From contig NZ_CP062983.1 in NCBI RefSeq assembly GCF_015500095.1, positions 1,922,001-1,986,000 on the forward strand: a DNA stretch of 64,000 nucleotides, in the 5' to 3' direction. How positions within the stretch are numbered: position 1 is the first letter of the stretch; every line of letters starts with the position of its first letter. The position numbers and the translations under genes are program-made. This DNA comes from Phototrophicus methaneseepsis (GTDB taxonomy: Bacteria; Chloroflexota; Anaerolineae; Aggregatilineales; Phototrophicaceae). This document shows positions 1-64,000 of this stretch, one piece after another. The notes under the pieces are model-generated. The model worked only from the letters and a program-made list of their open reading frames with translations, did no database searches and was not told where the DNA came from.

Positions 1-2
1 AC

Positions 3-1355
3 TTCTTGGTCATTGGCAGCCTGGTTCAGCGCTATGCCAGCCGGAGTGCCGCGTATACCATCACCCTGGTGATGGTGGGCAGTTATAACTTATGGTTGTT
101 GTTGGGCTGGGCCTATATTGATGTCGCCCTGATGACATATAGCGCGGCTATCGTATGTGTGCTGCTGGTTTGGCGTGCCGGGGGCGACCAGCAAATGGGC
201 TGGCTGATGCTGGCAGGCGGGCTTGGCGGGTTGGCCGCAGGTGTGAAGTACACAGCCGCACCGCTCATCCTGGCGATGATCGTCTTTGTCGTGCTGAATA
301 ATCCACGTGCTGCGCTGCGTAACTTGTTCATTCTAGGGATATTCGGCGCGGTCGCATTCGTCCCATGGGCTGCCAAAGGCTTGCTGCTCTATCACAACCC
401 GCTGTATCCATACCTATTTGGTGGGGTGAGTTGGGATGCCGTGCGCGGGATGAATTTCAGCGCTGGTGGATCTGGCTTGTTGTATGAGACGGGTTTGCTG
501 CCATTGCAAATTCCTGTGTTGCCCCTGACTGCGACGATCTTCGGCGTGGATAAGCGGTCTCCCTATTCTTTTACGACAGGGCCTTTTTTGCTGATGCTGC
601 CGTTTTTGTTGTGGGCTGGCTGGTCGTATCTGCGAGCAGAGACTCAATCGCTCGTGAGAGCCTTGCTGCCCATGGCGATTGTCTGCTTGGCGTACTGGAT
701 GCTCCTGGCGAGTTTATCGGGTATTGGTAGCCAGACACGCCTGATGTTGGTGGCACTACCAATCGCGGCGATTTTGGGGGCGATGGGCTATCACAGCCTG
801 GAACAGATGCCGTCTAAGCCGCTGAATATCCTGTTTATTGTGCAGGCGGCGATTGTGATGGGCCTGCTATTAGGCGGCTTTGACTATCTGACGCATTTTG
901 CAAGTTCCAACGTGTTGGCCTACCATGCGGGCGTGATAGACGAGGACACTTACCTGGAGTACAACGTGGGTTTGTTGTATCAGGCTATGGAAGCCATGGA
1001 AGAAACCGTCCCCCAAGGGAGCTATGTCAAGTTTTTGTGGGAAGGTAAATCATACTACTGCCCGCAAGGGATCACCTGTGAACCTGATAAGCTGTTCGAT
1101 GCCTGGGCATGGCCGATCCAACAGGGTAAGAGCCCCCAGGAGGTGCTTGAACAGTGGCGTGCAGATGGCGTGACGCACTTTTTATTTTACGATATCCCTG
1201 GCCTGCCAGATGGCTACACCTTCTGGCTGAATATTCATCCCTTCTTTTATGAGCAGAATGAGCTTTTCCCAGACTATTTCTTCGACACTGTGGAGGAAGT
1301 CTGGAGCGATGGGGTTGGCTATACGCTCTATACATGGCAAGATGAGCAAAATTGA
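3..1355 (+). CDS. Multi-pass membrane protein, probable GT-C glycosyltransferase-like (5' truncated)
   Basis: The frame is open to the left edge of the window, so the N-terminus lies outside it. About 450 residues are visible: a run of roughly eight to nine hydrophobic segments over the first 300 residues, then a soluble C-terminal tail of about 150 residues with aromatic-rich stretches (for example GVTHFLFYDIPG). This layout, transmembrane bundle followed by an extracytoplasmic tail, is typical of dolichol/undecaprenyl-linked sugar transferases (PMT/ArnT, GT39/GT83) and related DUF2029-type proteins. The acidic catalytic loop that would confirm this normally lies near the N-terminus and is not in view. 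The family assignment is therefore inference; membrane location is secure. It ends 48 bases before the next gene on the same strand. Confidence 0.6.
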   Translation, partial: FLVIGSLVQRYASRSAAYTITLVMVGSYNLWLLLGWAYIDVALMTYSAAIVCVLLVWRAGGDQQMGWLMLAGGLGGLAAGVKYTAAPLILAMIVFVVLNNPRAALRNLFILGIFGAVAFVPWAAKGLLLYHNPLYPYLFGGVSWDAVRGMNFSAGGSGLLYETGLLPLQIPVLPLTATIFGVDKRSPYSFTTGPFLLMLPFLLWAGWSYLRAETQSLVRALLPMAIVCLAYWMLLASLSGIGSQTRLMLVALPIAAILGAMGYHSLEQMPSKPLNILFIVQAAIVMGLLLGGFDYLTHFASSNVLAYHAGVIDEDTYLEYNVGLLYQAMEAMEETVPQGSYVKFLWEGKSYYCPQGITCEPDKLFDAWAWPIQQGKSPQEVLEQWRADGVTHFLFYDIPGLPDGYTFWLNIHPFFYEQNELFPDYFFDTVEEVWSDGVGYTLYTWQDEQN

Positions 1356-1403
1356 CGCACAATAGCGCTTATTCATGTCATAGCGAAAGCGGTAGTTCAT
1401 ACC

Positions 1404-2309
1404 ATGCCAACCCTGATTACCCGCCCTGGGAAAAACGCGCTCTACCTGGATTCCCCCGTGATGCCTGCGGCGGGGACATTTGGCTACGGCAATACCTATC
1501 GCGGTCTGGTCGATCACAGTCAATTAGGGGCCATCGTCACCAATCCTGTGACGTATCAACCCTGGTCACCTGCCGTCGGCACGCGTGTGGTGCCGCTTGA
1601 TGCGGGTGTGCTGATGCATACAGGGCTGCCCAATGTCGGCTTGAAAAAAGTGCTGCGCGAGTTTGACCAGGTGTGGGCCAGCTTGCCGTGTCCACTCATC
1701 TTGCACCTGGTGGCGACCAACGAGGGCGAAGTGCGCAAAGCTGCGGAGATTATCGACCACAGCGAGAGTGTGGCGGCTATTGAATTGGGCCTGCCGGATG
1801 ATATTTCTGCAGAAGAAGCGCAGCGTTATACGGTTGCGGCTGTACGCGGCGCATTGGAAAAGCCTGTGCTGGTGCGCTTGCCTCTGGGGGACGCCTTCGA
1901 AATCGCGGATGCTGTCTCGCAGGCTGGTGCGGCGACATTGGTTGTGGCTGCGCCGCCGCGTGGCACAGCGCGTGATTTACGCAGTGGGCAACTCATCCAG
2001 GGACGCATTTACGGCCCACTGGTGAAGCCGATTGCATTGCACATGGTGCAGGTGCTGCATGATCGCCTGAAAGAGATGCCAATTATCGGCGCAGGTGGCA
2101 TTCACAGCCTGGGCGATGCCCGTGACTATTTAGAAGCTGGTGCTGTCGCCGTGCAGGTCGATGCCATTACGTGGGTGCAGCCCAATATGTTGGAGCGCAT
2201 CGCCCGCGATTTATCCGGCCATCTCGTCACGCGTATGTGGGATGCGTACCCCGATGAATGGAACGCTGACATGGGCGATACGGAATTCCGCGACCGGTTC
2301 TCCGATTAA
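1404..2309 (+). CDS. Dihydroorotate dehydrogenase-like FMN TIM-barrel protein, catalytic motif missing
   Basis: The 301-residue length and several motifs match class 1 dihydroorotate dehydrogenase (PyrD): an N-terminal PVMPAAGTFGYG like the PVMxASGTFGYG of the family, a KPVLVRL strand, GPLVKPIALHMV, and the C-terminal FMN-phosphate motif PIIGAGGIHSLGDA followed by YLEAGAVAVQV. In true enzymes the strand after the second helix reads ELNxSCPN, with the catalytic base Cys and two substrate-binding Asn. Here the equivalent position reads IELGLPDD, so the Cys and the Asn are absent, and the flavin-side Lys of KPVLVKL is Arg. The protein probably binds FMN but is unlikely to oxidise dihydroorotate. 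It could act on another substrate or be regulatory. No pyr genes are near. Confidence 0.75.
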   Translation: MPTLITRPGKNALYLDSPVMPAAGTFGYGNTYRGLVDHSQLGAIVTNPVTYQPWSPAVGTRVVPLDAGVLMHTGLPNVGLKKVLREFDQVWASLPCPLILHLVATNEGEVRKAAEIIDHSESVAAIELGLPDDISAEEAQRYTVAAVRGALEKPVLVRLPLGDAFEIADAVSQAGAATLVVAAPPRGTARDLRSGQLIQGRIYGPLVKPIALHMVQVLHDRLKEMPIIGAGGIHSLGDARDYLEAGAVAVQVDAITWVQPNMLERIARDLSGHLVTRMWDAYPDEWNADMGDTEFRDRFSD

Positions 2310-2500
2310 TTGTTACGGTGTATTTTCCAATTTTTAGGCAATCCTAGCCTATCCCACCCCCTGAAACGCCATAAATGGTTGCTAACACGTACTTTGTTAG
2401 CACGTCGCAAGGCGACTTGTCATAGAGTGTATACCATGAGGACGTTATAATAATTGGGTAGCGGCTGCAACGACGGCTGCATTTTATGAGAGAATTTACA

Positions 2501-3256
2501 ATGGCAATGGTTATGGAACCCATGACGGAAGTGCTGGCGAGACTCAAATGGCGGGACCCGCAAAGTGGCGCAATGTGCGACTTTGTACTGCGCGAAGGCG
2601 CTACCGCAACAATTGGTCGCTCCTCAAATAATGACATTCAGATTGCTGAACAACATGTTTCGCGTCAACATGCCGTGATCTCTTACCGTGACGGTGTTTT
2701 CTTCGTGACGGATCTCAGCAGCAGTAATGGCACCTTCGTTAATGGTGAGCGCGTGAAAGAGCCGTTTCCTCTGTTCGCTGGTGATCGCATTCGGCTGTAT
2801 GTGCCGGAGCTGGAATTTTCCGCAGCGAATGAGGCGGATTTACAAGCAGCGGAAGAAACCGGGCGCGTGATTGTGCCAGCTATCCATAGTGAAAATGCCA
2901 GCTTGATTATCACAACCGGGCCGCAAGAAGGGCAGACGGTGCCGCTCATTGGCAGTGATGTCTATGTTGGGCGTGCGACCAGCGATGCCACGTGGCAAAT
3001 ACGCCTGCATGATCGCTCTGTATCGCGCCCACATGCGCGCTTGCTGCGCCAGGATGGGCGCTGGTATATCACGGACCTCGGCAGCAGCAATGGCACCTCA
3101 ATTAACCATGCCTCTATTCAGCCGAATGATGAACATATCCTCAACGATGGCGATACCATCATCCTGGGGGGGACGACGCTCTTATTTCGCTCTGATTGGA
3201 ATCATCCAGAAACGTTGGGGCACACGCCGACAGAGTTCCGTACCAAAGACGCCTAG
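2501..3256 (+). CDS. Double FHA-domain protein
   Basis: Two forkhead-associated domains in tandem make up most of this soluble protein of about 251 residues. The first shows IGRSSNNDI, SRQHAVI and SSSNGTFVNG; the second shows VGRATSD, SRPHARL and SSNGTSINH. These are the Gly-Arg, Ser-x-x-His and Asn-Gly residues that bind phosphothreonine peptides, so both sites look competent. The likely role is to read out Ser/Thr kinase activity; the window encodes an intact kinase (54028-56967) and other FHA proteins. The ATG at 2501 is preferred because GAGAG lies eight bases upstream; an in-frame ATG at 2486 has no clear ribosome site. A sequence close to TATAAT lies at 2446-2451. Transcription ends at a hairpin just downstream. 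Confidence 0.88.
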   Translation: MAMVMEPMTEVLARLKWRDPQSGAMCDFVLREGATATIGRSSNNDIQIAEQHVSRQHAVISYRDGVFFVTDLSSSNGTFVNGERVKEPFPLFAGDRIRLYVPELEFSAANEADLQAAEETGRVIVPAIHSENASLIITTGPQEGQTVPLIGSDVYVGRATSDATWQIRLHDRSVSRPHARLLRQDGRWYITDLGSSNGTSINHASIQPNDEHILNDGDTIILGGTTLLFRSDWNHPETLGHTPTEFRTKDA

Positions 3257-3287
3257 TCTAGCTCAGCCAAGAAGCTCGTAAGATAGA

Positions 3288-3315
3288 AGCGCAGTCCATA
3301 GGGGCTGCGCTTTTT
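3288..3315 (+). terminator. Intrinsic terminator after the double-FHA gene
   Basis: AGCGCAG at 3288-3294 pairs with CTGCGCT at 3305-3311, followed by TTTT. It lies 32 bases after the stop codon and just before the end of the convergent acpS gene. Confidence 0.8.
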
Positions 3316-3332
3316 GCGTTAGCACATTGTCG

Positions 3333-3716
3333 TCAGGGTGTTTGTAGGGGGCTGCCCATAGCGACGGCCATGGCGCTAGCATACTCATTTGTATGACACA
3401 GGCTGATGTCCCATTGCGTCAGGCCCATTTCTGTGGAGAGTTTCGCCGCGTTGCCATGCAGATGCAGCGTAGGGCGCTTGCGTGGGTTATCGACGCGAAT
3501 TTCAATATCGACCCACCGAACATCACCAATACCTGTGCCAAGCGCTTTAGCGACAGCCTCTTTACCTGCCAGCCGTGCCGCCAGCCGATGCGGGGCGTCC
3601 TCGCAATCTGTGCGCTCCCCAGGTGTGAAAAAGCGATTTAAGAAGCGCTCACCTAACCGCTCGATGCCAGCGGCGACGCGTTCATGTTCAATCATATCAA
3701 TGCCACAACGCAGCAT
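3333..3716 (-). CDS. acpS: Holo-[acyl-carrier-protein] synthase
   Basis: AcpS transfers 4'-phosphopantetheine from CoA to a serine of acyl carrier protein, a step needed for fatty acid synthesis. The 127-residue length is normal. The N-terminal GIDMIEHERV holds the Mg-binding Asp, and RLAARLAGKEAVAKALGTG holds the Glu and Lys of the phosphopantetheinyl transferase signature. The C-terminal DISLCHTNEYASAMAVA matches the family's SxSH-like closing strand. It is on the minus strand, upstream of nothing obviously related; the neighbouring minus-strand gene (3795-4226) ends 78 bases before its start and could share a transcript. Confidence 0.95.
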   Translation of the reverse strand: MLRCGIDMIEHERVAAGIERLGERFLNRFFTPGERTDCEDAPHRLAARLAGKEAVAKALGTGIGDVRWVDIEIRVDNPRKRPTLHLHGNAAKLSTEMGLTQWDISLCHTNEYASAMAVAMGSPLQTP

Positions 3717-3794
3717 AAGAAGCTCCTGAGCGAACTCAATATGGCTGCGTATTGTAGGGGAGAGCCTGGCTTGCCGCTACCCGACAATCTTGCT

Positions 3795-4226
3795 TCAGAC
3801 GCGTGCGGCCTTGTTGTGACTGCGAGAGATGGTGCCGACGGCATAACGCAGGGCTGTATCTGCTGAAGGAAAAAGCGGTATATGGCTGTTTAGGCGCTGG
3901 CTGATGCGATTGCGAACCATCTGTACCCACAGCGAGGACCCGACAAGCACCTCTTCATAGTGCGGGTCGAAGAAGGACCCGGCAACGCGCTGCTCTGTAA
4001 TGGTCTGGATCAGGAGGATGCTCTGGGCAGGTGAGAGCATCGTTCGTGTGCAGTCCGTAATGCGGATGAGGTGGCTTTCTTTAGGATAACGTAAATTGAC
4101 ACAAGCCTGGTACATCGAGCGGAGATCGCTGGATGCCCATGTGTCTTCTAGCCTGACGATGACAACGGGTAAATCTTCATATCTTGCGACAGTGTAATTG
4201 GCTGGCGCGTCTGGAGTTTCAGTCAC
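3795..4226 (-). CDS. Small STAS-like domain protein (paralogue of 52817-53212)
   Basis: This 143-residue soluble protein has no motif that names a function. Its pattern of alternating strands and helices, a conserved Trp-Asp/Ser-Asp segment (TWASSDL), an Asp-containing strand (LIRITDCTR) and an ending strand followed by SADTALRYAV resembles the small STAS/SpoIIAA-like proteins that are numerous in Chloroflexota. The gene at 52817-53212 has the same plan (PWDVDEF, VIADFSAN, ADSVPDAMARI), so the two appear to be distant paralogues. A role in signal relay is possible but not shown. It precedes acpS on the same strand. Confidence 0.6.
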   Translation of the reverse strand: MTETPDAPANYTVARYEDLPVVIVRLEDTWASSDLRSMYQACVNLRYPKESHLIRITDCTRTMLSPAQSILLIQTITEQRVAGSFFDPHYEEVLVGSSLWVQMVRNRISQRLNSHIPLFPSADTALRYAVGTISRSHNKAARV

Positions 4227-4470
4227 TTCCCACCTGGTGCTTCTATACTATGTATGCGAGCGATATAACCGTGCGATATGCGGTATACGAATTCATTTGT
4301 GATGCCAATCCTAACACCTATGCGAATAATTACAAAGAAAATGACATAATTGTAATTATTGGCTTCTGTATTGAGGTAGGCTAACGGTCTAATTTCTTTA
4401 CACACTCCCCGCCGCATGTTAGATTCTTGACGGTTTCCAGTTTGCTGAGTGTCACAAAGGTTAGGTCATA

Positions 4471-5175
4471 ATGGCGCTACAAATTATCGCAATGGGTGGT
4501 GGTGGGTTTAGCATGGAGCCGGATAACCTGGCCCTGGACCGTTACGTCATCCAGCAGACAGACAAAGCACAACCGAGAGTGTGCTTTTTGGGGCAGGCCA
4601 GTTCTGAATCACAGATTTATATCATCAATTTTTACAATGCATTCAACCGCCTGGATTGTAAAGCATCACATCTCTCCTTGTTCCAGCCCCACACAGCAGA
4701 TATTGAAGATTTCCTGTGTTCACAGGATATTATTTATGTGGGTGGTGGGAACACGCGCTCCATGCTGGCTGTATGGCGAGAATGGGGGCTGGATACGATT
4801 TTGAAGACGGCTGGCGCGAATGGGACTGTCCTGGCAGGTATCAGCGCTGGGGCGATTTGCTGGCATGACTATGGCTTGACCGATTCCATCCCTGGCCGCA
4901 TCAGTGCACTAAAATGCCTGGGCTATATCGAGGGAACTTGTTCACCGCATTATGATGGCGAACCGGAGCGCCGCCCAGCTTATCATGAGATGGTACGCAG
5001 CGGTGAGGTCCCGGCAGGCATTGCTCTGGATGATGGCGCGGCAGTACATTACATGGATGGGGAACGCTACGCGGTTGTGTCGTCTCGCCCCGATGCAAAG
5101 GGCTACTGGTTGGAAAAACAGGGTGATACAGTCAGCGAGACGCCGTTAGAGACGCGCTACCTGCTGCCGGAGTAA
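4471..5175 (+). CDS. Peptidase E-like (family S51) protein
   Basis: The protein of 234 residues has the fold and motifs of S51 peptidases, relatives of class I glutamine amidotransferases. The nucleophile elbow GISAGAICW carries the catalytic Ser; IIYVGGGNTRSML matches the family's GGGNT segment; the SPHYDGEPERRP segment supplies the likely His. PepE cleaves Asp-X dipeptides; close relatives are cyanophycinases, which have a similar serine elbow but are usually longer and clustered with cphA, which is not seen here. Start choice: the ATG at 4471 follows AAAGGTTAGGTCATA, with AGGT a few bases upstream. It stands alone on the plus strand. Confidence 0.82.
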   Translation: MALQIIAMGGGGFSMEPDNLALDRYVIQQTDKAQPRVCFLGQASSESQIYIINFYNAFNRLDCKASHLSLFQPHTADIEDFLCSQDIIYVGGGNTRSMLAVWREWGLDTILKTAGANGTVLAGISAGAICWHDYGLTDSIPGRISALKCLGYIEGTCSPHYDGEPERRPAYHEMVRSGEVPAGIALDDGAAVHYMDGERYAVVSSRPDAKGYWLEKQGDTVSETPLETRYLLPE

Positions 5176-5188
5176 ACTTGCTGGTGGC

Positions 5189-6016
5189 TTATTCGCTGAT
5201 ATGCGCATTTTCACGCGTGTCTCGCAGGGCATCGCGCAGGGCCATAATTTCCTGGACCATACTCACTTTTTCTGGCTTGGCCCACTCACTGAGCAGATAT
5301 TCGACACACAGCTTGCCCGTGTAAGCGGCCTGCTGTAATTGTGTCATCAGGTCGTTGAGCTCCAGCTTGCCCTTCTCGAAGGGGACCTGTATTTTGTTGG
5401 GCGCGGCCTGTCGTACGTGCACATGCCGTGCATAGGGTAACAGCGGCGCCAGGTCCTGGGGTTTTGTCTTCTGATAGATGAAGTGTGCCCAATCCAGCGT
5501 CAATAGCAGCCCAGGGACATCTTCTATAAGCTTAAGCGCTTGCTCCGGGGTGATAACCATGCTGTTGAGTGAGGGTTCTACGCTAATGGGTAAATCGGCC
5601 TTTTGGGCAGCGGCCAGCATTTCCTGCAATGCGGAGACAGTCCGTTCATAGGCTTCTGTGTCATCTTCGGGATGGATGACGCCTGCCGAGAGCGTCACGC
5701 CAGGGGCTTCCAGTGCTTTTAATACCGGGATGACAGCTTTAAAGAGGGTAATATCCGTCCGGCGCTTCTCCTCGTCGGAAAGGGAAATGCGCGGCAGCAT
5801 CAGGTACATATCCGCAATACGCAGATTAAAGAGACTGAGGTCGTCGCGTAGTTCTTCCGCGACAGTCCGTCGCGTGTTGGGGTTGGCGGCGCGTACGATG
5901 TTAAAGTGTGGCCCATTGCCAATATCGACATAACGGAAGCCCATGCGTGCAATTGTGCCCAGGGCTTCTGGCAGGGTACGATCATTGAATGCCCAACTAT
6001 GGCAGGAAAACTGCAT
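5189..6016 (-). CDS. Sugar phosphate isomerase/epimerase-like TIM barrel protein
   Basis: This belongs to the AP-endonuclease-2/xylose-isomerase-like TIM-barrel superfamily. Visible motifs include the N-terminal FSCHSWAF, FRYVDIGNG, a strand with SVEPS supplying a metal-binding Glu, LTLDWAHF supplying Asp and His, and HVHVRQA. These provide a plausible two-metal site. The ATG at 6016 is chosen because AGGGG lies just upstream and the barrel begins at once; a longer in-frame start at 6079 would add 21 residues with no similarity to the family. Length is then about 275 residues, normal for the family. Substrate cannot be told from sequence. It is convergent with the peptidase E-like gene, 13 bases apart. 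Confidence 0.78.
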   Translation of the reverse strand: MQFSCHSWAFNDRTLPEALGTIARMGFRYVDIGNGPHFNIVRAANPNTRRTVAEELRDDLSLFNLRIADMYLMLPRISLSDEEKRRTDITLFKAVIPVLKALEAPGVTLSAGVIHPEDDTEAYERTVSALQEMLAAAQKADLPISVEPSLNSMVITPEQALKLIEDVPGLLLTLDWAHFIYQKTKPQDLAPLLPYARHVHVRQAAPNKIQVPFEKGKLELNDLMTQLQQAAYTGKLCVEYLLSEWAKPEKVSMVQEIMALRDALRDTRENAHISE

Positions 6017-6061
6017 GTGTGCCCCTGTTTGTGCGTTGCTTGACCTTGTGGAACGGCTTGC

Positions 6062-6094
6062 CAGCCCCCTCTCCAACATAGAGAAGGGGCCGGC
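6062..6094 (-). terminator. GC-rich hairpin after the PstS-like gene
   Basis: An imperfect CAGCCCCCTCTC / GAGAAGGGGCCGG stem lies 13 bases past the end of the PstS-like gene. There is no U-tract, so termination is only likely. Confidence 0.4.
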
Positions 6095-6106
6095 TACAGA
6101 TGTCGA

Positions 6107-7951
6107 TTAACGGCACCACCTTGTATCGCAGTATGTTTCGAAGCCGGTGAGGCTGGCATCGCCCAACGAGTAGAACTCGTCACTCGTGAGCGGGGTATTG
6201 ATATACTCGATGTAGAGCATAAAGCCTTCGCCTTCAACCAGCATCATATTGGAGAAATCTGCATAGCTGCGGGCACGTGGCGTGACGGGCGTGCCATTCG
6301 GGATGACGCCTCCGCGATAGTTGGCATTACGATCATAGAAGCCAACGGCAAAATCAGACGTGATGGTCGTTGAACCGGCGAAACTGCCGCCCCCGGCCAG
6401 GATTGCTTGCTGCGTGAACAGCGCCGTATCAACTTTGTTGAGCAGCATCGTCTCGCTGAAGACGGATGCCTCACGGGCGACATCATCGCAGTAAGTGAGT
6501 GTTGCTGGGTTCGCCGTGGGTGTGAAGAAGCCGCCATTTGTCAGCAGGCCGACGAGGGCCTGTGTATCACGGTTACAGCGCATCAGCGCATCTGAAGGAC
6601 CCACCCATCCTGTCGGACGCTCCCCAAGCGCATAAATGTCATCTGCGAGCAATTCCAAGTCATGGCGGATGTCACGTGCAATGGCATAAGGCGTGCTGGC
6701 AACAGCGCCAAACCAGCCATCCGGGCGCGTATCCGTGCCAATCGCATTAGCTGCGAGCAGTTCCAGGTCCAGGCGGATGAGCAGCGATAACTGGGCATCC
6801 TCCGTGTTGAGGCCGCCATTCCAGCCTTCTGGGCGCTCCACGCCAAAGAGATTCACCGCGAAGAGCTCCATATCTGCACGAGCATCCGCTAGAATCTGGA
6901 GCGCATCAAGCGCTGCTTCTTCTTCAGGATCAAGCACTTCTTCAGTGGGTTCGAGCGTGGGTTCTTCTGCTACCTGGGCGTCTGGCAGCGGCTCCTCAGT
7001 CGGCTCTGTGACGACTTCTGGCTGCGGCAGCGTCGTCGGCAGGTCCTGGGCAGCTTGCAACCAGCGCTCGCGGGCGACGCTCAAGTCAACAGGATAGTAG
7101 CCGAGCGCTGCGATTTGTTCTGGTGCGCTGCTGATGTAGTAATTGAGGAAGGCCGCCACATGCTGCTGTTGTTGCATCTGGGCAGCGTGCGAAATCAGGT
7201 AGAGTTGGCGCGACATCGGGTAGACGCCACTGGAGACGTTATCCGATGTGGGCGAGACGCCGTTAATGCCAACGATGCGCAGGGCGCCGATATTGCGGTT
7301 GGCGAACGAGGCTGGCAGGATACCAACGGCGTAAGGATCGTTTTGTAAAGCTGTGAACAGCGCATTCAGATCATCATGGAAGCGCGCGCCAACGGCTGTT
7401 ACAGGCGTGCGTTGATCCCCGGAGAAGACAACATCGACGAAAGTCGCGAAGGTATCGGATTCCATACCGGGCAGCAGGCGGTTGATGGGCTGTTCAGGCC
7501 AGCTTGGCTGTACCTGCGACCAGGATACCGCGCCGCCGAAAAGCTGCTGAATTTCTTCCAGGGTGGCGTTATTCAGAACAGGGTTATCCTGGCTGACGGC
7601 GACCACGACCGCATCAGCCGCAATAGGCATCACGACCGGGTTGCGATTGGCCGCGCTGCACGCATTCATTTCGTCAGCAGTAGGTTCACGGTCTGCCTGG
7701 ACAATATCCAGTTCCCCATTGCAAAAGCGGATCATGGCGTCGTTGGTGCTGGATGTATTGACGATAATCTGCCCCTGGGCTCCTGCTGTTTGGAAACCGC
7801 TGATCATCCGTTGGGTTAGCGGGTGAAGCGTTTCACTGCCGGAGATAAGAATATCACCCACATAGACAGCAGGATCAACAGGGGGTAGCCCTTGTGCCAC
7901 TGCCAGCCCTGGCAGCAGCATCAAGCATATGATTGCAATAAGTCGGCGCAC
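6107..7951 (-). CDS. PstS-like exported substrate-binding protein with RPxGW repeat tail
   Basis: A signal peptide (MRRLIAIICLMLLPGLAVAQ) is followed by a PstS-type phosphate-binding domain to about residue 310: GSETLHPLTQRM, NTSSTNDAMIRFCNGELDI, and SDTFATFVDVVF echo the phosphate-binding loops. A Pro/Glu/Thr-rich linker then leads to three copies of a motif of the form LELxAxxxxGxxRPxGWxG (VERPEGWNGG, DTRPDGWFGA, GERPTGWVGP) and a further C-terminal domain of about 150 residues. At 614 residues it is about twice a normal PstS. No pstCAB genes are near, so it may be a sensor or surface protein, not a transport component. The GTG start at 7951 follows GGAG by eight bases. Confidence 0.78.
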   Translation of the reverse strand: MRRLIAIICLMLLPGLAVAQGLPPVDPAVYVGDILISGSETLHPLTQRMISGFQTAGAQGQIIVNTSSTNDAMIRFCNGELDIVQADREPTADEMNACSAANRNPVVMPIAADAVVVAVSQDNPVLNNATLEEIQQLFGGAVSWSQVQPSWPEQPINRLLPGMESDTFATFVDVVFSGDQRTPVTAVGARFHDDLNALFTALQNDPYAVGILPASFANRNIGALRIVGINGVSPTSDNVSSGVYPMSRQLYLISHAAQMQQQQHVAAFLNYYISSAPEQIAALGYYPVDLSVARERWLQAAQDLPTTLPQPEVVTEPTEEPLPDAQVAEEPTLEPTEEVLDPEEEAALDALQILADARADMELFAVNLFGVERPEGWNGGLNTEDAQLSLLIRLDLELLAANAIGTDTRPDGWFGAVASTPYAIARDIRHDLELLADDIYALGERPTGWVGPSDALMRCNRDTQALVGLLTNGGFFTPTANPATLTYCDDVAREASVFSETMLLNKVDTALFTQQAILAGGGSFAGSTTITSDFAVGFYDRNANYRGGVIPNGTPVTPRARSYADFSNMMLVEGEGFMLYIEYINTPLTSDEFYSLGDASLTGFETYCDTRWCR

Positions 7952-8103
7952 GATACACGCTCCTGGATAATATGAGCCATTTAAAATAATGTCATGATTT
8001 TTGATTCAACGGCATCACAACGCACATATTGTGATGCTCTGAACCATCTTTGCTAGCGCGTTGATCATTCCGCAGCCATTATAACCCAGCTTATCCGTGC
8101 GCG

Positions 8104-8119
8104 TTCGTATGCATACGAA
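8104..8119. promoter_or_regulatory. 16-bp perfect palindrome TTCGTATGCATACGAA
   Basis: The palindrome lies between the FHA/SH3 gene and the PstS-like gene, about 150 bases upstream of the latter. Its core GTATGCATAC recurs at 18259-18268. An operator is possible; there is no direct evidence. Confidence 0.35.
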
Positions 8120-8123
8120 TTGC

Positions 8124-10199
8124 TCAGGGAGCCGTCTCTATCGCCAGGGTGGGCGACGGTGGCGGCGTGGAGATCGGCGTCTGGGTGGGCGCAGCGGAAA
8201 GCGTAGCTGTCACGTTGGGGGGCAATGTTGGCCCTATTTGTGGTTGGTTTGCCTGCGGCTGGCCCGTTGGTGGTTGCCCTGTTTGTGGCTGTGATGATGG
8301 CATTGGGGATGCCTGCTGTGGTGGTGGGACGTTGAGCACAGCCTGTAATGATTCCACCTGGAAGCTGCTATCACACGTAAAGAGGTCGCGTTCACCCCAT
8401 CCGCGTACAGCGCTGGGCAAGACGATGCGCAGCCAGCCTGCATTCCCATCCTGCGCATCAACGACGACGCGTTCGCCAGCGGGTATGATGCCGACCTGTT
8501 GGTTACGGGTGTTTGGCCCTTCTCGCAGGACGACTTCTTCATTGGCAATACAGGTTGGGTCGCTGACGGTGACGGTGACCTGCCGCTCAGCCACATTGCC
8601 GACTTCATCTTCAGCGCGTAACGACAGGATGACCGGCCCCGTTGCCACACCGCTGATGCCTTGCAGGCTATCTACGGAATCGAACGTCCTTTGGATCGGC
8701 GCATTGGTGAATGCCTCCAGGCCGCTGATTTCTACGGATGTGGCTCCGGCGACATCCCAGCTTAGGTTAATCGTGCTGATGACGTTCCGTACCACGGTCG
8801 CAGGCTCTACGGTGAAGCTATTGATGAGCATTTCGCGGTAGATATAGACGGAGACGCTCTCTTCATCTGTGCTGCCGTCGCCGCTGCCCTGGACTGTAAT
8901 CGTCACATCGCCGGAAAGCTCGCTCGTGTCGATTTCGACGCTGTTGGCTGTGCCATCTAGCGTGAGGAAGGGCGCTTGATTGACGCGAATATTGATGGCA
9001 TCCGTGTTATCAGATGCCCACTGTAAGATAAGCGAATCACCCTGGGCCAGTTGTCCGCTGTTCACCTGCAGATCGCGGATCTGTGGCGGGCGCGGGGCCA
9101 ATGCCCCTAAAGCAGCCAGAAAAGCCAAGATCAATAGCGAGGCAGCAATGCCACCGACGGCCATCAACTGCCAGATTTTAAAACGGGCGGCGACTTCTGC
9201 CTTGCCGCTGACGACAGCTGTAAAGGGGGCGTTGCTTTGCGATTGCGCCAGAATATCAAAGCGGTGTATCGTCGATTGCCCTAGCAAAGCACGCTGACGC
9301 GGCACGGCTTCGCCCGTTATTTGCATCCGCTGGCCTGCTGCTAACCGCAGGATTCCATCCGGCAGGCGCAGTATCAGCGCCCCATCCGGGCTGGCCCCTC
9401 GCAGCCGGATATTCAGCGGCGCACTACCCTGATTATGCAAGAAGATACGTATAGATTCCCGATTTTCTATCAATGGACGTGCCAAGGCGACACCAAAACC
9501 GCTGTATCCCTGGATGCGTACATCCAGGGGCGCTGTGAGGGTGATGTCCGGGCGATCATCGCTGTAGACGTTAATCTGTGTGGGGTAGGACCGGGGCGTG
9601 TTATCCGGGCGGCGTGGTGGCTTGATGTTGATGAGGACGTAGGCCGTTTCGTTTGGGGCGATTTCCAGCCGGGGGCGGTTAATCCGTGCCCAACCACGCG
9701 GCAGCCCCTGCACCTCAATGTTATAGAGTTGTGGCTCTGTCCCAATGTTGGTAATGGCTAACTCTGCTGAACTGCTCGCAGCCGGCCAGACGTCTAGCCT
9801 TGTGGCATCGACTTGCAGCCGGAACGTGGCTTCTTCTCGCTCGATACGCTGTGTATCTTCTTCACCACCCAGCGGCATGGGGGAAGTGGGCGTCTCGTCA
9901 AGTGCGTGGAAGATGATGCGCAGGTGCCCCGCCTGGATTTCTTCGACACCATCCAGTATGCGCGCCTCGTTGCTGGGTAAGCGCACCCCATCGACGTAAG
10001 TGCCATTTTCGCTGTCGAGGTCCGTAATGGAGACGGTATCATTTTCGTGCGTGATGCTGAAGTGGTAACGGGAGACAGTCTCTGTATCCAGCACAACACT
10101 ATTGCCCGCGGAACGCCCTACTGACACAGTCTGCCCGGTGAGTGTCACTGATTCCAGGCGGCCATCGGGCCAGAAGATGTCGAGACGACCATATGCCAT
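8124..10199 (-). CDS. FHA-domain membrane protein with extracytoplasmic SH3 domain
   Basis: This 691-residue protein starts with an FHA domain (VGRSAGNSV, SRYHFSI, SENGTYVDG) at about residues 20-100. A beta-rich region of Ig/immunoglobulin-like character follows to about residue 340, one transmembrane helix at about 343-368, then more beta-sandwich domains, an SH3b-like domain (VVLREGPNTRNQQVG to VRGWGERDLF, about 555-610) and a Pro/Gln/Thr-rich tail. Topology suggests a cytoplasmic phosphothreonine reader linked to a cell-wall-facing SH3 domain, so it could couple envelope state to kinase signalling; that is inference. GGAG ten bases before the ATG supports the start. It lies upstream of the PstS-like gene on the same strand. 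Confidence 0.85.
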   Translation of the reverse strand: MAYGRLDIFWPDGRLESVTLTGQTVSVGRSAGNSVVLDTETVSRYHFSITHENDTVSITDLDSENGTYVDGVRLPSNEARILDGVEEIQAGHLRIIFHALDETPTSPMPLGGEEDTQRIEREEATFRLQVDATRLDVWPAASSSAELAITNIGTEPQLYNIEVQGLPRGWARINRPRLEIAPNETAYVLINIKPPRRPDNTPRSYPTQINVYSDDRPDITLTAPLDVRIQGYSGFGVALARPLIENRESIRIFLHNQGSAPLNIRLRGASPDGALILRLPDGILRLAAGQRMQITGEAVPRQRALLGQSTIHRFDILAQSQSNAPFTAVVSGKAEVAARFKIWQLMAVGGIAASLLILAFLAALGALAPRPPQIRDLQVNSGQLAQGDSLILQWASDNTDAINIRVNQAPFLTLDGTANSVEIDTSELSGDVTITVQGSGDGSTDEESVSVYIYREMLINSFTVEPATVVRNVISTINLSWDVAGATSVEISGLEAFTNAPIQRTFDSVDSLQGISGVATGPVILSLRAEDEVGNVAERQVTVTVSDPTCIANEEVVLREGPNTRNQQVGIIPAGERVVVDAQDGNAGWLRIVLPSAVRGWGERDLFTCDSSFQVESLQAVLNVPPPQQASPMPSSQPQTGQPPTGQPQANQPQIGPTLPPNVTATLSAAPTQTPISTPPPSPTLAIETAP

Positions 10200-10379
10200 G
10201 CGCTGTTTGCTCCGCGTTCAGATGTGAATTCAGGTGTGACGAACGACCATCATTATATATGCTCATATACGTTCCCATTGTAACGAGAAGCCGCCATAGG
10301 GCAATGGGCGCACACAGAATTGTCACACTTCGCAGGGGTTGACTTGCAGAATCCTGGCGAATTATAGGTCGTTGATGAA

Positions 10380-10985
10380 TCACATGTCGTTTTGTTTCAG
10401 TTTCTGTGATGGATGGTTCTGATTCAGCAGCCACAGCATGATAGCCCCTGTAATGATGGCTTGTATCCCGGAACTCAACATTAATGCAATGCCTTCAGTA
10501 TGCACAAATGGGTCAGCCAACATGATCATCGTAAAGACAAGGGCGCTGATGATGGCTGAGAGCGGCCACAACCAACTGTTTTGGTGGCGGTTCTTCAGCA
10601 AGGATAACCACTGCACAATAGGTGCTGTGCCATGCATCACCACAATCTGTAAATTGACGTCAACATCGTAGCGACCTGGCGTGAAATGAAGCAGAGCCAG
10701 ATAGGCGAACGTACTGCACAGCCAACCCAACATCGAGTATCTGAACCATTGGCGCTGATCAATGCCTAAACGTGGCGCAGCCAGGTACATTTGCATCAGC
10801 GTAATGAAGAAACCGGGCACAAGCGTTAGCAGCAGCGCATGGGGCAACGTACCATACGCAAACAGGCTGTTGTCTATTTCATAGATGAAGTAGGCGCTCA
10901 TCCATCCCACGATATAAGCGGCAGCCCATATCGCCAGGAAGGGTATCGTCTGAATTGGGGATGTATTCTTTGCTTTTAATTTCAT
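10380..10985 (-). CDS. Multi-pass membrane protein of unknown function
   Basis: About 200 residues with five to six predicted membrane segments (for example TIPFLAIWAAAYIVGWMSAY, ALLLTLVPGFFITLMQMYLA, IISALVFTMIML). No catalytic or binding motif stands out, and I do not recognise the family. The ATG at 10985 is preferred, seven bases after GAGG; TTG at 10991 and ATG at 10988 lie just upstream in frame. A slightly higher share of AT-rich codons than in its neighbours is visible. It is followed by the FHA/SH3 gene on the same strand after 180 bases, so co-transcription is uncertain. Confidence 0.65.
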   Translation of the reverse strand: MKLKAKNTSPIQTIPFLAIWAAAYIVGWMSAYFIYEIDNSLFAYGTLPHALLLTLVPGFFITLMQMYLAAPRLGIDQRQWFRYSMLGWLCSTFAYLALLHFTPGRYDVDVNLQIVVMHGTAPIVQWLSLLKNRHQNSWLWPLSAIISALVFTMIMLADPFVHTEGIALMLSSGIQAIITGAIMLWLLNQNHPSQKLKQNDM

Positions 10986-11200
10986 CATCAAACCTCATAA
11001 AATCTTGTCACAATCACTGCCGGACGAAATGCTGCTGCCTATCTTGGTAACGTTATTTCTGGTAACCATGCCTATAAGATACATGAAGCAGCGGGGCAGC
11101 ACACGACGGCTCACATACGTCCCTGTGATGCACTGCCTACTTTACGGCTTACTTTAATAAACGCTTTTAGATGCTGAATGGTTCCAGAGACGAATTGCGT

Positions 11201-11235
11201 AAAATAAAAACGATGCACGCTCAGGTGCACCGTTT
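11201..11235 (-). terminator. Intrinsic terminator after the small acetyltransferase
   Basis: On the minus strand AAACGGTGCAC pairs with GTGCATCGTTT and is followed by TTTATTTTA. It lies 40 bases after the stop codon of the gene at 11276. Confidence 0.8.
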
Positions 11236-11275
11236 ATTGTGTTTGCAGGAATATATGATGATAGGCAAATAGCGG

Positions 11276-11566
11276 TTAGGCCGGGACCATATCCTGATAT
11301 TCTGGGTGTTGGCTGATGTAATGCGCGATAAAAGAACACATTGGCACCACTTTATAGCCATGGTCGCGGGCGTATTCCATGCTGTATTGCGCCAATTGAC
11401 TGCCGATGCCACGGCCTTCTATAGCGGGCGGGACGTGTGTTGAAGTCAAGGCGATGATGTTATCGCGGATTTCGTAGGTGACAAAACCCACTTCGCCATC
11501 AACTTCGACCTCAAAACGTCTGGCGGTTTCGTTGTTGGTGATATGCAGCTTGTTCTCTGTCGACAT
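11276..11566 (-). CDS. Small GNAT-type N-acetyltransferase (YidJ/NATD1-like)
   Basis: A minimal GNAT domain of 96 residues. The acetyl-CoA loop is present as GRGIGSQLAQYSMEYARDHG, preceded by the strand EVGFVTYEIRDN and ITSTHVPPAIEG-like text (ALTSTHVPPAIEGRG). The ending VPMCSFIAHYISQHPEYQDMV is diagnostic of the YjdJ/NATD1 group, where the motif CxFxxxYixxHPEY is conserved. Target molecule unknown. The ATG at 11566 is favoured because GGAAG lies six bases upstream; a GTG at 11584 would add six residues. Confidence 0.85.
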   Translation of the reverse strand: MSTENKLHITNNETARRFEVEVDGEVGFVTYEIRDNIIALTSTHVPPAIEGRGIGSQLAQYSMEYARDHGYKVVPMCSFIAHYISQHPEYQDMVPA

Positions 11567-11699
11567 GCCTTGCTTCCGTTTCACTATGTTTGATGGTGAA
11601 GGATGAACTTAGCCTAAGCGTTAAAGGCCAACAGGGCATGAAGTTTGTGTAAAGTCCTTATAAGAGCGACTGAGCGTTGACCAAAGCCGCATTCAACAA

Positions 11700-11725
11700 A
11701 AAAGCGACCCCGTAGGATCGCTTTT
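11700..11725 (-). terminator. Intrinsic terminator after oppDF-like genes
   Basis: On the minus strand AAAAGCGATCC pairs with GGTCGCTTTT and ends in TTTTTTG, 26 bases past the stop codon of the oppF-like gene. Confidence 0.82.
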
Positions 11726-11750
11726 AGATGACATATCGATTGCGCTGTGT

Positions 11751-12785
11751 TTAGTACACCACGCGATGGCAAGCCGCCCAGTGACCGGGGGTATGCTCGA
11801 TCAGTGGCGGATCCGGCTCATGGTAGCACAGGTCGAAGGCGACCGGGCAGCGCGAGTTAAAGTTGCAGCCTGTCGGCGGGTTGGCCGGGCTGGGCAGGTC
11901 GCCACGGATGATGATGCGGCGGCGGTTCGCTTCCTTAGACGGATCTGGTTCCGGCACAGCGGAAAGCAGAGCCTGTGTATAAGGGTGGAGCGGGTTGTCG
12001 TATACAGCAGCCGTGGGGCCAATCTCGACGATTTTACCCAGGTACATCACGGCCACGCGGTCGCAGATGTGGCGTACCATCGAAAGATCATGCGCGATGA
12101 ACAGGTAGGTCAGGCCCAGTTCTGATTGCAGCTCTTCCATCAGGTTGACAACCTGCGCCTGGATGGACACATCCAGCGCGGAAATCGGCTCGTCTGCCAC
12201 AATGAAGCTCGGGCGGAGGGCAAGCGCACGGGCGATACCGATACGCTGACGCTGACCACCGGAGAACTCATGCGGGTAGCGGTTGATGAAATAGGGATTG
12301 AGGCCTACACGTTCCAGCAGGGCTTCAACGTACTGCTGGCGTTCTTTCTTGTTGGGGTACAGATTGTGAATTTGCAGCGGCTCGCTAACGATGCTGCCCA
12401 CCGTCATACGCGGATTCAGGCTGGCAAATGGATCCTGGAAGATGATCTGCATCTCTTTACGCATGGCGCGGAGTTCGCTGCCCTTGAGCGACGTCAGGTC
12501 CTTACCTTCATATTCAACGGTGCCTTCGGTCGGGCGATAGAGCTGGAGCACGGTACGGCCCGTTGTACTCTTACCGCAGCCGGATTCACCGACGAGGCCG
12601 AGCGTTTCACCGCGCATCACATCAAAGCTGACGCCATCGACAGCTTTCACAGCACCGACCTGGCGCTGTAAAATGAAGCCTGAAGAAATGGGGAAATGTT
12701 TCTTGAGGTTCCGCACCTTCAGGATAGGTTCACCCGCTTTGTTCTTCTTAGGGCGGGTTTGTGTATCAGTCATGACACTAGACAT
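11751..12785 (-). CDS. Oligopeptide/dipeptide ABC transporter ATP-binding protein (OppF/DppF type)
   Basis: A 344-residue ABC ATPase. Walker A is GESGCGKST, the signature is SGGQRQRIG, and Walker B is FIVADEP followed by the switch His in FIAHDLS. The C-terminal oligopeptide-transporter extension carries [14 protein letters not shown], whose Cys residues are a hallmark of OppF/DppF and, in relatives, bind an Fe-S cluster. The start at 12785 is set by GAGGAGG eight bases upstream and overlaps the end of the oppD-like gene by eight bases, so the two are translationally coupled. No permease or solute-binding gene lies in the window; the pair probably serves a transporter encoded elsewhere. Confidence 0.92.
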
Positions 12786-13791
12786 GTGCTGCGACCTCCT
12801 CAGCTTTGATTGCTTCACGTAAATCATACCAGGCCGCAACTAAATGTTCAGGGTTCCCGCCTTCGACGGGACGTAGTTCAGGGGCTTCTACCCAGCAGCG
12901 GTCAGTAGCGTAAGGGTTGCGTGGTGCGAATGGGTCGCCCTTGGGTGGGATACGCATATCTGGCGGCGAGCCTTCAATCTGGATGAGCTTGCGGTTGCTG
13001 CCATCCAGACGGGGCAGGCTGCGCAGCAGGCCCAGGGTGTAAGCACTGCGTGTATCCTGGAAGACGTCCTTCGTCGGACCACGTTCAACGATTTTACCGG
13101 CGTACATCACCTGAATGGTATCAGACAGGCCAGCGACAACGCCCAGATCGTGCGTGATCCAGATCATCGCCATGTTGAATTCATCTTTAAGCTGTTTGAC
13201 GAGCTCCAGGATTTGCGCCTGAATGGTCACATCGAGGGCTGTTGTTGGTTCGTCCGCGATGAGCAGCTTCGGATTACAGGATAAGCCCATTGCAATCATC
13301 ACACGCTGGCGCATACCACCCGAAAATTGGTGCGGGTAGTCGTCCAGGCGGTTCATTGCATCTGGGATGCCGACCAGGTCCAACAGTTCAGCAGCGCGAC
13401 GACGAGCCTGGTTATTATTCATGCCCAGGTGCAGTTTCAGCGCTTCAGTAATCTGGGTGCCAATGGTCAAAACGGGGTTGAGCGATGTCATAGGATCCTG
13501 GAAGATCATCGCAATTTCTTTACCGCGTACCAGGCGCATCTGCTCGTTATCCAGCTTGAGCAAATCGCGTCCCTCAAATAGAACCTCGCCGCTTTCGATC
13601 TTGCCGGGAGGCTGTGGAATCAGGCCCATAATCGCGAGTGCGTGGACGCTTTTACCACTACCACTTTCCCCAACTACCCCTAACGTTTCGCCTTCATTGA
13701 GTTTGTACGAAACGCCGTTGACCGCGTAAACGGTCCCTTCTTGGGTGTAAAACCGTACGACAAGGTCTTTCACCTCCATTAAAACGCCCAA
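12778..13791 (-). CDS. Oligopeptide/dipeptide ABC transporter ATP-binding protein (OppD/DppD type)
   Basis: First gene of the ATPase pair, 337 residues. Walker [11 protein letters not shown]-loop [12 protein letters not shown], signature SGGMRQRVM, Walker B LLIADEP and His switch WITHDLG are all intact. The C-terminal region includes [19 protein letters not shown] and a single Cys (DRCWVEAP) in place of the usual multi-Cys cluster of OppD, so the metal-binding tail is reduced. The TTG start at 13791 is supported by GAGGAGGT six bases upstream; an ATG four codons later lacks its own site. Permease and binding-protein genes are absent upstream, where a 470-base gap begins. Confidence 0.92.
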
Positions 13792-14153
13792 GGTGTGACC
13801 TCCTCATGTTTGTTCTGTTGGCATAACGACGAGTGCCAGCAGACATTTCCTACTTCATGCATAGTGACAGCTTCTATAGTTGATTACTGCTAAATTAGGA
13901 CAGAGTTTGCACAATCTCAGAAGGATTGTCAAGCAAACGGTATCCGATTATTTCGCACAGAATGTGTGCATTCTAAACAATACTTTTGAAGAATTCGTGA
14001 AGTACTCTATGGGAATGGTCTAATTTAATCGTTGTTATGTCACTATTGGCTGAAAATCATAATTCTTGATCAGTTATTTTACCATATAACCAATTAGAAC
14101 CAAACTATAGGCTTTAGGCGTGTGGGTTATGTCCATTCAGTATAACCAAATAA
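13792..14153. other. AT-rich intergenic region upstream of the oppD-like gene
   Basis: About 360 bases with no supportable reading frame. It must hold the promoter of the oppDF pair. It contains one copy of GGTCTAATTT (14017-14026), a ten-mer also found at 4386 and 28043. I see nothing else. Confidence 0.5.
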
Positions 14154-14182
14154 AATAGGGGCCTGCTGTAAAGGCCCCTATT
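14154..14182 (-). terminator. Intrinsic terminator after the SWIM-finger gene
   Basis: A perfect ten-base stem: AATAGGGGCC pairs with GGCCCCTATT, with TTATTTGG following on the minus strand. It closes the gene at 14264-14776. Confidence 0.85.
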
Positions 14183-14263
14183 GAAATAACTTGATTGGGT
14201 ATGCCCATTGATCGGGCGCGCTTAAGGCCAATATGGCCTGTTTGCATTGCGTTTTTGCTGGAA

Positions 14264-14776
14264 TTATTCCGTCTCGGTGGCGGTGGCTGCTGGCAGCATA
14301 ATGGGTTTCACCATGCCTTGCAGCATACGCTCCATCGCCATCGTGTAAGCACCAACGCCATGGGCTTTGAAGAAGCTAGATGTGCTCGTCCACACGCCAT
14401 CATCATAGGTGATTTGATGATCTTTATTATCGCCATGGAAGGTCGCGCTGAAGGCCGTAATGGTGATGCGCTCCGGCTCTTCGCTATAGCGCTTTGATTT
14501 CTTCACATCGCTGACGATATTCTGCCCAGGAGAGTAAGGCAGCGGGTCGCGCTTGAGCATCGGTTTAAACATCTTTTCCACAGCCATGATGTGGGGGCAA
14601 ATACCATATTTCTGAAAACCAGGGCAAGAGCATGACCAGCCATCCGGCCCAAGAGAAACAATATAGTCGCTGTTGTCGCCTTTAAAGGCCATTGTCAGGG
14701 TATGGAAGGTCACGCGCTCCGGCGATTCTGCATATTCTTTTGCTTTTTGGATCTTGTTGATCATGCTTGTGTCCAT
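14264..14776 (-). CDS. SWIM zinc-finger protein with a decayed second copy of the domain
   Basis: A 170-residue protein made of two similar halves. The first (about residues 8-74) ends in a SWIM finger, WSCSCPGFQKYGICPH, with ligands Cys49, Cys51, Cys60 and His62. The second (about 90-156) repeats the framework, including EEPERIT, HGDNKDH and a matching helix (TMAMERM for IMAVEKM), but the ligand positions read Ser131, Ser133, Gly142 and Tyr144. SWIM domains usually bind DNA or proteins. The ATG at 14776 has GGGAG eight bases upstream; a longer start at 14869 has no such site. Expression may be linked to the short unit just upstream, which ends in a terminator 110 bases before this start. Confidence 0.8.
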   Translation of the reverse strand: MDTSMINKIQKAKEYAESPERVTFHTLTMAFKGDNSDYIVSLGPDGWSCSCPGFQKYGICPHIMAVEKMFKPMLKRDPLPYSPGQNIVSDVKKSKRYSEEPERITITAFSATFHGDNKDHQITYDDGVWTSTSSFFKAHGVGAYTMAMERMLQGMVKPIMLPAATATETE

Positions 14777-14885
14777 ATGGTGTACTCCCAAACTCGTTGA
14801 ACTAGCTGGACCAAAATGAAACGAAACATCAGGTCTATAAGTAAAATAAGATAGCAAAGGATCAAACAAATAAGTACCGTAAGGT

Positions 14886-14919
14886 AAAAAAAAGCACGGT
14901 AGGCCTTTGGGGCCTACCG
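14886..14919 (-). terminator. Intrinsic terminator directly after a 29-codon ORF
   Basis: On the minus strand CGGTAGGCC pairs with GGCCTACCG, followed by TGC and eight T. The TAG stop of the short ORF lies inside the left arm. It sits upstream of the SWIM gene on the same strand, so it could also act as an attenuator for it. Confidence 0.85.
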
Positions 14920-15003
14920 CACATTAAGAACTTGCTCAAAAATTCCGCGTGATAGATTATTGTTTCGTTTTAAATCTATCTTTATGTCCGTTTTAGCGTC
15001 CAT
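14914..15003 (-). CDS. Candidate 29-residue small protein or leader peptide
   Basis: A complete short unit: a promoter-like pair (15063-15035), a GTGGAG ribosome site at 15020-15015, an ATG at 15003 eleven bases later, 29 codons, and a TAG that falls inside the arm of a strong terminator. The peptide starts MDAKTDIKIDLKR, has three Asn in a row, and ends FEQVLNVR; it is charged, with no membrane segment and no family I know. It may be a real small protein, a leader peptide controlling the SWIM gene downstream, or part of a small RNA. The tight arrangement of signals is the only evidence. Confidence 0.5.
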   Translation of the reverse strand: MDAKTDIKIDLKRNNNLSRGIFEQVLNVR

Positions 15004-15034
15004 ATACGAAATTTCTCCACGTCTTTATAGCTTT

Positions 15035-15063
15035 AGTTTAAGTGCGTGTTAAAGCATTGTCAA
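15035..15063 (-). promoter_or_regulatory. Sigma-70-type promoter of the short unit
   Basis: On the minus strand TTGACA (15063-15058) is followed by a 17-base spacer and TAAACT (15040-15035). The -35 box is a perfect consensus match; the -10 matches at four of six positions. A start site near 15028 would give a leader of about 25 bases. Confidence 0.6.
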
Positions 15064-15230
15064 ACAGGAATTCACTTATACAAACGATTCTTAAACGACT
15101 TCAGGCTAATGGTCACATCTGCGTTATACTATTTGTCACCTGTTCACTTTAAGTGCTTTTGAGTGCTTATAGAGCAGATACTTAATTTCGTTACCATCAG
15201 CGGACATAGAGTACATATAGAGCGGCGGAT

Positions 15231-15743
15231 ATGGGTTCAGAAGATCATCATGTAAAAGCGGGGCAAGGCCCTGTTGGGCTGGCGATTGTCACGGTCAGCG
15301 ATACACGCACGCCAGAGACGGACCAGAATAAGCATTATCTGGAAGCAAGGCTGAGCGAACTAGATCATGAGGTCATCGCCTACCGATTGATCAAAGATGA
15401 GCCCGACCAGGTAGAAGCTGTCCTCAAAGAACTGGCAGCACATCGCCGGATACAGGTCATTCTATTCAATGGCGGGACGGGTATTTCCCCGCGTGATACC
15501 ACCTATGATGTCATCAGCCGCCATTTGCAGAAGACGCTCCCCGGCTTCGGTGAGTTGTTCCGTATGATTAGCTATGAGGATATTGGCCCTGCGGCTATGA
15601 TGAGTCGTGCTGTCGCTGGCGTGTATGAAAATACCATCATCGTGAGCATGCCGGGCAGCACCAATGCCGTCAAAACAGCTATGGAAAAGCTCATCATCCC
15701 GGAACTAAATCACCTCGCCTGGGAAGTGGTCCGTAAGGGCTAA
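15231..15743 (+). CDS. moaB: Molybdenum cofactor biosynthesis protein B
   Basis: A 170-residue member of the MoaB/Mog family, which adenylylates molybdopterin before molybdenum insertion. Diagnostic motifs are the TVSDTR strand near residue 24, [15 protein letters not shown], and [21 protein letters not shown]. Length is normal for MoaB. No other moa, moe or molybdoenzyme gene is in the window, so the rest of the pathway lies elsewhere. No Moco riboswitch-like structure was recognised in the 200 bases upstream. The gene stands alone, divergent from the short unit at 14914. Confidence 0.93.
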
Positions 15744-15798
15744 GATCTCGGTTTTGCCCGTTGATCAGGGGCGGCTAAATCAGGCACCTAGTTGTGAG

Positions 15799-16473
15799 TT
15801 AATATTCCCCGGCTGCATTATGCGCAGCACGGATCGGCGTAGGTAGGCGATATTTAGGTGTACAGGCCAGGACCAGGGCAATCGCGCTGGGGAGGTCCAT
15901 ACGATGCCCTGCAGAAACGTAAACGGGTTTGACGTTGGTCCGCGTCCGCAGTACAACGCCAAGCTGCTCGCCTTTGTACGTCAGAGGTGACATATCCCCT
16001 TTTTCTGGTCCAGGCTCATCATAACTGCCCGTCAGATGGCTTTTGCCGACACCTATCGTAGGGGCTTGTAACCACAGGCCCATATGGGCCCCGATCCCCA
16101 TCTTCCGGGGATGAATGCGCCCCATGCCATCGAATAGATACACATCGGGTATGATTTCGAGCTGTTGGAAGGCTTCTAGCAGCACAGGTCCTTCTCTGAA
16201 GGTAAGCAGGCCCGGCACGTAAGGGTAATCCGTCGGACGTTTGGCCCGCCGGACTTCAACGACTTCCATTTCAGGGAATGTCAATACTACAACAGCCGCC
16301 TGTGAGACATCATTTTTAACGCTGACATCGACGCCTGCGATATGGGAGACGCTATCTAGCGAGAGCGGTTCGTCCCGCAGTTGGCTCGAAAGCTTATTTT
16401 GCAGGGCAATCGCTTCCTTGGGCGGCAGATGCCAGGGGTGGACTTCTTCCGGGATATTCTTTTTATACGACAT
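15799..16473 (-). CDS. nfi: Endonuclease V
   Basis: EndoV nicks DNA (or RNA) one base 3' of inosine and starts repair of deaminated adenine. The 224-residue protein has the family's motifs: AGVDVS with the first catalytic Asp, RPTDYPYVPGLLTFREGP with the PYVPG wedge and catalytic Glu, and LFDGMGRIHPRKMGIGAHMG with the second Asp and the conserved His. The C-terminal YVSAGHRMDLPSA is also characteristic. AGGA lies eight bases before the ATG. The start is six bases past the stop of the serine hydrolase gene on the same strand, so the two are probably one operon. Confidence 0.95.
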   Translation of the reverse strand: MSYKKNIPEEVHPWHLPPKEAIALQNKLSSQLRDEPLSLDSVSHIAGVDVSVKNDVSQAAVVVLTFPEMEVVEVRRAKRPTDYPYVPGLLTFREGPVLLEAFQQLEIIPDVYLFDGMGRIHPRKMGIGAHMGLWLQAPTIGVGKSHLTGSYDEPGPEKGDMSPLTYKGEQLGVVLRTRTNVKPVYVSAGHRMDLPSAIALVLACTPKYRLPTPIRAAHNAAGEY

Positions 16474-16479
16474 GGATTT

Positions 16480-18054
16480 TTATCCTGCGATGAATGTGTC
16501 CGTGTAGACGCGCTCCAAATTATAATAAATATCGAGCGTCCATTCGCCCGCCATATTGATGGGCTGTAACCAGTATACGCCTGCCTGTGTATCGAAGTCA
16601 GCCTCTGTCTGATAAGAATACGGTGTGCCATCTGGCCCCGTAAAGGCCAGCACAATGCGGTTTTCCGCCCCGGAGAGGTTGCGCAGCACAACGGCGATGC
16701 CGAGCTGCTCATCCACCGGGACCACATCATAAGAGTAGATATTTGTCAGGCAGCTTTGGAGCGTAGCAACGCTGCTCGCTGCATACCCTGAAAGGCGGTA
16801 TGGGCTCCAACAGGGATTGATGAGGCTTTCGCTCTGATAACGGACCAGGCTGACGTTGGCTGTTGGCGTCACAGGTGGGATGGCTGGTTCTTCTGTGCCC
16901 AGTAGCATTTCCACCAATTGGGGTGAAAGATCTCGCAGATAGGTATTTAACACGCCGAAGTAGTCCCCCGGTCGCTGGACGTCAAAGGCTGTCAGGTCTG
17001 GCTGCTGGGTGAAGATTAAGAACATGGCATTGGGTAAAAATCCACCGACTTCATCAAAGACCACATTAACCTCTGCCGTCAGGCCTGTATCGAAGCCATT
17101 TTTTGCCCCTATCAGGAGCGTGCCAGGGAAGGCCTGAGAAGAATGTTCACGCTGGTTTTTAAGCATGGTATTGAACATCAGGCTGGCGACGAGCGATTCG
17201 GTGCCGCTCATGCTGGCGCGGTCATCCCGCAGCTTGATGATATATTCTGCGATGGCGCGAGGTGTGGCGGTGTTGGTTGTTGCCGTGGCAATATACTGTG
17301 CATTGGCTGCGATGAGTTGTTCGCGGTTATAGCTGGGCACTTCTGAGAAGTAATCAGGCACCAGCCCATCCGTCCAGCGCCGCCGCCAATACCGGGACGA
17401 GATGCCGCGCGGTACCGTTGCCCAGCGTGGGTCGAGATAGCTGAGTTTGATACGGTCTACATCGGCATAGGGTAGCACCGGGCCTATCCCCTCAATGCCG
17501 AGGGAATCAATGTATTCCTGCACGCGGCTTGGCCCAAGTGCATCGACCATCATCCAGGTCGCGGCATTATCGCTGCAATAGATCATCAGCTCGACAAGCT
17601 CGCGCGTGGTAAAGCTGCGACCTAAGTCTTCTTGTTGGAGGCAGGCTGTGCTGCCGCCCATCCAATAATCTTCACTGAAGGTCATCTGTGAAGATGCGGA
17701 AATACGCCCTTCTAGCATCCATTCGTAATAAGCGCCCGCGATGAATAGCTTCGGCACGCTGGCAATCTGGAAGGTGTGATCCAGGTTTTCCGTACAGCCT
17801 GTGCCCGTGTCAAAGTTTATGACAACTGCGCCGACGACCATATTGGCATCTTCTGAAGCGCCGAAGCCGCAATCTGGCAAAGTGGCTAGTTCGACTTCTG
17901 GCGGTGTCTCCTGTGCGCTGATGTTAAAGGCGTCCGCCATAAAGAGCACCATAAAGAAGAGCACCACAAGAGGAATGAACCAGCGGTAACAGTCGGCGGG
18001 TATGGGGATGAGGGTCGTTATTCTAATTTGCGATTTGGATAGCGGCTTGTACAC
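16480..18054 (-). CDS. Exported class A beta-lactamase-type serine hydrolase
   Basis: A 524-residue protein with one N-terminal membrane anchor (about residues 24-42) and a penicillin-recognising hydrolase domain. The three active-site motifs are visible: Ser99-Val-Pro-Lys102, Ser161-Asp-Asn163, and Lys318-Asn-Gly320 in place of the usual Lys-Thr/Ser-Gly. After about residue 400 a beta-rich C-terminal domain follows that is not part of class A beta-lactamases. The length and extra domain make a cell-wall or peptide hydrolase role as likely as drug resistance. The GTG start at 18054 lacks an obvious ribosome site but is needed to keep the membrane anchor. Endonuclease V follows six bases later. 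Confidence 0.83.
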   Translation of the reverse strand: MYKPLSKSQIRITTLIPIPADCYRWFIPLVVLFFMVLFMADAFNISAQETPPEVELATLPDCGFGASEDANMVVGAVVINFDTGTGCTENLDHTFQIASVPKLFIAGAYYEWMLEGRISASSQMTFSEDYWMGGSTACLQQEDLGRSFTTRELVELMIYCSDNAATWMMVDALGPSRVQEYIDSLGIEGIGPVLPYADVDRIKLSYLDPRWATVPRGISSRYWRRRWTDGLVPDYFSEVPSYNREQLIAANAQYIATATTNTATPRAIAEYIIKLRDDRASMSGTESLVASLMFNTMLKNQREHSSQAFPGTLLIGAKNGFDTGLTAEVNVVFDEVGGFLPNAMFLIFTQQPDLTAFDVQRPGDYFGVLNTYLRDLSPQLVEMLLGTEEPAIPPVTPTANVSLVRYQSESLINPCWSPYRLSGYAASSVATLQSCLTNIYSYDVVPVDEQLGIAVVLRNLSGAENRIVLAFTGPDGTPYSYQTEADFDTQAGVYWLQPINMAGEWTLDIYYNLERVYTDTFIAG

Positions 18055-18256
18055 GTCGCGGGCCTATTTCCTTGCTCGACGGACACATAAAATTAGATTG
18101 TAGCGTGCAAAGCGGGGCACACACAATCGTTGTTTGCCAGAGCATGTCTTGGCGTATGCTGATCGTCAGGATGAAGAAGCAATTGATAACGTTAAGATCC
18201 TGTAACAATTCATCCTCACTAGGACTTATTACATCATAATTGCGATATACTGGTTT

Positions 18257-18296
18257 GAGTATGCATACGCAATACTCATAGTGCGCAATACCCATA
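18257..18296 (+). promoter_or_regulatory. Inverted and direct repeats upstream of 18335 gene
   Basis: GAGTAT (18257-18262) and ATACTC (18272-18277) form an inverted repeat around GTATGCATAC. CGCAATACTCATA (18268-18280) recurs as CGCAATACCCATA (18284-18296), 16 bases on. The cluster lies 40-80 bases before the next start codon, a fitting place for an operator. Confidence 0.45.
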
Positions 18297-18334
18297 ATCT
18301 GTAAGCTCAATTTAATCGTAATGGAAGTAAGAAA

Positions 18335-19015
18335 ATGACGAAGCGCCCTTTAGAGGAAAACCTGCGCCCTGATTGTTCGAATTGTGATTTTTTTAAACAT
18401 GGTGATCATTTTACAGAGCGGCGCTGCGCCAAATATGATTTTGTGATGCCACGCGTGGATTGGCAGATATTGTGTAATGATTGGCAGCACGAAGGCCAGA
18501 ACGTTAACTTCAGCTTTGAAGAGGACGAGACGCTCTATTATTACTCTGCGGGTTCTGGCGAGATTATCTATGCGCCTATTAGCCCGCTGCAAGAGCTGCA
18601 AAGCCTGTTAATCAGCGTGAGTGTGCGCCGAGATGAAGAATATGGCTGGATTATCTTCCCAAGGCAGTACCGTCATTATTTCCCTGAGCCAGATACGCGT
18701 GTGGTCGTCGTTGTTGGGGATCGCAAATGTGCGTTCCAGGTTACCAATGCCGAGCGGCGCCTGGCAGCGGAGATGATCCCTAGTGGGGGCGGTAAGTGGG
18801 AGACGCACTATCATACGCAATCCGTCTTTATGCTCTATAGTTTAGAATCGCCGGATTTGCTGTATGACTGGCTGGATAGCTTCATGAATCTGGAGCGTAT
18901 GATTGATGCCAGTATTGCGCCGAGCGTATTTGCCTTTATGGAGGTGCGCAATCGCAACCGAGAATATATCCTCCATGCGGATTTGCTCACCTATAACAAC
19001 TACTTGCGTGAGTGA
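18335..19015 (+). CDS. Conserved-looking protein of unknown function with N-terminal Cys motif
   Basis: A 226-residue soluble protein I do not recognise. The N-terminus carries CSNCDFFKHG, then two further Cys (RRCAKYDF and ILCNDWQ), a four-Cys pattern in the first 50 residues that could bind a metal or Fe-S cluster. The rest is a mixed alpha/beta domain with aromatic-rich segments (GWIIFPRQYRHYFPE, VFMLYSLESPDLLYDWLDSF). GGAAG seven bases upstream supports the ATG. The upstream repeats suggest regulated expression. A bidirectional terminator separates it from lexA, which runs towards it. Confidence 0.7.
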   Translation: MTKRPLEENLRPDCSNCDFFKHGDHFTERRCAKYDFVMPRVDWQILCNDWQHEGQNVNFSFEEDETLYYYSAGSGEIIYAPISPLQELQSLLISVSVRRDEEYGWIIFPRQYRHYFPEPDTRVVVVVGDRKCAFQVTNAERRLAAEMIPSGGGKWETHYHTQSVFMLYSLESPDLLYDWLDSFMNLERMIDASIAPSVFAFMEVRNRNREYILHADLLTYNNYLRE

Positions 19016-19058
19016 TACGCTTACAACCAGATGTTAGCAAGGGCCTATTGCCTTAAAC

Positions 19059-19092
19059 AAAAGAGACGCTCAACTTATTGAGCGTCTCTTTT
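19059..19092. terminator. Bidirectional terminator between 18335 gene and lexA
   Basis: AAAAGAGACGCTCAA pairs perfectly with TTGAGCGTCTCTTTT around a four-base loop; A and T runs on the two sides allow use from both strands. Confidence 0.9.
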
Positions 19093-19138
19093 GTTACTTT
19101 GAGTATGTATCAGGCGTGGGGCCGCTAATGGCAAACCC

Positions 19139-19819
19139 TTAGTGCAGGCGGCGAATAACCGAGAGCACTTTACCGCGCACTTCACAATTGGTGGCATCGA
19201 CGTAAATCGGGGCCATGGTGGGGTGTGCAGGCTGTAGACGAACCCGGCTACCTTCTTTGTAGAAGTACTTGAGGGTCGTTTCGCTGTCGTTTGGCAGCCA
19301 CACTGCGACCATATCACCGTTATTCGCGGTTTGTTGCTGGCGCAGAATGACGACATCCCCTTCAGCGATCATCGCATCAATCATGGAGTCACCACGTACG
19401 GTCAGGGCGAAGACTTCCGTCGGATCGTTGTTCCCCAGCATCGAAGCCGGGATGTCGATCATGTCGTCGTCATCGTAATACTGGCCTGCATCGTCCGGTA
19501 ACTGGATGGGTTGCCCTGCGGCAATATGACCGACCAGCGGCACTTGGGAGATATTCGTAGCTGTAACGACCTTCTTCTTACGGTTGCCCGGTACGGCTGT
19601 CACAAGACGCAGCCCGCGCGACACTTTATCGGTACGTTCCAGATACCCGGCCTCGACCAGTTTGTTCAGGTTGTAGTTGACGACGGAGGTCGAGTTGATA
19701 TCGGTATTTTCGCCAATTTCGCGGATGGTCGGCGGGTAGCCTTCTTCATCCATGAAGTTTTGCATGAAGCGTAAAATCTTCTGCTGGCGTTCGGAAAGTT
19801 TGGAGAATTCTTTCTTCAT
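19139..19819 (-). CDS. lexA: LexA repressor
   Basis: SOS-response repressor of 226 residues. The N-terminal winged helix (about 1-70) includes LSERQQKILRFMQNF and GYPPTIREIG as in other LexA proteins. The self-cleavage bond is Ala101-Gly102 in HIAAGQP; the catalytic dyad is Ser145 (VRGDSM) and Lys184 (TTLKYF). DNA damage with RecA filaments should trigger self-cleavage. A GAAC-N4-GTTC operator lies 108 bases upstream of the start, so autoregulation is likely. A Lys/Arg-rich linker (RKKKVV) joins the domains. Confidence 0.97.
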   Translation of the reverse strand: MKKEFSKLSERQQKILRFMQNFMDEEGYPPTIREIGENTDINSTSVVNYNLNKLVEAGYLERTDKVSRGLRLVTAVPGNRKKKVVTATNISQVPLVGHIAAGQPIQLPDDAGQYYDDDDMIDIPASMLGNNDPTEVFALTVRGDSMIDAMIAEGDVVILRQQQTANNGDMVAVWLPNDSETTLKYFYKEGSRVRLQPAHPTMAPIYVDATNCEVRGKVLSVIRRLH

Positions 19820-19926
19820 GAGATTGCTCTTTCGAGTGTGTTTACATCATCACCCGATTGTGATTCTTGTCCTCGTACGTGCTGATTATCGGGCCATAAC
19901 TACGAAATTTTGTTCTGAGTATAACG

Positions 19927-19938
19927 GAACGTTAGTTC
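19927..19938. promoter_or_regulatory. LexA operator (SOS box)
   Basis: GAACGTTAGTTC, with perfect GAAC/GTTC half sites and a flanking C and G, fits the GAAC-N4-GTTC boxes of Gram-positive and related LexA proteins. It lies in the intergenic region upstream of lexA, 108 bases from its start codon. Confidence 0.75.
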
Positions 19939-20023
19939 GTATGTCAAATGTTCTATAGAAATTCGTTGAAATTGGGTTTATTTTGCCCAAATTCGGCGGT
20001 TTATGACCCGAAAACAGGCTTTA

Positions 20024-20821
20024 TCAGGCGTTTTGCCATGCTGCTAGCAATTCACCCAGATCGTTAAAAATAGCATCCGGCGTGATGCCGAGCGTCTCCA
20101 TATGCTGGGTTGTATGCACACCCGTGAGCACAAATGCTGATTTTAACCCGGCAGCATGAGCCCCGGAAATATCCGTATTGAGGCGGTCTCCCAGCATGAG
20201 CGTTGCTTGTGGGGTCGCGTTCATAGCGCGCAGGGCAGCCTCGAACATGGCGACTTCTGGTTTACCAATGACGGTTGGCTTGACATCTGTCGCCGCTTCG
20301 ATCATCGCCAGGATGCTGCCCGCACCAGGCGCAAGGCCCGTCGCTGTTGGGAACGTCAGATCGCCATTGGTGCCGATGAAAGCCGCCCCACCGCGAATGA
20401 GGGTCGTCGCGGCGACGGCAATATCATATGTGAAGTTAAAGTCGATGCCGGAGACGACAGCCTGCACATCATGATCTGCTACGACGAACCCGGCTTCTGT
20501 GAGTACCTGCTTGAGGCCCTCATTCCCCGTGACGTACAGGCGCGTGCCCTGTTCGTACTGAGTATGCAGGTAGCTGGCGGTCGCTGTGCCACTGGTGACG
20601 ATCTGCCAGGGTTCGACCTTCGGAAAGCCGAGGTCCAGCAGCCGCTTGGCATAATATTCTGGGTGCCTGCCGCTGTTATTGGTGGCGAGCACAAAGGGAA
20701 TGCCACGCTCAGCCAGATAGGTAAAAAATTCAATGGCATGGGGCATGGTCTCGGTGCCACGCCACAACACGCCGTCCATATCGCTGACGACTGCTTGTAT
20801 ATTGGATAGATCGAGGGCCAT
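20024..20821 (-). CDS. HAD-superfamily hydrolase, class IIA (NagD-like)
   Basis: A 265-residue phosphatase. Motif I is VVSDMDGVLW, with the nucleophile Asp and an acid/base Asp two residues later; motif II is ATNNSG; the cap region is type IIA (GTNGDLTFP); motif III is the Lys of VIGKPE; motif IV is MLGDRLNTDISGA. NagD-like enzymes hydrolyse nucleotide or sugar phosphates; the exact substrate is unknown. The ATG at 20821 has GGAG five bases upstream and begins at the family's normal place; a longer frame to 20875 would add 18 unrelated residues. It is upstream of lexA on the same strand but separated by 200 bases with the LexA operator. Confidence 0.92.
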   Translation of the reverse strand: MALDLSNIQAVVSDMDGVLWRGTETMPHAIEFFTYLAERGIPFVLATNNSGRHPEYYAKRLLDLGFPKVEPWQIVTSGTATASYLHTQYEQGTRLYVTGNEGLKQVLTEAGFVVADHDVQAVVSGIDFNFTYDIAVAATTLIRGGAAFIGTNGDLTFPTATGLAPGAGSILAMIEAATDVKPTVIGKPEVAMFEAALRAMNATPQATLMLGDRLNTDISGAHAAGLKSAFVLTGVHTTQHMETLGITPDAIFNDLGELLAAWQNA

Positions 20822-20952
20822 GCTAGCTCCGGTCGAGAGATCGTGATGATAAAAGTCGATTATAAAAACACTCACGACTTTACTGCAAAGGTGATTTCTT
20901 CTCCATAGGGAGCTGATATGTGGCGTGGTTTGTACTGATTTTTTGTTTTGGC

Positions 20953-21072
20953 TTATAAAAAGGCGCTGATGCCTTCTTTTGCTTGTGGCACTTCTGACAG
21001 AATGAGGGTGCGGATTTGTTGCAGCGTATCCTGGAATAGAGGGGCTTGTTGGGTGATGTAATCATCCACTGT
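20953..21072 (-). pseudogene. Remnant of a DUF1801 (YdhG-like) protein
   Basis: A minus-strand frame of 39 codons reads TVDDYITQQAPLFQDTLQQI and continues RTLILSEVPQAKEGISAF before a TAA. This matches the N-terminal segment of DUF1801 proteins (TVDEYIA, LxxIRxLI, PxAEExIS), which normally continue for another 80-100 residues with an xMPxF/Y motif. No start codon with a ribosome site precedes it, and no continuation is seen in the other frames before the next gene. It is best read as a decayed fragment. No other gene explains this 330-base gap. Confidence 0.55.
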
Positions 21073-21094
21073 AGGAGATGGGCTCTTATCAAGC

Positions 21095-21121
21095 AGAGGC
21101 AGATACTGGTGATCTGCCTCT
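21095..21121 (-). terminator. Hairpin after the VOC gene
   Basis: AGAGGCAGAT pairs perfectly with ATCTGCCTCT around a seven-base loop, 30 bases past the stop codon. The U-tract is poor (TTGATAAG after GC), so efficiency is uncertain. Confidence 0.55.
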
Positions 21122-21150
21122 TGCTAAAGTGGACTTGATGAGTGCGGACT

Positions 21151-21564
21151 TTACCAGTTAACGATGCATGTTTCGCCTGTGAATTGGAAGCTGCCCTCTG
21201 TATATTGCATCAGTTCAATGCGGACGCCGCTGGGGTCTGTAATCCATGCCTGCCAGGCTTTGTCGGCACCAAATTTCTTATCGGTGACTTCCCATCCGCG
21301 GCTGCGAATCGTCTCGATGACGCTGTCGAGGTCTTCGACTTCCAGGCATAGGTGCTTAAGCAGAGTATTGCCTTCTACGGGTGGCTCGTTCTGGATGAAG
21401 ACTTCAATAAAAGTCGTGTCACCTGCCTCGACATAGAAGCCGAACTTCTCCCCATTCCGGGTAAAATCAAAAGCTTTTTTCATACCGAGGATATCACAGT
21501 AAAAATGTTCACTGGCGGCTAAATCTGTGGCGCCAATGTTGACATGGGCCAAACGCTTAAACAT
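21151..21564 (-). CDS. VOC-family (glyoxalase/bleomycin resistance fold) protein
   Basis: A 137-residue single-domain VOC protein with two beta-alpha-beta-beta-beta units. Likely metal ligands are the His of LAHVNIG, the Glu of TFIEVFI, the His of LLKHLCLEV and the Glu of RIELMQY, the usual His/Glu/His/Glu pattern of glyoxalase I-type sites. The segment DPSGVRIELMQ is typical. Function could be lactoylglutathione lyase-like or isomerase; the substrate is not shown by sequence. GGGAG six bases upstream supports the start. Confidence 0.9.
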   Translation of the reverse strand: MFKRLAHVNIGATDLAASEHFYCDILGMKKAFDFTRNGEKFGFYVEAGDTTFIEVFIQNEPPVEGNTLLKHLCLEVEDLDSVIETIRSRGWEVTDKKFGADKAWQAWITDPSGVRIELMQYTEGSFQFTGETCIVNW

Positions 21565-21871
21565 GGCTTTCTCCCTTTAATAATGATCTCGTAAAAATGG
21601 GCCAAAATCCTTTAAATCATTATAGCTCGATTTATATTTTTAATAGGTCCATGGAGTAGGCTGGTGACAGAAGCACGCTTTCGATACAATGGGGAGCGTT
21701 TGGCATCCACAGCAGCCATGAGGTGGCAGCAACCCTGAGGTTGTAGCAAGCTATACCTGAGAGGGCATCGGCGAGTGTATCGCCTGTTGCGCAGGCTGTG
21801 GGAGAAAGCTATATCACATCTTCTCGCTAAGTCAGCATACATTGAGCGGCAATCCATTTATAGGAGTTTTC
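21565..21871. other. Intergenic region before isocitrate dehydrogenase
   Basis: About 300 bases between divergent genes. The left third is AT-rich and probably holds both promoters. The right part (about 21690-21830) is GC-richer with short self-complementary stretches (for example ATCGGCGAGTGTATCGCC), which may fold in the icd leader. No known riboswitch or reading frame was recognised. Confidence 0.4.
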
Positions 21872-23323
21872 ATGAGTAATGTCCCGATAACAGTGGCCTA
21901 CGGTGATGGTATTGGTCCGGAGATTATGAAAGCCAGCTTGCAAGTTTTGCAAGAAGCGGGCGCACGTCTCGATATTGAGACGATTGAAATCGGTGAGCAG
22001 GTTTACCTGCGTGGGCACAAGGCCGGCATTACCGACCAAGCGTGGGATTCGCTGAAGCGGACCAAGGTTTTTTACAAAGCCCCAATTACAACGCCACAGG
22101 GCGGCGGTTATAAGAGCTTGAATGTGACGATCCGCACAGCTTTCGGCCTATTTGCCAATGTGCGTCCGTGCGCTTCTTATTACCCGGCGATTGATACCAA
22201 GCACCCGTTGATGGATGTCGTCATCATCCGTGAAAATGAAGAAGACCTTTACGCGGGTATTGAACATCGCCAGACGCGCGAGGTTTACCAGACGCTCAAG
22301 CTGATTTCTCGCCCTGGATCGGAAAAAATCGTCCGTTATGCCTTTGAATTTGCCCGTAAAAATGGGCGGCGTAAAGTGACGTGCTTTACTAAAGACAACA
22401 TCATGAAGATGACCGATGGCACATTCCATAAGGTTTTCAACGAGATTGCCAATGATTACCCTGAGATCAAATCCGAACATTGGATTATTGACATCGGTAC
22501 GGCTAAATTAGCGGACCAGCCAGAACAGTTCGATGTGGTCGTGGTGCCCAACCTGTATGGTGACATTCTCTCTGATGTGGCTGTACAGCTTACGGGGTCG
22601 GTTGGCCTGGGTGTTTCCAGCAATATTGGTGAAGAAATGGCTATGTTCGAAGCGATCCATGGCAGCGCGCCGGATATTGCCGGACGCGGCATTGCCAATC
22701 CCTCTGGATTGCTGCTTGCTGCTGTGCCAATGCTCATCCATATCGGGCAGGGCGATGTGGCTGAAACGCTGCATAATGCGTGGCTTCGTACCATTGAAGA
22801 CGGTATTCATACTAGTGATATTTACCGCGAAGGACGCAGCACCCAGCGCGTGAATACCAATGAATTTGCACAGGCTGTGATCGCACGCCTGGGCCGCGAG
22901 CCGGAAATTTTGCGCCCGGTGCGGTATGGCACAGAAAGCCCAATGGATGCTCATATGGCGACGACAACAGTCACAGCTCAGAAGGCGCTGATTGGCGTGG
23001 ATGTCTTCCTGGATTGGGATGAAAATGACCGCGATCCGAAGGTGCTGGGTAAGATGCTGCAAGAGAAGCTCGATAGCCCTGACCTGAAACTGACGATGAT
23101 TACGAATCGTGGGCAGAATGTTTACCCAACTGAGACACTCGACGCATTTTTTGTCGATCACTGGCGCTGTCGTTTCATGAATCCGACAGAAGCCCAGGTC
23201 ACACATCAGCAAATTGTAGACCTGTTACAACGGGCTGCTGATCTTGGGTTGGATTTCATCAAGACGGAGCACCTGTATACCTTCGATGGTGAACCTGCTT
23301 TCTCGACGGGGGCAGGCGAGTAA
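21872..23323 (+). CDS. icd: Isocitrate dehydrogenase (long NADP-type with C-terminal extension)
   Basis: Citric-acid-cycle enzyme of 483 residues. YGDGIGPEIM at the N-terminus, the substrate loop TPQGGGYKSLNVTIR, RENEEDLYAGIEH with the catalytic region, the Mg-binding LYGDILSD, and EAIHGSAPDIAGRGIANPSG are diagnostic of the isocitrate/isopropylmalate dehydrogenase family. The extra C-terminal domain of about 130 residues is the form found in Thermus- and Rickettsia-type IDH, not E. coli Icd or LeuB. Cofactor (NADP or NAD) is not certain from sequence. The ATG at 21872 follows AGGAG by six bases; an upstream in-frame start at 21842 is less likely. A terminator follows. Confidence 0.93.
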   Translation: MSNVPITVAYGDGIGPEIMKASLQVLQEAGARLDIETIEIGEQVYLRGHKAGITDQAWDSLKRTKVFYKAPITTPQGGGYKSLNVTIRTAFGLFANVRPCASYYPAIDTKHPLMDVVIIRENEEDLYAGIEHRQTREVYQTLKLISRPGSEKIVRYAFEFARKNGRRKVTCFTKDNIMKMTDGTFHKVFNEIANDYPEIKSEHWIIDIGTAKLADQPEQFDVVVVPNLYGDILSDVAVQLTGSVGLGVSSNIGEEMAMFEAIHGSAPDIAGRGIANPSGLLLAAVPMLIHIGQGDVAETLHNAWLRTIEDGIHTSDIYREGRSTQRVNTNEFAQAVIARLGREPEILRPVRYGTESPMDAHMATTTVTAQKALIGVDVFLDWDENDRDPKVLGKMLQEKLDSPDLKLTMITNRGQNVYPTETLDAFFVDHWRCRFMNPTEAQVTHQQIVDLLQRAADLGLDFIKTEHLYTFDGEPAFSTGAGE

Positions 23324-23341
23324 GCAAGATCGAGCGTTGAT

Positions 23342-23374
23342 AGGCATGCCAATAGGGCGTGCCTTTTATTTTTG
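23342..23374 (+). terminator. Intrinsic terminator after icd
   Basis: AGGCATGCC (23342-23350) pairs with GGCGTGCCT (23356-23364), then TTTATTTTT. Confidence 0.85.
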
Positions 23375-23424
23375 ACAAGCATGCTGTGCATCAGCACATG
23401 TGCATCAGCACTTAGGGAGCCGAT

Positions 23425-24297
23425 ATGCACCTCAATACATTTTCCATTGTGGCATACGACCCGGACGAAAAAGCCTGGGGTGTCGCTGTTGCCAGTAAGT
23501 TTTTAGCTGCGGGGGCTGTGGTGAACTGGGCTCAGGCGAATGCCGGGGCTGTTGCTACCCAGAGCTATGCTAAAGTCAGCTTTGGGGCGGATGGGCTCAA
23601 GATGATGGCGGACGGCATGAGCGCGACGGAGACATTAACCGCGCTGCTCGCTGATGACCCGGGCCGTGAGCAGCGCCAGGTCGGCCTTGTCGACCGTGAA
23701 GGCCATGTCGCAGCTCATACGGGCAAAAATTGCCATGAGTGGGCAGGCCATCGTATTGGCGAAGGCTTTACTGTGCAGGGCAATATCCTCACGGGCAGCG
23801 ACGTACTGGAATCCATGAGTGATGCGTATACCGCTGCAAAAGGGGAATTGGCAGATCGCCTGGTGGCGGCTCTGTTGGCTGGTTCCGCTGCAGGGGGTGA
23901 TAAGCGCGGTAAACAGGCTGCGGCGGTATTGGTCGTCTGCGAGAATGGCGGCTATGGTGGCGATAATGACCGTTATATTGATTTGCGCGTCGATGATGAC
24001 GAAACGCCCATCCGCAAATTACGCCAATTGCTGGATTCTCATCATCTCTTTTTTGGCATCCCCAAAAAAGAAGATCGCATGCGAATTGATACCGAAATCG
24101 CTAGCGAGTTGCAGCGCATCATGATGAAGCAGGGCTATTGGAGCGGCGAAGTCGATGGCTCCTGGGATGCGATTTCTCAGCAAGCGTTCTGGACGCTCAT
24201 TGGCAATGAAAACCTGGAAGAACGCTGGAATATGGATAAAGACCCGTCCCATATTGATCGTGTGGCGCTGGAATATTTGCGCAGACGCTTTGGTTAA
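23425..24297 (+). CDS. DUF1028 (Ntn-hydrolase-like) protein with C-terminal extension
   Basis: The first 210 residues match DUF1028: NTFSIVAYDPDEKAWGVAVA, AVATQSYAKVSFG, AHTGKNCHEWAGH, GNILTG and the final YIDLRVDD. The fold belongs to the Ntn-hydrolase superfamily, in which a Thr, Ser or Cys near the N-terminus is the nucleophile; here Thr5 or Ser7 are candidates, but no activity is proven for the family. The last 70 residues form a helical domain (MMKQGYWSGEVDGSWD) like the peptidoglycan-binding-type tail known in this family. A terminator follows within ten bases. Confidence 0.88.
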   Translation: MHLNTFSIVAYDPDEKAWGVAVASKFLAAGAVVNWAQANAGAVATQSYAKVSFGADGLKMMADGMSATETLTALLADDPGREQRQVGLVDREGHVAAHTGKNCHEWAGHRIGEGFTVQGNILTGSDVLESMSDAYTAAKGELADRLVAALLAGSAAGGDKRGKQAAAVLVVCENGGYGGDNDRYIDLRVDDDETPIRKLRQLLDSHHLFFGIPKKEDRMRIDTEIASELQRIMMKQGYWSGEVDGSWDAISQQAFWTLIGNENLEERWNMDKDPSHIDRVALEYLRRRFG

Positions 24298-24305
24298 AAT
24301 TTCTG

Positions 24306-24326
24306 AGGGCCTTTAGAGGCCCTTTT
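24306..24326 (+). terminator. Intrinsic terminator after the DUF1028 gene
   Basis: AGGGCC (24306-24311) pairs with GGCCCT (24318-24323), followed by TTTT. Confidence 0.75.
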
Positions 24327-24463
24327 CGTTATGAAGAACCGCCCAAATGCCAGATGGGCCCAATATACGCTTGACCTGCTAACAGGCCGTCTTGGCTTTT
24401 ATGCACGCATGTCTGGTTGTATACTCAGTACATATCGCTCATAAAGGTGAAGTTATCCTTGCT

Positions 24464-26674
24464 ATGATCAAGCGCTTCTTATTGGGATTTCTGTTGGTTT
24501 TGGGTGCGGCTGTGGTTATGACCGGCTGCAGCAACGTCAGGGCGGCGTCTGCCCCCATGCCAACGCTGATTCCCACCTCAACGCCTGCTATTGATATGGT
24601 CTCTGCCCAGCGGGTGGCGGCGCTTTATTTCGATGCATGGGAGCGCAATGACTTTTCCGCGATGTATCAGCTCATCACGCGCGCTTCACAAGAAGCCGAG
24701 CCGTTTGATGAATTCCAGGCTTTATATCAAGATGTGCATAATGTGATGACGCTCAACGGCCTGACGACGACAGAGCGGGCTATGATGCGCCAGGGTGATC
24801 GTTACGTCGTCCTGACATATGATGTGAACTTTGACCTCGACATTATGGACGACTTCAGCGATACGGACCGCGAACTGCACCTTGTGATTGATCCTCAGCT
24901 TAATGAATGGCGCGTCGCGTGGACTGTCGGCGATTTGTTCCGCGAGATGAACGATGGTGCCACGCTGAACTTCGTCGCCAACCAGCCTAGCCGTGCCAAT
25001 ATCTATGACCGTAATGGGGATGTGCTGGCAGATCAGAATGGGGTTGTCGTTATTACCCAGGTGATCCCGCAGGATATACCGGATTTGGCCGTCTGCATCA
25101 ATAGTTTGTCGCAGGCAACAGGCGATACCATCGAAGAATTACAGGCGAAATTTGATCGCTCTGGCAGTAATTGGGTGGTCGAGATCGGTGCGATGCAGAC
25201 GCCCGAATACGAGCAGAACAAAGTGGCGCTAGAGCGCGACTGTAATGCGACCTTCAAAGGGCAGGCCGTGCGTCGTTACCCACGTGGCGAATTGATGCCG
25301 CATATCCTGGGGAATGTCGGTTATCCGTCGGAAGACCAGGTTGCTGATTTAATCCGCCAGGGCTTCGACCAGGAGACGATCATCGGCCAGAGTGGCCTGG
25401 AAGAAAGCTGGGATACGGTCCTGCGTGGGACGCCCGGTGGTCAGCTTATCCTGCGTGGGACGGATGGCAGCCGCATCCGCACCCTGAGTGAAGTAAAGAC
25501 CGTCCTGCCGGAAAGCATCTGGCTGACGATTGACGATGATTTGCAAGAATACGTCGCGCGTGTAATCGGCCTGGCATATGCTGAAAATGCAGAGACGTGG
25601 GCTAAACAGTCGAAGGGGGCCTCTGCCATCGTCCTGAATATCCATACGGGCGAAATCCTGGCGATGGTGACTTACCCGACCTATAACAACAACGCCCTGA
25701 CCCCTTTCCCTCAGATCGCGCGTAATGTCGTCGAGAGCGAATTGGACCGCTTGAACAATGACCCTGGCACGCCGATCCTGAACCGGCCTGTGCAGGGTAC
25801 CTATCCGTCAGGCTCGGTCATGAAAGTGGCTGATACCATGGCGGCGTTGGATAGCGGCGTCTTCGATTACAACCATACCTACTACAGCACCGGTAGCTGG
25901 ACCTATAACGGCGATACGCGCTACGACTGGACGAGCCTGGGCCATGGCCGCCTGGATTTCTCCGGTATGCTGCGCGTAAGTTGTAACTCCTGTTTTTATG
26001 ATGTTGGCTTCCATATGAACGAAGTCGATCCCTATCTGCTGCCGAATTACCTCAAACACTTTGGCCTGGGCCAGCCAACTGGCCTGACTGACATCGCGGA
26101 ATCAACTGGCCTGATCCCTGACCCGGATTGGATTGCTGAGAATCGCAATATTCCATGGGGCTATTCTGATGCGGTCAATATGGCGATTGGTCAGGGTGAG
26201 CTCCAGGTGACACCGCTGCAAATGGCCGATATGTATACGGCGATTGCCAACGGCGGGACGATTTATGTGCCGCAGCTTGTGCGCGAACGCGGCATTCTCG
26301 ATCAACGCACCTTTGTCGCGGAGCCAGAAGTCCGTAGTACGCTGGATGTGCCCCAGGAAGCGCTGGACGTAGTACGGCGTGGCCTGTGCCAGGTGACGAC
26401 AGATCGCGTCAGTGGGACGGCGGCCTTCGTCTTCAACAGTAGCTACGATCCGTCGCCCTTATTGGGCATTGGCGTCTGTGGTAAGACGGGCACCGCAGAA
26501 GACCCGGCGAATCCTGGCACCCATGCCTGGTTTATTGGCTATGCGCCTTCGCCTAACCCGGATATTGCCGTGGCTGTCATGGTGGAAAATGCGGGCGAAG
26601 GCTCCGAAGTCGCGGCACCGCTGGTCAAATACATCATGGAATACTATTTCTTCCTGCGGGAAGACGCCGATTAG
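24464..26674 (+). CDS. Lipoprotein penicillin-binding protein (class B, with NTF2-like domain)
   Basis: A 736-residue transpeptidase. The N-terminus is a lipoprotein signal (GAAVVMTGC, Cys22), followed by a Pro/Thr linker and an NTF2-like domain at about 45-170 of the type found in PBP2a/MecA. A dimerisation domain (RANIYDRNGDVLADQNG) follows. The active site has Ser451-Val-Met-Lys454, Ser506-Cys-Asn508 and Lys674-Thr-Gly. It should cross-link peptidoglycan on the outer face of the membrane. Relatives with this layout are often low-affinity for beta-lactams. The ATG at 24464 starts the signal peptide; its ribosome site (AAGGTGA, 13 bases away) is distant. No mre or ftsW neighbours are seen. 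Confidence 0.93.
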   Translation: MIKRFLLGFLLVLGAAVVMTGCSNVRAASAPMPTLIPTSTPAIDMVSAQRVAALYFDAWERNDFSAMYQLITRASQEAEPFDEFQALYQDVHNVMTLNGLTTTERAMMRQGDRYVVLTYDVNFDLDIMDDFSDTDRELHLVIDPQLNEWRVAWTVGDLFREMNDGATLNFVANQPSRANIYDRNGDVLADQNGVVVITQVIPQDIPDLAVCINSLSQATGDTIEELQAKFDRSGSNWVVEIGAMQTPEYEQNKVALERDCNATFKGQAVRRYPRGELMPHILGNVGYPSEDQVADLIRQGFDQETIIGQSGLEESWDTVLRGTPGGQLILRGTDGSRIRTLSEVKTVLPESIWLTIDDDLQEYVARVIGLAYAENAETWAKQSKGASAIVLNIHTGEILAMVTYPTYNNNALTPFPQIARNVVESELDRLNNDPGTPILNRPVQGTYPSGSVMKVADTMAALDSGVFDYNHTYYSTGSWTYNGDTRYDWTSLGHGRLDFSGMLRVSCNSCFYDVGFHMNEVDPYLLPNYLKHFGLGQPTGLTDIAESTGLIPDPDWIAENRNIPWGYSDAVNMAIGQGELQVTPLQMADMYTAIANGGTIYVPQLVRERGILDQRTFVAEPEVRSTLDVPQEALDVVRRGLCQVTTDRVSGTAAFVFNSSYDPSPLLGIGVCGKTGTAEDPANPGTHAWFIGYAPSPNPDIAVAVMVENAGEGSEVAAPLVKYIMEYYFFLREDAD

Positions 26675-26697
26675 ACGCGCTTCAACCTTATATTATC

Positions 26698-26734
26698 AAA
26701 AGGGCATATGCGACCATCGCATGTGCCCTTTTTT
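26698..26734. terminator. Bidirectional terminator between PBP and LysE-type genes
   Basis: AAAAGGGCATATGCGA pairs with TCGCATGTGCCCTTTTTT around CCA; it serves both convergent genes. Confidence 0.9.
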
Positions 26735-26756
26735 GTTGTGAGAACAGCGCGTGGGG

Positions 26757-27395
26757 CTAATTCTTGTTATTTGAACCTGCGAATGCTGTCGTCAGGCCGA
26801 GGAAAATATAGATAATGCCGCTGAGGGTATGCTGAAAGGATAAGAATGTACGATTATTCTTGAGCCAGCCGCCAAGCGTGCCCGCAATGATCGCGTAAAG
26901 GCTATCTGTGAAGATTCCGAGCGTGACGAACAGCAGCCCCAGGAACGCAATCTGGACTGTCATAGAGCCATGATCTGGCGTGGTGAACTGGGGCAAAAAA
27001 GCGAAGAAAAACAGTGCCAGTTTGGGGTTCAGCACATTGACGATGAACCCCTGCTTGAATATCGCCTTGAGCTGGCGCGGCGGCGCGTCCTGGGTGGGTT
27101 CTGTGGGTGCTTTGTTGAGCAGCGTACGAATGCCCAGATAAATCAGATATGCGGCCCCCAGTAACTTCACGGCGTTGAAGGCTAGTGCACTGGTTGCGAG
27201 CAGGGCACTCAGCCCGAACGCGGCAGCAACCACATGTACCATCGTCCCTAGCCCCAGTCCTATTGCTGAAACCAACCCCGCAATGCGTCCCTGGTTCACA
27301 CTGCGAGTGATGATATACAGGACAGCAGGTCCTGGCGTCAGTAACAAGATGATGGAACTAATGAGGAAAAAGGCAAGAGACGTTGTTTCGGGCAT
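26757..27395 (-). CDS. LysE/RhtB-family amino acid exporter
   Basis: A 212-residue membrane protein with about six transmembrane segments. The N-terminal LLTPGPAVLYIITRSVNQGRIAG is the diagnostic loop of the family (PGPxxxxxxxxSxxxG), and GAAYLIYLGIR and GFIVNVLNPKLALFFFAFLP are also conserved. Members export lysine, threonine, homoserine or other metabolites across the cytoplasmic membrane; the substrate here is unknown. AGAGGT just before the ATG supports the start. It is followed by a bidirectional terminator. Confidence 0.92.
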   Translation of the reverse strand: MPETTSLAFFLISSIILLLTPGPAVLYIITRSVNQGRIAGLVSAIGLGLGTMVHVVAAAFGLSALLATSALAFNAVKLLGAAYLIYLGIRTLLNKAPTEPTQDAPPRQLKAIFKQGFIVNVLNPKLALFFFAFLPQFTTPDHGSMTVQIAFLGLLFVTLGIFTDSLYAIIAGTLGGWLKNNRTFLSFQHTLSGIIYIFLGLTTAFAGSNNKN

Positions 27396-27455
27396 GATGA
27401 CCTCTCAAAGTAAGCGAATATGCCCCATTATAGGGCGTATAAGGGTCATATGCAA

Positions 27456-27989
27456 TCATTCAGGGGCGTGAGAAGCCAATTTTTGGCGCATATGGATGAT
27501 TTTCTCTGGTCCATGGCCCAGGTTGAGCAGCATAGAATAAGCATCTTCGAAGCCAAGCCGGTTGTAGAGGCGGTGAGCAGCCTCATTACTGGCGACGACG
27601 TTAATTTCAGCGTAACTCAATTCAATGCCTTCAGCGTAATGCAAGAGTTGGAGGATAAGCTGTGTCCCAATCCCTTGCCCGCGATACGGCTCCGCAATGA
27701 CGAGGTCGCTAATTTCCCCTTTTTGGCCCCACCGCACAACCTGCCCATACCCGACGACGGATTTGCTTGGATGATGAAAGACAATCAATCCCAGGCCGTG
27801 TTCCCGGTTGTGCATACGCTCGATGCGGTTGAGTAACTCTGTGATGACGCTTAGTTTATAGGTCGGCCAGCAGTGCTGCTGCAGATCCGCCGCATTTTGT
27901 GACCGTACCTGTTGCAATACAAAACCGGGTTGTTCTGGCAGGAGGATACTGATGTGTTTATCCTGGTTAAACGCATTCGGAACAATCAT
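27456..27989 (-). CDS. GNAT-family N-acetyltransferase
   Basis: A 177-residue acetyltransferase. The C-terminal two thirds show a GNAT domain: VVGYGQVVRW, EISDLVIAEPYRGQGIGTQL with the acetyl-CoA loop, and SNEAAHRLYNRLGFEDA. The first 60 residues (LPEQPGFVLQQVRSQNAADL) form the usual strand-helix start. The target is unknown. The start codon at 27989 has no clear ribosome site. The upstream 180 bases carry six copies of the hexamer GTCTAA/TTAGAC. Confidence 0.85.
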   Translation of the reverse strand: MIVPNAFNQDKHISILLPEQPGFVLQQVRSQNAADLQQHCWPTYKLSVITELLNRIERMHNREHGLGLIVFHHPSKSVVGYGQVVRWGQKGEISDLVIAEPYRGQGIGTQLILQLLHYAEGIELSYAEINVVASNEAAHRLYNRLGFEDAYSMLLNLGHGPEKIIHMRQKLASHAPE

Positions 27990-27993
27990 ATGT

Positions 27994-28167
27994 TTAGACT
28001 ACTCTTCAAATGTTAGACAAGTGTGAAAGGTATTTAGAAACAGGTCTAATTTTTGACAAACTTACTGTTGGACAGTCTAACAGTGAAATGCCTAATTCCA
28101 CGAAACGGAATCGTTTTGTAGGGTCTAAGCCAAACTTTAATCGTACTTTTCTAGATCGCTTTTAGAC
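27994..28167. repeat. Cluster of six GTCTAA/TTAGAC hexamers in a divergent promoter region
   Basis: TTAGAC occurs at 27994, 28013 and 28162, and GTCTAA at 28044, 28075 and 28123. The region separates the GNAT gene from the secreted protein gene at 28272. A TTGACA box at 28053 with a 17-base spacer places the GTCTAA copy at 28075 over a possible -10 (TCTAAC). Operator sites for a shared regulator are the simplest reading. Confidence 0.5.
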
Positions 28168-28271
28168 CAGAGCTTTAACAAGTTTTCAATAATTTGAGGT
28201 GAGTATCATGGGTTGGGTAGCCAATGCTTGCATATAATGGATACAAATTCACGCATGGCAAAGGAAGTGTA

Positions 28272-29771
28272 ATGAAGAAAATCTTACTAATTGCGCTTTT
28301 ACTAACGATGGCTATATCGACTTCCCAAGCACAAACGCCCTGGTCCGCGTGGCTCTATGATTCTACCACCGGCGAGGCGTGGCAGGTCAACCAGGATGGG
28401 ACTGTCTTGAATGCCCTCACACTGCCTACTGTCATGGCACATGATGTTTATAGCGATCAACTCACGGTTTCTCCAGATGGTGAGCGACTGGCTTATTCTG
28501 TTTACAGCAGCGATATGGGGACGACACAATTCCTCGTCTATGACGTGCCGACAGATGTCATGATCGCAACCTATACGCCGCCTGATTTGCTCCTGGGCGA
28601 TGCTGTCTCTATTGCACCTGTCGCTTTTAATCGGTTGGGCACTGCCGTGACGTATGGCTATTTGCTGCAAAGTGGCGAATGGCAAATCATTGTGCTGGAT
28701 GTTGAAGCGAATACGATGATTTTCCAGCTTAGCAGCAGCGACCCTATGGTGGCGGGTATGTTAGGTGATGCACCCTACCTGATGCCGGTCCCCCAATATT
28801 ATGGCAGCGCAGAAGTGAACTTTACGATGGTGCCGTATGGGACAGAAGGGCCGTTGACGCTTGATAATTATCGTTGGGACCTGCTCACCAACAGCATGAC
28901 ACCCACGCTGATCTATACGCAGCTTTACGCAGATACGCTGCCGCGCAGTGGCGAGGTAGTGGTCACTGCCTTTGATGAGCGCCTGCCGAACATGCTCGAT
29001 AGCTTGCCATTCCCCTATCAGACTAATACTGTGCAGATTTATGACCCGGATACGTTTGGGCGCTTCCCGGTGCTGGCAAACGAAGGCTGGAGCTTCAGCA
29101 GTGCCCGTTTTATTGAAGGTGGGGCACGTGTCATCGCTTCGGCCTATGTCATCCCGGATGACACCACCATTTACCCGATTATCCAGCGCAGCGGGGCCAT
29201 TGATGGCTATGCACCGATTAGCCTGGATTATCCGATGAATATCGGTGGCACAAGTGATGGCTTTGTCTACCTATCGAACCCGGCTTCTTCTGGTCCAGGT
29301 GGTTACAGCAGTACGTTGTACCATGTCAATTCGAGCGTCGCGATTGACAGCGGTTCGCTCATCTGGTCAATTGATCGAGTGGTCCGGTTAGCTTGGGTTG
29401 GCCCGCGTGAGGATATGGAGCGGACCGACCTCGCAGCATGGACGATGCTGGCCCCGCCGTTGACCGCTGCCAGTAGTGCGCCGATTTCTCCTGCGGATGC
29501 TGTGCCGGGTGAAGGCGAGGTTGGGTCTTTGCGGATTGGTGGGCAGGCTGTCATCAATACGACCGATGGCGACCGCCTCAATATGCGCAGCGGCCCCGGT
29601 GTCGATTATCAACGGATTGCCCGTGTGGCTGATGGAACGACCGTCACTGTGCTGGAAGGGCCAACGTCTGCGGATGGCTTCGTTTGGTGGCGTGTCCGCA
29701 TGTCGGATGGTACAGAGGGCTGGGTTGTTCAGCAGGCAGATGATGTCCGTACGCTGATCCCAGCCGGCTAA
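28272..29771 (+). CDS. Exported beta-propeller-like protein with C-terminal SH3 domain
   Basis: A 499-residue protein with a signal peptide (MKKILLIALLLTMAISTSQA). The central region of about 350 residues has repeated strand patterns like those of WD40/TolB-type propellers (for example WLYDSTTGEAWQV, LTVSPDGERLAYSV, FLVYDVPTDVMIATY). A linker rich in Pro/Ala/Ser leads to a bacterial SH3 domain (DGDRLNMRSGPGVDYQRIAR to GTEGWV) at about residues 425-492. A cell-surface role, perhaps wall binding through the SH3 domain, is inferred. The ATG at 28272 follows GGAAG closely. It is preceded by the GTCTAA cluster and followed by a strong terminator. Confidence 0.82.
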   Translation: MKKILLIALLLTMAISTSQAQTPWSAWLYDSTTGEAWQVNQDGTVLNALTLPTVMAHDVYSDQLTVSPDGERLAYSVYSSDMGTTQFLVYDVPTDVMIATYTPPDLLLGDAVSIAPVAFNRLGTAVTYGYLLQSGEWQIIVLDVEANTMIFQLSSSDPMVAGMLGDAPYLMPVPQYYGSAEVNFTMVPYGTEGPLTLDNYRWDLLTNSMTPTLIYTQLYADTLPRSGEVVVTAFDERLPNMLDSLPFPYQTNTVQIYDPDTFGRFPVLANEGWSFSSARFIEGGARVIASAYVIPDDTTIYPIIQRSGAIDGYAPISLDYPMNIGGTSDGFVYLSNPASSGPGGYSSTLYHVNSSVAIDSGSLIWSIDRVVRLAWVGPREDMERTDLAAWTMLAPPLTAASSAPISPADAVPGEGEVGSLRIGGQAVINTTDGDRLNMRSGPGVDYQRIARVADGTTVTVLEGPTSADGFVWWRVRMSDGTEGWVVQQADDVRTLIPAG

Positions 29772-29798
29772 GCTCCCTGAAAACTGCTCTAAAATAGA

Positions 29799-29827
29799 AA
29801 AGGCACCTTATACAGGTGCCTTTTTTG
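29799..29827. terminator. Bidirectional terminator
   Basis: AAGGCACCT pairs with AGGTGCCTT around a four to five base loop, with T6 on the plus side and TTTTCTATTTT on the minus side. It serves the SH3 gene and the convergent YvlD-like gene. Confidence 0.88.
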
Positions 29828-29869
29828 ATCTGGTAATCACTCGTTACGGGCTTACGACGGAAAGACCGT

Positions 29870-30241
29870 TTACGATTTTGTCTTTTCTTTGTTATCCAGG
29901 CCCAAAAGGCCTTCGAGGACCATACTCGTAATTGACATGATGATGCCGCCCAGGATCGCGGAGCCGTAGCCATCAATTGTGAGGGCGGGTACGAGGGACG
30001 CCGTGAGCATCAGCAAGGCCCCATTGATCACAAGGATGAACAGCCCCAACGTCAGGATGACCGCCGGACACGTCAGGAACAGCAGCAGCGGCTTGACGAT
30101 TGCGTTCACAATGCCGAACACCAGCCCGATGATGAGCAGGGCACCCAGGCTGTCGTCAGCCAGGACGATACCAGGCAGGAGATAAGCGGTTATCGAAATA
30201 GCGATAGCGCTGATAATGACACGAATGAGAAAGTCACGCAT
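29870..30241 (-). CDS. YvlD/phage-holin-4-family small membrane protein
   Basis: A 123-residue protein with four transmembrane segments. It matches the YvlD-like family (Pfam phage_holin_4_2) in ISAIAISITAYLLPGIVL, FGIVNAIVKPLLLFLTCPAVILTLG and INGALLMLTASLVP, where the N-A-x-x-K-P motif and the LTxPxxxLTLG motif are characteristic. Despite the family name, chromosomal members are not lysis proteins; their role is not known. GAGGA six bases upstream supports the start. It is alone on the minus strand. Confidence 0.9.
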   Translation of the reverse strand: MRDFLIRVIISAIAISITAYLLPGIVLADDSLGALLIIGLVFGIVNAIVKPLLLFLTCPAVILTLGLFILVINGALLMLTASLVPALTIDGYGSAILGGIIMSITSMVLEGLLGLDNKEKTKS

Positions 30242-30334
30242 GGTTGATCCTCTATAGATAGCTTATATATAGAGATACGCATGTTGCCCCAAAAAGTTCT
30301 ATTTTGTGCATTTGATGAACCTCAAATGCCCGTT

Positions 30335-31102
30335 TTATTTGTTTTTACCATGGGGTACCACGAGATGTTCGCCGCCGTTGACGGGCAGCAAAATCCCTGT
30401 AAGGAAGCTGTTCTGGCACAGGTAGACGACCGCACGGCCCACATCAGCTGGGGAGCCGGTCCGTTTGAGCGGTAGATCATTCCCCATTTGCGTCCATTGT
30501 TCGTCTGTCATATCGCTGGATTTCACCACCGGGCCAGGGGCAACCGCGTTGACGCGAATATCTGGCCCCAGGCTGACGGCGCTAACCTGCGTCAGCATCC
30601 ATAGGCCCGCTTTACTGATGCCATGCTGCGGATGTTTGGGCCACGGAGCAAACGCGCCCTGGTCGCAAATGTTGACGATATTACCGCCAGAAGGCTCATT
30701 TTCCGCCATGTAGTGCGCTGCTGCCTGTGTAAACAGGAAGGGTGCCCGCAGGTTGACGTTCATCGTCTCGTTCCAGCTTTCTAGGCTGACTTCGAGCAGG
30801 TCCATAGTGGGAAATAAAGAGGCGCTGTTGACGAGGATATTTAACTTGCCGAAGTTCTCTTTAACCGCTTCCATGACTTTTTCGACGCCATCGGGCTGGC
30901 TAATATCGGCTTGCACGGCGAAGGCATCAACGCCTTCTGACTTGATTTCATGCAGGGTATCCCGGACTTCGTTGGCGTTGCTGTTGTTGTAGTGTACCTG
31001 GATGTTCACACCGCATTTAGCCAGTTCCAATGCAATGGCGCGCCCAACCCGGTGTGCGGACCCGGTGACCAGCGCGACTTGATCTGTCAGGTCGATAAGC
31101 AT
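30335..31102 (-). CDS. SDR oxidoreductase, pteridine-reductase-like, with His for the catalytic Tyr
   Basis: A 255-residue short-chain dehydrogenase. The cofactor motif TGSAHRVGRAIA is of the TGxxxRxG type seen in pteridine reductases (PTR1/FolM), which favour NADPH. NSASLF fits the NNAS motif. The active-site Ser is replaced by Asp in NICDQGAF, as in PTR1. The Tyr-x-x-x-Lys motif reads His-Gly-Ile-Ser-Lys (CAT codon), so the proton donor Tyr is missing. The C-terminal VNAVAPGPV and GILLPVNGGEHLV are typical. GAGAGG six bases before the ATG at 31102 sets the start. Activity may be altered or lost. Confidence 0.88.
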   Translation of the reverse strand: MLIDLTDQVALVTGSAHRVGRAIALELAKCGVNIQVHYNNSNANEVRDTLHEIKSEGVDAFAVQADISQPDGVEKVMEAVKENFGKLNILVNSASLFPTMDLLEVSLESWNETMNVNLRAPFLFTQAAAHYMAENEPSGGNIVNICDQGAFAPWPKHPQHGISKAGLWMLTQVSAVSLGPDIRVNAVAPGPVVKSSDMTDEQWTQMGNDLPLKRTGSPADVGRAVVYLCQNSFLTGILLPVNGGEHLVVPHGKNK

Positions 31103-31257
31103 AGTGGGCCTCTCTTTCAACGGTTCGGTTGTGGCCTGATGACGAATCGCCTTACACGCTCATCATAACGTATTGGTTGTTCGTAAGGCAATTATTGGCA
31201 TCATATAGTCGGTCACAAGGATAAGGAACACAATAGCAACATAACCTAAGGACGGCT

Positions 31258-31292
31258 AAAAGCAAAACGGAACATGGGCTGCCATGTTCCGT
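31258..31292 (-). terminator. Intrinsic terminator of the oxidase operon
   Basis: An 11-base perfect stem ACGGAACATGG/CCATGTTCCGT, followed on the minus strand by TTTGCTTTT, lies 58 bases after the last oxidase gene. Confidence 0.88.
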
Positions 31293-31350
31293 ATAGAATG
31301 CTGATTTGCCGTACAATTTCAGTGATTGACCCAGTTTTACATCGTTGCCT

Positions 31351-32049
31351 TTAGTAGACTGCACCGTAACCGAGGCCGCCCAGGGAAGGCACGCCAAGCA
31401 GGTAGAAGATAGAGAGCATCGTCACGGTGAGCGGCAGCAGCAACACGATATATAGCAGCGGGTTTTTGCGTGCATCATAGTTTAGGTGCATATAGAACCA
31501 GATCACCAATGTCGCTTTGACGACAGCGATTGCCATCAACAGCGCAATCTTGATGCCGCTCGTGGCGAAGATTTCTGCGATGAGCACTTCCAGCAGGGTA
31601 AAGACACCCAGGGAGATGTATACAGCGGTGTAGATGCCACCCGGCAGCGTGACTGTGCCGAGTACAGGCAAGGCGACTGTATCACTGTAACTGTGTTGAT
31701 TATGCGCGAATGGATCAAGATCAGCGCCTTCGCTCATGGTTTCCATAACGTTGTCGATCGCATGGTCCCACGCCTTCACAGGCTCGGAATCCGCTGCTTT
31801 TTCGCTGGCTTCTAGCACGTCGCGTGTTGTCTCAGCGACGGCATCTTCGCCTTCAACGCGCTCTGCTTCGCCTTCGCTGTAGCCCGGTGTTGGTTCGACT
31901 TCGCCGCCATCGGTTGCTTCTAGCTTGCCTTGCGATTCTGCTGCGATTTCATTAGGCGTACGTGTATCGCCGACATTCTTTTCAGAAATCACTTCTTCGA
32001 CTTCGTTATCTTCCGGTTGTTGTTCGTCTGCTCGTTTTCCGTCTGCCAT
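31351..32049 (-). CDS. Cytochrome c oxidase subunit IV-like protein
   Basis: Last gene of the oxidase operon. The C-terminal half (about residues 125-232) has three membrane helices of the prokaryotic COX4 family: YTAVYISLGVFTLLEVLIAE, IKIALLMAIAVVKATLVIW with FYMHLNYD, and LLYIVLLLPLTVTMLSIFYL. The first 120 residues are an acidic, Glu/Ala/Thr-rich, probably disordered extension (QQPEDNEVEEVISEKN) not usual for this subunit of about 100 residues. A similar acidic composition marks the insert of CoxB in the same operon. The spacing to coxC is ten bases. Confidence 0.85.
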   Translation of the reverse strand: MADGKRADEQQPEDNEVEEVISEKNVGDTRTPNEIAAESQGKLEATDGGEVEPTPGYSEGEAERVEGEDAVAETTRDVLEASEKAADSEPVKAWDHAIDNVMETMSEGADLDPFAHNQHSYSDTVALPVLGTVTLPGGIYTAVYISLGVFTLLEVLIAEIFATSGIKIALLMAIAVVKATLVIWFYMHLNYDARKNPLLYIVLLLPLTVTMLSIFYLLGVPSLGGLGYGAVY

Positions 32050-32059
32050 GATCGCCCCC

Positions 32060-32887
32060 CTAAACCAGGTAAATCAGTGTGAATAGCAAAATCCAGACCA
32101 CATCGACGAAGTGCCAATACAGGCCGAACAGCTCTACACCAATTGAATTGTCATCATAAAAGCCCTTGCTGCCGAGATAGAGCACATGCAGCGCCAATAG
32201 CACGCCGATGACCACATGGGCACCATGGAAGGCCGTCGGTGCATAAAAACGCATGCCGAAGTTAGCCGTTGCATCAACCACGTCATCTGTGAGCGCATCG
32301 TTGAACTCGGTATATTCTGCATCGGTGAGTACGGTGGTCTCGTTAAAGCGCTCTGTATCAAAGCTCAGTTCCAAATCGCGCACCAGGGCGGGGTTCAAAA
32401 CGGTGACCTGGTAGCCATCCGCGACTTCTTCAATTTCCAGAGAGCTATGGAAAATTTCGTCCTGGAGGGTGATATCGGTGCGCTGTAATGCCAGATTGAG
32501 ATTGGCAAGCTCCCGATATTCCATCCACTGCCCACCGATGAAGACGGCACCCAGAAGGGCTGTCAGGCCAATCCACTGCATGAAGCGCGTACGATTGCCC
32601 ATTTCGATAGCGCGCAGGCCCATCACCATGGCCCAGCTACTGGTTAGCAGCAGGAACGTGTTAATCGTCACCAGCACAATGCCGAGTGACTCGTGAATGT
32701 TGCTGATCGCCAGCGGCTCATTCAGACGATAAATGGCATAGCCAACGATCATAATTGAGAAGATGACGATTTCGCTGGCGAGATAGAGCCACATCGCCAG
32801 TTTTTTGTTGTTGTTCTTTTCCGCCACATCATCATAGTGGTGGGCGCCATGCTCATGATGCTCGGCGCTTAATGCGACGTTTGCCAT
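32060..32887 (-). CDS. coxC: Cytochrome c oxidase subunit III
   Basis: Haem-copper oxidase subunit III of 275 residues. A His-rich start (EHHEHGAHH) precedes the first helix (LAMWLYLASEIVIFSIMIVG, the family's WxFLxSExxxF motif). The C-terminal half has PTAFHGAHVVIGVLLALHVL and the final LYWHFVDVVWILLFTLIYLV, both diagnostic. An insert of about 65 soluble residues (from LQRTDITLQDEIFH to about 205) lies between helices, which is unusual. CCAGGGAGA upstream supports the start. It belongs to the six-gene oxidase operon. Confidence 0.93.
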   Translation of the reverse strand: MANVALSAEHHEHGAHHYDDVAEKNNNKKLAMWLYLASEIVIFSIMIVGYAIYRLNEPLAISNIHESLGIVLVTINTFLLLTSSWAMVMGLRAIEMGNRTRFMQWIGLTALLGAVFIGGQWMEYRELANLNLALQRTDITLQDEIFHSSLEIEEVADGYQVTVLNPALVRDLELSFDTERFNETTVLTDAEYTEFNDALTDDVVDATANFGMRFYAPTAFHGAHVVIGVLLALHVLYLGSKGFYDDNSIGVELFGLYWHFVDVVWILLFTLIYLV

Positions 32888-32963
32888 AAAAATCTCCCTG
32901 GGAACAATCTAATATGCATATAACAGCGGCGCAAACCGGTCATTACAATACTGGGACTGTAAT

Positions 32964-33671
32964 CTAGTTGCGGTAGCCGAAGAAGCGGGGCAAACCACGC
33001 CTCAGACCACGTGCAATATTTGTCAAGAAACGTCCGACGGCGCGTACTGGCGCTGGTGGGCGGCGTTCTTCTGCTGTGGCTTCGCCTTCAACGCGTAGGA
33101 CTTCGCCATTTAAGAAGTAAAGCGCGATCCCCAGAACCCCGGCAACAACCAGAATCGAAATCAATGTGAAGATGATAAAGGCCAGGAATACAGATAGCTG
33201 GCTGGCTTCGACGGTATCTACGCCGAGCGGCAGCAAGAAAGCCTGATCTGTTTCGATGGCTGCGACGTTGCCTTCTGCCTGGTTGACGGTCTGTAGGAAC
33301 AGGCCTGTCGGCGCGGTCGCCAGGGCGAACAACACCAAGACGACCAGGATGACCGCAAAGGATACGACCCAGAATTGCGACATCAAGAGGCCGAAGGGGC
33401 CTGTGGTGGTTTCTGGATGCGCTTCGTCCGCCGGGACGATAGCGACATCTTCCGGGCCGTGTGGGTGTTCACTCATGCGCGGATCAAACGCGCCCATGCC
33501 CCACATAAAGAACCCGACAATGAAAAAAGGTATCACCACAAAGGCAACTTGCGGGTCCCAGATTGGGTCCATTTGTTGCAGTGTGCGCACAAACTGTAAC
33601 ACGCCTATCCCGACGATAAAGCCGATGATGGCCATTGGTACGCCGCGCTGTATGCCAGGTTTTTCGAACAT
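32964..33671 (-). CDS. Membrane protein of unknown function in the oxidase operon
   Basis: About 235 residues with four membrane segments: two near the N-terminus (VPMAIIGFIVGIGVLQFVRT and VAFVVIPFFIVGFFMWGMG), one at SFAVILVVLVLFALATAP and one at FLAFIIFTLISILVVAGVLG, ending in a basic tail (RRPPAPVRAVGRFL, GLRRGLPRFFGYRN). I do not recognise a family. Its place between the two subunit III-like genes suggests an accessory or assembly role in the oxidase. The ATG at 33671 has GGGGAG nine bases upstream; an ATG at 33689 overlaps that site. Confidence 0.7.
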   Translation of the reverse strand: MFEKPGIQRGVPMAIIGFIVGIGVLQFVRTLQQMDPIWDPQVAFVVIPFFIVGFFMWGMGAFDPRMSEHPHGPEDVAIVPADEAHPETTTGPFGLLMSQFWVVSFAVILVVLVLFALATAPTGLFLQTVNQAEGNVAAIETDQAFLLPLGVDTVEASQLSVFLAFIIFTLISILVVAGVLGIALYFLNGEVLRVEGEATAEERRPPAPVRAVGRFLTNIARGLRRGLPRFFGYRN

Positions 33672-33931
33672 TGCGGTCTTGCTCCCCATTCGTGCAATTG
33701 AGCGTAATCGTTCGCTGATTGATCGTTACGGCTTTTAAATCAACTCGTTAAAACAATAAAATCAGCAGCTTATATCTTATCAAAACGGCATCATTATAAC
33801 GTGAAAGCACAACACGCGTCATAGAACTTACTCATGCAAGTGCTGCTCGTATCGCAGTTCCACGACGATTCCATAGATGGATACCGACCTTAGCGCTAAT
33901 GAAACAATTGAACGCGCTCATAAACCCAGTC

Positions 33932-34555
33932 TTAAATCCAATACAGAACCACATAAAAAATAAGCCAAGCGGCTGTGACGAAGTACCACAGCTTAAGCGC
34001 TGCTTCTACCGTCCAATGGTTGCCACTATGGTAACGTCCAGCTTTTCCATAACGCCAGACCTGTACCATCATCCCGCCAATGACGAGCGTATGAATGGCA
34101 TGATAGCCAATCATCAGGCGGTACAGCTCCACGTATTGTAAATCGTTTGCAGCAGGTGTGAGCGCGAAGAACTGCGTCAGCATAATCACGAAGAACACGC
34201 CCGCCAACCCGATGGCAATCATCCACTCATTGAGAAAGCGCTGTACTTCGTCACGGGTGACGGCCTGCCACGCATGCCGTGCCAGCCATGTGCTCACGAG
34301 TAATGCAACGGTCGCAATGGTTGGGATGAGGATGTCCGGTCGTTGCCCATCTTCTGGCCGCCAGCCGGGGGCTGCACCCATCAACACATAAATCAGGGCA
34401 AGACAAACAAAGGCCATGATCCAGGACCCCTGGAAGATCGCTAAGCCCATCCGATTATTGCGTTCACGCATCCGCTGAGCTTGTTCAGCTTGCTCGCGTG
34501 CTCGTTGTTTTCTCTCTTCCGCCGTTGTAGGGCGGTAATTATCCATGTATTGCAT
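33932..34555 (-). CDS. Second, shorter subunit III-like oxidase protein
   Basis: A 207-residue membrane protein with five transmembrane segments after a charged, probably coiled-coil N-terminus (EERKQRAREQAEQAQRMRER). It has the subunit III pattern in outline: a helix with LNEWMIAIGLAGVFFVIMLTQ, LYRLMIGYHAIHTLVIGGMM matching the FHxxHVxxG motif, and a final helix with LWYFVTAAWLIFYVVLYWI matching WHFVDxxWxxxY. It lacks the first two helices' motifs, so it is a divergent or reduced paralogue of coxC. It follows coxA in the operon after 160 bases. Confidence 0.78.
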   Translation of the reverse strand: MQYMDNYRPTTAEERKQRAREQAEQAQRMRERNNRMGLAIFQGSWIMAFVCLALIYVLMGAAPGWRPEDGQRPDILIPTIATVALLVSTWLARHAWQAVTRDEVQRFLNEWMIAIGLAGVFFVIMLTQFFALTPAANDLQYVELYRLMIGYHAIHTLVIGGMMVQVWRYGKAGRYHSGNHWTVEAALKLWYFVTAAWLIFYVVLYWI

Positions 34556-34716
34556 TGCGCCTAGCTCATTTCGCTAATGACACATGATCTTGCCAGCTTG
34601 CTGGCTCGCCAGTTGACTGGCTTGTTGCGATAAGGACTTGCGATAAATACTGATGCGGAAAGCATTCATGCAGATAGGGGCGCGTGTGCGCCCCTACAAT
34701 CTGCTTCTTTGCGTAT

Positions 34717-36432
34717 CTAGTCGCCCGCAGGTGAGGGCAGCGCATCCGCTTGATCACCACCACTAACGGATGGATTGGGCGGTTCCGGGATGCCAAACGT
34801 GCGGTCAATCGCATCCAGGTAAGCTGTTGCTGCTTCCGTACCATAGCCATAGGGATCTTCGAACGGAATAGGCGGTTCGTCGAAGTTCCAGGGTGGTGGG
34901 GGCGATGTGGTGGCCCATTCCAGCGTGAGCGCACGCCAGGGATTGGCCCCTGCCCGACGACCACGTGCCAGACTCCAGAATATGTTGAAGATGAACACGA
35001 ATGTCGAGATACCCAGGATGAAAGCGAAGATACTGATCACCACATTCCAGGGCTGTAGCTCCGGCGAGTAAACCGCGACACGACGCGGCATGCCCAGCAT
35101 ACCGGCCATATGCATCGGGAAGAAGGTGAAGAAGAAGCCCAGGTACGTCAGCACAAAGTGAACGCGTCCCATCGTCTCGTTCAACATGCGGCCCGTCACC
35201 TTCGGGAACCAGTGGTACAAGCCACTATAGACCGCGAACACGGACCCGCCGAAGAGCACGAAGTGGAAGTGACTGACGACGAAGTAGGTATCATGTACCT
35301 GATAGTTGAACGGAATTGCTGCCAGCATCACGCCGCTGATACCACCGATAACGAACATCGATAGGAAGCCGAGCGAGAAGAGCATGGCGCTCGTGAAATG
35401 GATTTTGCCACCCCAGACTGTCCCGATCCAACTGAATATCTTGATACCCGTTGGTACGGCGATAATCACCGTCGTGATCATGAAGGGGATACGCAGTTCT
35501 GGCTGCAAGCTGGTGAACATGTGGTGCGCCCACACGAAGAAGCCCACAATCGCAATCGCCATACTACTGAGCGCGATCATGCGATAGCCGAAGATAGGCT
35601 TGCGGCTGTGTGTGCTGAGCACTTCGCTGAGGACGCCCATGCCCGGCAAAATCATGATATAGACAGCTGGATGGCTATAGAACCAGAAGACATTTTGCCA
35701 CAGCAGCACATCGCCGCCTTGGGTCGCATCAAAGAACGACGTCCCGCCGACACGATCCAGCAGCAGCAGCGTTAGCGCACCTGCAAGGAAGGGCGTTGCC
35801 ATCACAGCGATGATGCTCATTGCCAATTGTGCCCAGCAGTACAGCGGCATCTTCCAGATGGACATGCCTTCAGGGCGCATGTTTAAAATCGTCACGATGA
35901 AGTTGATCGCACCCAGGATGGAGGAAATACCCAACAGGTGGGCACCCATTGCCCACAGCGTCTGGCCGTCACCGCTGAAAAGGGTCGAAAGGGGCGGGTA
36001 AGCCGTCCAGCCTGCTTCTGCCTGCCCAACGAAATAACCCATAATGACCAGAATACCCGCCGGCGGGATCAGCCAGAAGGCGAAGGCATTCAACCAGGGG
36101 AAGGCCATATCCCCTGCCCCTAATTGCAACGGCACAAGATAATTGCCGAATGCCCCCCACATCGGTATCACGAACAAGAAGATCATGATGGTGCCGTGGA
36201 TTGTGAAGAGCTGGTTATAAGCCTGACCGCTTGCCATCAAATCCAGGGCAGGGGTGAGCAGTTCCCAGCGAATCAGCATCGCCAGGGCACCACCGACAAT
36301 GAAGAAGAACAGAGCGGTGACACCGTACTGCACCCCAATAATCTTGTGGTCGACTGACCACCGGAAATATTCTGTCCAATGCGGCAGCGATTGGGTTTGA
36401 CGTTCCCCGATGGGCACTGAGATAGTTGCCAT
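34717..36432 (-). CDS. coxA: Cytochrome c oxidase subunit I (A2-type haem-copper oxidase)
   Basis: Catalytic subunit of 571 residues with 12 expected helices. Haem and copper ligands are present: His79 (TIHGTIM), the CuB ligands His254, His303 and His304 (SHPAVY, WAHHMFT), Tyr258 for the His-Tyr cross-link, and HFHF near residue 395. The motif around CuB reads YSHPAVY instead of xxHPEVY: the D-channel Glu is Ala and a Tyr-Ser pair precedes it, the signature of A2-type oxidases such as the Rhodothermus caa3 enzyme. The K-channel Lys is kept (VPTGIKIFSW). It reduces O2 to water and pumps protons. It follows coxB by about 100 bases. Confidence 0.97.
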   Translation of the reverse strand: MATISVPIGERQTQSLPHWTEYFRWSVDHKIIGVQYGVTALFFFIVGGALAMLIRWELLTPALDLMASGQAYNQLFTIHGTIMIFLFVIPMWGAFGNYLVPLQLGAGDMAFPWLNAFAFWLIPPAGILVIMGYFVGQAEAGWTAYPPLSTLFSGDGQTLWAMGAHLLGISSILGAINFIVTILNMRPEGMSIWKMPLYCWAQLAMSIIAVMATPFLAGALTLLLLDRVGGTSFFDATQGGDVLLWQNVFWFYSHPAVYIMILPGMGVLSEVLSTHSRKPIFGYRMIALSSMAIAIVGFFVWAHHMFTSLQPELRIPFMITTVIIAVPTGIKIFSWIGTVWGGKIHFTSAMLFSLGFLSMFVIGGISGVMLAAIPFNYQVHDTYFVVSHFHFVLFGGSVFAVYSGLYHWFPKVTGRMLNETMGRVHFVLTYLGFFFTFFPMHMAGMLGMPRRVAVYSPELQPWNVVISIFAFILGISTFVFIFNIFWSLARGRRAGANPWRALTLEWATTSPPPPWNFDEPPIPFEDPYGYGTEAATAYLDAIDRTFGIPEPPNPSVSGGDQADALPSPAGD

Positions 36433-36534
36433 TGTGCTAGCTACCTTTCAAACACGTCTCAAATATCGTTACTTTTGATACAAATTGGGTTCGGGAGGGC
36501 CAGGATAAACCCTGACCCTCTATCTCGTTGTTAT

Positions 36535-38415
36535 CTATTCTTCGTAAGGCTCTGTCAGCGCTTCCAGCTCTTCTGTGACGGCGGTTGTATCTGCCAACTG
36601 GTTATTGGCGTCAACTTCCCAGCTTTCCAGGCCACAGGTGCTATCTGCCAGTTCGCCACTTGCTGTCTGTGAGCAGAGGAAGGCGACAATGCTATCGAGC
36701 TCTTCCTGTGGCATATAGGTGTTGATGTTGTCATTTGTGCTATCGTGTATTGGCATGTTGACTGCCCAAGCTCCTGGTGCAATGAAGGCCTGCGGCAAAC
36801 GGATTGACTGTGCAATGTAATCCGCGCCACTCGCTGCACCGGCTGCCGCTGCGCGTTCTGCTGCACGATCAGCGATACCATTCAGCACCGGGGCCGATTG
36901 GCCTGTCCAGCCGAGCGAATCCAGCGTATGGCAGCCTGCGCAAGCATAGCCTGTGATGACGCTCTCACCCAGGACAACCGGGTCTTCTGATGGGTTCAGC
37001 TCATTATAGACCTGGATATCGTAGAAGTTTTCCAGGAAGCTTTCTTCATTCGGATACACGATCACCCAAGAGAACATCTCTCCATGACCACCACCGCACA
37101 ATTCCGCGCAGTTGAGGCGGTAACGCGCATAACGATTCTGGATAAGTGAGGCATCAACGGTGCCTTCCAACCCGTTTTCAAGCTCAACACTCACCTGACC
37201 GCCCTGAGCATCATCACCCTGGACGCGGGCGACAATACTCGTGCCTTCGCCAAAACTGCGCGTTGTGGTGGTGCCGTTTTCCGTGATCATCAGATCAAAC
37301 GGACCGACGAGGGTGGTATAAGGGAAGCCTTCTTCCGTTTCTACAGGTGTGAAGCGGATGGTTGTCAGCTTACCGGGCAGCAAATCCTGCTTGACGCGCA
37401 TTGCTGGCACCCAGAAGGAATGAATAACATCTAACGTCTGCATTTGCAGCTCGACATTTTGGCCGACATACGTGTAGAGGCTGTTGGTGGTGAAGCTGAC
37501 TGTTGGTTCATCGCCACGTGGCGTCTCGACGACAGGCAGTTCTGCATCTCCAGATTCACGTGTATCCGGGACCGTACCTTCTTCGTCACTCACTTCAGTT
37601 TCCGGCGTGGCATCGACAACGGCTATATCCGTTGCTTCAGCTTCTGCCTCAGTTTCAGATTCAGTGGCTTCTTCAGTCGCCTCTTCTGCTGTCTCGGCAA
37701 CTTCTTCAGTAGCGACTTCTGTCTCGTCAGCCGTTGCTTCTTCAGTGGCTTCTTCCGTTGCTTCGTCAGCCACTTCGTCCGTGGCGTCTTCCTCAACAGC
37801 TTCTGTTGGGGTGATTTCTTCAGTCGCTTCCTCGGTCACTTCTTCAGTGGCCTCTGCCGGGACGGCAGCGGCGTTATCGTCGCCGGGTTCTTCTGGCGCT
37901 GGTGCGTCTGGGTCTGGCAGGGCAACGTTGGTGATATATTCAAAATTCCAGGCGAAGCGCTGGCCTGTCACGTTGATTTCGATAGGCTGACCGTTGACGA
38001 AGTTGGTCCTTTCGCGCGGGGCGGCATTATCAACCCAGACGAGATAGGAGAGGATCGCCAATACAACCACAACCGCGGCTGGGATGATCGTCCAGACAAT
38101 CTCCAGCGTGGTGTTACCGTGAATATTGGGGCCATCGCTCACATCATTGGCTGGCCTGCGAAAGCGAATGACGCTAATGAGAAGCAGGCCCTGCACCAGG
38201 AAGAAAACCATGGCGCCAATTGCCAGCAGTATCTGGAACAAACCATCGGTTGCTATGGCTTGTTCTGAGGCTTGCTCTGGTAAAACTCGATGAGTGAACA
38301 AGGCGGCGATGACAACGCCAAAGATAACCATTGCCACGCCAAAGATGACGATACCTACCAGACTTGCTCCGGCAAGCGGTGACTCGGAATCGTGCTGTGG
38401 TTGGGTTGTTGCCAT
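36535..38415 (-). CDS. coxB: Cytochrome c oxidase subunit II with CuA and haem c domains and long acidic insert
   Basis: First gene of the operon, 626 residues. Three hydrophobic segments (about 17-41, 58-84, 106-127) replace the usual two. The CuA domain has its ligands His332, Cys436, Cys440, His444 and Met447 (CAELCGGGHGEM). A cytochrome c domain follows with Cys492-Ala-Gly-Cys-His496 and a probable axial Met568 (TYMPQEEL), which makes this a caa3-type enzyme. Two insertions interrupt the CuA domain: an acidic Thr/Glu/Ala-rich stretch at about 166-303 (repeats of EEATEEAT type) and a beta-rich segment at about 362-428 before the CAELC motif. The cytochrome domain should accept electrons from soluble or membrane carriers. 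Confidence 0.95.
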   Translation of the reverse strand: MATTQPQHDSESPLAGASLVGIVIFGVAMVIFGVVIAALFTHRVLPEQASEQAIATDGLFQILLAIGAMVFFLVQGLLLISVIRFRRPANDVSDGPNIHGNTTLEIVWTIIPAAVVVVLAILSYLVWVDNAAPRERTNFVNGQPIEINVTGQRFAWNFEYITNVALPDPDAPAPEEPGDDNAAAVPAEATEEVTEEATEEITPTEAVEEDATDEVADEATEEATEEATADETEVATEEVAETAEEATEEATESETEAEAEATDIAVVDATPETEVSDEEGTVPDTRESGDAELPVVETPRGDEPTVSFTTNSLYTYVGQNVELQMQTLDVIHSFWVPAMRVKQDLLPGKLTTIRFTPVETEEGFPYTTLVGPFDLMITENGTTTTRSFGEGTSIVARVQGDDAQGGQVSVELENGLEGTVDASLIQNRYARYRLNCAELCGGGHGEMFSWVIVYPNEESFLENFYDIQVYNELNPSEDPVVLGESVITGYACAGCHTLDSLGWTGQSAPVLNGIADRAAERAAAAGAASGADYIAQSIRLPQAFIAPGAWAVNMPIHDSTNDNINTYMPQEELDSIVAFLCSQTASGELADSTCGLESWEVDANNQLADTTAVTEELEALTEPYEE

Positions 38416-38513
38416 TCAGATAATTCCTACTATCCCGTTGTGGACAAATTCGGGCGAGCTAAAAGCCCTGATGTAACTAACCTGATGTATATAAAAGGTT
38501 CTTTAAACGTGGT

Positions 38514-38530
38514 ACGTTTATTTGGAAACT
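38514..38530. promoter_or_regulatory. Inverted repeat TAAACGTGGTACGTTTA upstream of the oxidase operon
   Basis: A perfect six-base inverted repeat with a five-base centre, about 100 bases upstream of the coxB start. The position fits an operator controlling the oxidase operon; the regulator is unknown. Confidence 0.4.
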
Positions 38531-38945
38531 TGTTTGCCAATGACAGACGTCATGTGTTAATTATTCTTTTTTTCACAAATGTAGCTAGAGTGTACCAAAA
38601 ACAAGCCAGCCTCACAAGCATATAGCTGGTGTCCATTTCGTGCCAATAACAGAATATTGTGATCACCAGACCAAGCAGATTACTTATATGTATTGCCTGA
38701 TACAGGTTGTTATGCGGGCTATTACGTCGATGATCAGCTTCATTATAGCGCGGGTATAGCACACAAGATACCTGTTGCGCAAGTTGCTCATTAGGGTTTA
38801 ACGCTTTTTTTGAGCATTTCCTGACGTGCGAGCGCGGCTATCTGTGGCATACTATCATCTAGACGCAAAATGAGTACCTTGTCAGGCATCAGACGTATCA
38901 TCATCGGACTCTAAGCCAAACGCTGTATGGGATTGTAATCCTGAC

Positions 38946-38974
38946 TTACGAGATTTGGCGAACGTCGTTATAAT
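38946..38974 (+). promoter_or_regulatory. Promoter-like pair before the 39029 gene
   Basis: TTACGA, a 17-base spacer and a perfect TATAAT (38969-38974). The expected start site near 38981 would give a leader of about 48 bases. Confidence 0.5.
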
Positions 38975-39028
38975 GAGGCTATTGGCATTATTTAGACAGA
39001 CTAGAATTTGCTGAGAGGGCCACGAGTC

Positions 39029-39334
39029 ATGAATTTGAAAACCCCCGCAGGGATCCTTACAGCCGGGATTGTTGTCTCTGTTGTTGTCTACCTGGGTATT
39101 GTGCTGGTTGCTCAACCTGCGCTTGCCCTTGCCGCGATGATTGCGATTATCATCGTTGCATTCTGGGTCGTCGTTGGCGTGATGATCTACGGTGCTCAGG
39201 AAAATGTGAGCGGCCATGGCCTGACAGCATCTGATGCCCCTTCCGTCCAGGCATGGAATGACCGTGCAGATCGCCTGGATGAACTTAAGGACAAACAGGC
39301 GCAGGCCGCCCCGGAAGCGAAGCAAGAACGATAA
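39029..39334 (+). CDS. Small two-helix membrane protein of unknown function
   Basis: A 101-residue protein with two adjacent membrane helices (about residues 8-29 and 31-55: ILTAGIVVSVVVYLGIVLVA and LALAAMIAIIIVAFWVVVGV) and a charged, soluble tail (WNDRADRLDELKDKQAQAAP). I do not recognise the family. GAGAGG lies about eleven bases before the ATG. It stands between the divergent oxidase operon and the HEAT-repeat gene; no functional link can be shown. Confidence 0.65.
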   Translation: MNLKTPAGILTAGIVVSVVVYLGIVLVAQPALALAAMIAIIIVAFWVVVGVMIYGAQENVSGHGLTASDAPSVQAWNDRADRLDELKDKQAQAAPEAKQER

Positions 39335-39473
39335 ACCAGTCTATAATAAGACGTAGCGTCCATTTCTGACGAAGAATTAACAGAATGGGCGTAATTCGCT
39401 GCGTACTACATGCGTCAGAGTCTAGCGAACGTGTGTGCTATCCGGCATACAGAGAAGAATATGTGGAGGCAGT

Positions 39474-39956
39474 ATGACTGAAATTCTGGAACAGGCGTTT
39501 GATACGCTGAAGGCCGGAAACCCGGAAGAGCGCGCTGAAGCGGTGACATTGCTAGGTGAACACGCTTATGCGCCGGCAGTGCCTTATCTGGCACAGTTGG
39601 TCCGAGAAGCAGACCCTGGCACGCGCTATCTGGCAGCTCAGGCCCTATCTAAGATTGGTGACGAGGCTGAAAGCGCTGTCCCCGATTTGTTGGTGGCGCT
39701 GCGCTTCGATGATATGTTTTTGCGGATGGCGATTACCGCCGCGCTGATTAACATCGGCCACCCTTCCGTGCCTGGTTTGGTTAAGGCTCTGTTCGATGAC
39801 AACAAAGCTGTGCGTCGTGCTTCGGCGAAGGCTCTGGGCAAGATCGGCAGTGACCGCGCGATTCCTCCGCTGGAAGTTGCTTGCAAAGATAGCGATGCCG
39901 CTGTGCGTCGCTTTGCGAATGAAGCGATTGAACGTATACAGACCAGCGTTTCCTGA
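39474..39956 (+). CDS. HEAT-repeat protein
   Basis: A 160-residue all-helical protein with about four to five HEAT/PBS-lyase-type repeats of 30 residues, for example AVPYLAQLVREADPGTRYLA, AVPDLLVALRFDDMFLRMAI, SVPGLVKALFDDNKAVRRAS and AIPPLEVACKDSDAAVRRFA. Such repeats form solenoids for protein binding; no enzyme motif is seen. GGAGG five bases before the ATG at 39474 sets the start. A terminator follows at once. Confidence 0.88.
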   Translation: MTEILEQAFDTLKAGNPEERAEAVTLLGEHAYAPAVPYLAQLVREADPGTRYLAAQALSKIGDEAESAVPDLLVALRFDDMFLRMAITAALINIGHPSVPGLVKALFDDNKAVRRASAKALGKIGSDRAIPPLEVACKDSDAAVRRFANEAIERIQTSVS

Positions 39957-39958
39957 TC

Positions 39959-39990
39959 AAATGGGCAGGGTGCTTACTCTGCCCATTTTG
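39959..39990 (+). terminator. Intrinsic terminator after the HEAT gene
   Basis: AAATGGGCAG pairs with CTGCCCATTT across a ten-base loop, then TGTATT. Confidence 0.82.
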
Positions 39991-40081
39991 TATTCTCGTT
40001 TGTATTATCGCCATGAGGCCGCTTTTTCTTTAACGCATTTTCTTTAAAACGATGAAATCAGAACAATAAAGTCGTTTCCCC

Positions 40082-41212
40082 ATGCATATTGGTATTCTGA
40101 CGGCAAAGCTCAATGCCCACAGTGGTTGGGAGCATTATGGCCTTGCCTTGATCGAATCGCTGCAAGCACTTGGCGTCCGTGTGACGGCTGTTGTGCCCCA
40201 TAACAGCGATGTCATGGATGGCATCGAGGTGCAGCGGCTTTTACCCGATGTCACGCCAATGGAATCTCGCTTTTTGCTGAAGCTCGCACGTTGTTACCCC
40301 GCTGTGCGGCAGGCCCTGCATGAATGTGACCTCATTCATAACATTGTTGAAGTCTATGCCCCTCTGGCGGCGGCTGTTGCTGGCCCGCGACCTCATATCA
40401 TGACAGTGCATGGCAGTTATGCCCGTTACCCGCAGGTGAGGCGCTGGCCCGTTGGGCCATTGTATGCATGGGCTTATCGTCAGGCGAGGATGGTTTGCGT
40501 CAGCCACTATACCGAGCATATTTTGCAACAGGGTATCCCAGGTGCCCGTACAGTCGTTATCAACAATGCGGTTGATGCAGCTCATTATGCCAATCTGCCA
40601 ACGCTAGGGGTGACGAAACAAGGTCCGACTATTGTCACAGCAGGCGGCGTCAAGACGCGTAAGGGCACGCTGGAATTGGTGCGCGCCGTCGCAGTGGTGC
40701 GAGACACGATCCCGGATGTGCAGTGCGTGGTCTTAGGGTCTACGGAGACGGAGAAGCAGACCACAGCTCAGGTCCGTGCTGAAGTTGAGCGCCTGGGTTT
40801 GCAGGATACAGTCCACCTCATGGGCTTTGTGCCGGATGATACCCTGCGCGCTTGGTACGGAGCCGCGGATGTATTCGTTCTGCCTTCTATGAATGATGGT
40901 TGGAAGTTCGAAGGCTTTGGCCTAGTTCATCTGGAGGCCAGCGCAGCGGGGCTGCCTGTGATCGGCACAGATAATAGCGGGGTGGTTGATGCCGTTGACC
41001 ACAATGTGACCGGACTCATCGTGAGCCAGGAGTATGTGGCGGAAGCTCTACCAGAGGCCATCATCGCCTTGCTGCGGGACCCAGTCCGTGCCCGGCGGAT
41101 GGGCGAAGCGGGCCGCCAGAAGGCCCAACAGCAGTCATGGATGCATATGGCCCAGCAAATGGTCGCACTTTACGAAACGCGCCTTTACGAAGCACGACTT
41201 TCAGCAAAATAG
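40082..41212 (+). CDS. Glycosyltransferase family 4 protein
   Basis: A 376-residue GT-B fold enzyme. The N-terminal domain starts MHIGILTAKLNAHSGWEHYG and includes IMTVHGSYARYP. The C-terminal domain has the sugar-nucleotide site: VTAGGVKTRKGTLELVRAV, VHLMGFVPDDTLRAWYGAAD and EGFGLVHLEASAAGLPVIGT, with the Glu-x7-Glu motif of GT4 retaining enzymes. It may act in capsule, exopolysaccharide or glycolipid synthesis; donor and acceptor are not known. No ribosome site is seen before the ATG. No other polysaccharide genes are adjacent. Confidence 0.92.
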   Translation: MHIGILTAKLNAHSGWEHYGLALIESLQALGVRVTAVVPHNSDVMDGIEVQRLLPDVTPMESRFLLKLARCYPAVRQALHECDLIHNIVEVYAPLAAAVAGPRPHIMTVHGSYARYPQVRRWPVGPLYAWAYRQARMVCVSHYTEHILQQGIPGARTVVINNAVDAAHYANLPTLGVTKQGPTIVTAGGVKTRKGTLELVRAVAVVRDTIPDVQCVVLGSTETEKQTTAQVRAEVERLGLQDTVHLMGFVPDDTLRAWYGAADVFVLPSMNDGWKFEGFGLVHLEASAAGLPVIGTDNSGVVDAVDHNVTGLIVSQEYVAEALPEAIIALLRDPVRARRMGEAGRQKAQQQSWMHMAQQMVALYETRLYEARLSAK

Positions 41213-41339
41213 GAAATTGCTCTTTAAGGCTGCCCCGCAACAATATCAGTTATGATATGATAAGTTTAGCGTGGTTCACGATGCCGTTTAAATAATAGCC
41301 AGAACCAAGTTAGTCATTTTTAGGAGCACAATTTACTTT

Positions 41340-42242
41340 ATGGAAACCTCCGGCCCGCTGCTCAATACAGAGATAGGCCCCTACCGCTGTATGCAGGTGC
41401 TTGGAGAGGGTATCAATCACAAGTTGTATCATGCGATTGAGCCTGAAACAGACCGCCTGATCGCCCTACGCGTCATCCCTCTGAATCCCCATCAAAGCGA
41501 CCTTCAATATAAATCAGCTACGCTGGTGAGGCACATCCAGGCGATTAATAGTGCTTACACGGTGCCCGTCATCGACTTTGGGATTGATGACGATGTGCTG
41601 TATATTGCATCTCCGGATATGCCCGGTGGCTCGCTAGAATCGCGCTTTAAGCGATTTCATCAGGATAAAGCTGTGCATAAGCAGGGTATTCCCTGGCCTT
41701 CATTAGGCAGCGCTCTCTATCTGGTAGAACGCATTGCCCACGCGCTCGATGATGTGCATTCCGCAGGTTATGTGCATGGCCTTGTCGACCCGATCAATAT
41801 TATGTTCGATAAAAAGGGCCATGGTTACCTGGGCGAACTGGGTATTTCTCAGTTAACCAAGCTGATCTTCCGCCTGGGCGATACCAACAGCCTCTACGTC
41901 AGCCGATATGCTGCGCCGGAGCTATGGCAGGGGAACCGGCCTCAACCCGCGTCAGATCAATATTCGCTGGCCTGCCTGGCGTATGAATTGTTCACCGGGG
42001 AATTGCCTTTTTCCGGGCAGTCGATATATACGCTTATGAAACAGCACACAGAAGATGCTGTGATGCCACCTCGTTTCGTCCGGCCAGAGCTGCCGGATAC
42101 GCTGACGATCCCCTTCTGGCGAGCGCTCGCCAAGCCTATGGAAGAGCGTTATGGTAACGTAGGCGAATTTGTAGATGATTTAAGAGAAGCGCTGCCAGAT
42201 GTGGCGCGCGATGTTAGCCCATTCTTCACAGAACCCCTCTAG
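41340..42242 (+). CDS. Ser/Thr protein kinase-like pseudokinase
   Basis: A 300-residue protein with the kinase fold but damaged catalytic motifs. The glycine loop is partial (LGEGINHKLY); the ATP-anchoring Lys of the VAIK motif is Arg44 (IALRVI); HRDLKPxN reads HGLVDPIN, so catalytic Asp is Leu148 and Lys is Asp150; DFG reads ELG (166-168). The structural Asn153, the APE motif (192-194) and the later SDQYSLACLAYELFTGELPF segment are kept, so the fold is likely intact. It probably acts as a scaffold or regulator of other kinases or FHA proteins. AGGAG lies 13 bases upstream. It has no transmembrane segment. Confidence 0.88.
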   Translation: METSGPLLNTEIGPYRCMQVLGEGINHKLYHAIEPETDRLIALRVIPLNPHQSDLQYKSATLVRHIQAINSAYTVPVIDFGIDDDVLYIASPDMPGGSLESRFKRFHQDKAVHKQGIPWPSLGSALYLVERIAHALDDVHSAGYVHGLVDPINIMFDKKGHGYLGELGISQLTKLIFRLGDTNSLYVSRYAAPELWQGNRPQPASDQYSLACLAYELFTGELPFSGQSIYTLMKQHTEDAVMPPRFVRPELPDTLTIPFWRALAKPMEERYGNVGEFVDDLREALPDVARDVSPFFTEPL

Positions 42243-42714
42243 ATACACGAAAAGCACGCGCTTCTAGCAAGTTATATATAGGAAGCAGTCAAGGGTTTGG
42301 GCTGTTTATAGTGGGGAGATAATGTAGCAGGACGATGCTCCCTAACGATTCAATCGTCCTGCTACACAATGATGACTAGGGCGTGGCTGATTTAGGCGGC
42401 TGTGACCCCCACGCCGCTGTATAAGCGGGCGCGCTCTCACGCCTAGCATAGATCGTGTGGTATCTGCTTGTTAATGATGTTGGTATGAAGTTGCAGTCCC
42501 ACCTCTGGGTGCGCGCACATGGCTCATACTCCTCTAATGTAACATAAGGTTTATCGTACGCACAAGGACGACCTCCACAACTTTTCATTAAAATTCTGCC
42601 AAGTTCGCATGAATACGGTCAATCTGATGATTGCTCAGTGCTGATTCGCCTTTCGTGTGTGGCTGCACTATCCTAAATAGGGAATTGATTTTTCTATGAG
42701 GATGCTGGGTATTT
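42243..42714. other. Intergenic region with a long perfect inverted repeat
   Basis: About 470 bases without a supportable gene. TGTAGCAGGACGAT (42323-42336) and ATCGTCCTGCTACA (42353-42366) form a perfect 14-base stem around a 16-base loop, without a U-tract. A minus-strand frame of 70 codons at 42376-42588 is Cys-rich but has no ribosome site or known relatives and is not called. Confidence 0.5.
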
Positions 42715-43305
42715 GTGGATAGCGACACCTTCTCTCAATACGCCCAAAATTTAGCGGAACAAGCGCGCGATCTCTGGTTGCGCTGGTGGCTGCTGCGTTG
42801 GGTATCCTTGAATTTGCTGGCGTGGTTTGTGGGGCTGTTGGGGTTCGCGCTGCTCGTGGCGTGGTTCGGCTTGGTAGGCGTGCCGATTGGCTTGCTGTTA
42901 CTGGGTTTATTGATTGGCGTGGCCCAACGCTATGCTCAGGTTATGGCGTTATCCCGGCAGTGGTTATGGTGGAGTATGGGCGGTGTTGTGCTGGGTGCCC
43001 TGAGCCTGTTTTTGCTGGTGCCGATCTGGCTGATTCATCAGCAGGCGGGCTTGTTGTTGATGGGTGCGTTATTTGGCGGTGTGCTCGGCGGCTTACAGGC
43101 GATGGTTGTGCAGACGCGCGGTTTATCGGCTGCCCTGGCCTGGGCTTTTGCCAATGTCATAGCCGGCTTGATGTGTGCCCCGCTGACGTTTGGCTTGCTC
43201 GGCATGCTGCCGATTGTGTGTATGCCTGGGTTTTTATTGTTCTCGCTTATTACTGGGTGGGCTATCGGGTGGGTAAGACGTCAACCACTGGAAAAAAGTC
43301 CATAA
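42715..43305 (+). CDS. Multi-pass membrane protein of unknown function
   Basis: A 196-residue protein with five to six hydrophobic segments rich in Leu, Gly and Trp (for example LLAWFVGLLGFALLVAWFGL, VPIGLLLLGLLIGVAQ, LSLFLLVPIWLI). No charged active-site motif stands out and the family is not recognised. The start is GTG at 42715, with GAGG about twelve bases upstream, so the start is uncertain. Its stop codon overlaps the first repeat of the operator-like sequence in front of the MocR-type gene. Confidence 0.65.
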   Translation: MDSDTFSQYAQNLAEQARDLWLRWWLLRWVSLNLLAWFVGLLGFALLVAWFGLVGVPIGLLLLGLLIGVAQRYAQVMALSRQWLWWSMGGVVLGALSLFLLVPIWLIHQQAGLLLMGALFGGVLGGLQAMVVQTRGLSAALAWAFANVIAGLMCAPLTFGLLGMLPIVCMPGFLLFSLITGWAIGWVRRQPLEKSP

Positions 43306-43333
43306 ATTGGACCACCAATCCCTGGAATTGGAC
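43298..43333 (+). promoter_or_regulatory. Paired AATTGGAC repeats upstream of the MocR-type regulator
   Basis: AATTGGAC occurs at 43305-43312 and 43326-43333, 21 bases (two helical turns) apart. The first copy is also half of an inverted repeat GTCCA-N5-TGGAC (43298-43312). MocR-family proteins (GabR, PdxR) bind such repeats near their own promoter, so autoregulation is likely. Confidence 0.55.
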
Positions 43334-43463
43334 TTAATGGTAGAGTATCATTTATGCATGACTCGTCGATTAGTGGGTTTCCTGGGAAATTGACTCGGTT
43401 GGCGGGAATCTTTCGTTGGAGCACGTTTGCGCTAGAGGCGGCGCACAGGTAGTGAGGTGTATG

Positions 43464-44957
43464 ATGTCTACCGAGTTGGGGATCGTTTTAGACCGTGAGA
43501 GCGAAGAGCCAATATATAAACAGCTTATTCGTCACATTAAAATGCAGATTGAAAGTGGTGATTTAGCGTCGGGCACTCGCCTCCCTGCTAGCCGCGAACT
43601 CGCCAAAGACATTAATGTCAGTCGTATTAGCGTCGTCAACGCATATGCGGAGTTACGAGCAGAAGGCTATTTAAGTGCCCATGCGGGTCGCGGCACGTTT
43701 GTCTCTCGCGATGGGCAATCCGTCGCCGCCGCAACCAATGGGACGCTTTCCGCAGCGGCAACAACACGCGCCATGCACGATTATTCGATCCGCGATATGA
43801 TGAAGCTCGCACGTCGCCCCGGCATCATTAATTTTAGCCATGGGGCACCCTCGCCTGAGTTCTTCCCCATGCATCACCTACAGAGTGCTATTAATGCCGT
43901 GTTGGATCGTGATGGCCCGTCCGCACTCTTATATGAACGTCCTGAGGGATATGGCCCCCTGCGCGTGGCTGTGCGCGATTATATTAGCGCACTAGGTATT
44001 ATGTGCAGCGTGGATAATGTTCTCATTACAGGCGGTGCTCAGCAAGCGCTCGACCTGGTGGTGCAGTCGCTTGTTTCAGAGAATGAGACGATTGTCGTTG
44101 CCTCGCCAACCTATATCGGTATGCTCGACGTAGCCAGGGCGCGTCGTGTCCAGGTGCATTCCGTGCCAATGGACGAAGACGGCATCCGCTTGGACTGCCT
44201 GGAATATTATTTGATGGAGAATAATCCACGGCTGATTTATGTCATGCCGACATTCCAGAACCCGACGGGTAAGGTCATGCCGTTGCATCGCCGCCGCCAA
44301 TTATTGAACCTGGCGAATGATTATGGTGTGCCAGTGCTGGAAGACGCGGTGTATCATGAATTCCGCTTTGAAGGCGAAGCTGTACCGCCCCTAAAAGCGC
44401 TGGATACCACTGATAATGTCATTCACGTCAGCGCTTATACCAAGATGCTGCTGCCCGGTATGCGCATTGGTTACCTCGTCGCGACCAATAATCAGTTTGA
44501 GCGACTGGTACGTGTGAAACAGGCAGCGGATATATCCACCTCTGGATTAAACCAGCGTGTGATCCATCTGATGATTCAGCGTGGCGTCATTGCTCAACAG
44601 CTTGAACGCAACAATCGGGAGCTGCGTCGGCGGCGTGATGCTGCCCTGGAAGCGGCACACAAATACTTCCCGGCGGGGATGCAGTGGGAAGTGCCCCAGG
44701 GCGGTATTTATCTGTGGGCAACCCTGCCACCGAATGGCCCAACTGCCGCGGAATTATTCATCACGGCTGTGCAAAAGCAGGTTTCATTCGCCATTGGCAA
44801 CGTGTTCTTCGTCAATGGACGTGGTGCACGCAACATCCGCTTGAATTATGGGATGCAGCGGCCTGAGTTGATTGATGAGGGCTTCCGTCGATTGGGCGAA
44901 GCATGGCGTGAACTGGCTGATAAATACAGCGAGATTGAGTCGACCCCGCTGCTATAG
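43464..44957 (+). CDS. MocR/GabR-type regulator or aminotransferase (GntR winged helix plus PLP aminotransferase domain)
   Basis: A 497-residue fusion. The N-terminal winged helix (about 10-80) has PIYKQLIRHIKMQIESGDL, GTRLPASRELAKDINVSR and AYAELRAEGYL of the GntR family. The aminotransferase class I domain follows: GGAQQALDLV, the MPTFQNPTG motif, and SAYTKMLLPGMRIGYLV with the PLP-binding Lys. Members either regulate vitamin B6 or GABA genes or act as 2-aminoadipate aminotransferases. The ATG at 43464 is chosen over 43461 because GAGGT is five bases upstream. The paired repeats upstream support a regulatory role. Confidence 0.92.
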   Translation: MSTELGIVLDRESEEPIYKQLIRHIKMQIESGDLASGTRLPASRELAKDINVSRISVVNAYAELRAEGYLSAHAGRGTFVSRDGQSVAAATNGTLSAAATTRAMHDYSIRDMMKLARRPGIINFSHGAPSPEFFPMHHLQSAINAVLDRDGPSALLYERPEGYGPLRVAVRDYISALGIMCSVDNVLITGGAQQALDLVVQSLVSENETIVVASPTYIGMLDVARARRVQVHSVPMDEDGIRLDCLEYYLMENNPRLIYVMPTFQNPTGKVMPLHRRRQLLNLANDYGVPVLEDAVYHEFRFEGEAVPPLKALDTTDNVIHVSAYTKMLLPGMRIGYLVATNNQFERLVRVKQAADISTSGLNQRVIHLMIQRGVIAQQLERNNRELRRRRDAALEAAHKYFPAGMQWEVPQGGIYLWATLPPNGPTAAELFITAVQKQVSFAIGNVFFVNGRGARNIRLNYGMQRPELIDEGFRRLGEAWRELADKYSEIESTPLL

Positions 44958-45039
44958 GGAGAGTGATGTCGCAACATTTTGTGCCTGTCGACGTATAGAA
45001 AGTGTGAGAATTATTCGTGTCGATAGACGGAGTTAAACA

Positions 45040-45360
45040 ATGTTGTTGACCACGACCAATACGCTGGAAGGCCACAAAATCAAGAAGTATGTGGGTATCG
45101 TCAGCGGAGAAGCTATTCTAGGTGCGAATGCATTCCGCGATATGTTCGCAGGTATTCGTGATGTAATCGGTGGCCGTTCAGCGGCTTATGAGAGTGAACT
45201 GCGTAAGGCCAAGAAGATTGCTCTGGATGAAATGTCAGCGCAAGCTGCAGAAACAGGCGCGACCGCAGTCATCGGCATTGATCTTGATTATGAGACGATC
45301 GGTGCCAATGGCAGTATGCTCATGGTGACCGCCAGCGGGACAGCCGTCATCACAGACTAA
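45040..45360 (+). CDS. YbjQ/UPF0145-family protein
   Basis: A 106-residue protein matching the YbjQ family: [20 protein letters not shown] at the start, [19 protein letters not shown] in the middle, and [16 protein letters not shown] with [11 protein letters not shown] at the end. The family forms pentameric rings and is labelled a putative heavy-metal-binding domain, but its role is unproven. GGAG seven bases before the ATG supports the start. A strong terminator follows. Confidence 0.93.
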
Positions 45361-45402
45361 GGACTTAAGAGAATCGCTCAGAAAGCGTATTCTCGGCATG
45401 AT

Positions 45403-45430
45403 AAAGGGGACGTCCAAGACGTCCCCTTTT
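45403..45430. terminator. Bidirectional terminator between ybjQ-like and puuD-like genes
   Basis: AAAGGGGACGT pairs perfectly with ACGTCCCCTTT around CCAAG, with T on the plus and A on the minus-facing side. Confidence 0.9.
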
Positions 45431-45450
45431 ATGTTTGTGTCTGTTTATGG

Positions 45451-46134
45451 CTATGACTGTGTGGCGCGGCATTTCTCGATGAATGTCTGGAAGATCGCAC
45501 TGTGATCCGCGAGGCGCTCCGGGTGCCACTGAATACCCAGCAGGCGGCCATCATCAGATGTAATGCCCTCAATAATGCCGTCGGGGCTGTGCGCAATCGC
45601 ATGCAGACCCGCGCCCACACTGGCTACTGCCTGGATGTGATACGTATTTGCGGTAATCTCGCTGCTCTCGAAGATGTCGCGCAGAACAGAATCGCGCGCC
45701 AGGTATACCTGATGCGGCTGACCGCCTCGGCTGCTGCTGTGCACAGCGGCATTTTGTCGTTCTGCCATCAGGTCGCCGTAGATGGTGCCACCTGCTTGAG
45801 CATTGATGAACTGCATCCCATAGCAGATGCCCAGAACTGGCTTGGCCGTCATGGCTTCGTAGATGATGGTATCCGCTTGATCTCGTACCGGGTCTACAGG
45901 GTCGATATCTTCCGGCAGAGGGCCTGTTAGCCCTTTGGTGATGCCCGGCCCACCCGTCATAACCAGCCCATCCAGCATGGCAGCTAGGGCGGCTGCTGTT
46001 TCAGCATGTTGCACCATGGGGAGGATGATGGGCACACCGCCAGCATTTTCGACCGCTTGAATATAAGTGTGATCGACGCTTTGCCTGCCGTCTTTATAAC
46101 TGGTGGTGATGCCGATGCGCGGTTGTTCGGTCAT
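45451..46134 (-). CDS. Gamma-glutamyl-gamma-aminobutyrate hydrolase-like (class I GATase, PuuD type)
   Basis: A 227-residue peptidase C26 family protein. The nucleophile elbow is PVLGICYGMQFIN; the catalytic His and partner Glu are in GIQWHPERLADH. LDGLVMTGGPGI is the conserved glycine-rich strand and QAGGTIYGDL, VHSSSRGGQPHQV and TYHIQAVASVG are typical of the PuuD subgroup. PuuD frees GABA from gamma-glutamyl-GABA in putrescine breakdown, but puu neighbours are absent and other gamma-glutamyl substrates are possible. The ATG at 46134 begins at the normal place (MTEQPRIGIT); a longer frame starts at 46161. Confidence 0.88.
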   Translation of the reverse strand: MTEQPRIGITTSYKDGRQSVDHTYIQAVENAGGVPIILPMVQHAETAAALAAMLDGLVMTGGPGITKGLTGPLPEDIDPVDPVRDQADTIIYEAMTAKPVLGICYGMQFINAQAGGTIYGDLMAERQNAAVHSSSRGGQPHQVYLARDSVLRDIFESSEITANTYHIQAVASVGAGLHAIAHSPDGIIEGITSDDGRLLGIQWHPERLADHSAIFQTFIEKCRATQS

Positions 46135-46227
46135 AAGTGCTCGTCTTTTGCTGTCGATCATGAGTCAATGTCTGCCAGTATAGCAGGCCCCCGTGCCAGG
46201 GATAGAGCCGGGGCGCGTTCCACGACG

Positions 46228-46992
46228 TTAGCGCACAACCTCATAAGAGATAATGACGGAGTCTCCCAGGCGGATCGCGGTGCCGGGTGTGAGCGTCATC
46301 AGGCCATCAACACGGCGGTTCTGTACGAAGGTGCCGTTGGTGCTGCCGACGTCTTCCATCCCGTAGCCGCGATCTCGGCGCATGAAGCGCAGATGAAAAC
46401 GGCTGACTTCTGGATCTTCAATGGAGATGTCGTTGGCTTTGTCGCGCCCTAAAGTCACCACATCTTTATCCAGCTTGAACATATCATTCAGGTTCGGGCC
46501 ACGTCGCACGACAATCCACGTGCCGGGTTCCTGCGGCATATTCACACGGATATACTCTGTGGCGGCGGCACGGCCCTGTTGCGGCAGGCCACCAGTCTGG
46601 GGCATCTCGCTGAGGACACGTGGCAGCTCCCGCACGAAGTAATCCCAGAAATGAGCCGCATCCGTAAACCCGCTCATATCGAAGCGCTCTAATGTTTCCA
46701 GGCGTGGATGCACATCCGCCGGGCGGACGATAATCGGAATGACTTTTTTGCCATAGGCGAGTGCACTGGCCCATTCATATGTCACATAAACGGATTCCGC
46801 CGCGGCTGGTGTGACGACGACCATCAATGCATCCGATGAGCGGATTGCATCATCAATATCCAGCCGCCAATCCTGGCCTGGGCGCGGTCTGGGGTCGATC
46901 CACGGTTTGTGTCCGGCGCGCACCAGCACTTCCCTTAAGCCGGCGACGAAACGTTGATCTTTGGGGGAATAAGACAGAAAGACGTTTGCCAT
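46228..46992 (-). CDS. TIR-FHA fusion protein
   Basis: A 254-residue soluble protein. Residues 1-130 form a TIR domain: VFLSYSPKDQRFV, a BB-loop-like DPRPRPGQDW, SSDALMVVVTP and VTYEWASAL, in which Glu73 sits at the position of the NADase glutamate. Residues about 155-254 are an FHA domain with LGRDKAND, SRFHLRF and STNGTFVQN. The fusion would link phosphothreonine recognition to a TIR domain that may degrade NAD or assemble filaments. I know of no named system with this exact layout. The ATG at 46992 is chosen; a longer frame begins at 47031. A second TIR protein is at 56971. Confidence 0.88.
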   Translation of the reverse strand: MANVFLSYSPKDQRFVAGLREVLVRAGHKPWIDPRPRPGQDWRLDIDDAIRSSDALMVVVTPAAAESVYVTYEWASALAYGKKVIPIIVRPADVHPRLETLERFDMSGFTDAAHFWDYFVRELPRVLSEMPQTGGLPQQGRAAATEYIRVNMPQEPGTWIVVRRGPNLNDMFKLDKDVVTLGRDKANDISIEDPEVSRFHLRFMRRDRGYGMEDVGSTNGTFVQNRRVDGLMTLTPGTAIRLGDSVIISYEVVR

Positions 46993-47377
46993 AACCCTTT
47001 TACCCTTTTTTGTTCGCTTTTTTGTGCGCAAATTGCCATGATGGTTGTTACCACTGCGGCATGGGCTTGATGCTTGCCCGTTGCGCCACGACGAAAGACA
47101 TGATTACGAAAGAAATGATGACGAAAGACGCGTTTATGATATGCGTCTGATGTTGTATATGCAATTGTAGCGTAATTTTGCCTGTTACATGGGCGGGAGG
47201 TGCTGCAATCTGCGTGACAGTCTGTTTTCTGGCTGTCCTTGCCATCTGATATTTTATAGACGAGTATACTGTGGTTTGCCTTGTGTATCGAATGGTCTGG
47301 TGGCTTCTGTTACAATGTGAAGCGATAATAACGAGCAACCATAGAGCATGATTAATTAAGAAGGGATGACCCCCGCG
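46993..47377. other. Divergent intergenic region between TIR-FHA and cysS
   Basis: About 385 bases. It contains three 15-base units in tandem (47091-47135) and otherwise no supportable frame. It must hold the promoters of both genes. No T-box was recognised before cysS. Confidence 0.45.
47091..47135. repeat. Three tandem 15-base repeats starting ACGAAAGA
   Basis: ACGAAAGACATGATT, ACGAAAGAAATGATG and ACGAAAGACGCGTTT follow each other without gaps. The first two differ at two positions; the third diverges in its second half. Confidence 0.65.
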
Positions 47378-48832
47378 ATGAGTTTGCGGATATTTAACGT
47401 CCTGGGGCGTGAAAAGCAGGTATTTAAGCCGATCAACGAAGGCCGCGTCAATATGTATGTCTGTGGCCCGACCGTCTATGATTACTCTCATCTAGGCCAT
47501 GCTAAGACGTATGTCTCGTTTGATGTGGTCGTGCGCTATTTGCGCCACCTGGGCTACGACGTCCTGTACGTACAAAATCTGACGGATGTAGGCCATCTGC
47601 TGGAGACTGGGGAAGATCGCATCTTGCGCAAGGCGCAGCAGCTCCAGGCCAAGCCAATGCAAATTGTAGAGCAGTATGTGCGCGCTTACTTCGAAGATAT
47701 GGACGCGCTCAATGTTCAGCGGCCTGATATTTCCCCACGTGCCAGCGGGCATATTCCAGAACAGATCGAGATGATCCAGACTTTGCTGGATACCGGCCAT
47801 GCTTATGAAGTCAATGGCAGCGTTTACTTCGATGTGACTAGCGATGAGGATTACGGCAAGCTGAGCAACCGCCGTATTGAAGAACAAGAAGAAGGCACAC
47901 GCGAGTCTGTGCGTTCAGAGAAGCGCAACGGCGGCGACTTCGCGCTCTGGAAGAAGGCCGAACCAGAGCATATCCTACGCTGGAATAGCCCCTGGGGCGA
48001 GGGCTTCCCTGGCTGGCATATTGAGTGCAGCGCTATGTCTAAGAAGTATCTCGGCGAGACATTCGATATTCATGGTGGGGGTATTGATAATATCTACCCG
48101 CACAATGAGAACGAAATCGCCCAAAGCGAGTGCGCCAATGAAGCGCCTATGGCGAATTATTGGATGCTCGTTGGCAGCCTGACTGTTGACAGCGTGAAGA
48201 TGTCTAAGAGCCTGGGTAACTTCGTCCGTATTAAGGATGCCCTGGAAACCTACCGTCCGGAAGTCATCCGTATGCATGCCATCAGCGCACATTACAGCAA
48301 TCCGCTGGATTACAGCGATAAATCGATTGATGACCTGAGCAAAGCATGGGGCCGCTTGAACGACGCCGTACAGCTCACCCGGCACCAGATGAATCAGGCA
48401 TCTGATAGCGATGAGGGTAACGGCTTTGTGGAACGCCTGGAAAAAGCGCGTGCCGATTTTACGGAAGTCATGGATGATGACTTCAACACGCCTGGTGCGA
48501 TTGCCATCATGCAGGACCTGACGCGGGATGTGAATACGCTGCTCAATGGCGATGTTGCGGTGGGTTTGCCTGTACTGAAAGAGATCGCTGATACCTATAA
48601 AGTGCTTGGCGGCGATATCCTGGGTATTTTGCCGGATGTCACGGCGGAAGCAACCACAGGCGGTAATGCGGAGCGCGAAGGCAAGCTCATTGAGATGCTG
48701 ATTGATATGCGTGCCCGTGCACGTGTGGATAAAAACTATGCCGAGAGCGACCGCATCCGTGACGAACTGGCTGGCTTGGGCGTGGTGCTGGAAGATCGGT
48801 CTGATGGGACCATCTGGAAGGTCGAATCGTAG
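47378..48832 (+). CDS. cysS: Cysteinyl-tRNA synthetase
   Basis: Class I aminoacyl-tRNA synthetase of about 484 residues. The zinc- and substrate-binding Cys of YVCGPTVYD, the HIGH-like motif [16 protein letters not shown], the second zinc-site segment WHIECSAM, the [20 protein letters not shown] block and KMSKSLGNF are all present. The C-terminal helical region with DIRAxAR-like text ([20 protein letters not shown]) is normal. The ATG at 47378 is preferred, as the product then begins like other CysRS; an ATG at 47366 directly abuts the AAGAAGGG ribosome site. A terminator and the methyltransferase gene follow. Confidence 0.97.
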
Positions 48833-48862
48833 CAAACGCCTCTTTTGTGTGTTGTCTTTAAC

Positions 48863-48886
48863 GGGGCACAGATTGCTGTGCCCTTT
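48863..48886 (+). terminator. Hairpin terminator after cysS
   Basis: GGGCACAG pairs with CTGTGCCC around ATTG, followed by TTT only. Confidence 0.65.
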
Positions 48887-48955
48887 GCAATCTAGGGATG
48901 TGGTTACGAGATAGGCCGCGTCTTTAGATCATTAACCTGTTTGATGGGAGTCATG

Positions 48956-49717
48956 ATGCCCGAATTTTTATATGGTCTATGGCCGATTATGGAAGCGCTG
49001 CGGTCTGGACGCCGCCAACCGGATCAACTCATCCTGACGGAACGGCTGGAAGAGCGCGGCCAGGTGGCGAAGATTACCGAGATGGCGCAGGAGATGGGCG
49101 TGCCCATCAAACGTGTGAATAAGCGCATCCTGGATGATATTTCCGGCAATGGCAACCATCAGGGCATGGCGCTGCGTGTTTCGCCGTATCCGTATGTGGA
49201 AGTCGAAGATATTTTAAAGCTGGCGGATGAGAGAGGCGAAAAGCCATTTATCCTGATCCTTGATCTGCTGAAGGACCCGCAGAATGTGGGCTCGTTGCTG
49301 CGTGTGAGCGATGCTGTCGGGATACATGGCGTCATCATGCAGGATCGCCGCAGTGTGGGGGTTACCAATTCCGTGGTGGCGGCTTCTAGCGGGGCTGTGG
49401 AGCACCTCCACGTTGCCCAGGTGACGAACCTCGTTAACACCATGAAGCAGCTTAAAGAGAATGACGTCTGGATGATTGGTATGGACGTTGGCGCGAACAT
49501 CCCGCCTCTGGATAAGACCGACCTCAATATCTCGCTGGGATTGGTCATGGGTAGCGAAGGCGAGGGTATGCGTCGCCTAGTGCGCGATACCTGTGATATG
49601 CTGGTAACGTTGCCGATGCGCGGCCAGGTCGGTAGCTTGAATGTGGCGACAGCGGGCAGCATTGCCTTATATTCAGCGTGGCAGGCTCGTAACTGGGAAG
49701 GCTGGGCCCACGCTTAG
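48956..49717 (+). CDS. TrmH/RlmB-family RNA 2'-O-ribose methyltransferase
   Basis: A 253-residue SPOUT methyltransferase. The N-terminal substrate-binding domain (FLYGLWPIMEALRSGRRQ to NHQGMALRV) is that of RlmB and relatives. The trefoil-knot domain shows LILDLLKDPQNVGSLLRVSD with the conserved Asn-x-Gly-x-x-x-Arg, GLVMGSEGEGMRRL and LPMRGQVGSLNVATAGSIAL, motifs 1 to 3. RlmB methylates G2251 of 23S rRNA; some members act on tRNA, so the exact target is open. Position after cysS is common in bacteria. GGGAG five bases before the second ATG (48956) sets the start. Confidence 0.93.
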   Translation: MPEFLYGLWPIMEALRSGRRQPDQLILTERLEERGQVAKITEMAQEMGVPIKRVNKRILDDISGNGNHQGMALRVSPYPYVEVEDILKLADERGEKPFILILDLLKDPQNVGSLLRVSDAVGIHGVIMQDRRSVGVTNSVVAASSGAVEHLHVAQVTNLVNTMKQLKENDVWMIGMDVGANIPPLDKTDLNISLGLVMGSEGEGMRRLVRDTCDMLVTLPMRGQVGSLNVATAGSIALYSAWQARNWEGWAHA

Positions 49718-49901
49718 GCTCATTATTCGACGCGCTGCCGTCAAAAACTTGGGTACGTTATGGGGCTCTTTGATTGCCTGAAACACACTTGCCGGGTGTC
49801 ATATCAGCGACTTCGGCTTAAAGAATATTAGGTTTCAGGTTACAATAAGAGACACCCAAACTATAAATATTAGCGCCATGCCACGAGAAGGATGGTCACT
49901 C

Positions 49902-50459
49902 ATGTTAAATGAAGTGCTAAACGAAACCAGAGAGAAGATGAAATCCACCCTGTCAGTCTTTGAAGATGATTTACAGGGTATTCGCGGCAACCGGGCCAGT
50001 ACGGCATTGGTGGATCGCATGATGGTGGTCTATTATGGGCAGCCGACTGAGATGCGCCAGCTCGCCAATATTTCTACACCAGAGCCAATGACGATTACAA
50101 TCCGCCCCTACGACAATACAGCCGTCAAAGCGATTGAATCCGCTATTCAGGAAGCGAATATCGGTGTGAATCCGAATGTGGATTCTGGTGTGATCCGCCT
50201 GAATATGCCCCCGTTAACCCGTGAGCGTCGCCAGGAATTGGTGAAGGTATTGGGCAAACGTGCGGAAGATGCCCGCGTTGCTATCCGTAATATCCGCCGC
50301 AGTGCCAACGATGACATCAAAATGCTCGAAGACGAGAAAGAAATCGGCGAAGATGATGCACATCGTGGGCTGGATAAAGTGCAGGAAATGACAGACGAGT
50401 TCATCAAGAAAATTGATGATGCGGCGAAGGCCAAAGAACAAGATATTACAGAAGTTTAG
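49902..50459 (+). CDS. frr: Ribosome recycling factor
   Basis: RRF splits post-termination ribosomes with EF-G. With the ATG at 49902 the product is 185 residues, the standard length, and starts MLNEVLNETREKMK. Conserved segments are DDLQGIRGNRASTALVDRM, STPEPMTITIRPYD, VDSGVIRLNMPPLTRERRQE and KAEDARVAIRNIRR-type text (RAEDARVAIRNIRRSAN), ending with a helical domain. GAAGGA lies nine bases upstream of this ATG; an ATG at 49878 would extend the protein by eight residues. A GC-rich hairpin and U-tract follow. Unusually, pyrH and tsf are not next to it. Confidence 0.97.
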   Translation: MLNEVLNETREKMKSTLSVFEDDLQGIRGNRASTALVDRMMVVYYGQPTEMRQLANISTPEPMTITIRPYDNTAVKAIESAIQEANIGVNPNVDSGVIRLNMPPLTRERRQELVKVLGKRAEDARVAIRNIRRSANDDIKMLEDEKEIGEDDAHRGLDKVQEMTDEFIKKIDDAAKAKEQDITEV

Positions 50460-50470
50460 TTTTATCTGTA

Positions 50471-50528
50471 GCAGCCCAGGCACCGGGTCCCTGTTCGCGC
50501 GGGGATCCCAGGATGACTGGGCTGTTTT
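50471..50528 (+). terminator. Long hairpin terminator after frr
   Basis: CAGCCCAG (50472-50479) pairs with CTGGGCTG (50517-50524), followed by TTTT. The 37-base loop holds a second GC-rich stem (GGGTCCC-type with GGGGATCCC). Confidence 0.75.
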
Positions 50529-50941
50529 CATTTGTACAGGTTCTCGTGTATAGATTGCTCTCTTGATAGAGGCCCTGCCATAAGATGAGAGCTGGTAGGC
50601 AAGTGTAAGTCAGTGTTGGCCTTTTATCGTTCGCTGCTATCGGTAGGTAATAAGTTGCCTGGTTGCGTAGATATCCATATACGTTGATAATGCAGCAGAT
50701 ATGCAGGCCAATATGTACCCATTTATGGGTAGAAGATTAGGAAATAATGTATCAGAGCAAGAAAAGCAACGCTTGTCTAACAATCTGGTAATTATTCGTA
50801 GGATTAATACGGAATCGCATCGTAATCGGTGTATACTAACGAGACGCATGGCAAATCCATCTCTGTTCAGCATCAAAATCATCAGTAACGATCACCGTTG
50901 AAGAACCAATTGCGCAAACGATATACCGAGGCAATGAGTGT
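50529..50941. other. Intergenic region between frr and uppS
   Basis: About 410 bases, AT-rich in the second half. Short frames on both strands lack ribosome sites. It should hold the uppS promoter. No RNA gene was recognised. Confidence 0.4.
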
Positions 50942-51715
50942 ATGACGATAATGACGCACGATCAGACCAACCCCGAGTCGGCGAATCTGGCCGTCTCTTC
51001 GCGACGCGGCCCTAAACATGTTGCGATTATCATGGATGGTAACGGCAGGTGGGCCAAACAGCGCGGTCTGCCTAGGTCTGCCGGGCATCGCCAGGGCACG
51101 GAGAACTTGCGGCGCATCTTGCGGGCGGCTGTCGAGTTCGATGTAGAAGTCCTGACAATCTACGCTTTCTCGACGGAAAACTGGTCGCGTCCCCGGCGCG
51201 AGGTCAGCCTGTTGATGCGCATCCTTGAGATGGTTCTGGATCGGGAACTCAAAGAACTGAATGAAAATGGCGTCCAGATCCGTCATATTGGCGAGATGGA
51301 CGGCATCCCGGATCGCATCCAGAAGAAGATCATTGATGCCTGCGAGCTAACACGGAATAATGATAAGCTGATTTTGAACGTGGCATTTAACTATGGTGGG
51401 CGAGACGAAATCGTCCATGCGGTACAGTCCATTATTTGTGATGGCGTGGCCGCAGAAGATGTCACTGAAGAACTCATCAGCAGCTACCTCTATACAGGCG
51501 GCTTGCCTGACCCGGACCTGATTATCCGTACAAGTGGTGAGTTCCGCCTGAGCAACTTCCTCATCTGGCAGGCCTCATACTCAGAAATTTATTACAGCGA
51601 TGTTTATTGGCCGGACTTCGACAAAGAGGAGTTCCGCATCGCGCTGGAAGATTATGCCAACCGCCGCCGCCGCTTTGGCAAGACGGATGAGCAGATCGAC
51701 GACGAAACGGCCTAG
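50942..51715 (+). CDS. uppS: Isoprenyl transferase (undecaprenyl diphosphate synthase type)
   Basis: Cis-prenyltransferase of 257 residues that makes the lipid carrier for cell-wall synthesis. The diphosphate-binding [18 protein letters not shown] carries the catalytic Asp. [33 protein letters not shown] and the C-terminal [24 protein letters not shown] are family signatures, with the Arg-x-Ser motif for the second substrate. The YWPDFD segment is also conserved. Product chain length is not certain. cdsA and dxr, its usual neighbours, are missing. A terminator follows. Confidence 0.96.
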
Positions 51716-51738
51716 TGCTATTTCTAAGCTAAGGTGAT

Positions 51739-51763
51739 GGGGCGCATCGTTGCGCCCTTTTTG
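51739..51763 (+). terminator. Intrinsic terminator after uppS
   Basis: GGGCGCA pairs with TGCGCCC around TCGT, then T5. Confidence 0.85.
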
Positions 51764-51795
51764 ATTTGATGACTGTAACCCCGACTGAGAACACT

Positions 51796-52695
51796 ATGGA
51801 AAATGCGCATATCCAGACCCATGCCCCGATTCATTCCAGAGATCGCTTTGCGATTTCGCGCTATGTTGAAGAAAATCTGGACCCGGAAACGGACTACGAA
51901 GAAATCGTCTTCCTGATTGGTGCTTATGAATACCCATGGCTGATCCGTAAGTCCCTGGAGTTTGCGCTCTTCCGTACGTATGGTGTGCCCCACACGAGCC
52001 GCATCTTACGGGCAACGGGGCAGTTCGCACGGCATGGGCAAAAGCGCTACGATGACACGACTTTGCTGCTGGCTGGTATCGCGGAGAAGGGAATCGACAG
52101 CGATTATGGGCGTGCTGCTATTGCTGGGATGAACCGCTTCCATGGGCGCTATCATATTCAGAACCGCGATATGCTGTATGTGCTCTCGACTTTCGTCTTT
52201 GAGCCGATCCGCTGGCATGAGGCCTTTGGCTGGCGGATACCGACTGAGAAGGAGCGCCTTGCGAACTTCATCTTCTGGCGAGAAATTGGCAAGCGCATGG
52301 GCATTCAGGACATTCCTGAAACGCTGATTGAATTTGAAGCTTTTAATATTGCGCACGAGGAGGCGCATTTCGTCTATGATGAAGCCAACCATGCCATAGG
52401 CGAGGCGACGGTTCATATCTTCTTGAGCTGGTACCCGGCTTTTGTGCGGCCTCTGGGGCGGCAGATCATCTATAGCTTTCTGGATGACCGGCTTTTGCAG
52501 GCGTTCGGCTTCCCTAAGCCATCGAAGTTCATCCGATGGGGTGCAAAGGCGGCTTTGTGGGCTATGGGCCGCGTGATGCGTTATTTACCGCCGCGCCGCA
52601 GCCCTTATCTCTATACAGAAGTTCCGACGCGCACCTACCCGGAAGGCTTTAGCGTGACGGAATTAGGCCCCAGGGACCCGGCCCCTGGAGATTAG
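51796..52695 (+). CDS. MpaB-family (DUF2236) oxygenase-like protein
   Basis: About 299 residues matching the MpaB/rubber-oxygenase catalytic domain family. MNRFHGRYHIQNRDMLYVLS and TFVFEPIRWHEAFGWR correspond to the family's conserved RxHxxI...DMLYVL...EPIRW block, and the REIGKRMGI segment and later HEEAHFVYDE contribute conserved charged residues. Members are haem b-dependent or presumed oxygenases; substrates for most are unknown. The start is not certain: the ATG at 51796 has GAG six bases upstream, while an ATG at 51769 lies within six bases of the U-tract of the preceding terminator. Confidence 0.85.
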   Translation: MENAHIQTHAPIHSRDRFAISRYVEENLDPETDYEEIVFLIGAYEYPWLIRKSLEFALFRTYGVPHTSRILRATGQFARHGQKRYDDTTLLLAGIAEKGIDSDYGRAAIAGMNRFHGRYHIQNRDMLYVLSTFVFEPIRWHEAFGWRIPTEKERLANFIFWREIGKRMGIQDIPETLIEFEAFNIAHEEAHFVYDEANHAIGEATVHIFLSWYPAFVRPLGRQIIYSFLDDRLLQAFGFPKPSKFIRWGAKAALWAMGRVMRYLPPRRSPYLYTEVPTRTYPEGFSVTELGPRDPAPGD

Positions 52696-52745
52696 ATTTA
52701 GATTACGCCACTTCAATAACTACGCTGCTGATAGGCATTAAATAA

Positions 52746-52779
52746 TAAACGTTTCAGCACCATGATGCTGAAACGTTTA
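52746..52779. terminator. Long perfect hairpin between convergent genes
   Basis: TAAACGTTTCAGCA pairs with TGCTGAAACGTTTA around a six-base loop. On the minus strand TTATTTAA follows, so it best serves the STAS-like gene, and probably the MpaB gene too. Confidence 0.7.
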
Positions 52780-52816
52780 CGGGCTCTTGTTATAAATTAT
52801 CGCTTAGAAATGAGCG

Positions 52817-53212
52817 TTAGGACACAGACCTGACCTGATTATGGATTCTAGCCATGGCATCTGGGACGGAATCAGCGAAGTAAACGCGGGTCGAAAGCTG
52901 GGTGATGCCTAACTTCAGGAGTGATTGATAAACGCGCACAGCGAGCGTTGGCCGGGAAGAAATGACGTAAATCGCGCCTGTATTCCACGGTAGCAGATTG
53001 CTCGTATGGCGAAATTCAGTGAGCGAGTTCGTCGGCAAAAAACCATCATTTGCGGAAAAATCAGCAATAACATGAACCGGGAAATTCACAGAGCGTAGGA
53101 GTTCGCCTGCTTCTGCACGTTTCTCTTTAAACTCGTCCACGTCCCAAGGTGCTGTAAAGGTAAAAAGAATGATATTGGGGGTCCGGTCGGCCCACGTCAC
53201 TGTAATGGGCAT
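52817..53212 (-). CDS. Small STAS-like domain protein (paralogue of 3795-4226)
   Basis: A 131-residue soluble protein of unknown function. It starts with a strand (NIILFTFTAPWDVDEF), has a central strand with Asp (VHVIADFSAN), another strand (GAIYVISSR) and a C-terminal strand and helix (VYFADSVPDAMARIH). The layout resembles SpoIIAA/STAS-like proteins and the gene at 3795-4226, though direct identity is low. No conserved phospho-acceptor Ser can be named with confidence. AGGAG ten bases before the ATG supports the start. Confidence 0.65.
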   Translation of the reverse strand: MPITVTWADRTPNIILFTFTAPWDVDEFKEKRAEAGELLRSVNFPVHVIADFSANDGFLPTNSLTEFRHTSNLLPWNTGAIYVISSRPTLAVRVYQSLLKLGITQLSTRVYFADSVPDAMARIHNQVRSVS

Positions 53213-53335
53213 GGAATAATAACTCCTAAGTTATGGTCTTTAATTTAGTATAGGATTTTTATCCCACCTATGTATGCGTGCCGGCACCGAAGTTTACCTA
53301 TCGCTTTTTCATACTCTTCGACGGGTAAATATGCC

Positions 53336-53890
53336 TTAAGATTGCGTTATCAATGTAAATATATCGAAATATACGTTAAAACCCTGACCTTTAGGCGATG
53401 CACACATCGGGCCTACCTGAAGGGTGCGGTTAGTACTTAGGTATCCTTCGCGCATGAGGGTATATGATTCGCCATCTACAGAATAGAAAACTTCAACGGC
53501 ACTGCCGGTACGCTCCAACCGCAGCCACATATATTCCGGGGCGTCAGGCAAGGGGACAATCGACCAATCTGAAAATTCTCTTGTAATGACCGTACTGGCT
53601 TGCTGGACGCCATCCAGGTATTCGACGCCGCATTTTAGCCATGTCAATTCGTTCTCACGCACCATCAGCCCAGCCTGGTCATACAGCGTTTGATAATCCG
53701 CACGAAAGCGAAGTTCTGCGCGGAAGTTACCACTCACAGTCTGATAAAAGAAATGCCCATCATCTTTGATGAAGTTATGCTTCGTGACGCGCCAGAAATC
53801 GCGCTCCGGGGCTGCCTTCATCATGAGGATGCCGTCTTCTTCGGCCCATTCTTCTGGTTCGTTATACCACTGCATGGATTGTGTTTGCAT
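53336..53890 (-). CDS. DUF1349-type beta-sandwich protein
   Basis: A 184-residue protein that matches the DUF1349 family, which has a concanavalin-like beta-sandwich fold. Typical segments are TKHNFIKDDGHFFYQTVSGN, LMVRENELTWLKCGVEYLDG and YMWLRLERTGSAVEVFYSVD, ending with CASPKGQGFNVYFDIF. The fold often binds or acts on sugars, but no catalytic residues are established. No signal peptide is seen, so it is probably cytosolic. It is divergent from the kinase-NACHT gene with a shared 137-base promoter region. Confidence 0.9.
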   Translation of the reverse strand: MQTQSMQWYNEPEEWAEEDGILMMKAAPERDFWRVTKHNFIKDDGHFFYQTVSGNFRAELRFRADYQTLYDQAGLMVRENELTWLKCGVEYLDGVQQASTVITREFSDWSIVPLPDAPEYMWLRLERTGSAVEVFYSVDGESYTLMREGYLSTNRTLQVGPMCASPKGQGFNVYFDIFTLITQS

Positions 53891-54027
53891 ATCACACTCT
53901 TCCGGGTAGGGTACCCTGGCTGTTGTGGACGAGGTTCAGACAGAATGTATGTCGCATCACCTGCCAAAGCTCGTTACACTATGTAGATTCACTTTGTTAT
54001 TCATTAAAACACTTTACGTACGCAGGC

Positions 54028-56967
54028 ATGTTCAGATTGATCGGACAAACGATTCACGGTTATACCTTCCACGAGCGCGTTGGCGTTGGTGGCTATGGTA
54101 TGGTCTATCGTGCCCGGCAAGAGGCGGTCCAGCGTGATGTCGCAATTAAGGTGATTTTGCCGGAGTATGCCCAATCGATTGAATTTCAGGAGCGTTTTGC
54201 TTATGAAGCACGCCTGATTGCTCAATTGGAACATCCGCATATTACGCCGCTCTACGATTACTGGCAAGATGAGAGTGGCGCGTACCTGGTGATGCGCTAT
54301 TTGCGCGGCGGGAACCTGCGCCAGCTTCTACAAGAACAGGGTGCTTTGTCGCTCTCCCAGGCGACACGCCTGCTGACGCAAATCGGCGAGGCGTTTGCTT
54401 CAGCACATGAGGCTGGTATCGTCCATCGGGATCTCAAGCCAGCCAATATCCTATTAGATGAGCGCAGCAATGCTTACGTGACGGATTTCGGCGTGGCGAC
54501 GCAATTACAACCTGTCAGCGAAGGCGGCACAGCCAGCGCAGCACAAGAAGATGATGTCATCGTTGGGACGTTCGCTTACCTGGCCCCTGAGCAAATCCAG
54601 GGTGAGCCGCTGACCCAGCGTTGCGATATTTATGCGCTGGGGCTGGTGCTTTACGAAATGCTGGCCGGGCAACATGCCTACGGCAACGCCAATATCAATG
54701 ATCTGATCATTCATCAGATTAACGACCCCGTCCCAAGCCTGATTGCGATACGGCCAGATTTACCCGTCGCGCTGGATGCCATCATCAACCGGGCAACGAG
54801 TAAACAGCCAGATAAGCGTTATGCCACCACGCAGGCTATGGTGGATGAATTGAACGCGATTGTTCAGCAGGGCACGTACACGCCCGCGCCGATGATGCGT
54901 ATCGGGAGCGTGCCTATCACCATCCCGGATACATCCACACAAAAGCTGATGCGCAATTTAATCAGCACGCCGGAAAGCCGCAATCGGCGTTCCATGTTGC
55001 AGAATGTACGCGCCTTCTGGATTGAGGGCGTGCTGGAACAATCGCTGCATGGGGCGGCACTGATTGAACTGGGTATGACGCCCCATACGACGGCAGTCAC
55101 AAATCCCTGGGGGATTGTGCTGCGTCGCCCTGGTACGGAAGATCGGACAGTGGTCCCAGGGACGCCTGTTTTGCAGATGTTTGACCGCTTGAATGGCAAA
55201 TTGCTCATTTTAGGCGATCCAGGTAGCGGCAAGACGACGACCCTGCTTGAACTCACACAAGCACTGCTGGCACGTGCTGAGAGTGATCAACGCCATGCGA
55301 TCCCGGTTGTACTGAATCTGTCTTCCTGGAGCCAATCACGTAAGCCAATGACAGAGTGGTTGGTGGAGGAACTGGGCAATAAATATCAAGTGCCACGCCG
55401 GGTTGCGGAGCGCTGGGTATCTTACGATGATTTGCTGCTGCTGCTCGATGGCCTGGATGAAGTGGCGCCAGCGTATCGCAACGATTGTGTAGAAGCCATC
55501 AACACATATCGGCGCGAACATGGTTTTGTCGATGTCGTGGTGTGCAGCCGCACTGTCGATTATGAGGCGCTTTCTAATCAGTTGCTGCTCAATGGCGCGA
55601 TTGTTTTGCAACCGCTCACAGATCAGCAGGTGAATGAATATTTGTCGCAGTTCGGCAGCGCCTTAAATACACTGCGAACACACCTCAAGGGAGATGCTAA
55701 CCTGAGTGATCTCAGTCGTTCGCCCTTGATGCTGAGCATTATGGCGTTGGCTTATCGGGATATATCGCAGGGCGCGCTGCCCCATCTGGAAAGCGCAGAA
55801 GCCCAGCGCGTGCACCTGTTTGATGTGTACGTGGCCCGGATGTTCCAGCGCCAACCCACAGACGCAGCCTATTCCCGTGACCTCACGGAATACTATTTGA
55901 CGTGGCTGGCCCAGCAGATGGTGGCGCAAGGGCAGACCGTCTTCCAGATTGAGAATATGCAGCCGGATTGGCTGCCGGAAGTGCAGCAAAGCACTTATCG
56001 CTTTCGCTTTGCACGTGTGCTCACCGTCTTGTGGGCGTTGATCTGGGGTGTGCCGCGCATGATTACGACATCTATGGCCCCGCCAGGTGCGCCTGCCTGG
56101 ATGAAAGGGCTGACATGGGGGGCTGCGGGTTCCTTCTGGGGGGTAATCCTGGGGACGCGCTTGGTTCGCTATATCTGGATGGGGTTGCTATCAGGAGCTG
56201 CTTTCAGCATCGCCGTGGCGCTTGAAGGCGGCCTTGACCGTGAATGGAGCCAGATTGTAACGCGTATCCCTGGCGCCCTGATCATCTATGCGCTGACGAC
56301 GATCTTTGCTTTGTGGCTGCTGCGCCGTGGCGATCATCACCCCATGCATATACGCCCTGTTGAGAGCGTCCGCTTTGATCGGGCCAATGTAAAGCTCTTG
56401 ATGGCGCTGGCTGTGATCCCGGCAGGGGCGTTTACCTCTGTATTGAATCGTATTGTTTTCCAACGGCCTGATGTCACGGTAGAAGAGCAGATTTTGGGCA
56501 TTGTGCTGGGAGTCATCACCAGTGTGCTCACGGCGGGCTTCTTGACCGGGCTAACCAGCAACGTCGTCGGCCAGACGACGCGGCCCAATGAGGGCATCTG
56601 GCGCAGCCTGGGTAATGCGCTGCGGATGGGCTTGTTTGTGGCAGTTAGTTTTGGTGTGATCTTGTTGGTTGCGACGGTGCCCGTCAGCAGTTGGACCTTC
56701 GGCTGGATGCAGGTCATCGTCACGGCACTGCCTTTTGGTGCGATAGGCGCGCTCATTTATGGCGGCTATACCGTCATCCAGCATATGACGCTGCGGCGGC
56801 TCCTATGGCAAACTGGCAAGGTGCCCCGCAACTATACGCACTTCCTCAATTATGCGACGCGCCTCATTTTGCTGCGCAAAGTGGGCGGCGGCTATATTTT
56901 CGTCCATCGCTACTTGCTGGAATACTTTGCTACAAAGAGCGACCTTGATACGCCGGAAACGCTCTGA
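54028..56967 (+). CDS. Ser/Thr kinase-NACHT NTPase-transmembrane fusion protein
   Basis: A 979-residue protein. Residues about 12-275 are an intact Hanks-type kinase: glycine loop VGVGGYGMVY, Lys41 (VAIK), HRDLKPAN (133-140), DFG (153-155) and APE. A linker leads to a NACHT-type NTPase with Walker A GDPGSGKT (396-403), Walker B LLLLLDGLDEV with Asp474, and the sensor-like VVCSRT. From about 670 to 930 lie six to eight membrane segments, and the end (GGGYIFVHRYLLEYFATK) has the FxHRxxLEYF motif seen at the end of many NACHT ATPase regions. It combines a phosphorylation domain, a STAND switch and membrane anchoring; a defence or stress-sensing role is inferred. The ATG at 54028 starts just before the kinase. 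Confidence 0.92.
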   Translation: MFRLIGQTIHGYTFHERVGVGGYGMVYRARQEAVQRDVAIKVILPEYAQSIEFQERFAYEARLIAQLEHPHITPLYDYWQDESGAYLVMRYLRGGNLRQLLQEQGALSLSQATRLLTQIGEAFASAHEAGIVHRDLKPANILLDERSNAYVTDFGVATQLQPVSEGGTASAAQEDDVIVGTFAYLAPEQIQGEPLTQRCDIYALGLVLYEMLAGQHAYGNANINDLIIHQINDPVPSLIAIRPDLPVALDAIINRATSKQPDKRYATTQAMVDELNAIVQQGTYTPAPMMRIGSVPITIPDTSTQKLMRNLISTPESRNRRSMLQNVRAFWIEGVLEQSLHGAALIELGMTPHTTAVTNPWGIVLRRPGTEDRTVVPGTPVLQMFDRLNGKLLILGDPGSGKTTTLLELTQALLARAESDQRHAIPVVLNLSSWSQSRKPMTEWLVEELGNKYQVPRRVAERWVSYDDLLLLLDGLDEVAPAYRNDCVEAINTYRREHGFVDVVVCSRTVDYEALSNQLLLNGAIVLQPLTDQQVNEYLSQFGSALNTLRTHLKGDANLSDLSRSPLMLSIMALAYRDISQGALPHLESAEAQRVHLFDVYVARMFQRQPTDAAYSRDLTEYYLTWLAQQMVAQGQTVFQIENMQPDWLPEVQQSTYRFRFARVLTVLWALIWGVPRMITTSMAPPGAPAWMKGLTWGAAGSFWGVILGTRLVRYIWMGLLSGAAFSIAVALEGGLDREWSQIVTRIPGALIIYALTTIFALWLLRRGDHHPMHIRPVESVRFDRANVKLLMALAVIPAGAFTSVLNRIVFQRPDVTVEEQILGIVLGVITSVLTAGFLTGLTSNVVGQTTRPNEGIWRSLGNALRMGLFVAVSFGVILLVATVPVSSWTFGWMQVIVTALPFGAIGALIYGGYTVIQHMTLRRLLWQTGKVPRNYTHFLNYATRLILLRKVGGGYIFVHRYLLEYFATKSDLDTPETL

Positions 56968-56970
56968 CGA

Positions 56971-57609
56971 TTAGGCGCTGAGCATGCCAAGCATTTGCCG
57001 GAATTCGCTTTTATAGTCGCCAGCGACATCATAACGCGGACTGCGGCGGATAGGGTCCGGTGGGTCAACCTGTTCTAATTGAGCGATGACGATGGGTTTG
57101 CGTTGCCCACGGAAGAACTGCCACGCATTCATGACCTGCTCATCGCCAAGGGCATTGCTGGAAAGCACATAGACCATGCGCGAGCAGTCCTTGAGTGCCG
57201 GGTGCACGCCGCTGGACCAATTGACATCTTCCGCGCTGTGGTCATGCAGCCAGACGGCCAGCCCACTCTTTTCAAGATCGCTGGCGATGCGCTGGGCGGC
57301 TTCTTCATCATCGGCGGCATAGTTGATATAAACCGTATCCCGCGCCAATTTAGGATGATTGCGTTTGGTGCTCTCGCCTTCTAGGACGATGGCTTCCGGG
57401 CGATTTTGCTCTTTATGCAGCTCCGTTTTGCCCATACGGAATACCGTCCCGGCACAGATAGGGCATGAGCCACGCGTCGCAGGCTGGCCGCGACGAGTCC
57501 AGACGGGCATGGCATCTTCAATTTCGACGGATTCCCGACAATGAAAGCAGTAGCCTTCTATCGGTTCATACTCGTCCATCTCGTCATAATATTCGGCGCT
57601 GTCATTCAT
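56971..57609 (-). CDS. Zinc-ribbon/TIR-domain protein
   Basis: A 212-residue protein. Residues about 17-60 form a zinc ribbon with Cys21, Cys24, Cys49 and Cys52 in the DUF5679 pattern (YCFHCRESV, PATRGSCPICAG). Residues about 90-212 are TIR-like: TVYINYAADDEEAAQRIASD, VWLHDHSAEDVNW, CSRMVYVLSSN and KPIVIAQL. At the position of the catalytic Glu of NADase TIRs (YEW in the TIR-FHA protein here) it has Asn-Ala-Trp (161-163). It may be a scaffold, not an enzyme. AGGAG six bases before the ATG at 57609 sets the start. It ends three bases from the kinase-NACHT gene, tail to tail. Confidence 0.82.
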   Translation of the reverse strand: MNDSAEYYDEMDEYEPIEGYCFHCRESVEIEDAMPVWTRRGQPATRGSCPICAGTVFRMGKTELHKEQNRPEAIVLEGESTKRNHPKLARDTVYINYAADDEEAAQRIASDLEKSGLAVWLHDHSAEDVNWSSGVHPALKDCSRMVYVLSSNALGDEQVMNAWQFFRGQRKPIVIAQLEQVDPPDPIRRSPRYDVAGDYKSEFRQMLGMLSA

Positions 57610-57749
57610 GGCGCGCTCCTGCGGTGTGGGTATCTTGTCTGTGGGTATTATAGCGGTTTTTGGAGCGTGTGTCGGGCTGAGTCGGAGAGGATTCATCATG
57701 GGCACAGCAGGCTGCGCCCATGACGGCATATTGTTTATAAGTTCGGTGG

Positions 57750-58085
57750 TTAGGCGCCGTTACCGACGAATTGAGCAGATTCTTCATAAAGGGCACGGTA
57801 TTCTGCATAGTCTTCCGCGTTACCAAGTTCAATTGATACCCAGGACTTCCAGACGGTACCCGTTTCCGGTACGTAAGGGTTCATGCCATCATTGGATTCA
57901 ATGAGTTGGCTTACTTTTTCTTCTGGTAATTTAATCCCGATGCCATTGCCGCCAACGAAGCAGAAGACCTTACGGCCCACTTTATAAGCAGGGAAGCCAA
58001 ATGCTTTGCCCCCACTGACGCCAGGGATGCCCAACAAAACATCATCTAATTGCTCTTTGACATCTTCACGAAAAGTCGTATCCAT
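57750..58085 (-). CDS. TfoX N-terminal-domain-like or YjbR-like small protein
   Basis: A 111-residue protein with VSGGKAFGFPAYKVGRKVFC, GNGIGIKLPEEKVSQLIES and VWKSWVSIELGNAEDYAEYR. The order of strands and the KxFGFPAYxVGxKVFC segment resemble the TfoX N-terminal/YjbR-type fold, in which small cytosolic proteins of unknown function are common. The role is not known. GAGAGG nine bases before the ATG at 58085 supports the start. It lies upstream of the zinc-ribbon/TIR gene on the same strand, 140 bases away, so co-transcription with it is possible. Confidence 0.7.
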   Translation of the reverse strand: MDTTFREDVKEQLDDVLLGIPGVSGGKAFGFPAYKVGRKVFCFVGGNGIGIKLPEEKVSQLIESNDGMNPYVPETGTVWKSWVSIELGNAEDYAEYRALYEESAQFVGNGA

Positions 58086-58230
58086 TGAGTTAACCTCTCT
58101 TTTTATGAACACTTGTTCTATTATATCACAAATATTTAAATATGTACCCTGTGGGAACTATACGATCTATCAGTAGGATGAGCATCTCGTGATAGGGTGC
58201 CGCAGAAAGTGCTTTTCTGGCTGATGTGGA

Positions 58231-58644
58231 TTAATCTTGCATGGGTAAGGTATCGCGCTTTGGCTTTTCTACTCCTTCGGTCAACAGATCTTCTTCTTCG
58301 ATCAACTCCAGGCGTGTTTTGACGGTTTCATAGTCGTCTCCATTCAGTCGACCGCTATCCAGCACATCGCGCATGGCGTCTCTGTAGCCCTCGCGGTACG
58401 ACTGCCGCGTTTCGTCTGTGTTGGAAGACCTGTTGGTGAGATTGTAGTGAAGGGCAATATGGACGAACATGAGGGGGGTCCACAATAGCAGCATCAGGAC
58501 TGCCTGCGAAGCTGATTGTGAGATATAGGAGGTGCTCGTCATCGCCATGACGACCATCCATAGCAAGGTGTAACTCGTAACGTGCAGGCTCAAAAATAGA
58601 TTCCAACCAAAGTGCCTGGGAACACGTTGAGATTGTTTGCTCAT
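58231..58644 (-). CDS. 2TM-domain membrane protein
   Basis: A 137-residue protein with two membrane helices (about residues 13-37 and 45-65: LFLSLHVTSYTLLWMVVMAM and QAVLMLLLWTPLMFVHIALH), the layout of the 2TM family in which a FxxHxxxYxxxN-like pattern occurs (here FLSLHVTSYTL). The C-terminal half is charged and helical (YREGYRDAMRDVLDSGRLNG, VKTRLELIEEEDLL) and cytosolic. Function unknown. AGGG seven bases before the ATG supports the start. Confidence 0.7.
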   Translation of the reverse strand: MSKQSQRVPRHFGWNLFLSLHVTSYTLLWMVVMAMTSTSYISQSASQAVLMLLLWTPLMFVHIALHYNLTNRSSNTDETRQSYREGYRDAMRDVLDSGRLNGDDYETVKTRLELIEEEDLLTEGVEKPKRDTLPMQD

Positions 58645-59308
58645 AGGTTGCCCTTTTAACCGTCCATATCTTCAGTATACGCCTAAAGCGTTATGCCCAA
58701 AGCCTGCTATATTGTTTCCCTGCCCTTAGCGGAACAAGGGGTTACGAGCCGCATATGCTCACACTTTACATCAGTACACACACCTTTACATAGGATAAGG
58801 TCTTTAATGTGCTTCCTTTGTTAATGTGAAAAGACATAGTGATTACAATGCTCAAACTTAATGCGGAAAGTAATTATACATCAATAATCTTAACGCTTTG
58901 TAGCCAATATTCATTCTATATTATTTAATATACAGGCATAAATAATCAGATATAACTACATGATCTGAGAAGAAAGCCTGAAAGTATAGAACATTATCAA
59001 AGTACGAGCATCATTGTCGGAGAGCCAGCTAAAGCTCTATCGCTTCTCAAAATCGATTTTTGTGGTTTATCTTTGTGACATGGGTTGTATTCAGCTTCGG
59101 CGTTTTACTGGTAGCAGCACGACGGGTCTTATTAGCAATTATCTGCTTAACACGTATCTGCAGGGCAGTCTTGTAGAGAGGCTATTTCAAAATTATCAGT
59201 CCCTCTCGTCAGCGGGGGTTGGACTCACGATTATCCTTTATTTGTGAGCAGCAAAATCGTTGATGAGAGTGCTTGAACTTCATGTATCCTCCTATTTGTG
59301 TGTGCCAG
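58645..59308. other. AT-rich intergenic region leading to an orphan terminator
   Basis: About 660 bases. A plus-strand frame from a TTG at 59014 to 59247 (77 codons) has no ribosome site or recognisable family. A strong plus-strand terminator at 59309 shows that something is transcribed here; a small RNA or unrecognised small protein is possible. GAGAGC/GCTCT hairpin-like sequence lies near 59020-59040. Confidence 0.4.
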
Positions 59309-59334
59309 GAAGAGAGCCTTCGTGCTCTCTTTTT
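59309..59334 (+). terminator. Orphan intrinsic terminator
   Basis: AGAGAGC pairs with GCTCTCT around CTTCGT, then TTTTT on the plus strand. No called plus-strand gene precedes it for over 2 kb. Confidence 0.8.
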
Positions 59335-59476
59335 GGTATTGCGCTGGGGATGCACCAGGGCCTTATCTACAGAGCTTTACCCATCGTGTGCTACCAGCCT
59401 TATACGATTCTCGGCTTTGTATAAAGACGTTCCGGCCAAAAATGCGTAGAATAAAGCATACGTTGATACGATTGAT

Positions 59477-60088
59477 ATGAGAGTGATTGCTTTGTCACTT
59501 CTGACGACTGCCCCGGCTGGCTATCGTACGCATGACTATTCGGTTTCGATTGCGCAGTTGCCCTCATGGGTGATCTGGCTTAGCGTGGTGCTGATGGTCT
59601 TCCCCGCGTTGGTCTATCTTCTCATCTATGGGTGGGATGCCACATGGGGGAACCTGTCGATTTTAGCGCTGTTGGTGGAATTCGTCGTGCTCATTGTTGC
59701 GCATGAGCTGGTGCACGCGATCGGTTGGAAGTTCGCCAGCGGCCTCCCCTGGGCGAAGTTCCGGTTTGGGATTTTGTGGCAGGGCCTGGCCCCTTACTGC
59801 CATGCGATTGAGCCTATGTCGCTGCAAGCTTATCGAATCGGCGCGATTCTGCCCCTGTTTATCACAGGGGTGTTGCCATGGTTGGTGGCGCTGGTTGTGG
59901 GGGATACTTCTCTCGCAATCGTCGGGGCTTTGCTTATTTCCGGGGCGGTGGGTGATATTTACGTCATCTGGACCTTAAGAGCGCTGCCTGCATCCGTCCT
60001 GGTACAGGACCACACCAGCCGGGTGGGTTGTGTGGTTTATATGCCGACGGATGAAAGCCCGCAAGGGGATGACCTCTTGGGTGGCTGA
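59477..60088 (+). CDS. DUF3267 membrane protein with HELVH motif
   Basis: A 203-residue membrane protein with about four to five transmembrane segments. The motif HELVHA within LIVAHELVHAIGWKFASG is the HExxH zinc-site pattern of DUF3267 proteins, placed in a membrane helix as in site-2-type metalloproteases. Later YCHAIEPMSLQAYRIGAILP and GDIYVIWTLR fit the family, with the final Asp as a possible third ligand. Protease activity has not been shown for the family. The start at 59477 lacks a good ribosome site. It is downstream of the orphan terminator. Confidence 0.82.
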   Translation: MRVIALSLLTTAPAGYRTHDYSVSIAQLPSWVIWLSVVLMVFPALVYLLIYGWDATWGNLSILALLVEFVVLIVAHELVHAIGWKFASGLPWAKFRFGILWQGLAPYCHAIEPMSLQAYRIGAILPLFITGVLPWLVALVVGDTSLAIVGALLISGAVGDIYVIWTLRALPASVLVQDHTSRVGCVVYMPTDESPQGDDLLGG

Positions 60089-60215
60089 ATCGTCGCTCAC
60101 ATAGACTTTACGTCGATGTTTTAGCTTGATAAAATGCGCGGACTTTTGTTCCTAGCTGTGTAACATTTCTAGTACATCATTTATTAGCTTAAGTAGGGCG
60201 ATTGGCGGTAATCTG

Positions 60216-60956
60216 ATGATGCATCCGGCATTCCAGGTGAAGAAAGAAGATTTAGCAGCAACGGATTTAACCCTTGCAGTGATTGTGCCGTGCTATAACG
60301 AGGCGGAGAACATCGCGGAGGTTTTGCGGCGTGTCCAGGCTGTTGAGCTTGCAGATGAGATTATCGTTGTCGATGATGGCTCGACGGATGGCTCTCGTAA
60401 TATTTTGCATGAACTGCAAGAACAAGACATTCCAAACCTGCGCATCATCTACCACGAGGAAAATAAGGGGAAAGGTGCCGCGCTGGTAACGGGCTTCGCC
60501 GCTGCGGAAAGTGACATCATCCTGATACAGGATGCGGATTTTGAGTATGATCCGCGTGAGTACCCCATTTTGCTCAAACCGATCTACGAAGGTATTACGC
60601 CGGTTGTCTATGGCTCGCGCTTTTTAGGGGGGCCTCGCAAAGCAATGAACTTCTGGAATATGGTCGCCAATAAGCTGCTGACCCTGGCGACAAATGTCCT
60701 CTATAACGCGATCCTCAGCGATATGGAAACCTGCTATAAGGTGTTCCGCCGTGAGTTGATCGAAGATGTGATTATTCATGCGCGCGGCTTTGACTTTGAG
60801 CCGGAATTTACGGCAAAAATCCTCAAGCAGGGCGTGCGCATCTACGAAGTGCCGATTAGCTATAATGGGCGCGAATGGGACGAGGGCAAGAAGATTAAAT
60901 GGACGGATGCCCCCATTGCCTTGTGGACGCTGGTCAAATATCGCTTTGTAGATTAA
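60216..60956 (+). CDS. Glycosyltransferase family 2 (DPM1/GtrB-like)
   Basis: A 246-residue GT-A fold enzyme. AVIVPCYNEAENIAEVLRRV begins the nucleotide-binding half; EIIVVDDGSTDGS and ILIQDADFEYDP (the DxD metal site) are characteristic; KGAALVTGFAAA and ETCYKVFRREL follow. The lack of C-terminal membrane helices matches soluble dolichol/polyprenyl-phosphate mannosyl- or glucosyltransferase-like members, which charge the lipid carrier used by GT-C enzymes. The true acceptor is not known. GGCGG lies several bases before the double ATG. Confidence 0.92.
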   Translation: MMHPAFQVKKEDLAATDLTLAVIVPCYNEAENIAEVLRRVQAVELADEIIVVDDGSTDGSRNILHELQEQDIPNLRIIYHEENKGKGAALVTGFAAAESDIILIQDADFEYDPREYPILLKPIYEGITPVVYGSRFLGGPRKAMNFWNMVANKLLTLATNVLYNAILSDMETCYKVFRRELIEDVIIHARGFDFEPEFTAKILKQGVRIYEVPISYNGREWDEGKKIKWTDAPIALWTLVKYRFVD

Positions 60957-61077
60957 TCGCTAGGTCTTTTGTCCCCTTGCGGCGTTTGGCCGCCATCGTT
61001 AATATGCAGCCTGTTCATCGTTCCGGTCATCGTGGATTTGTGCTGTTGAATTTGTGCTGAACCAGTAAGGATAACGC

Positions 61078-61836
61078 ATGATACGTCGCTGGATGATAGT
61101 CGCATGCCTCATGGCGAGTTTGACACTCGTGGGTATTGTTTATGCTCAGGATGAAGCTAGCGACGTGCATGCACCACCGCCCACCCCAGAAGCGATCCAA
61201 CTAGAGCCAACCCGTGTCGTGATTGATGCTACGGATGGGTTGAATCTCGTGGGTGATTTTTATGTCGTAGACCCTGCGCGCCCAACTGTCTTGCTGTTGC
61301 ATGAACTTTATACCAATCGCACAAGCTGGCAGCCGATGATCGGCTTGCTGCTTGGTGGTGGTTACAATGTTCTGAATGTGGATTTACGCGGCTTTGGGGA
61401 AACGCGCGGCGACATTAACTGGAATCAGGCGATTGATGATGTGGTGGTGTGGTTGAACTGGCTTCGTACAGAAGGCGGCGTCGCGGATTCACTCTCAACG
61501 ATGGGCAGCAGCATTGGCTCTACACTGGCTCTACGCGGCTGCTCAGCAGACCCGGCCTGCCGGACAGCTATCGCAATTTCCCCAGGCTGGTCCTACTATG
61601 GGGTGAGCCTCGCGCCATCGCTGGAAGAAGAATTTGGTGAGCGTGCTGCCTTGATCCTCTATTCGCAGAATGACCGCTGGCCCGCGCTGGCAGTCCCCCA
61701 GATTGAAGAAGTCGCCAGTGAAGCCATTGTCCTGCAAGCCTACCCGGGTAATGCGCATGGTATGAAGTTCCTGGCTGCATCGCATCAGACGCTGGTGCCG
61801 CTCATCCTCGATTGGTTGGCTCAACATGGTGGTTAG
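61078..61836 (+). CDS. Exported alpha/beta hydrolase
   Basis: A 252-residue protein with a signal peptide (about 1-23, ending GIVYAQ). The alpha/beta hydrolase fold shows PTVLLLHELYTNRTSWQPM (oxyanion region), VLNVDLRGFGETRG, the nucleophile elbow STMGSSIGST with the catalytic Ser, an Asp in YSQNDRWPA and His in YPGNAHGMKFL. Secreted esterases and lipases of this size are common; the substrate cannot be named. AAGGAT six bases before the ATG supports the start. Confidence 0.88.
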   Translation: MIRRWMIVACLMASLTLVGIVYAQDEASDVHAPPPTPEAIQLEPTRVVIDATDGLNLVGDFYVVDPARPTVLLLHELYTNRTSWQPMIGLLLGGGYNVLNVDLRGFGETRGDINWNQAIDDVVVWLNWLRTEGGVADSLSTMGSSIGSTLALRGCSADPACRTAIAISPGWSYYGVSLAPSLEEEFGERAALILYSQNDRWPALAVPQIEEVASEAIVLQAYPGNAHGMKFLAASHQTLVPLILDWLAQHGG

Positions 61837-61862
61837 CTCAAGATAGGCGAGCCGCGTATCGA

Positions 61863-62273
61863 CTAAAATCCATCCCAGGGGCGTTTGAGGTTTATAAGCC
61901 CTGCGAGCGTATGCTTGAAGCCGCATTGTGTATAAAAGTGCTCTAAGTGTGGCTCATAATCGACATGGATCCATTCAATACCCTGACCGCGTGAGGCTTC
62001 CACAGCGCGTTTGACCAACTCAACGCCGATACCACGCCGCTGATAATCCGCGTGAACAGTCGTATCCAGAATGAACCCATGCACACCGCCATCCCACGCC
62101 ACATAGACAAAACCAACCAGCTTATCACCATCATAGGCGCAGACGTAAAGCAGGCTGCGTTTTAAGACAGGGTCAAAATCAGCCCAGGTATGCTTAGCCC
62201 AGGCTGTTGAAAACAATGGATTGAGTTCTTCGTTGGTAATGGGTGGCCTAATTCTAAATTCGATAGGCTGCAT
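61863..62273 (-). CDS. GNAT-family N-acetyltransferase
   Basis: A 136-residue acetyltransferase. LVGFVYVAWDGGVHGFILDT is the central strand pair, HADYQRRGIGVELVKRAVEA carries the acetyl-CoA loop (RRGIG), and WIHVDYEPHLEHFYTQCGFK is the C-terminal part. ATG at 62273 is chosen over a TTG three codons upstream. The acceptor is unknown. It is convergent with the alpha/beta hydrolase gene, 26 bases apart. Confidence 0.9.
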   Translation of the reverse strand: MQPIEFRIRPPITNEELNPLFSTAWAKHTWADFDPVLKRSLLYVCAYDGDKLVGFVYVAWDGGVHGFILDTTVHADYQRRGIGVELVKRAVEASRGQGIEWIHVDYEPHLEHFYTQCGFKHTLAGLINLKRPWDGF

Positions 62274-62300
62274 GGCGCTCAACTCGATACCTGAAGCCCA

Positions 62301-62993
62301 TTAGAAGCGACGACGATCGCGTTTGATACGACCTTCGACATTGCTGCTGGTTTTAAAACCTTCTCGGATTGATTCTAGGCGGCTGTTGGGTGCATTTTGA
62401 TCCGCGAGGGGGTCTTCCTCCGGCATAGGCACGCCCTGACCCGTGAAGGGGTCGTTATAAGGTGCCCCAAAGCGAGAGCCAAAAGACGAATTGGGATTTT
62501 CGATCAAACGGCGGAAGACGACGATGGTGATGATGGCTGTAATGGCGAAGCCAAGCGAGAAAATACCGATCATCCGGCGTGTACCCGGACCAGAGACAAT
62601 CATCAAGAAGATGAGGATGACGCTTAAGGCTGTGAAAAAGGCAATACGGAAGAAATCCTGCAAGCGGGCACTGCCCCCGCCAGAAAGGCGCAGAAGTGCA
62701 ACGGACCCGATGCCGAGTACCAGACCACAAACGCCTGGTAAAGCCACCTGGAAGAAATTCAGCGTGACCATGGGCGGTGCTGTATCTGGGTCTATTGCCC
62801 CGCCGAAGCCATTCAGTGAGCTATAAACCAGGATGAACAATAAGCCGACCATCCAGCCTACCACGTAGCCTGTCCGCTCTTGCAACGCGACCAAGGCCCA
62901 ATAACTCAGGCCGAAAAACAGGATCATCAGGCCCAGGAAGATCACACCATCACCCAGCAAAAATGCCTGGACCAATTCGATAAGGCTGTTCAT
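62301..62993 (-). CDS. Multi-pass membrane protein of unknown function
   Basis: A 230-residue protein with six membrane segments in the first 165 residues (for example GVIFLGLMILFFGLSYWALV, GYVVGWMVGLLFILVYSSLN, VALPGVCGLVLGIGSVALL), then a soluble, Pro- and Asn-rich tail ending in a basic cluster (VEGRIKRDRRRF). No motif identifies a family. GAAGG eight bases before the ATG supports the start. The GNAT gene follows on the same strand after 28 bases, so the two are probably co-transcribed. Confidence 0.72.
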   Translation of the reverse strand: MNSLIELVQAFLLGDGVIFLGLMILFFGLSYWALVALQERTGYVVGWMVGLLFILVYSSLNGFGGAIDPDTAPPMVTLNFFQVALPGVCGLVLGIGSVALLRLSGGGSARLQDFFRIAFFTALSVILIFLMIVSGPGTRRMIGIFSLGFAITAIITIVVFRRLIENPNSSFGSRFGAPYNDPFTGQGVPMPEEDPLADQNAPNSRLESIREGFKTSSNVEGRIKRDRRRF

Positions 62994-63101
62994 AGGGTTG
63001 CCTTCTCATATGTCAATATAACAGGGTCATTATACCCTGTAACGGCTAAAAGCACGCTGTACGCGTACAAGAATGGCGTTGATATAGATGAGAAAGCACA
63101 T

Positions 63102-63131
63102 AGAGAGACCTCTGCACAGGCTGGCCTCTCT
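63102..63131 (-). terminator. Possible terminator after the TrpB2-like gene
   Basis: AGAGAGACC pairs imperfectly with GGCCTCTCT; the minus side continues ATGTGCTTTC, a weak U-tract. Confidence 0.4.
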
Positions 63132-63148
63132 ATGAGTTGGTGACTTGC

Positions 63149-64000
63149 TTAAAGTTGTGGCAGGGTTGCCATGGCTGCGTCAATTTCCGCCTGGGGGAAG
63201 TCATAATCACTGAGTTGATCACCCAGGTAGGCGTCATAGGCACTCATATCGAAATGACCATGCCCACACAGGTTAAACAGAATAACGCGCTTTTCTCCGG
63301 CATCTTTGGCAGCCATGGCTTCTCGGATGGCTCCGGCGATGCCATGCGCTGCTTCCGGCGCGGGGACGATGCCTTCTGCACGGGCAAAGGTAAGCGCTGC
63401 ACTGAAGGTCTCTAGCTGCTGGATAGCTATTGCTTCCATCAAGCCCTGATCGTACATTTCGCAAACGATGGACCCCATGCCATGATAGCGCAGCCCACCC
63501 GCATGCAGCGGCGGTGGCACGAAGTCATGACCGAGTGTATACATCTTGACGAGGGGCGTCATCCCCATCGTATCGCCGAAATCATAGGCGTATTTACCGC
63601 GCGTCAGGCTGGGGCAGGCGGCTGGCTCGATGCCGAGCAGGCGGGTTTTCTTGCCACTGCGCAAGTTCTCTCGTAGGAAGGGCAGTGCAATCCCTGCGAA
63701 GTTGCTGCCGCCACCTGTCGGCCCGATGACGACATCCGGGTATTCGCCAGCCATCTCCATTTGCTTGAGGCACTCCTGCCCGATGACCGTCTGGTGCAGC
63801 AGCACATGGTTGAGCACGCTGCCGAGCGCGTATTTATAGCGGCCCTGGCTCGTCGCGGCGACTTCAACGGCTTCGCTGATGGCGATCCCTAGCGACCCGG
63901 TACTTTCAGGGTGTTTGCGGAGGATGGACCGCCCCGCTTCCGTTGTTTCGCTGGGGCTGGCGGTCACACTGGCCCCAAACGTCTGCATAATGGCGCGGCG
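63149..64000 (-). CDS. TrpB2-type tryptophan synthase beta-like PLP enzyme (5' truncated)
   Basis: The frame runs to the right edge, so the N-terminus with the PLP-binding Lys is outside the window. The visible 280 residues match the TrpB2 class: IMQTFGASVTASPSETT, GSLGIAISEAVEVAA, YALGSVLNHVLLHQTVIGQE, the phosphate-binding IGPTGGGSNFAG, GIEPAACPSLTRGKY, LHAGGLRYHGMGSIVCEMYD, and EGIVPAPEAAHGIA. TrpB2 converts indole and Ser (or phosphoserine) to Trp, often as a stand-alone rescue enzyme and not the trpAB partner; no trpA is near in the window. Confidence 0.93.
   Translation of the reverse strand, partial: RRAIMQTFGASVTASPSETTEAGRSILRKHPESTGSLGIAISEAVEVAATSQGRYKYALGSVLNHVLLHQTVIGQECLKQMEMAGEYPDVVIGPTGGGSNFAGIALPFLRENLRSGKKTRLLGIEPAACPSLTRGKYAYDFGDTMGMTPLVKMYTLGHDFVPPPLHAGGLRYHGMGSIVCEMYDQGLMEAIAIQQLETFSAALTFARAEGIVPAPEAAHGIAGAIREAMAAKDAGEKRVILFNLCGHGHFDMSAYDAYLGDQLSDYDFPQAEIDAAMATLPQL

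Follow-up and report, generated by a model that had tools for sequence, protein, structure and literature searches.

A kinase–NACHT protein of Phototrophicus methaneseepsis with a membrane bundle predicted to interrupt its winged helix, and its TIR-fold neighbour

NLRs are usually pictured as a head, a switch and an appended sensor, and their winged-helix domain binds ADP and holds the switch off. As described in the available text of PMC12169576, bNACHT25 and other NLR-like STAND proteins comprise an N-terminal effector, a central NACHT with Walker A and B motifs and a winged helix, an order that the protein presented here shares. STAND-FGS/EAD conflict systems, which are enriched in multicellular bacteria, exchange TIR, caspase, trypsin, S/T/Y kinase and EAD heads on an NTPase core in the accounts available to us (PMC8195603, PMC7159879), and so does the family of the present protein. 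The available text on DGR-diversified NACHT-CLec proteins, also from multicellular bacteria, reports predicted transmembrane regions in some of them (PMC10907252).

The differences lie in the membrane part. Unlike the SNaCT or NCH1 C-terminal extensions of bNACHT proteins (PMC12169576, available text), the bundle found here is predicted to be inserted within the winged helix, and the protein ends a few residues past that domain. The accessible portions of the STAND-FGS/EAD papers describe transmembrane segments in other components and not as a winged-helix insertion (PMC8195603, PMC7159879), whereas in our protein the membrane bundle is the constant part and no FGS or lectin domain is matched in Pfam (22 families at E 0.1). 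In the NACHT-CLec proteins the variable part is the C-terminal lectin domain, and the available text mentions no winged-helix insertion (PMC10907252). A search of one open-access library returned no paper on a Hanks-type kinase with a NACHT domain, none for phrases on membrane NACHT proteins and none on DUF5679, and the text available from the papers listed does not describe a NACHT-plus-winged-helix-bundle architecture.

We analysed a window of 64,000 nucleotides, from whose first letter all positions are counted (Table 1). The kinase–NACHT gene extends from an in-frame ATG at 54028 to a stop codon ending at 56967; the mechanical ORF begins further 5′, at a GTG at 53881. As originally predicted, an intact Hanks-type kinase and an intact NACHT NTPase lie in one polypeptide: the former matches Pkinase over residues 12–271 (E 2.6e-54 in the 979-residue protein) with every catalytic motif tested found (GVGGYGMV, VAIK, HRDLKPAN, DFG and APE), and the latter, at residues 393–544, scores 38.5 bits, above the Pfam gathering score of 26.7, with a Walker A motif (GSGKTT) from residue 399 and an acidic Walker B motif (LLLLDGLDE) from residue 470. 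Fold searches with the whole model yielded kinases only among the matches listed, the kinase domain having filled the list, and PknB-type kinases were the closest of these to the PknB-like head (Z 33.3).

Table 1. Features of the locus, in window coordinates.
Feature	Position	Strand	Basis
Kinase–NACHT–membrane protein, 979 aa	54028..56967	+	ATG start, Pfam, AlphaFold2
Hanks-type kinase head, aa 12–271	54061..54840	+	Pfam, motifs, PknB-like fold
NACHT NTPase, aa 393–544	55204..55659	+	Pfam, Walker motifs
Winged helix, first half, aa 617–649 (predicted)	55876..55974	+	AlphaFold2; insert-deleted profile
Membrane bundle, ~aa 650–931, inserted in winged helix (predicted)	55975..56820	+	AlphaFold2, hydropathy, alignment
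Winged helix, second half, aa 932–972: helix, wing, GGGYIFVHRYLLEYFA (predicted)	56821..56943	+	AlphaFold2, alignment, profiles
H960 codon	56905..56907	+	alignment; position in sequence
Gap between the two stop codons, three bases	56968..56970	.	coordinates
DUF5679 zinc ribbon + TIR-fold protein, 212 aa	56971..57609	-	ATG at 57609, Pfam, orthologues
DUF5679 zinc ribbon, aa 20–59; C21, C24, C49, C52	57433..57552	-	Pfam, alignment
TIR-fold domain, aa 93–206; catalytic-Glu position = A162	56992..57333	-	Pfam, Foldseek, alignment

The NACHT score, the Walker A and B motifs and the interrupted winged helix identify the protein as a NACHT-clade STAND NTPase. It has the N-terminal head of the NLR-like tripartite layout, here a kinase, and lacks the appended C-terminal sensor: no repeats, SNaCT or NCH1 stand behind the NACHT module, and in the model the chain stops about 10 residues past the last winged-helix helix. 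The score against the EruA antiphage NACHT model NF058535 was 27.8 bits, below the cut-off of 1000, and a profile of the core (NACHT plus membrane bundle) matched solved structures weakly and over P-loop stretches alone. Alignment of the core with a NACHT-like protein of the same genome (L249; hhalign) covered part of the NTPase at 5.8% probability and left the winged helix outside. Many PADLOC PD-T4-6 models match the kinase head, one at 287.8 bits over residues 7–288 only, as many Hanks kinases might; the match is to the kinase domain alone and leaves the NACHT and membrane parts uncovered. Stk2 is another defence kinase.

The AlphaFold2 model of the 979-residue protein (pLDDT 85.3, pTM 0.68) places the membrane helices (651–928) between a helix at 617–634 and a run consisting of helix 936–945, strands 949–952 and 955–958 and helix 961–969. 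The bundle is modelled as helices 651–680, 690–732, 738–767, 785–811, 818–841, 855–883 and 889–928, with a mean pLDDT of just 55–66 over residues 681–750. We read it as eight crossings, counting the 43-residue helix as two, which would put the N- and C-termini both in the cytosol. The six to eight membrane segments of the original prediction agree with these modelled helices but not with a strict hydropathy rule, which yields five stretches.

The proposed insertion was examined in an alignment and tree set of 82 proteins, assembled from 109 core rows by dropping ten (duplicate, truncated or own-genome) and a further 19 (near-copies or of irregular length, including Ktedonobacteraceae with extended bundles) and by adding L088 and the window's protein. 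A profile from which the insert had been deleted matches 81 of the 82 members as two pieces with the break at the junction, and the remaining one (L169) is also matched as two pieces, with the break slightly later. Among 11 bundle-free NACHT relatives (eight first and three further ones), eight align across the junction as one piece at >10 bits. Tested by itself, the second half matches best behind the first half in ten of the 11 and scores above every shuffled decoy of its set in eight; the exceptions without a clean second half are L102 (0.0 bits), L101 (3.2 bits, exceeded by its top decoy) and L052 (best match misplaced), and in several other relatives the match spans just ~13 columns. Three of the first eight (L054, L055 and L059) contain one hydrophobic stretch each. 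A winged-helix domain split in the members and whole in most of the bundle-free relatives tested makes the predicted location of the bundle within that domain well supported by model and alignment.

The insert contains hydrophobic segments in 82/82 members (median 6; median insert length 229.5) and retains P853 (73/82), G856 (71/82), H919 (78/82) and R923 (76/82). The first two belong to a loop, PNEGIWRSLGN (residues 853–863), whose family form is PNQGxxxSxxN, and the last two sit where the final bundle helix ends. H960, proposed here to correspond to the histidine through which NLR winged helices contact ADP, is invariant in all 82 aligned members.

The core occurs in Chloroflexota, Cyanobacteria, Chlorobi and ANME archaea, and its profile matches 45 of 396 genomes of the class, a patchy spread. 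Walker A is present in 82/82 members; in Walker B, D474, D477 and E478 are invariant in the alignment, and a text pattern caught 67/82. On this common core stand kinase, TIR, CHAT, trypsin, AAA_35, BTAD, EAD1, EAD7 and HTH heads, and some members, such as L117 and L131, have nearly no head. The DUF4062 head of L194, whose gene stopped inside the membrane bundle, was kept off this list. HRD and DFG are found in all 15 kinase heads of the set; those from Cyanobacteria have G-x-G-x-F-G-x-T-like loops and V-[VLI]-K, and nine of ten fall outside narrower text patterns. For the kinase label, the core tree requires at least seven changes, five of them forced by well-supported branches, with head gain and loss not separable, and all head labels together change 21 times against a minimum of 10. 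At the level of sequence, different heads are shown on one conserved core, and the label changes on the tree speak for their exchange.

We lean, with some caution, towards a single-polypeptide, NLR-like (STAND) switch that would be wired to the membrane through the winged-helix bundle and would activate its head by proximity, the DUF5679–TIR protein being separate. While the anatomy is well supported, the sensing and defence roles are putative. The trigger would be a change in the membrane bundle, whether from a ligand carried in the membrane, damage by a phage or toxin, a lost potential or lipid stress; such a change would move the two winged-helix halves and release ADP. ATP-bound NACHT modules might then assemble and gather the N-terminal heads, and the Hanks kinase head would become active through trans-autophosphorylation and in turn phosphorylate targets downstream. 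Since one core bears a kinase, TIR, CHAT or trypsin head depending on the species, the output would be specific to the head and the input common.

More tentatively, the members of the family, from Chloroflexota, Cyanobacteria, Chlorobi and ANME archaea, could make up a class of NLR-like receptors whose ligand is the membrane or its content, the bundle in the ADP-clamping winged helix gating NACHT assembly for nine or more kinds of head, among them kinase, caspase-like, protease and TIR domains. A membrane module would here be spliced into the switch's own lock instead of a sensor being appended to it. This offers a testable idea, that one shared core couples membrane damage (phage entry, pore-forming toxins) to many death or signalling outputs, and the same core with different heads provides a natural series for chimera work.

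The original prediction that a kinase–STAND fusion is signalling or conflict-type machinery was judged right. The main alternative is a membrane-sensing kinase, merely clustered by its NACHT, in ordinary, non-immune membrane-stress or developmental signalling. Consistent with that reading, the genome holds one copy at E 1e-10, the kinase fold is nearest to PknB-type kinases among the matches listed, and the defence genes sought nearby did not appear, as 0/10 flanking genes match PADLOC models at 1e-3. We nevertheless consider it rather unlikely, the patchy spread of the core and the TIR, CHAT, trypsin and EAD heads that relatives carry on it, a set typical of conflict systems, arguing against it. 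Membrane disruption is a frequent end point of bacterial immunity, and the multi-pass bundle is kept across heads; the bundle might thus be the effector and not the sensor, with NACHT assembly opening a pore and the head modulating it. This appears less plausible still: because the heads, enzymes included, vary while the bundle stays, a constant sensor with variable outputs fits better. The near-headless members are compatible with both the sensor and the effector readings.

The neighbouring gene raises two further alternatives, each far less probable. That the two proteins form one phospho-regulated defence or stress system, as had been proposed, draws on their tail-to-tail position in the window, confirmed there with three bases between the gene ends, and in one congener (G000 and G001), and on the occurrence of both domain types in conflict systems (PMC8195603, available text). 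Across 61 genomes, the kinase–NACHT–membrane fusion is present in four (G000, G001, G006 and G060; in G055 a contig end cuts the core, with the N-terminal head beyond it) and the full-length DUF5679–TIR gene in 36, one copy each. The two are adjacent only in the genus pair, ~325 bases apart in G001 versus three in the window, and this adjacency is explained by local synteny, a block of ten genes in kept order that includes both. Outside the genus the pair is not kept, an outcome that the original prediction had itself named as counting against it: the genes lie on separate contigs in G006, G060, though it carries the fusion, gave no full-length DUF5679–TIR match, no fusion was seen in 33 of the 36 genomes with the full-length DUF5679–TIR gene, and the neighbours of that gene seldom recur across genera. 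With 19 Pkinase and 32 TIR_2 matches in the window's genome and an assumed ~5,300 genes, ~0.2 kinase–TIR neighbour pairs are expected by chance, so the adjacency by itself is not special. The pairing is thus largely refuted, and the DUF5679–TIR protein is a neighbour and not a partner on present evidence. That it is an active TIR NADase effector is equally improbable, despite a TIR_2 score of 55 bits and a TIR fold by Foldseek, since the catalytic Glu is found in none of 30 aligned orthologues (A in 23, G in 3, S in 2, T in 1, N in 1) versus 10 of 14 comparison TIRs; one full-length copy per genome is also unlike mobile defence genes. The DUF5679–TIR protein is therefore probably non-catalytic, judging from its orthologues, and separate from the kinase–NACHT protein. 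A TIR match beside a NACHT gene need not mean an immune partner.

The assignment of this neighbour to a DUF5679-type ribbon fused to a TIR-like domain held up. In the longer frame of 252 residues, the DUF5679 match reaches 47.7 bits against a cut-off of 27, and that to TIR_2 likewise passes its cut-off of 28; C21, C49 and C52 are present in 30/30 orthologues and C24 in 29/30. The Foldseek matches listed, with a best E of 7.8e-5, are all to TIR domains or to proteins that contain one, and a profile of the TIR family matched solved structures weakly, with two thiolases first (E 0.35–0.38) and then the MyD88 TIR (E 0.42 and above). Kinases near the DUF5679–TIR gene in G022 and G010 (L074, L080) match in the kinase domain only and were not counted as pairings; a YjbR gene (57750–58112), considered as a partner, was rejected because it lies near the DUF5679–TIR gene in no more than two genera (g1, g22). 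Of the 396 class genomes, 18 were found to carry the full-length fusion, all within the order of the window's genome. Ribbon matches across the class are often in frames of ~800 residues, and the same genome encodes a protein with an N-terminal DUF5679 ribbon, as in the neighbour gene, which we take to be topoisomerase I; unlike it, the neighbour joins the ribbon to a TIR fold.

The kinase-NACHT protein contains the kinase and Walker motifs that were tested. C-terminal to the NACHT module, membrane helices lead into a cytosolic tail with GGGYIFVHRYLLEYFA.

Features of the kinase-NACHT gene and its convergent neighbor
Feature	Position	Strand	Basis or remark
Kinase-NACHT-membrane gene, 979 aa	54028-56967	+	Pfam, motifs
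Hanks kinase	aa 12-271 of kinase-NACHT protein		above Pfam cut-off
NACHT NTPase	aa 393-544 of kinase-NACHT protein		above Pfam cut-off
DUF5679 zinc ribbon + TIR fold gene	56971-57609	-	convergent to kinase-NACHT gene

Three results agree in placing the membrane bundle inside the winged helix. An AlphaFold2 model based on 82 sequences (mean pLDDT 85.3 and pTM 0.68, with aa 681-750 reaching only 55-66) puts a helix (617-634) before the membrane helices (651-928), which are followed by a helix (936-945), a pair of wing strands and the last helix (961-969). A profile with the membrane columns deleted matched 81/82 members of the core family as two pieces broken at the junction, and the remaining member (L169) also yielded two pieces, with a slightly later break. 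The same profile crossed the junction as a single piece scoring above 10 bits in 8/11 bundle-free NACHT relatives, defined as proteins with at most one hydrophobic stretch (none in eight, one each in L054, L055 and L059): the match covered nearly the whole profile in L054, L055, L056, L057, L058 and L100, and its second part in L059 and L102. A weaker piece (9.2 bits) crossed the junction in L060, and the match stopped short of it in L052 and L101. Used alone, the 41-column second half matched best C-terminal to the first half in all bundle-free relatives except L052 (10/11) and beat every shuffled decoy of its set in 8/11 (exceptions L102, L101 and L052), the best decoys scoring 3.2 and 4.3 bits in sets of 1600 and 600 shuffles, respectively. 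Judged by eye, the bundle-free relatives L054, L055 and L059 have TIR-like starts.

The winged-helix halves lie 90 to 356 residues apart in the membrane family (median 229.5), and hydrophobic segments (median 6) separate them in every member. Conservation extends to a loop (P853 in 73/82 members, N854 in 62, Q or E855 in 77, G856 in 71, S860 in 68, N863 in 63), to where the last membrane helix ends (H919 in 78/82, R923 in 76/82) and to H960, present in all 82 aligned members. Because these residues are conserved, the alignment indicates that the bundles are homologous and form a single module rather than a random anchor.

Using the part behind the kinase as query (aa 301-979), we found core matches in 45/396 genomes of the class at E 1e-20, some covering the NACHT part only. 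Of 367 relatives confirmed in a scan of named genomes, the best 80 (79 loci) came from Chloroflexota, many filamentous Cyanobacteria, Chlorobi and ANME archaea, and included one Nitrospira gene that stopped early. Kinase heads occurred in 17 and TIR heads in 11 of 109 core rows, several of which are the same gene twice, and in the 82-row core set 15 rows were kinase-headed. All 15 kinase heads retain HRD and DFG, and their N-lobes show a glycine loop and lysine, the L186 stretch starting within the loop. Typing by Pfam of 20 core-family proteins returned one kinase and one TIR head besides CHAT, Trypsin_2, AAA_35, BTAD, EAD1, EAD7 and HTH (above cut-off in L206, below it in L123 and L189). Pfam returned no known head for L115, L119 and L161, and no family for the membrane part of any of the 20. 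The Nitrospira locus L194 (4518-6176, + strand) carries a DUF4062 head on the family's NACHT core and is stopped in the first membrane helices; a 2026 preprint describes DUF4062 as a TIR-like NADase that also occurs beside NACHT (PMC13174449).

A quick tree of 82 cores, with SH-aLRT support only, was labeled by head, partly by transfer through BLAST clusters of heads; the "short or other" label is a mixed class of 37 of the 82 rows. The kinase label changed at least seven times, five changes being forced by well-supported branches, and all labels together required 21 changes (minimum 10, shuffles 42). The AAA35 label clustered no better than chance and BTAD only weakly. One clade (support 98) comprises the four kinase-headed members of the window's order, and the remaining kinase heads, from another Chloroflexota lineage and Cyanobacteria, lie outside it. 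These label changes and scattered kinase heads support repeated exchange of heads on a conserved core, gain and loss being indistinguishable on this tree.

With insertion and head exchange supported, we infer a trigger, an ADP clamp, assembly and output. NLR winged helices pack onto the nucleotide pocket, where one of their histidines contacts ADP (NLRC4). A membrane bundle within the winged helix would let membrane events act directly on the NACHT lock, whose release would permit NACHT assembly and bring the heads together. Proximity could then cause trans-autophosphorylation of a Hanks kinase head and activate TIR, CHAT or protease heads.

The original prediction raised the possibility that the kinase-NACHT and DUF5679-TIR genes, whose stop codons are separated by 3 bases, form a module if their pairing is conserved. 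Their pairing is very probably a positional coincidence: among 61 genomes (the window's own and 60 relatives), the genes are adjacent only in the window's genome and G001, its sole same-genus relative in the set, and kinase-NACHT-membrane fusions are found in four (these two, G006 and G060), whereas full-length DUF5679-TIR orthologues are found in 36, with partial matches in two more (G020, G024). A check for a kinase at 30 loci from these genomes added solely a broken second copy in G060; the core gene of G055 is cut by a contig end. This second copy (L098, 2372-4023, + strand) is split over two frames, with an incomplete kinase and a NACHT domain that is mostly absent. The window's genome and G001 keep the order of ten genes, both genes among them; the G001 block lacks the DUF1349 gene (53336-53890 in the window), and its gap between the two genes is ~325 bases and contains a 108-codon frame. 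In G006 they lie on separate contigs. Around the TIR gene at 23 loci and in the window, no further protein family recurred in more than three genera, neighbors being counted even in G039, G046 and G057, where picking the longest frame masked the TIR gene. A kinase adjoining a TIR gene is unsurprising in a genome with 19 Pkinase, 6 NACHT and 32 TIR_2 matches. With those 32 TIR_2 matches in 5.63 Mb (one contig), the bacterium is TIR-rich.

Aligning 30 of the 36 full-length DUF5679-TIR orthologues, we found the ribbon cysteines conserved, bar one C24, and W131, V135, H136, P137, L139 and C142 invariant. None of the 30 has Glu at the TIR NADase catalytic position (A 23, G 3, S 2, T 1, N 1). The catalytic Glu is present in 10/14 comparison TIRs, including the window's TIR-FHA protein and two TIRs encoded elsewhere in its genome, where W-Q-Y-F follows the Glu; the four negatives are the core-family TIR heads L148 and L172 and the TIR-fold proteins L006 and L007 of the window's genome. 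L006 and L007 have T and A, respectively, in its place. Full-length fusions occur in 18/396 class genomes, all in the window's order, and the ribbon without TIR is common in ~800-aa frames across the 396. One such protein of the window's genome (L244, 499-2907, - strand) looks like a topoisomerase I with an N-terminal DUF5679 ribbon. One gene beyond it lies a dprA-like frame. The DUF5679-TIR sequence reads best as a TIR protein without catalytic activity that carries a ribbon of the nucleic-acid type and is confined to one order; we would guess that it binds DNA or RNA and uses the TIR fold for self-association.

The component parts, and head exchange in STAND proteins, are already known. In the part of one open library that was covered, we found no description of a NACHT family with a membrane bundle interrupting the winged helix. 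The heads and patchy distribution of the present family point toward a possible immune role; a similar exchangeable head set occurs on other NTPase systems, according to PMC8195603. PADLOC returned no matches among the 10 flanking genes in the window. The window also encodes, at 46228-47031 (- strand), the 267-aa TIR_2-FHA fusion with the catalytic Glu, whose FHA domain would read phosphothreonine and might thereby connect it with the Hanks kinases that the genome encodes.
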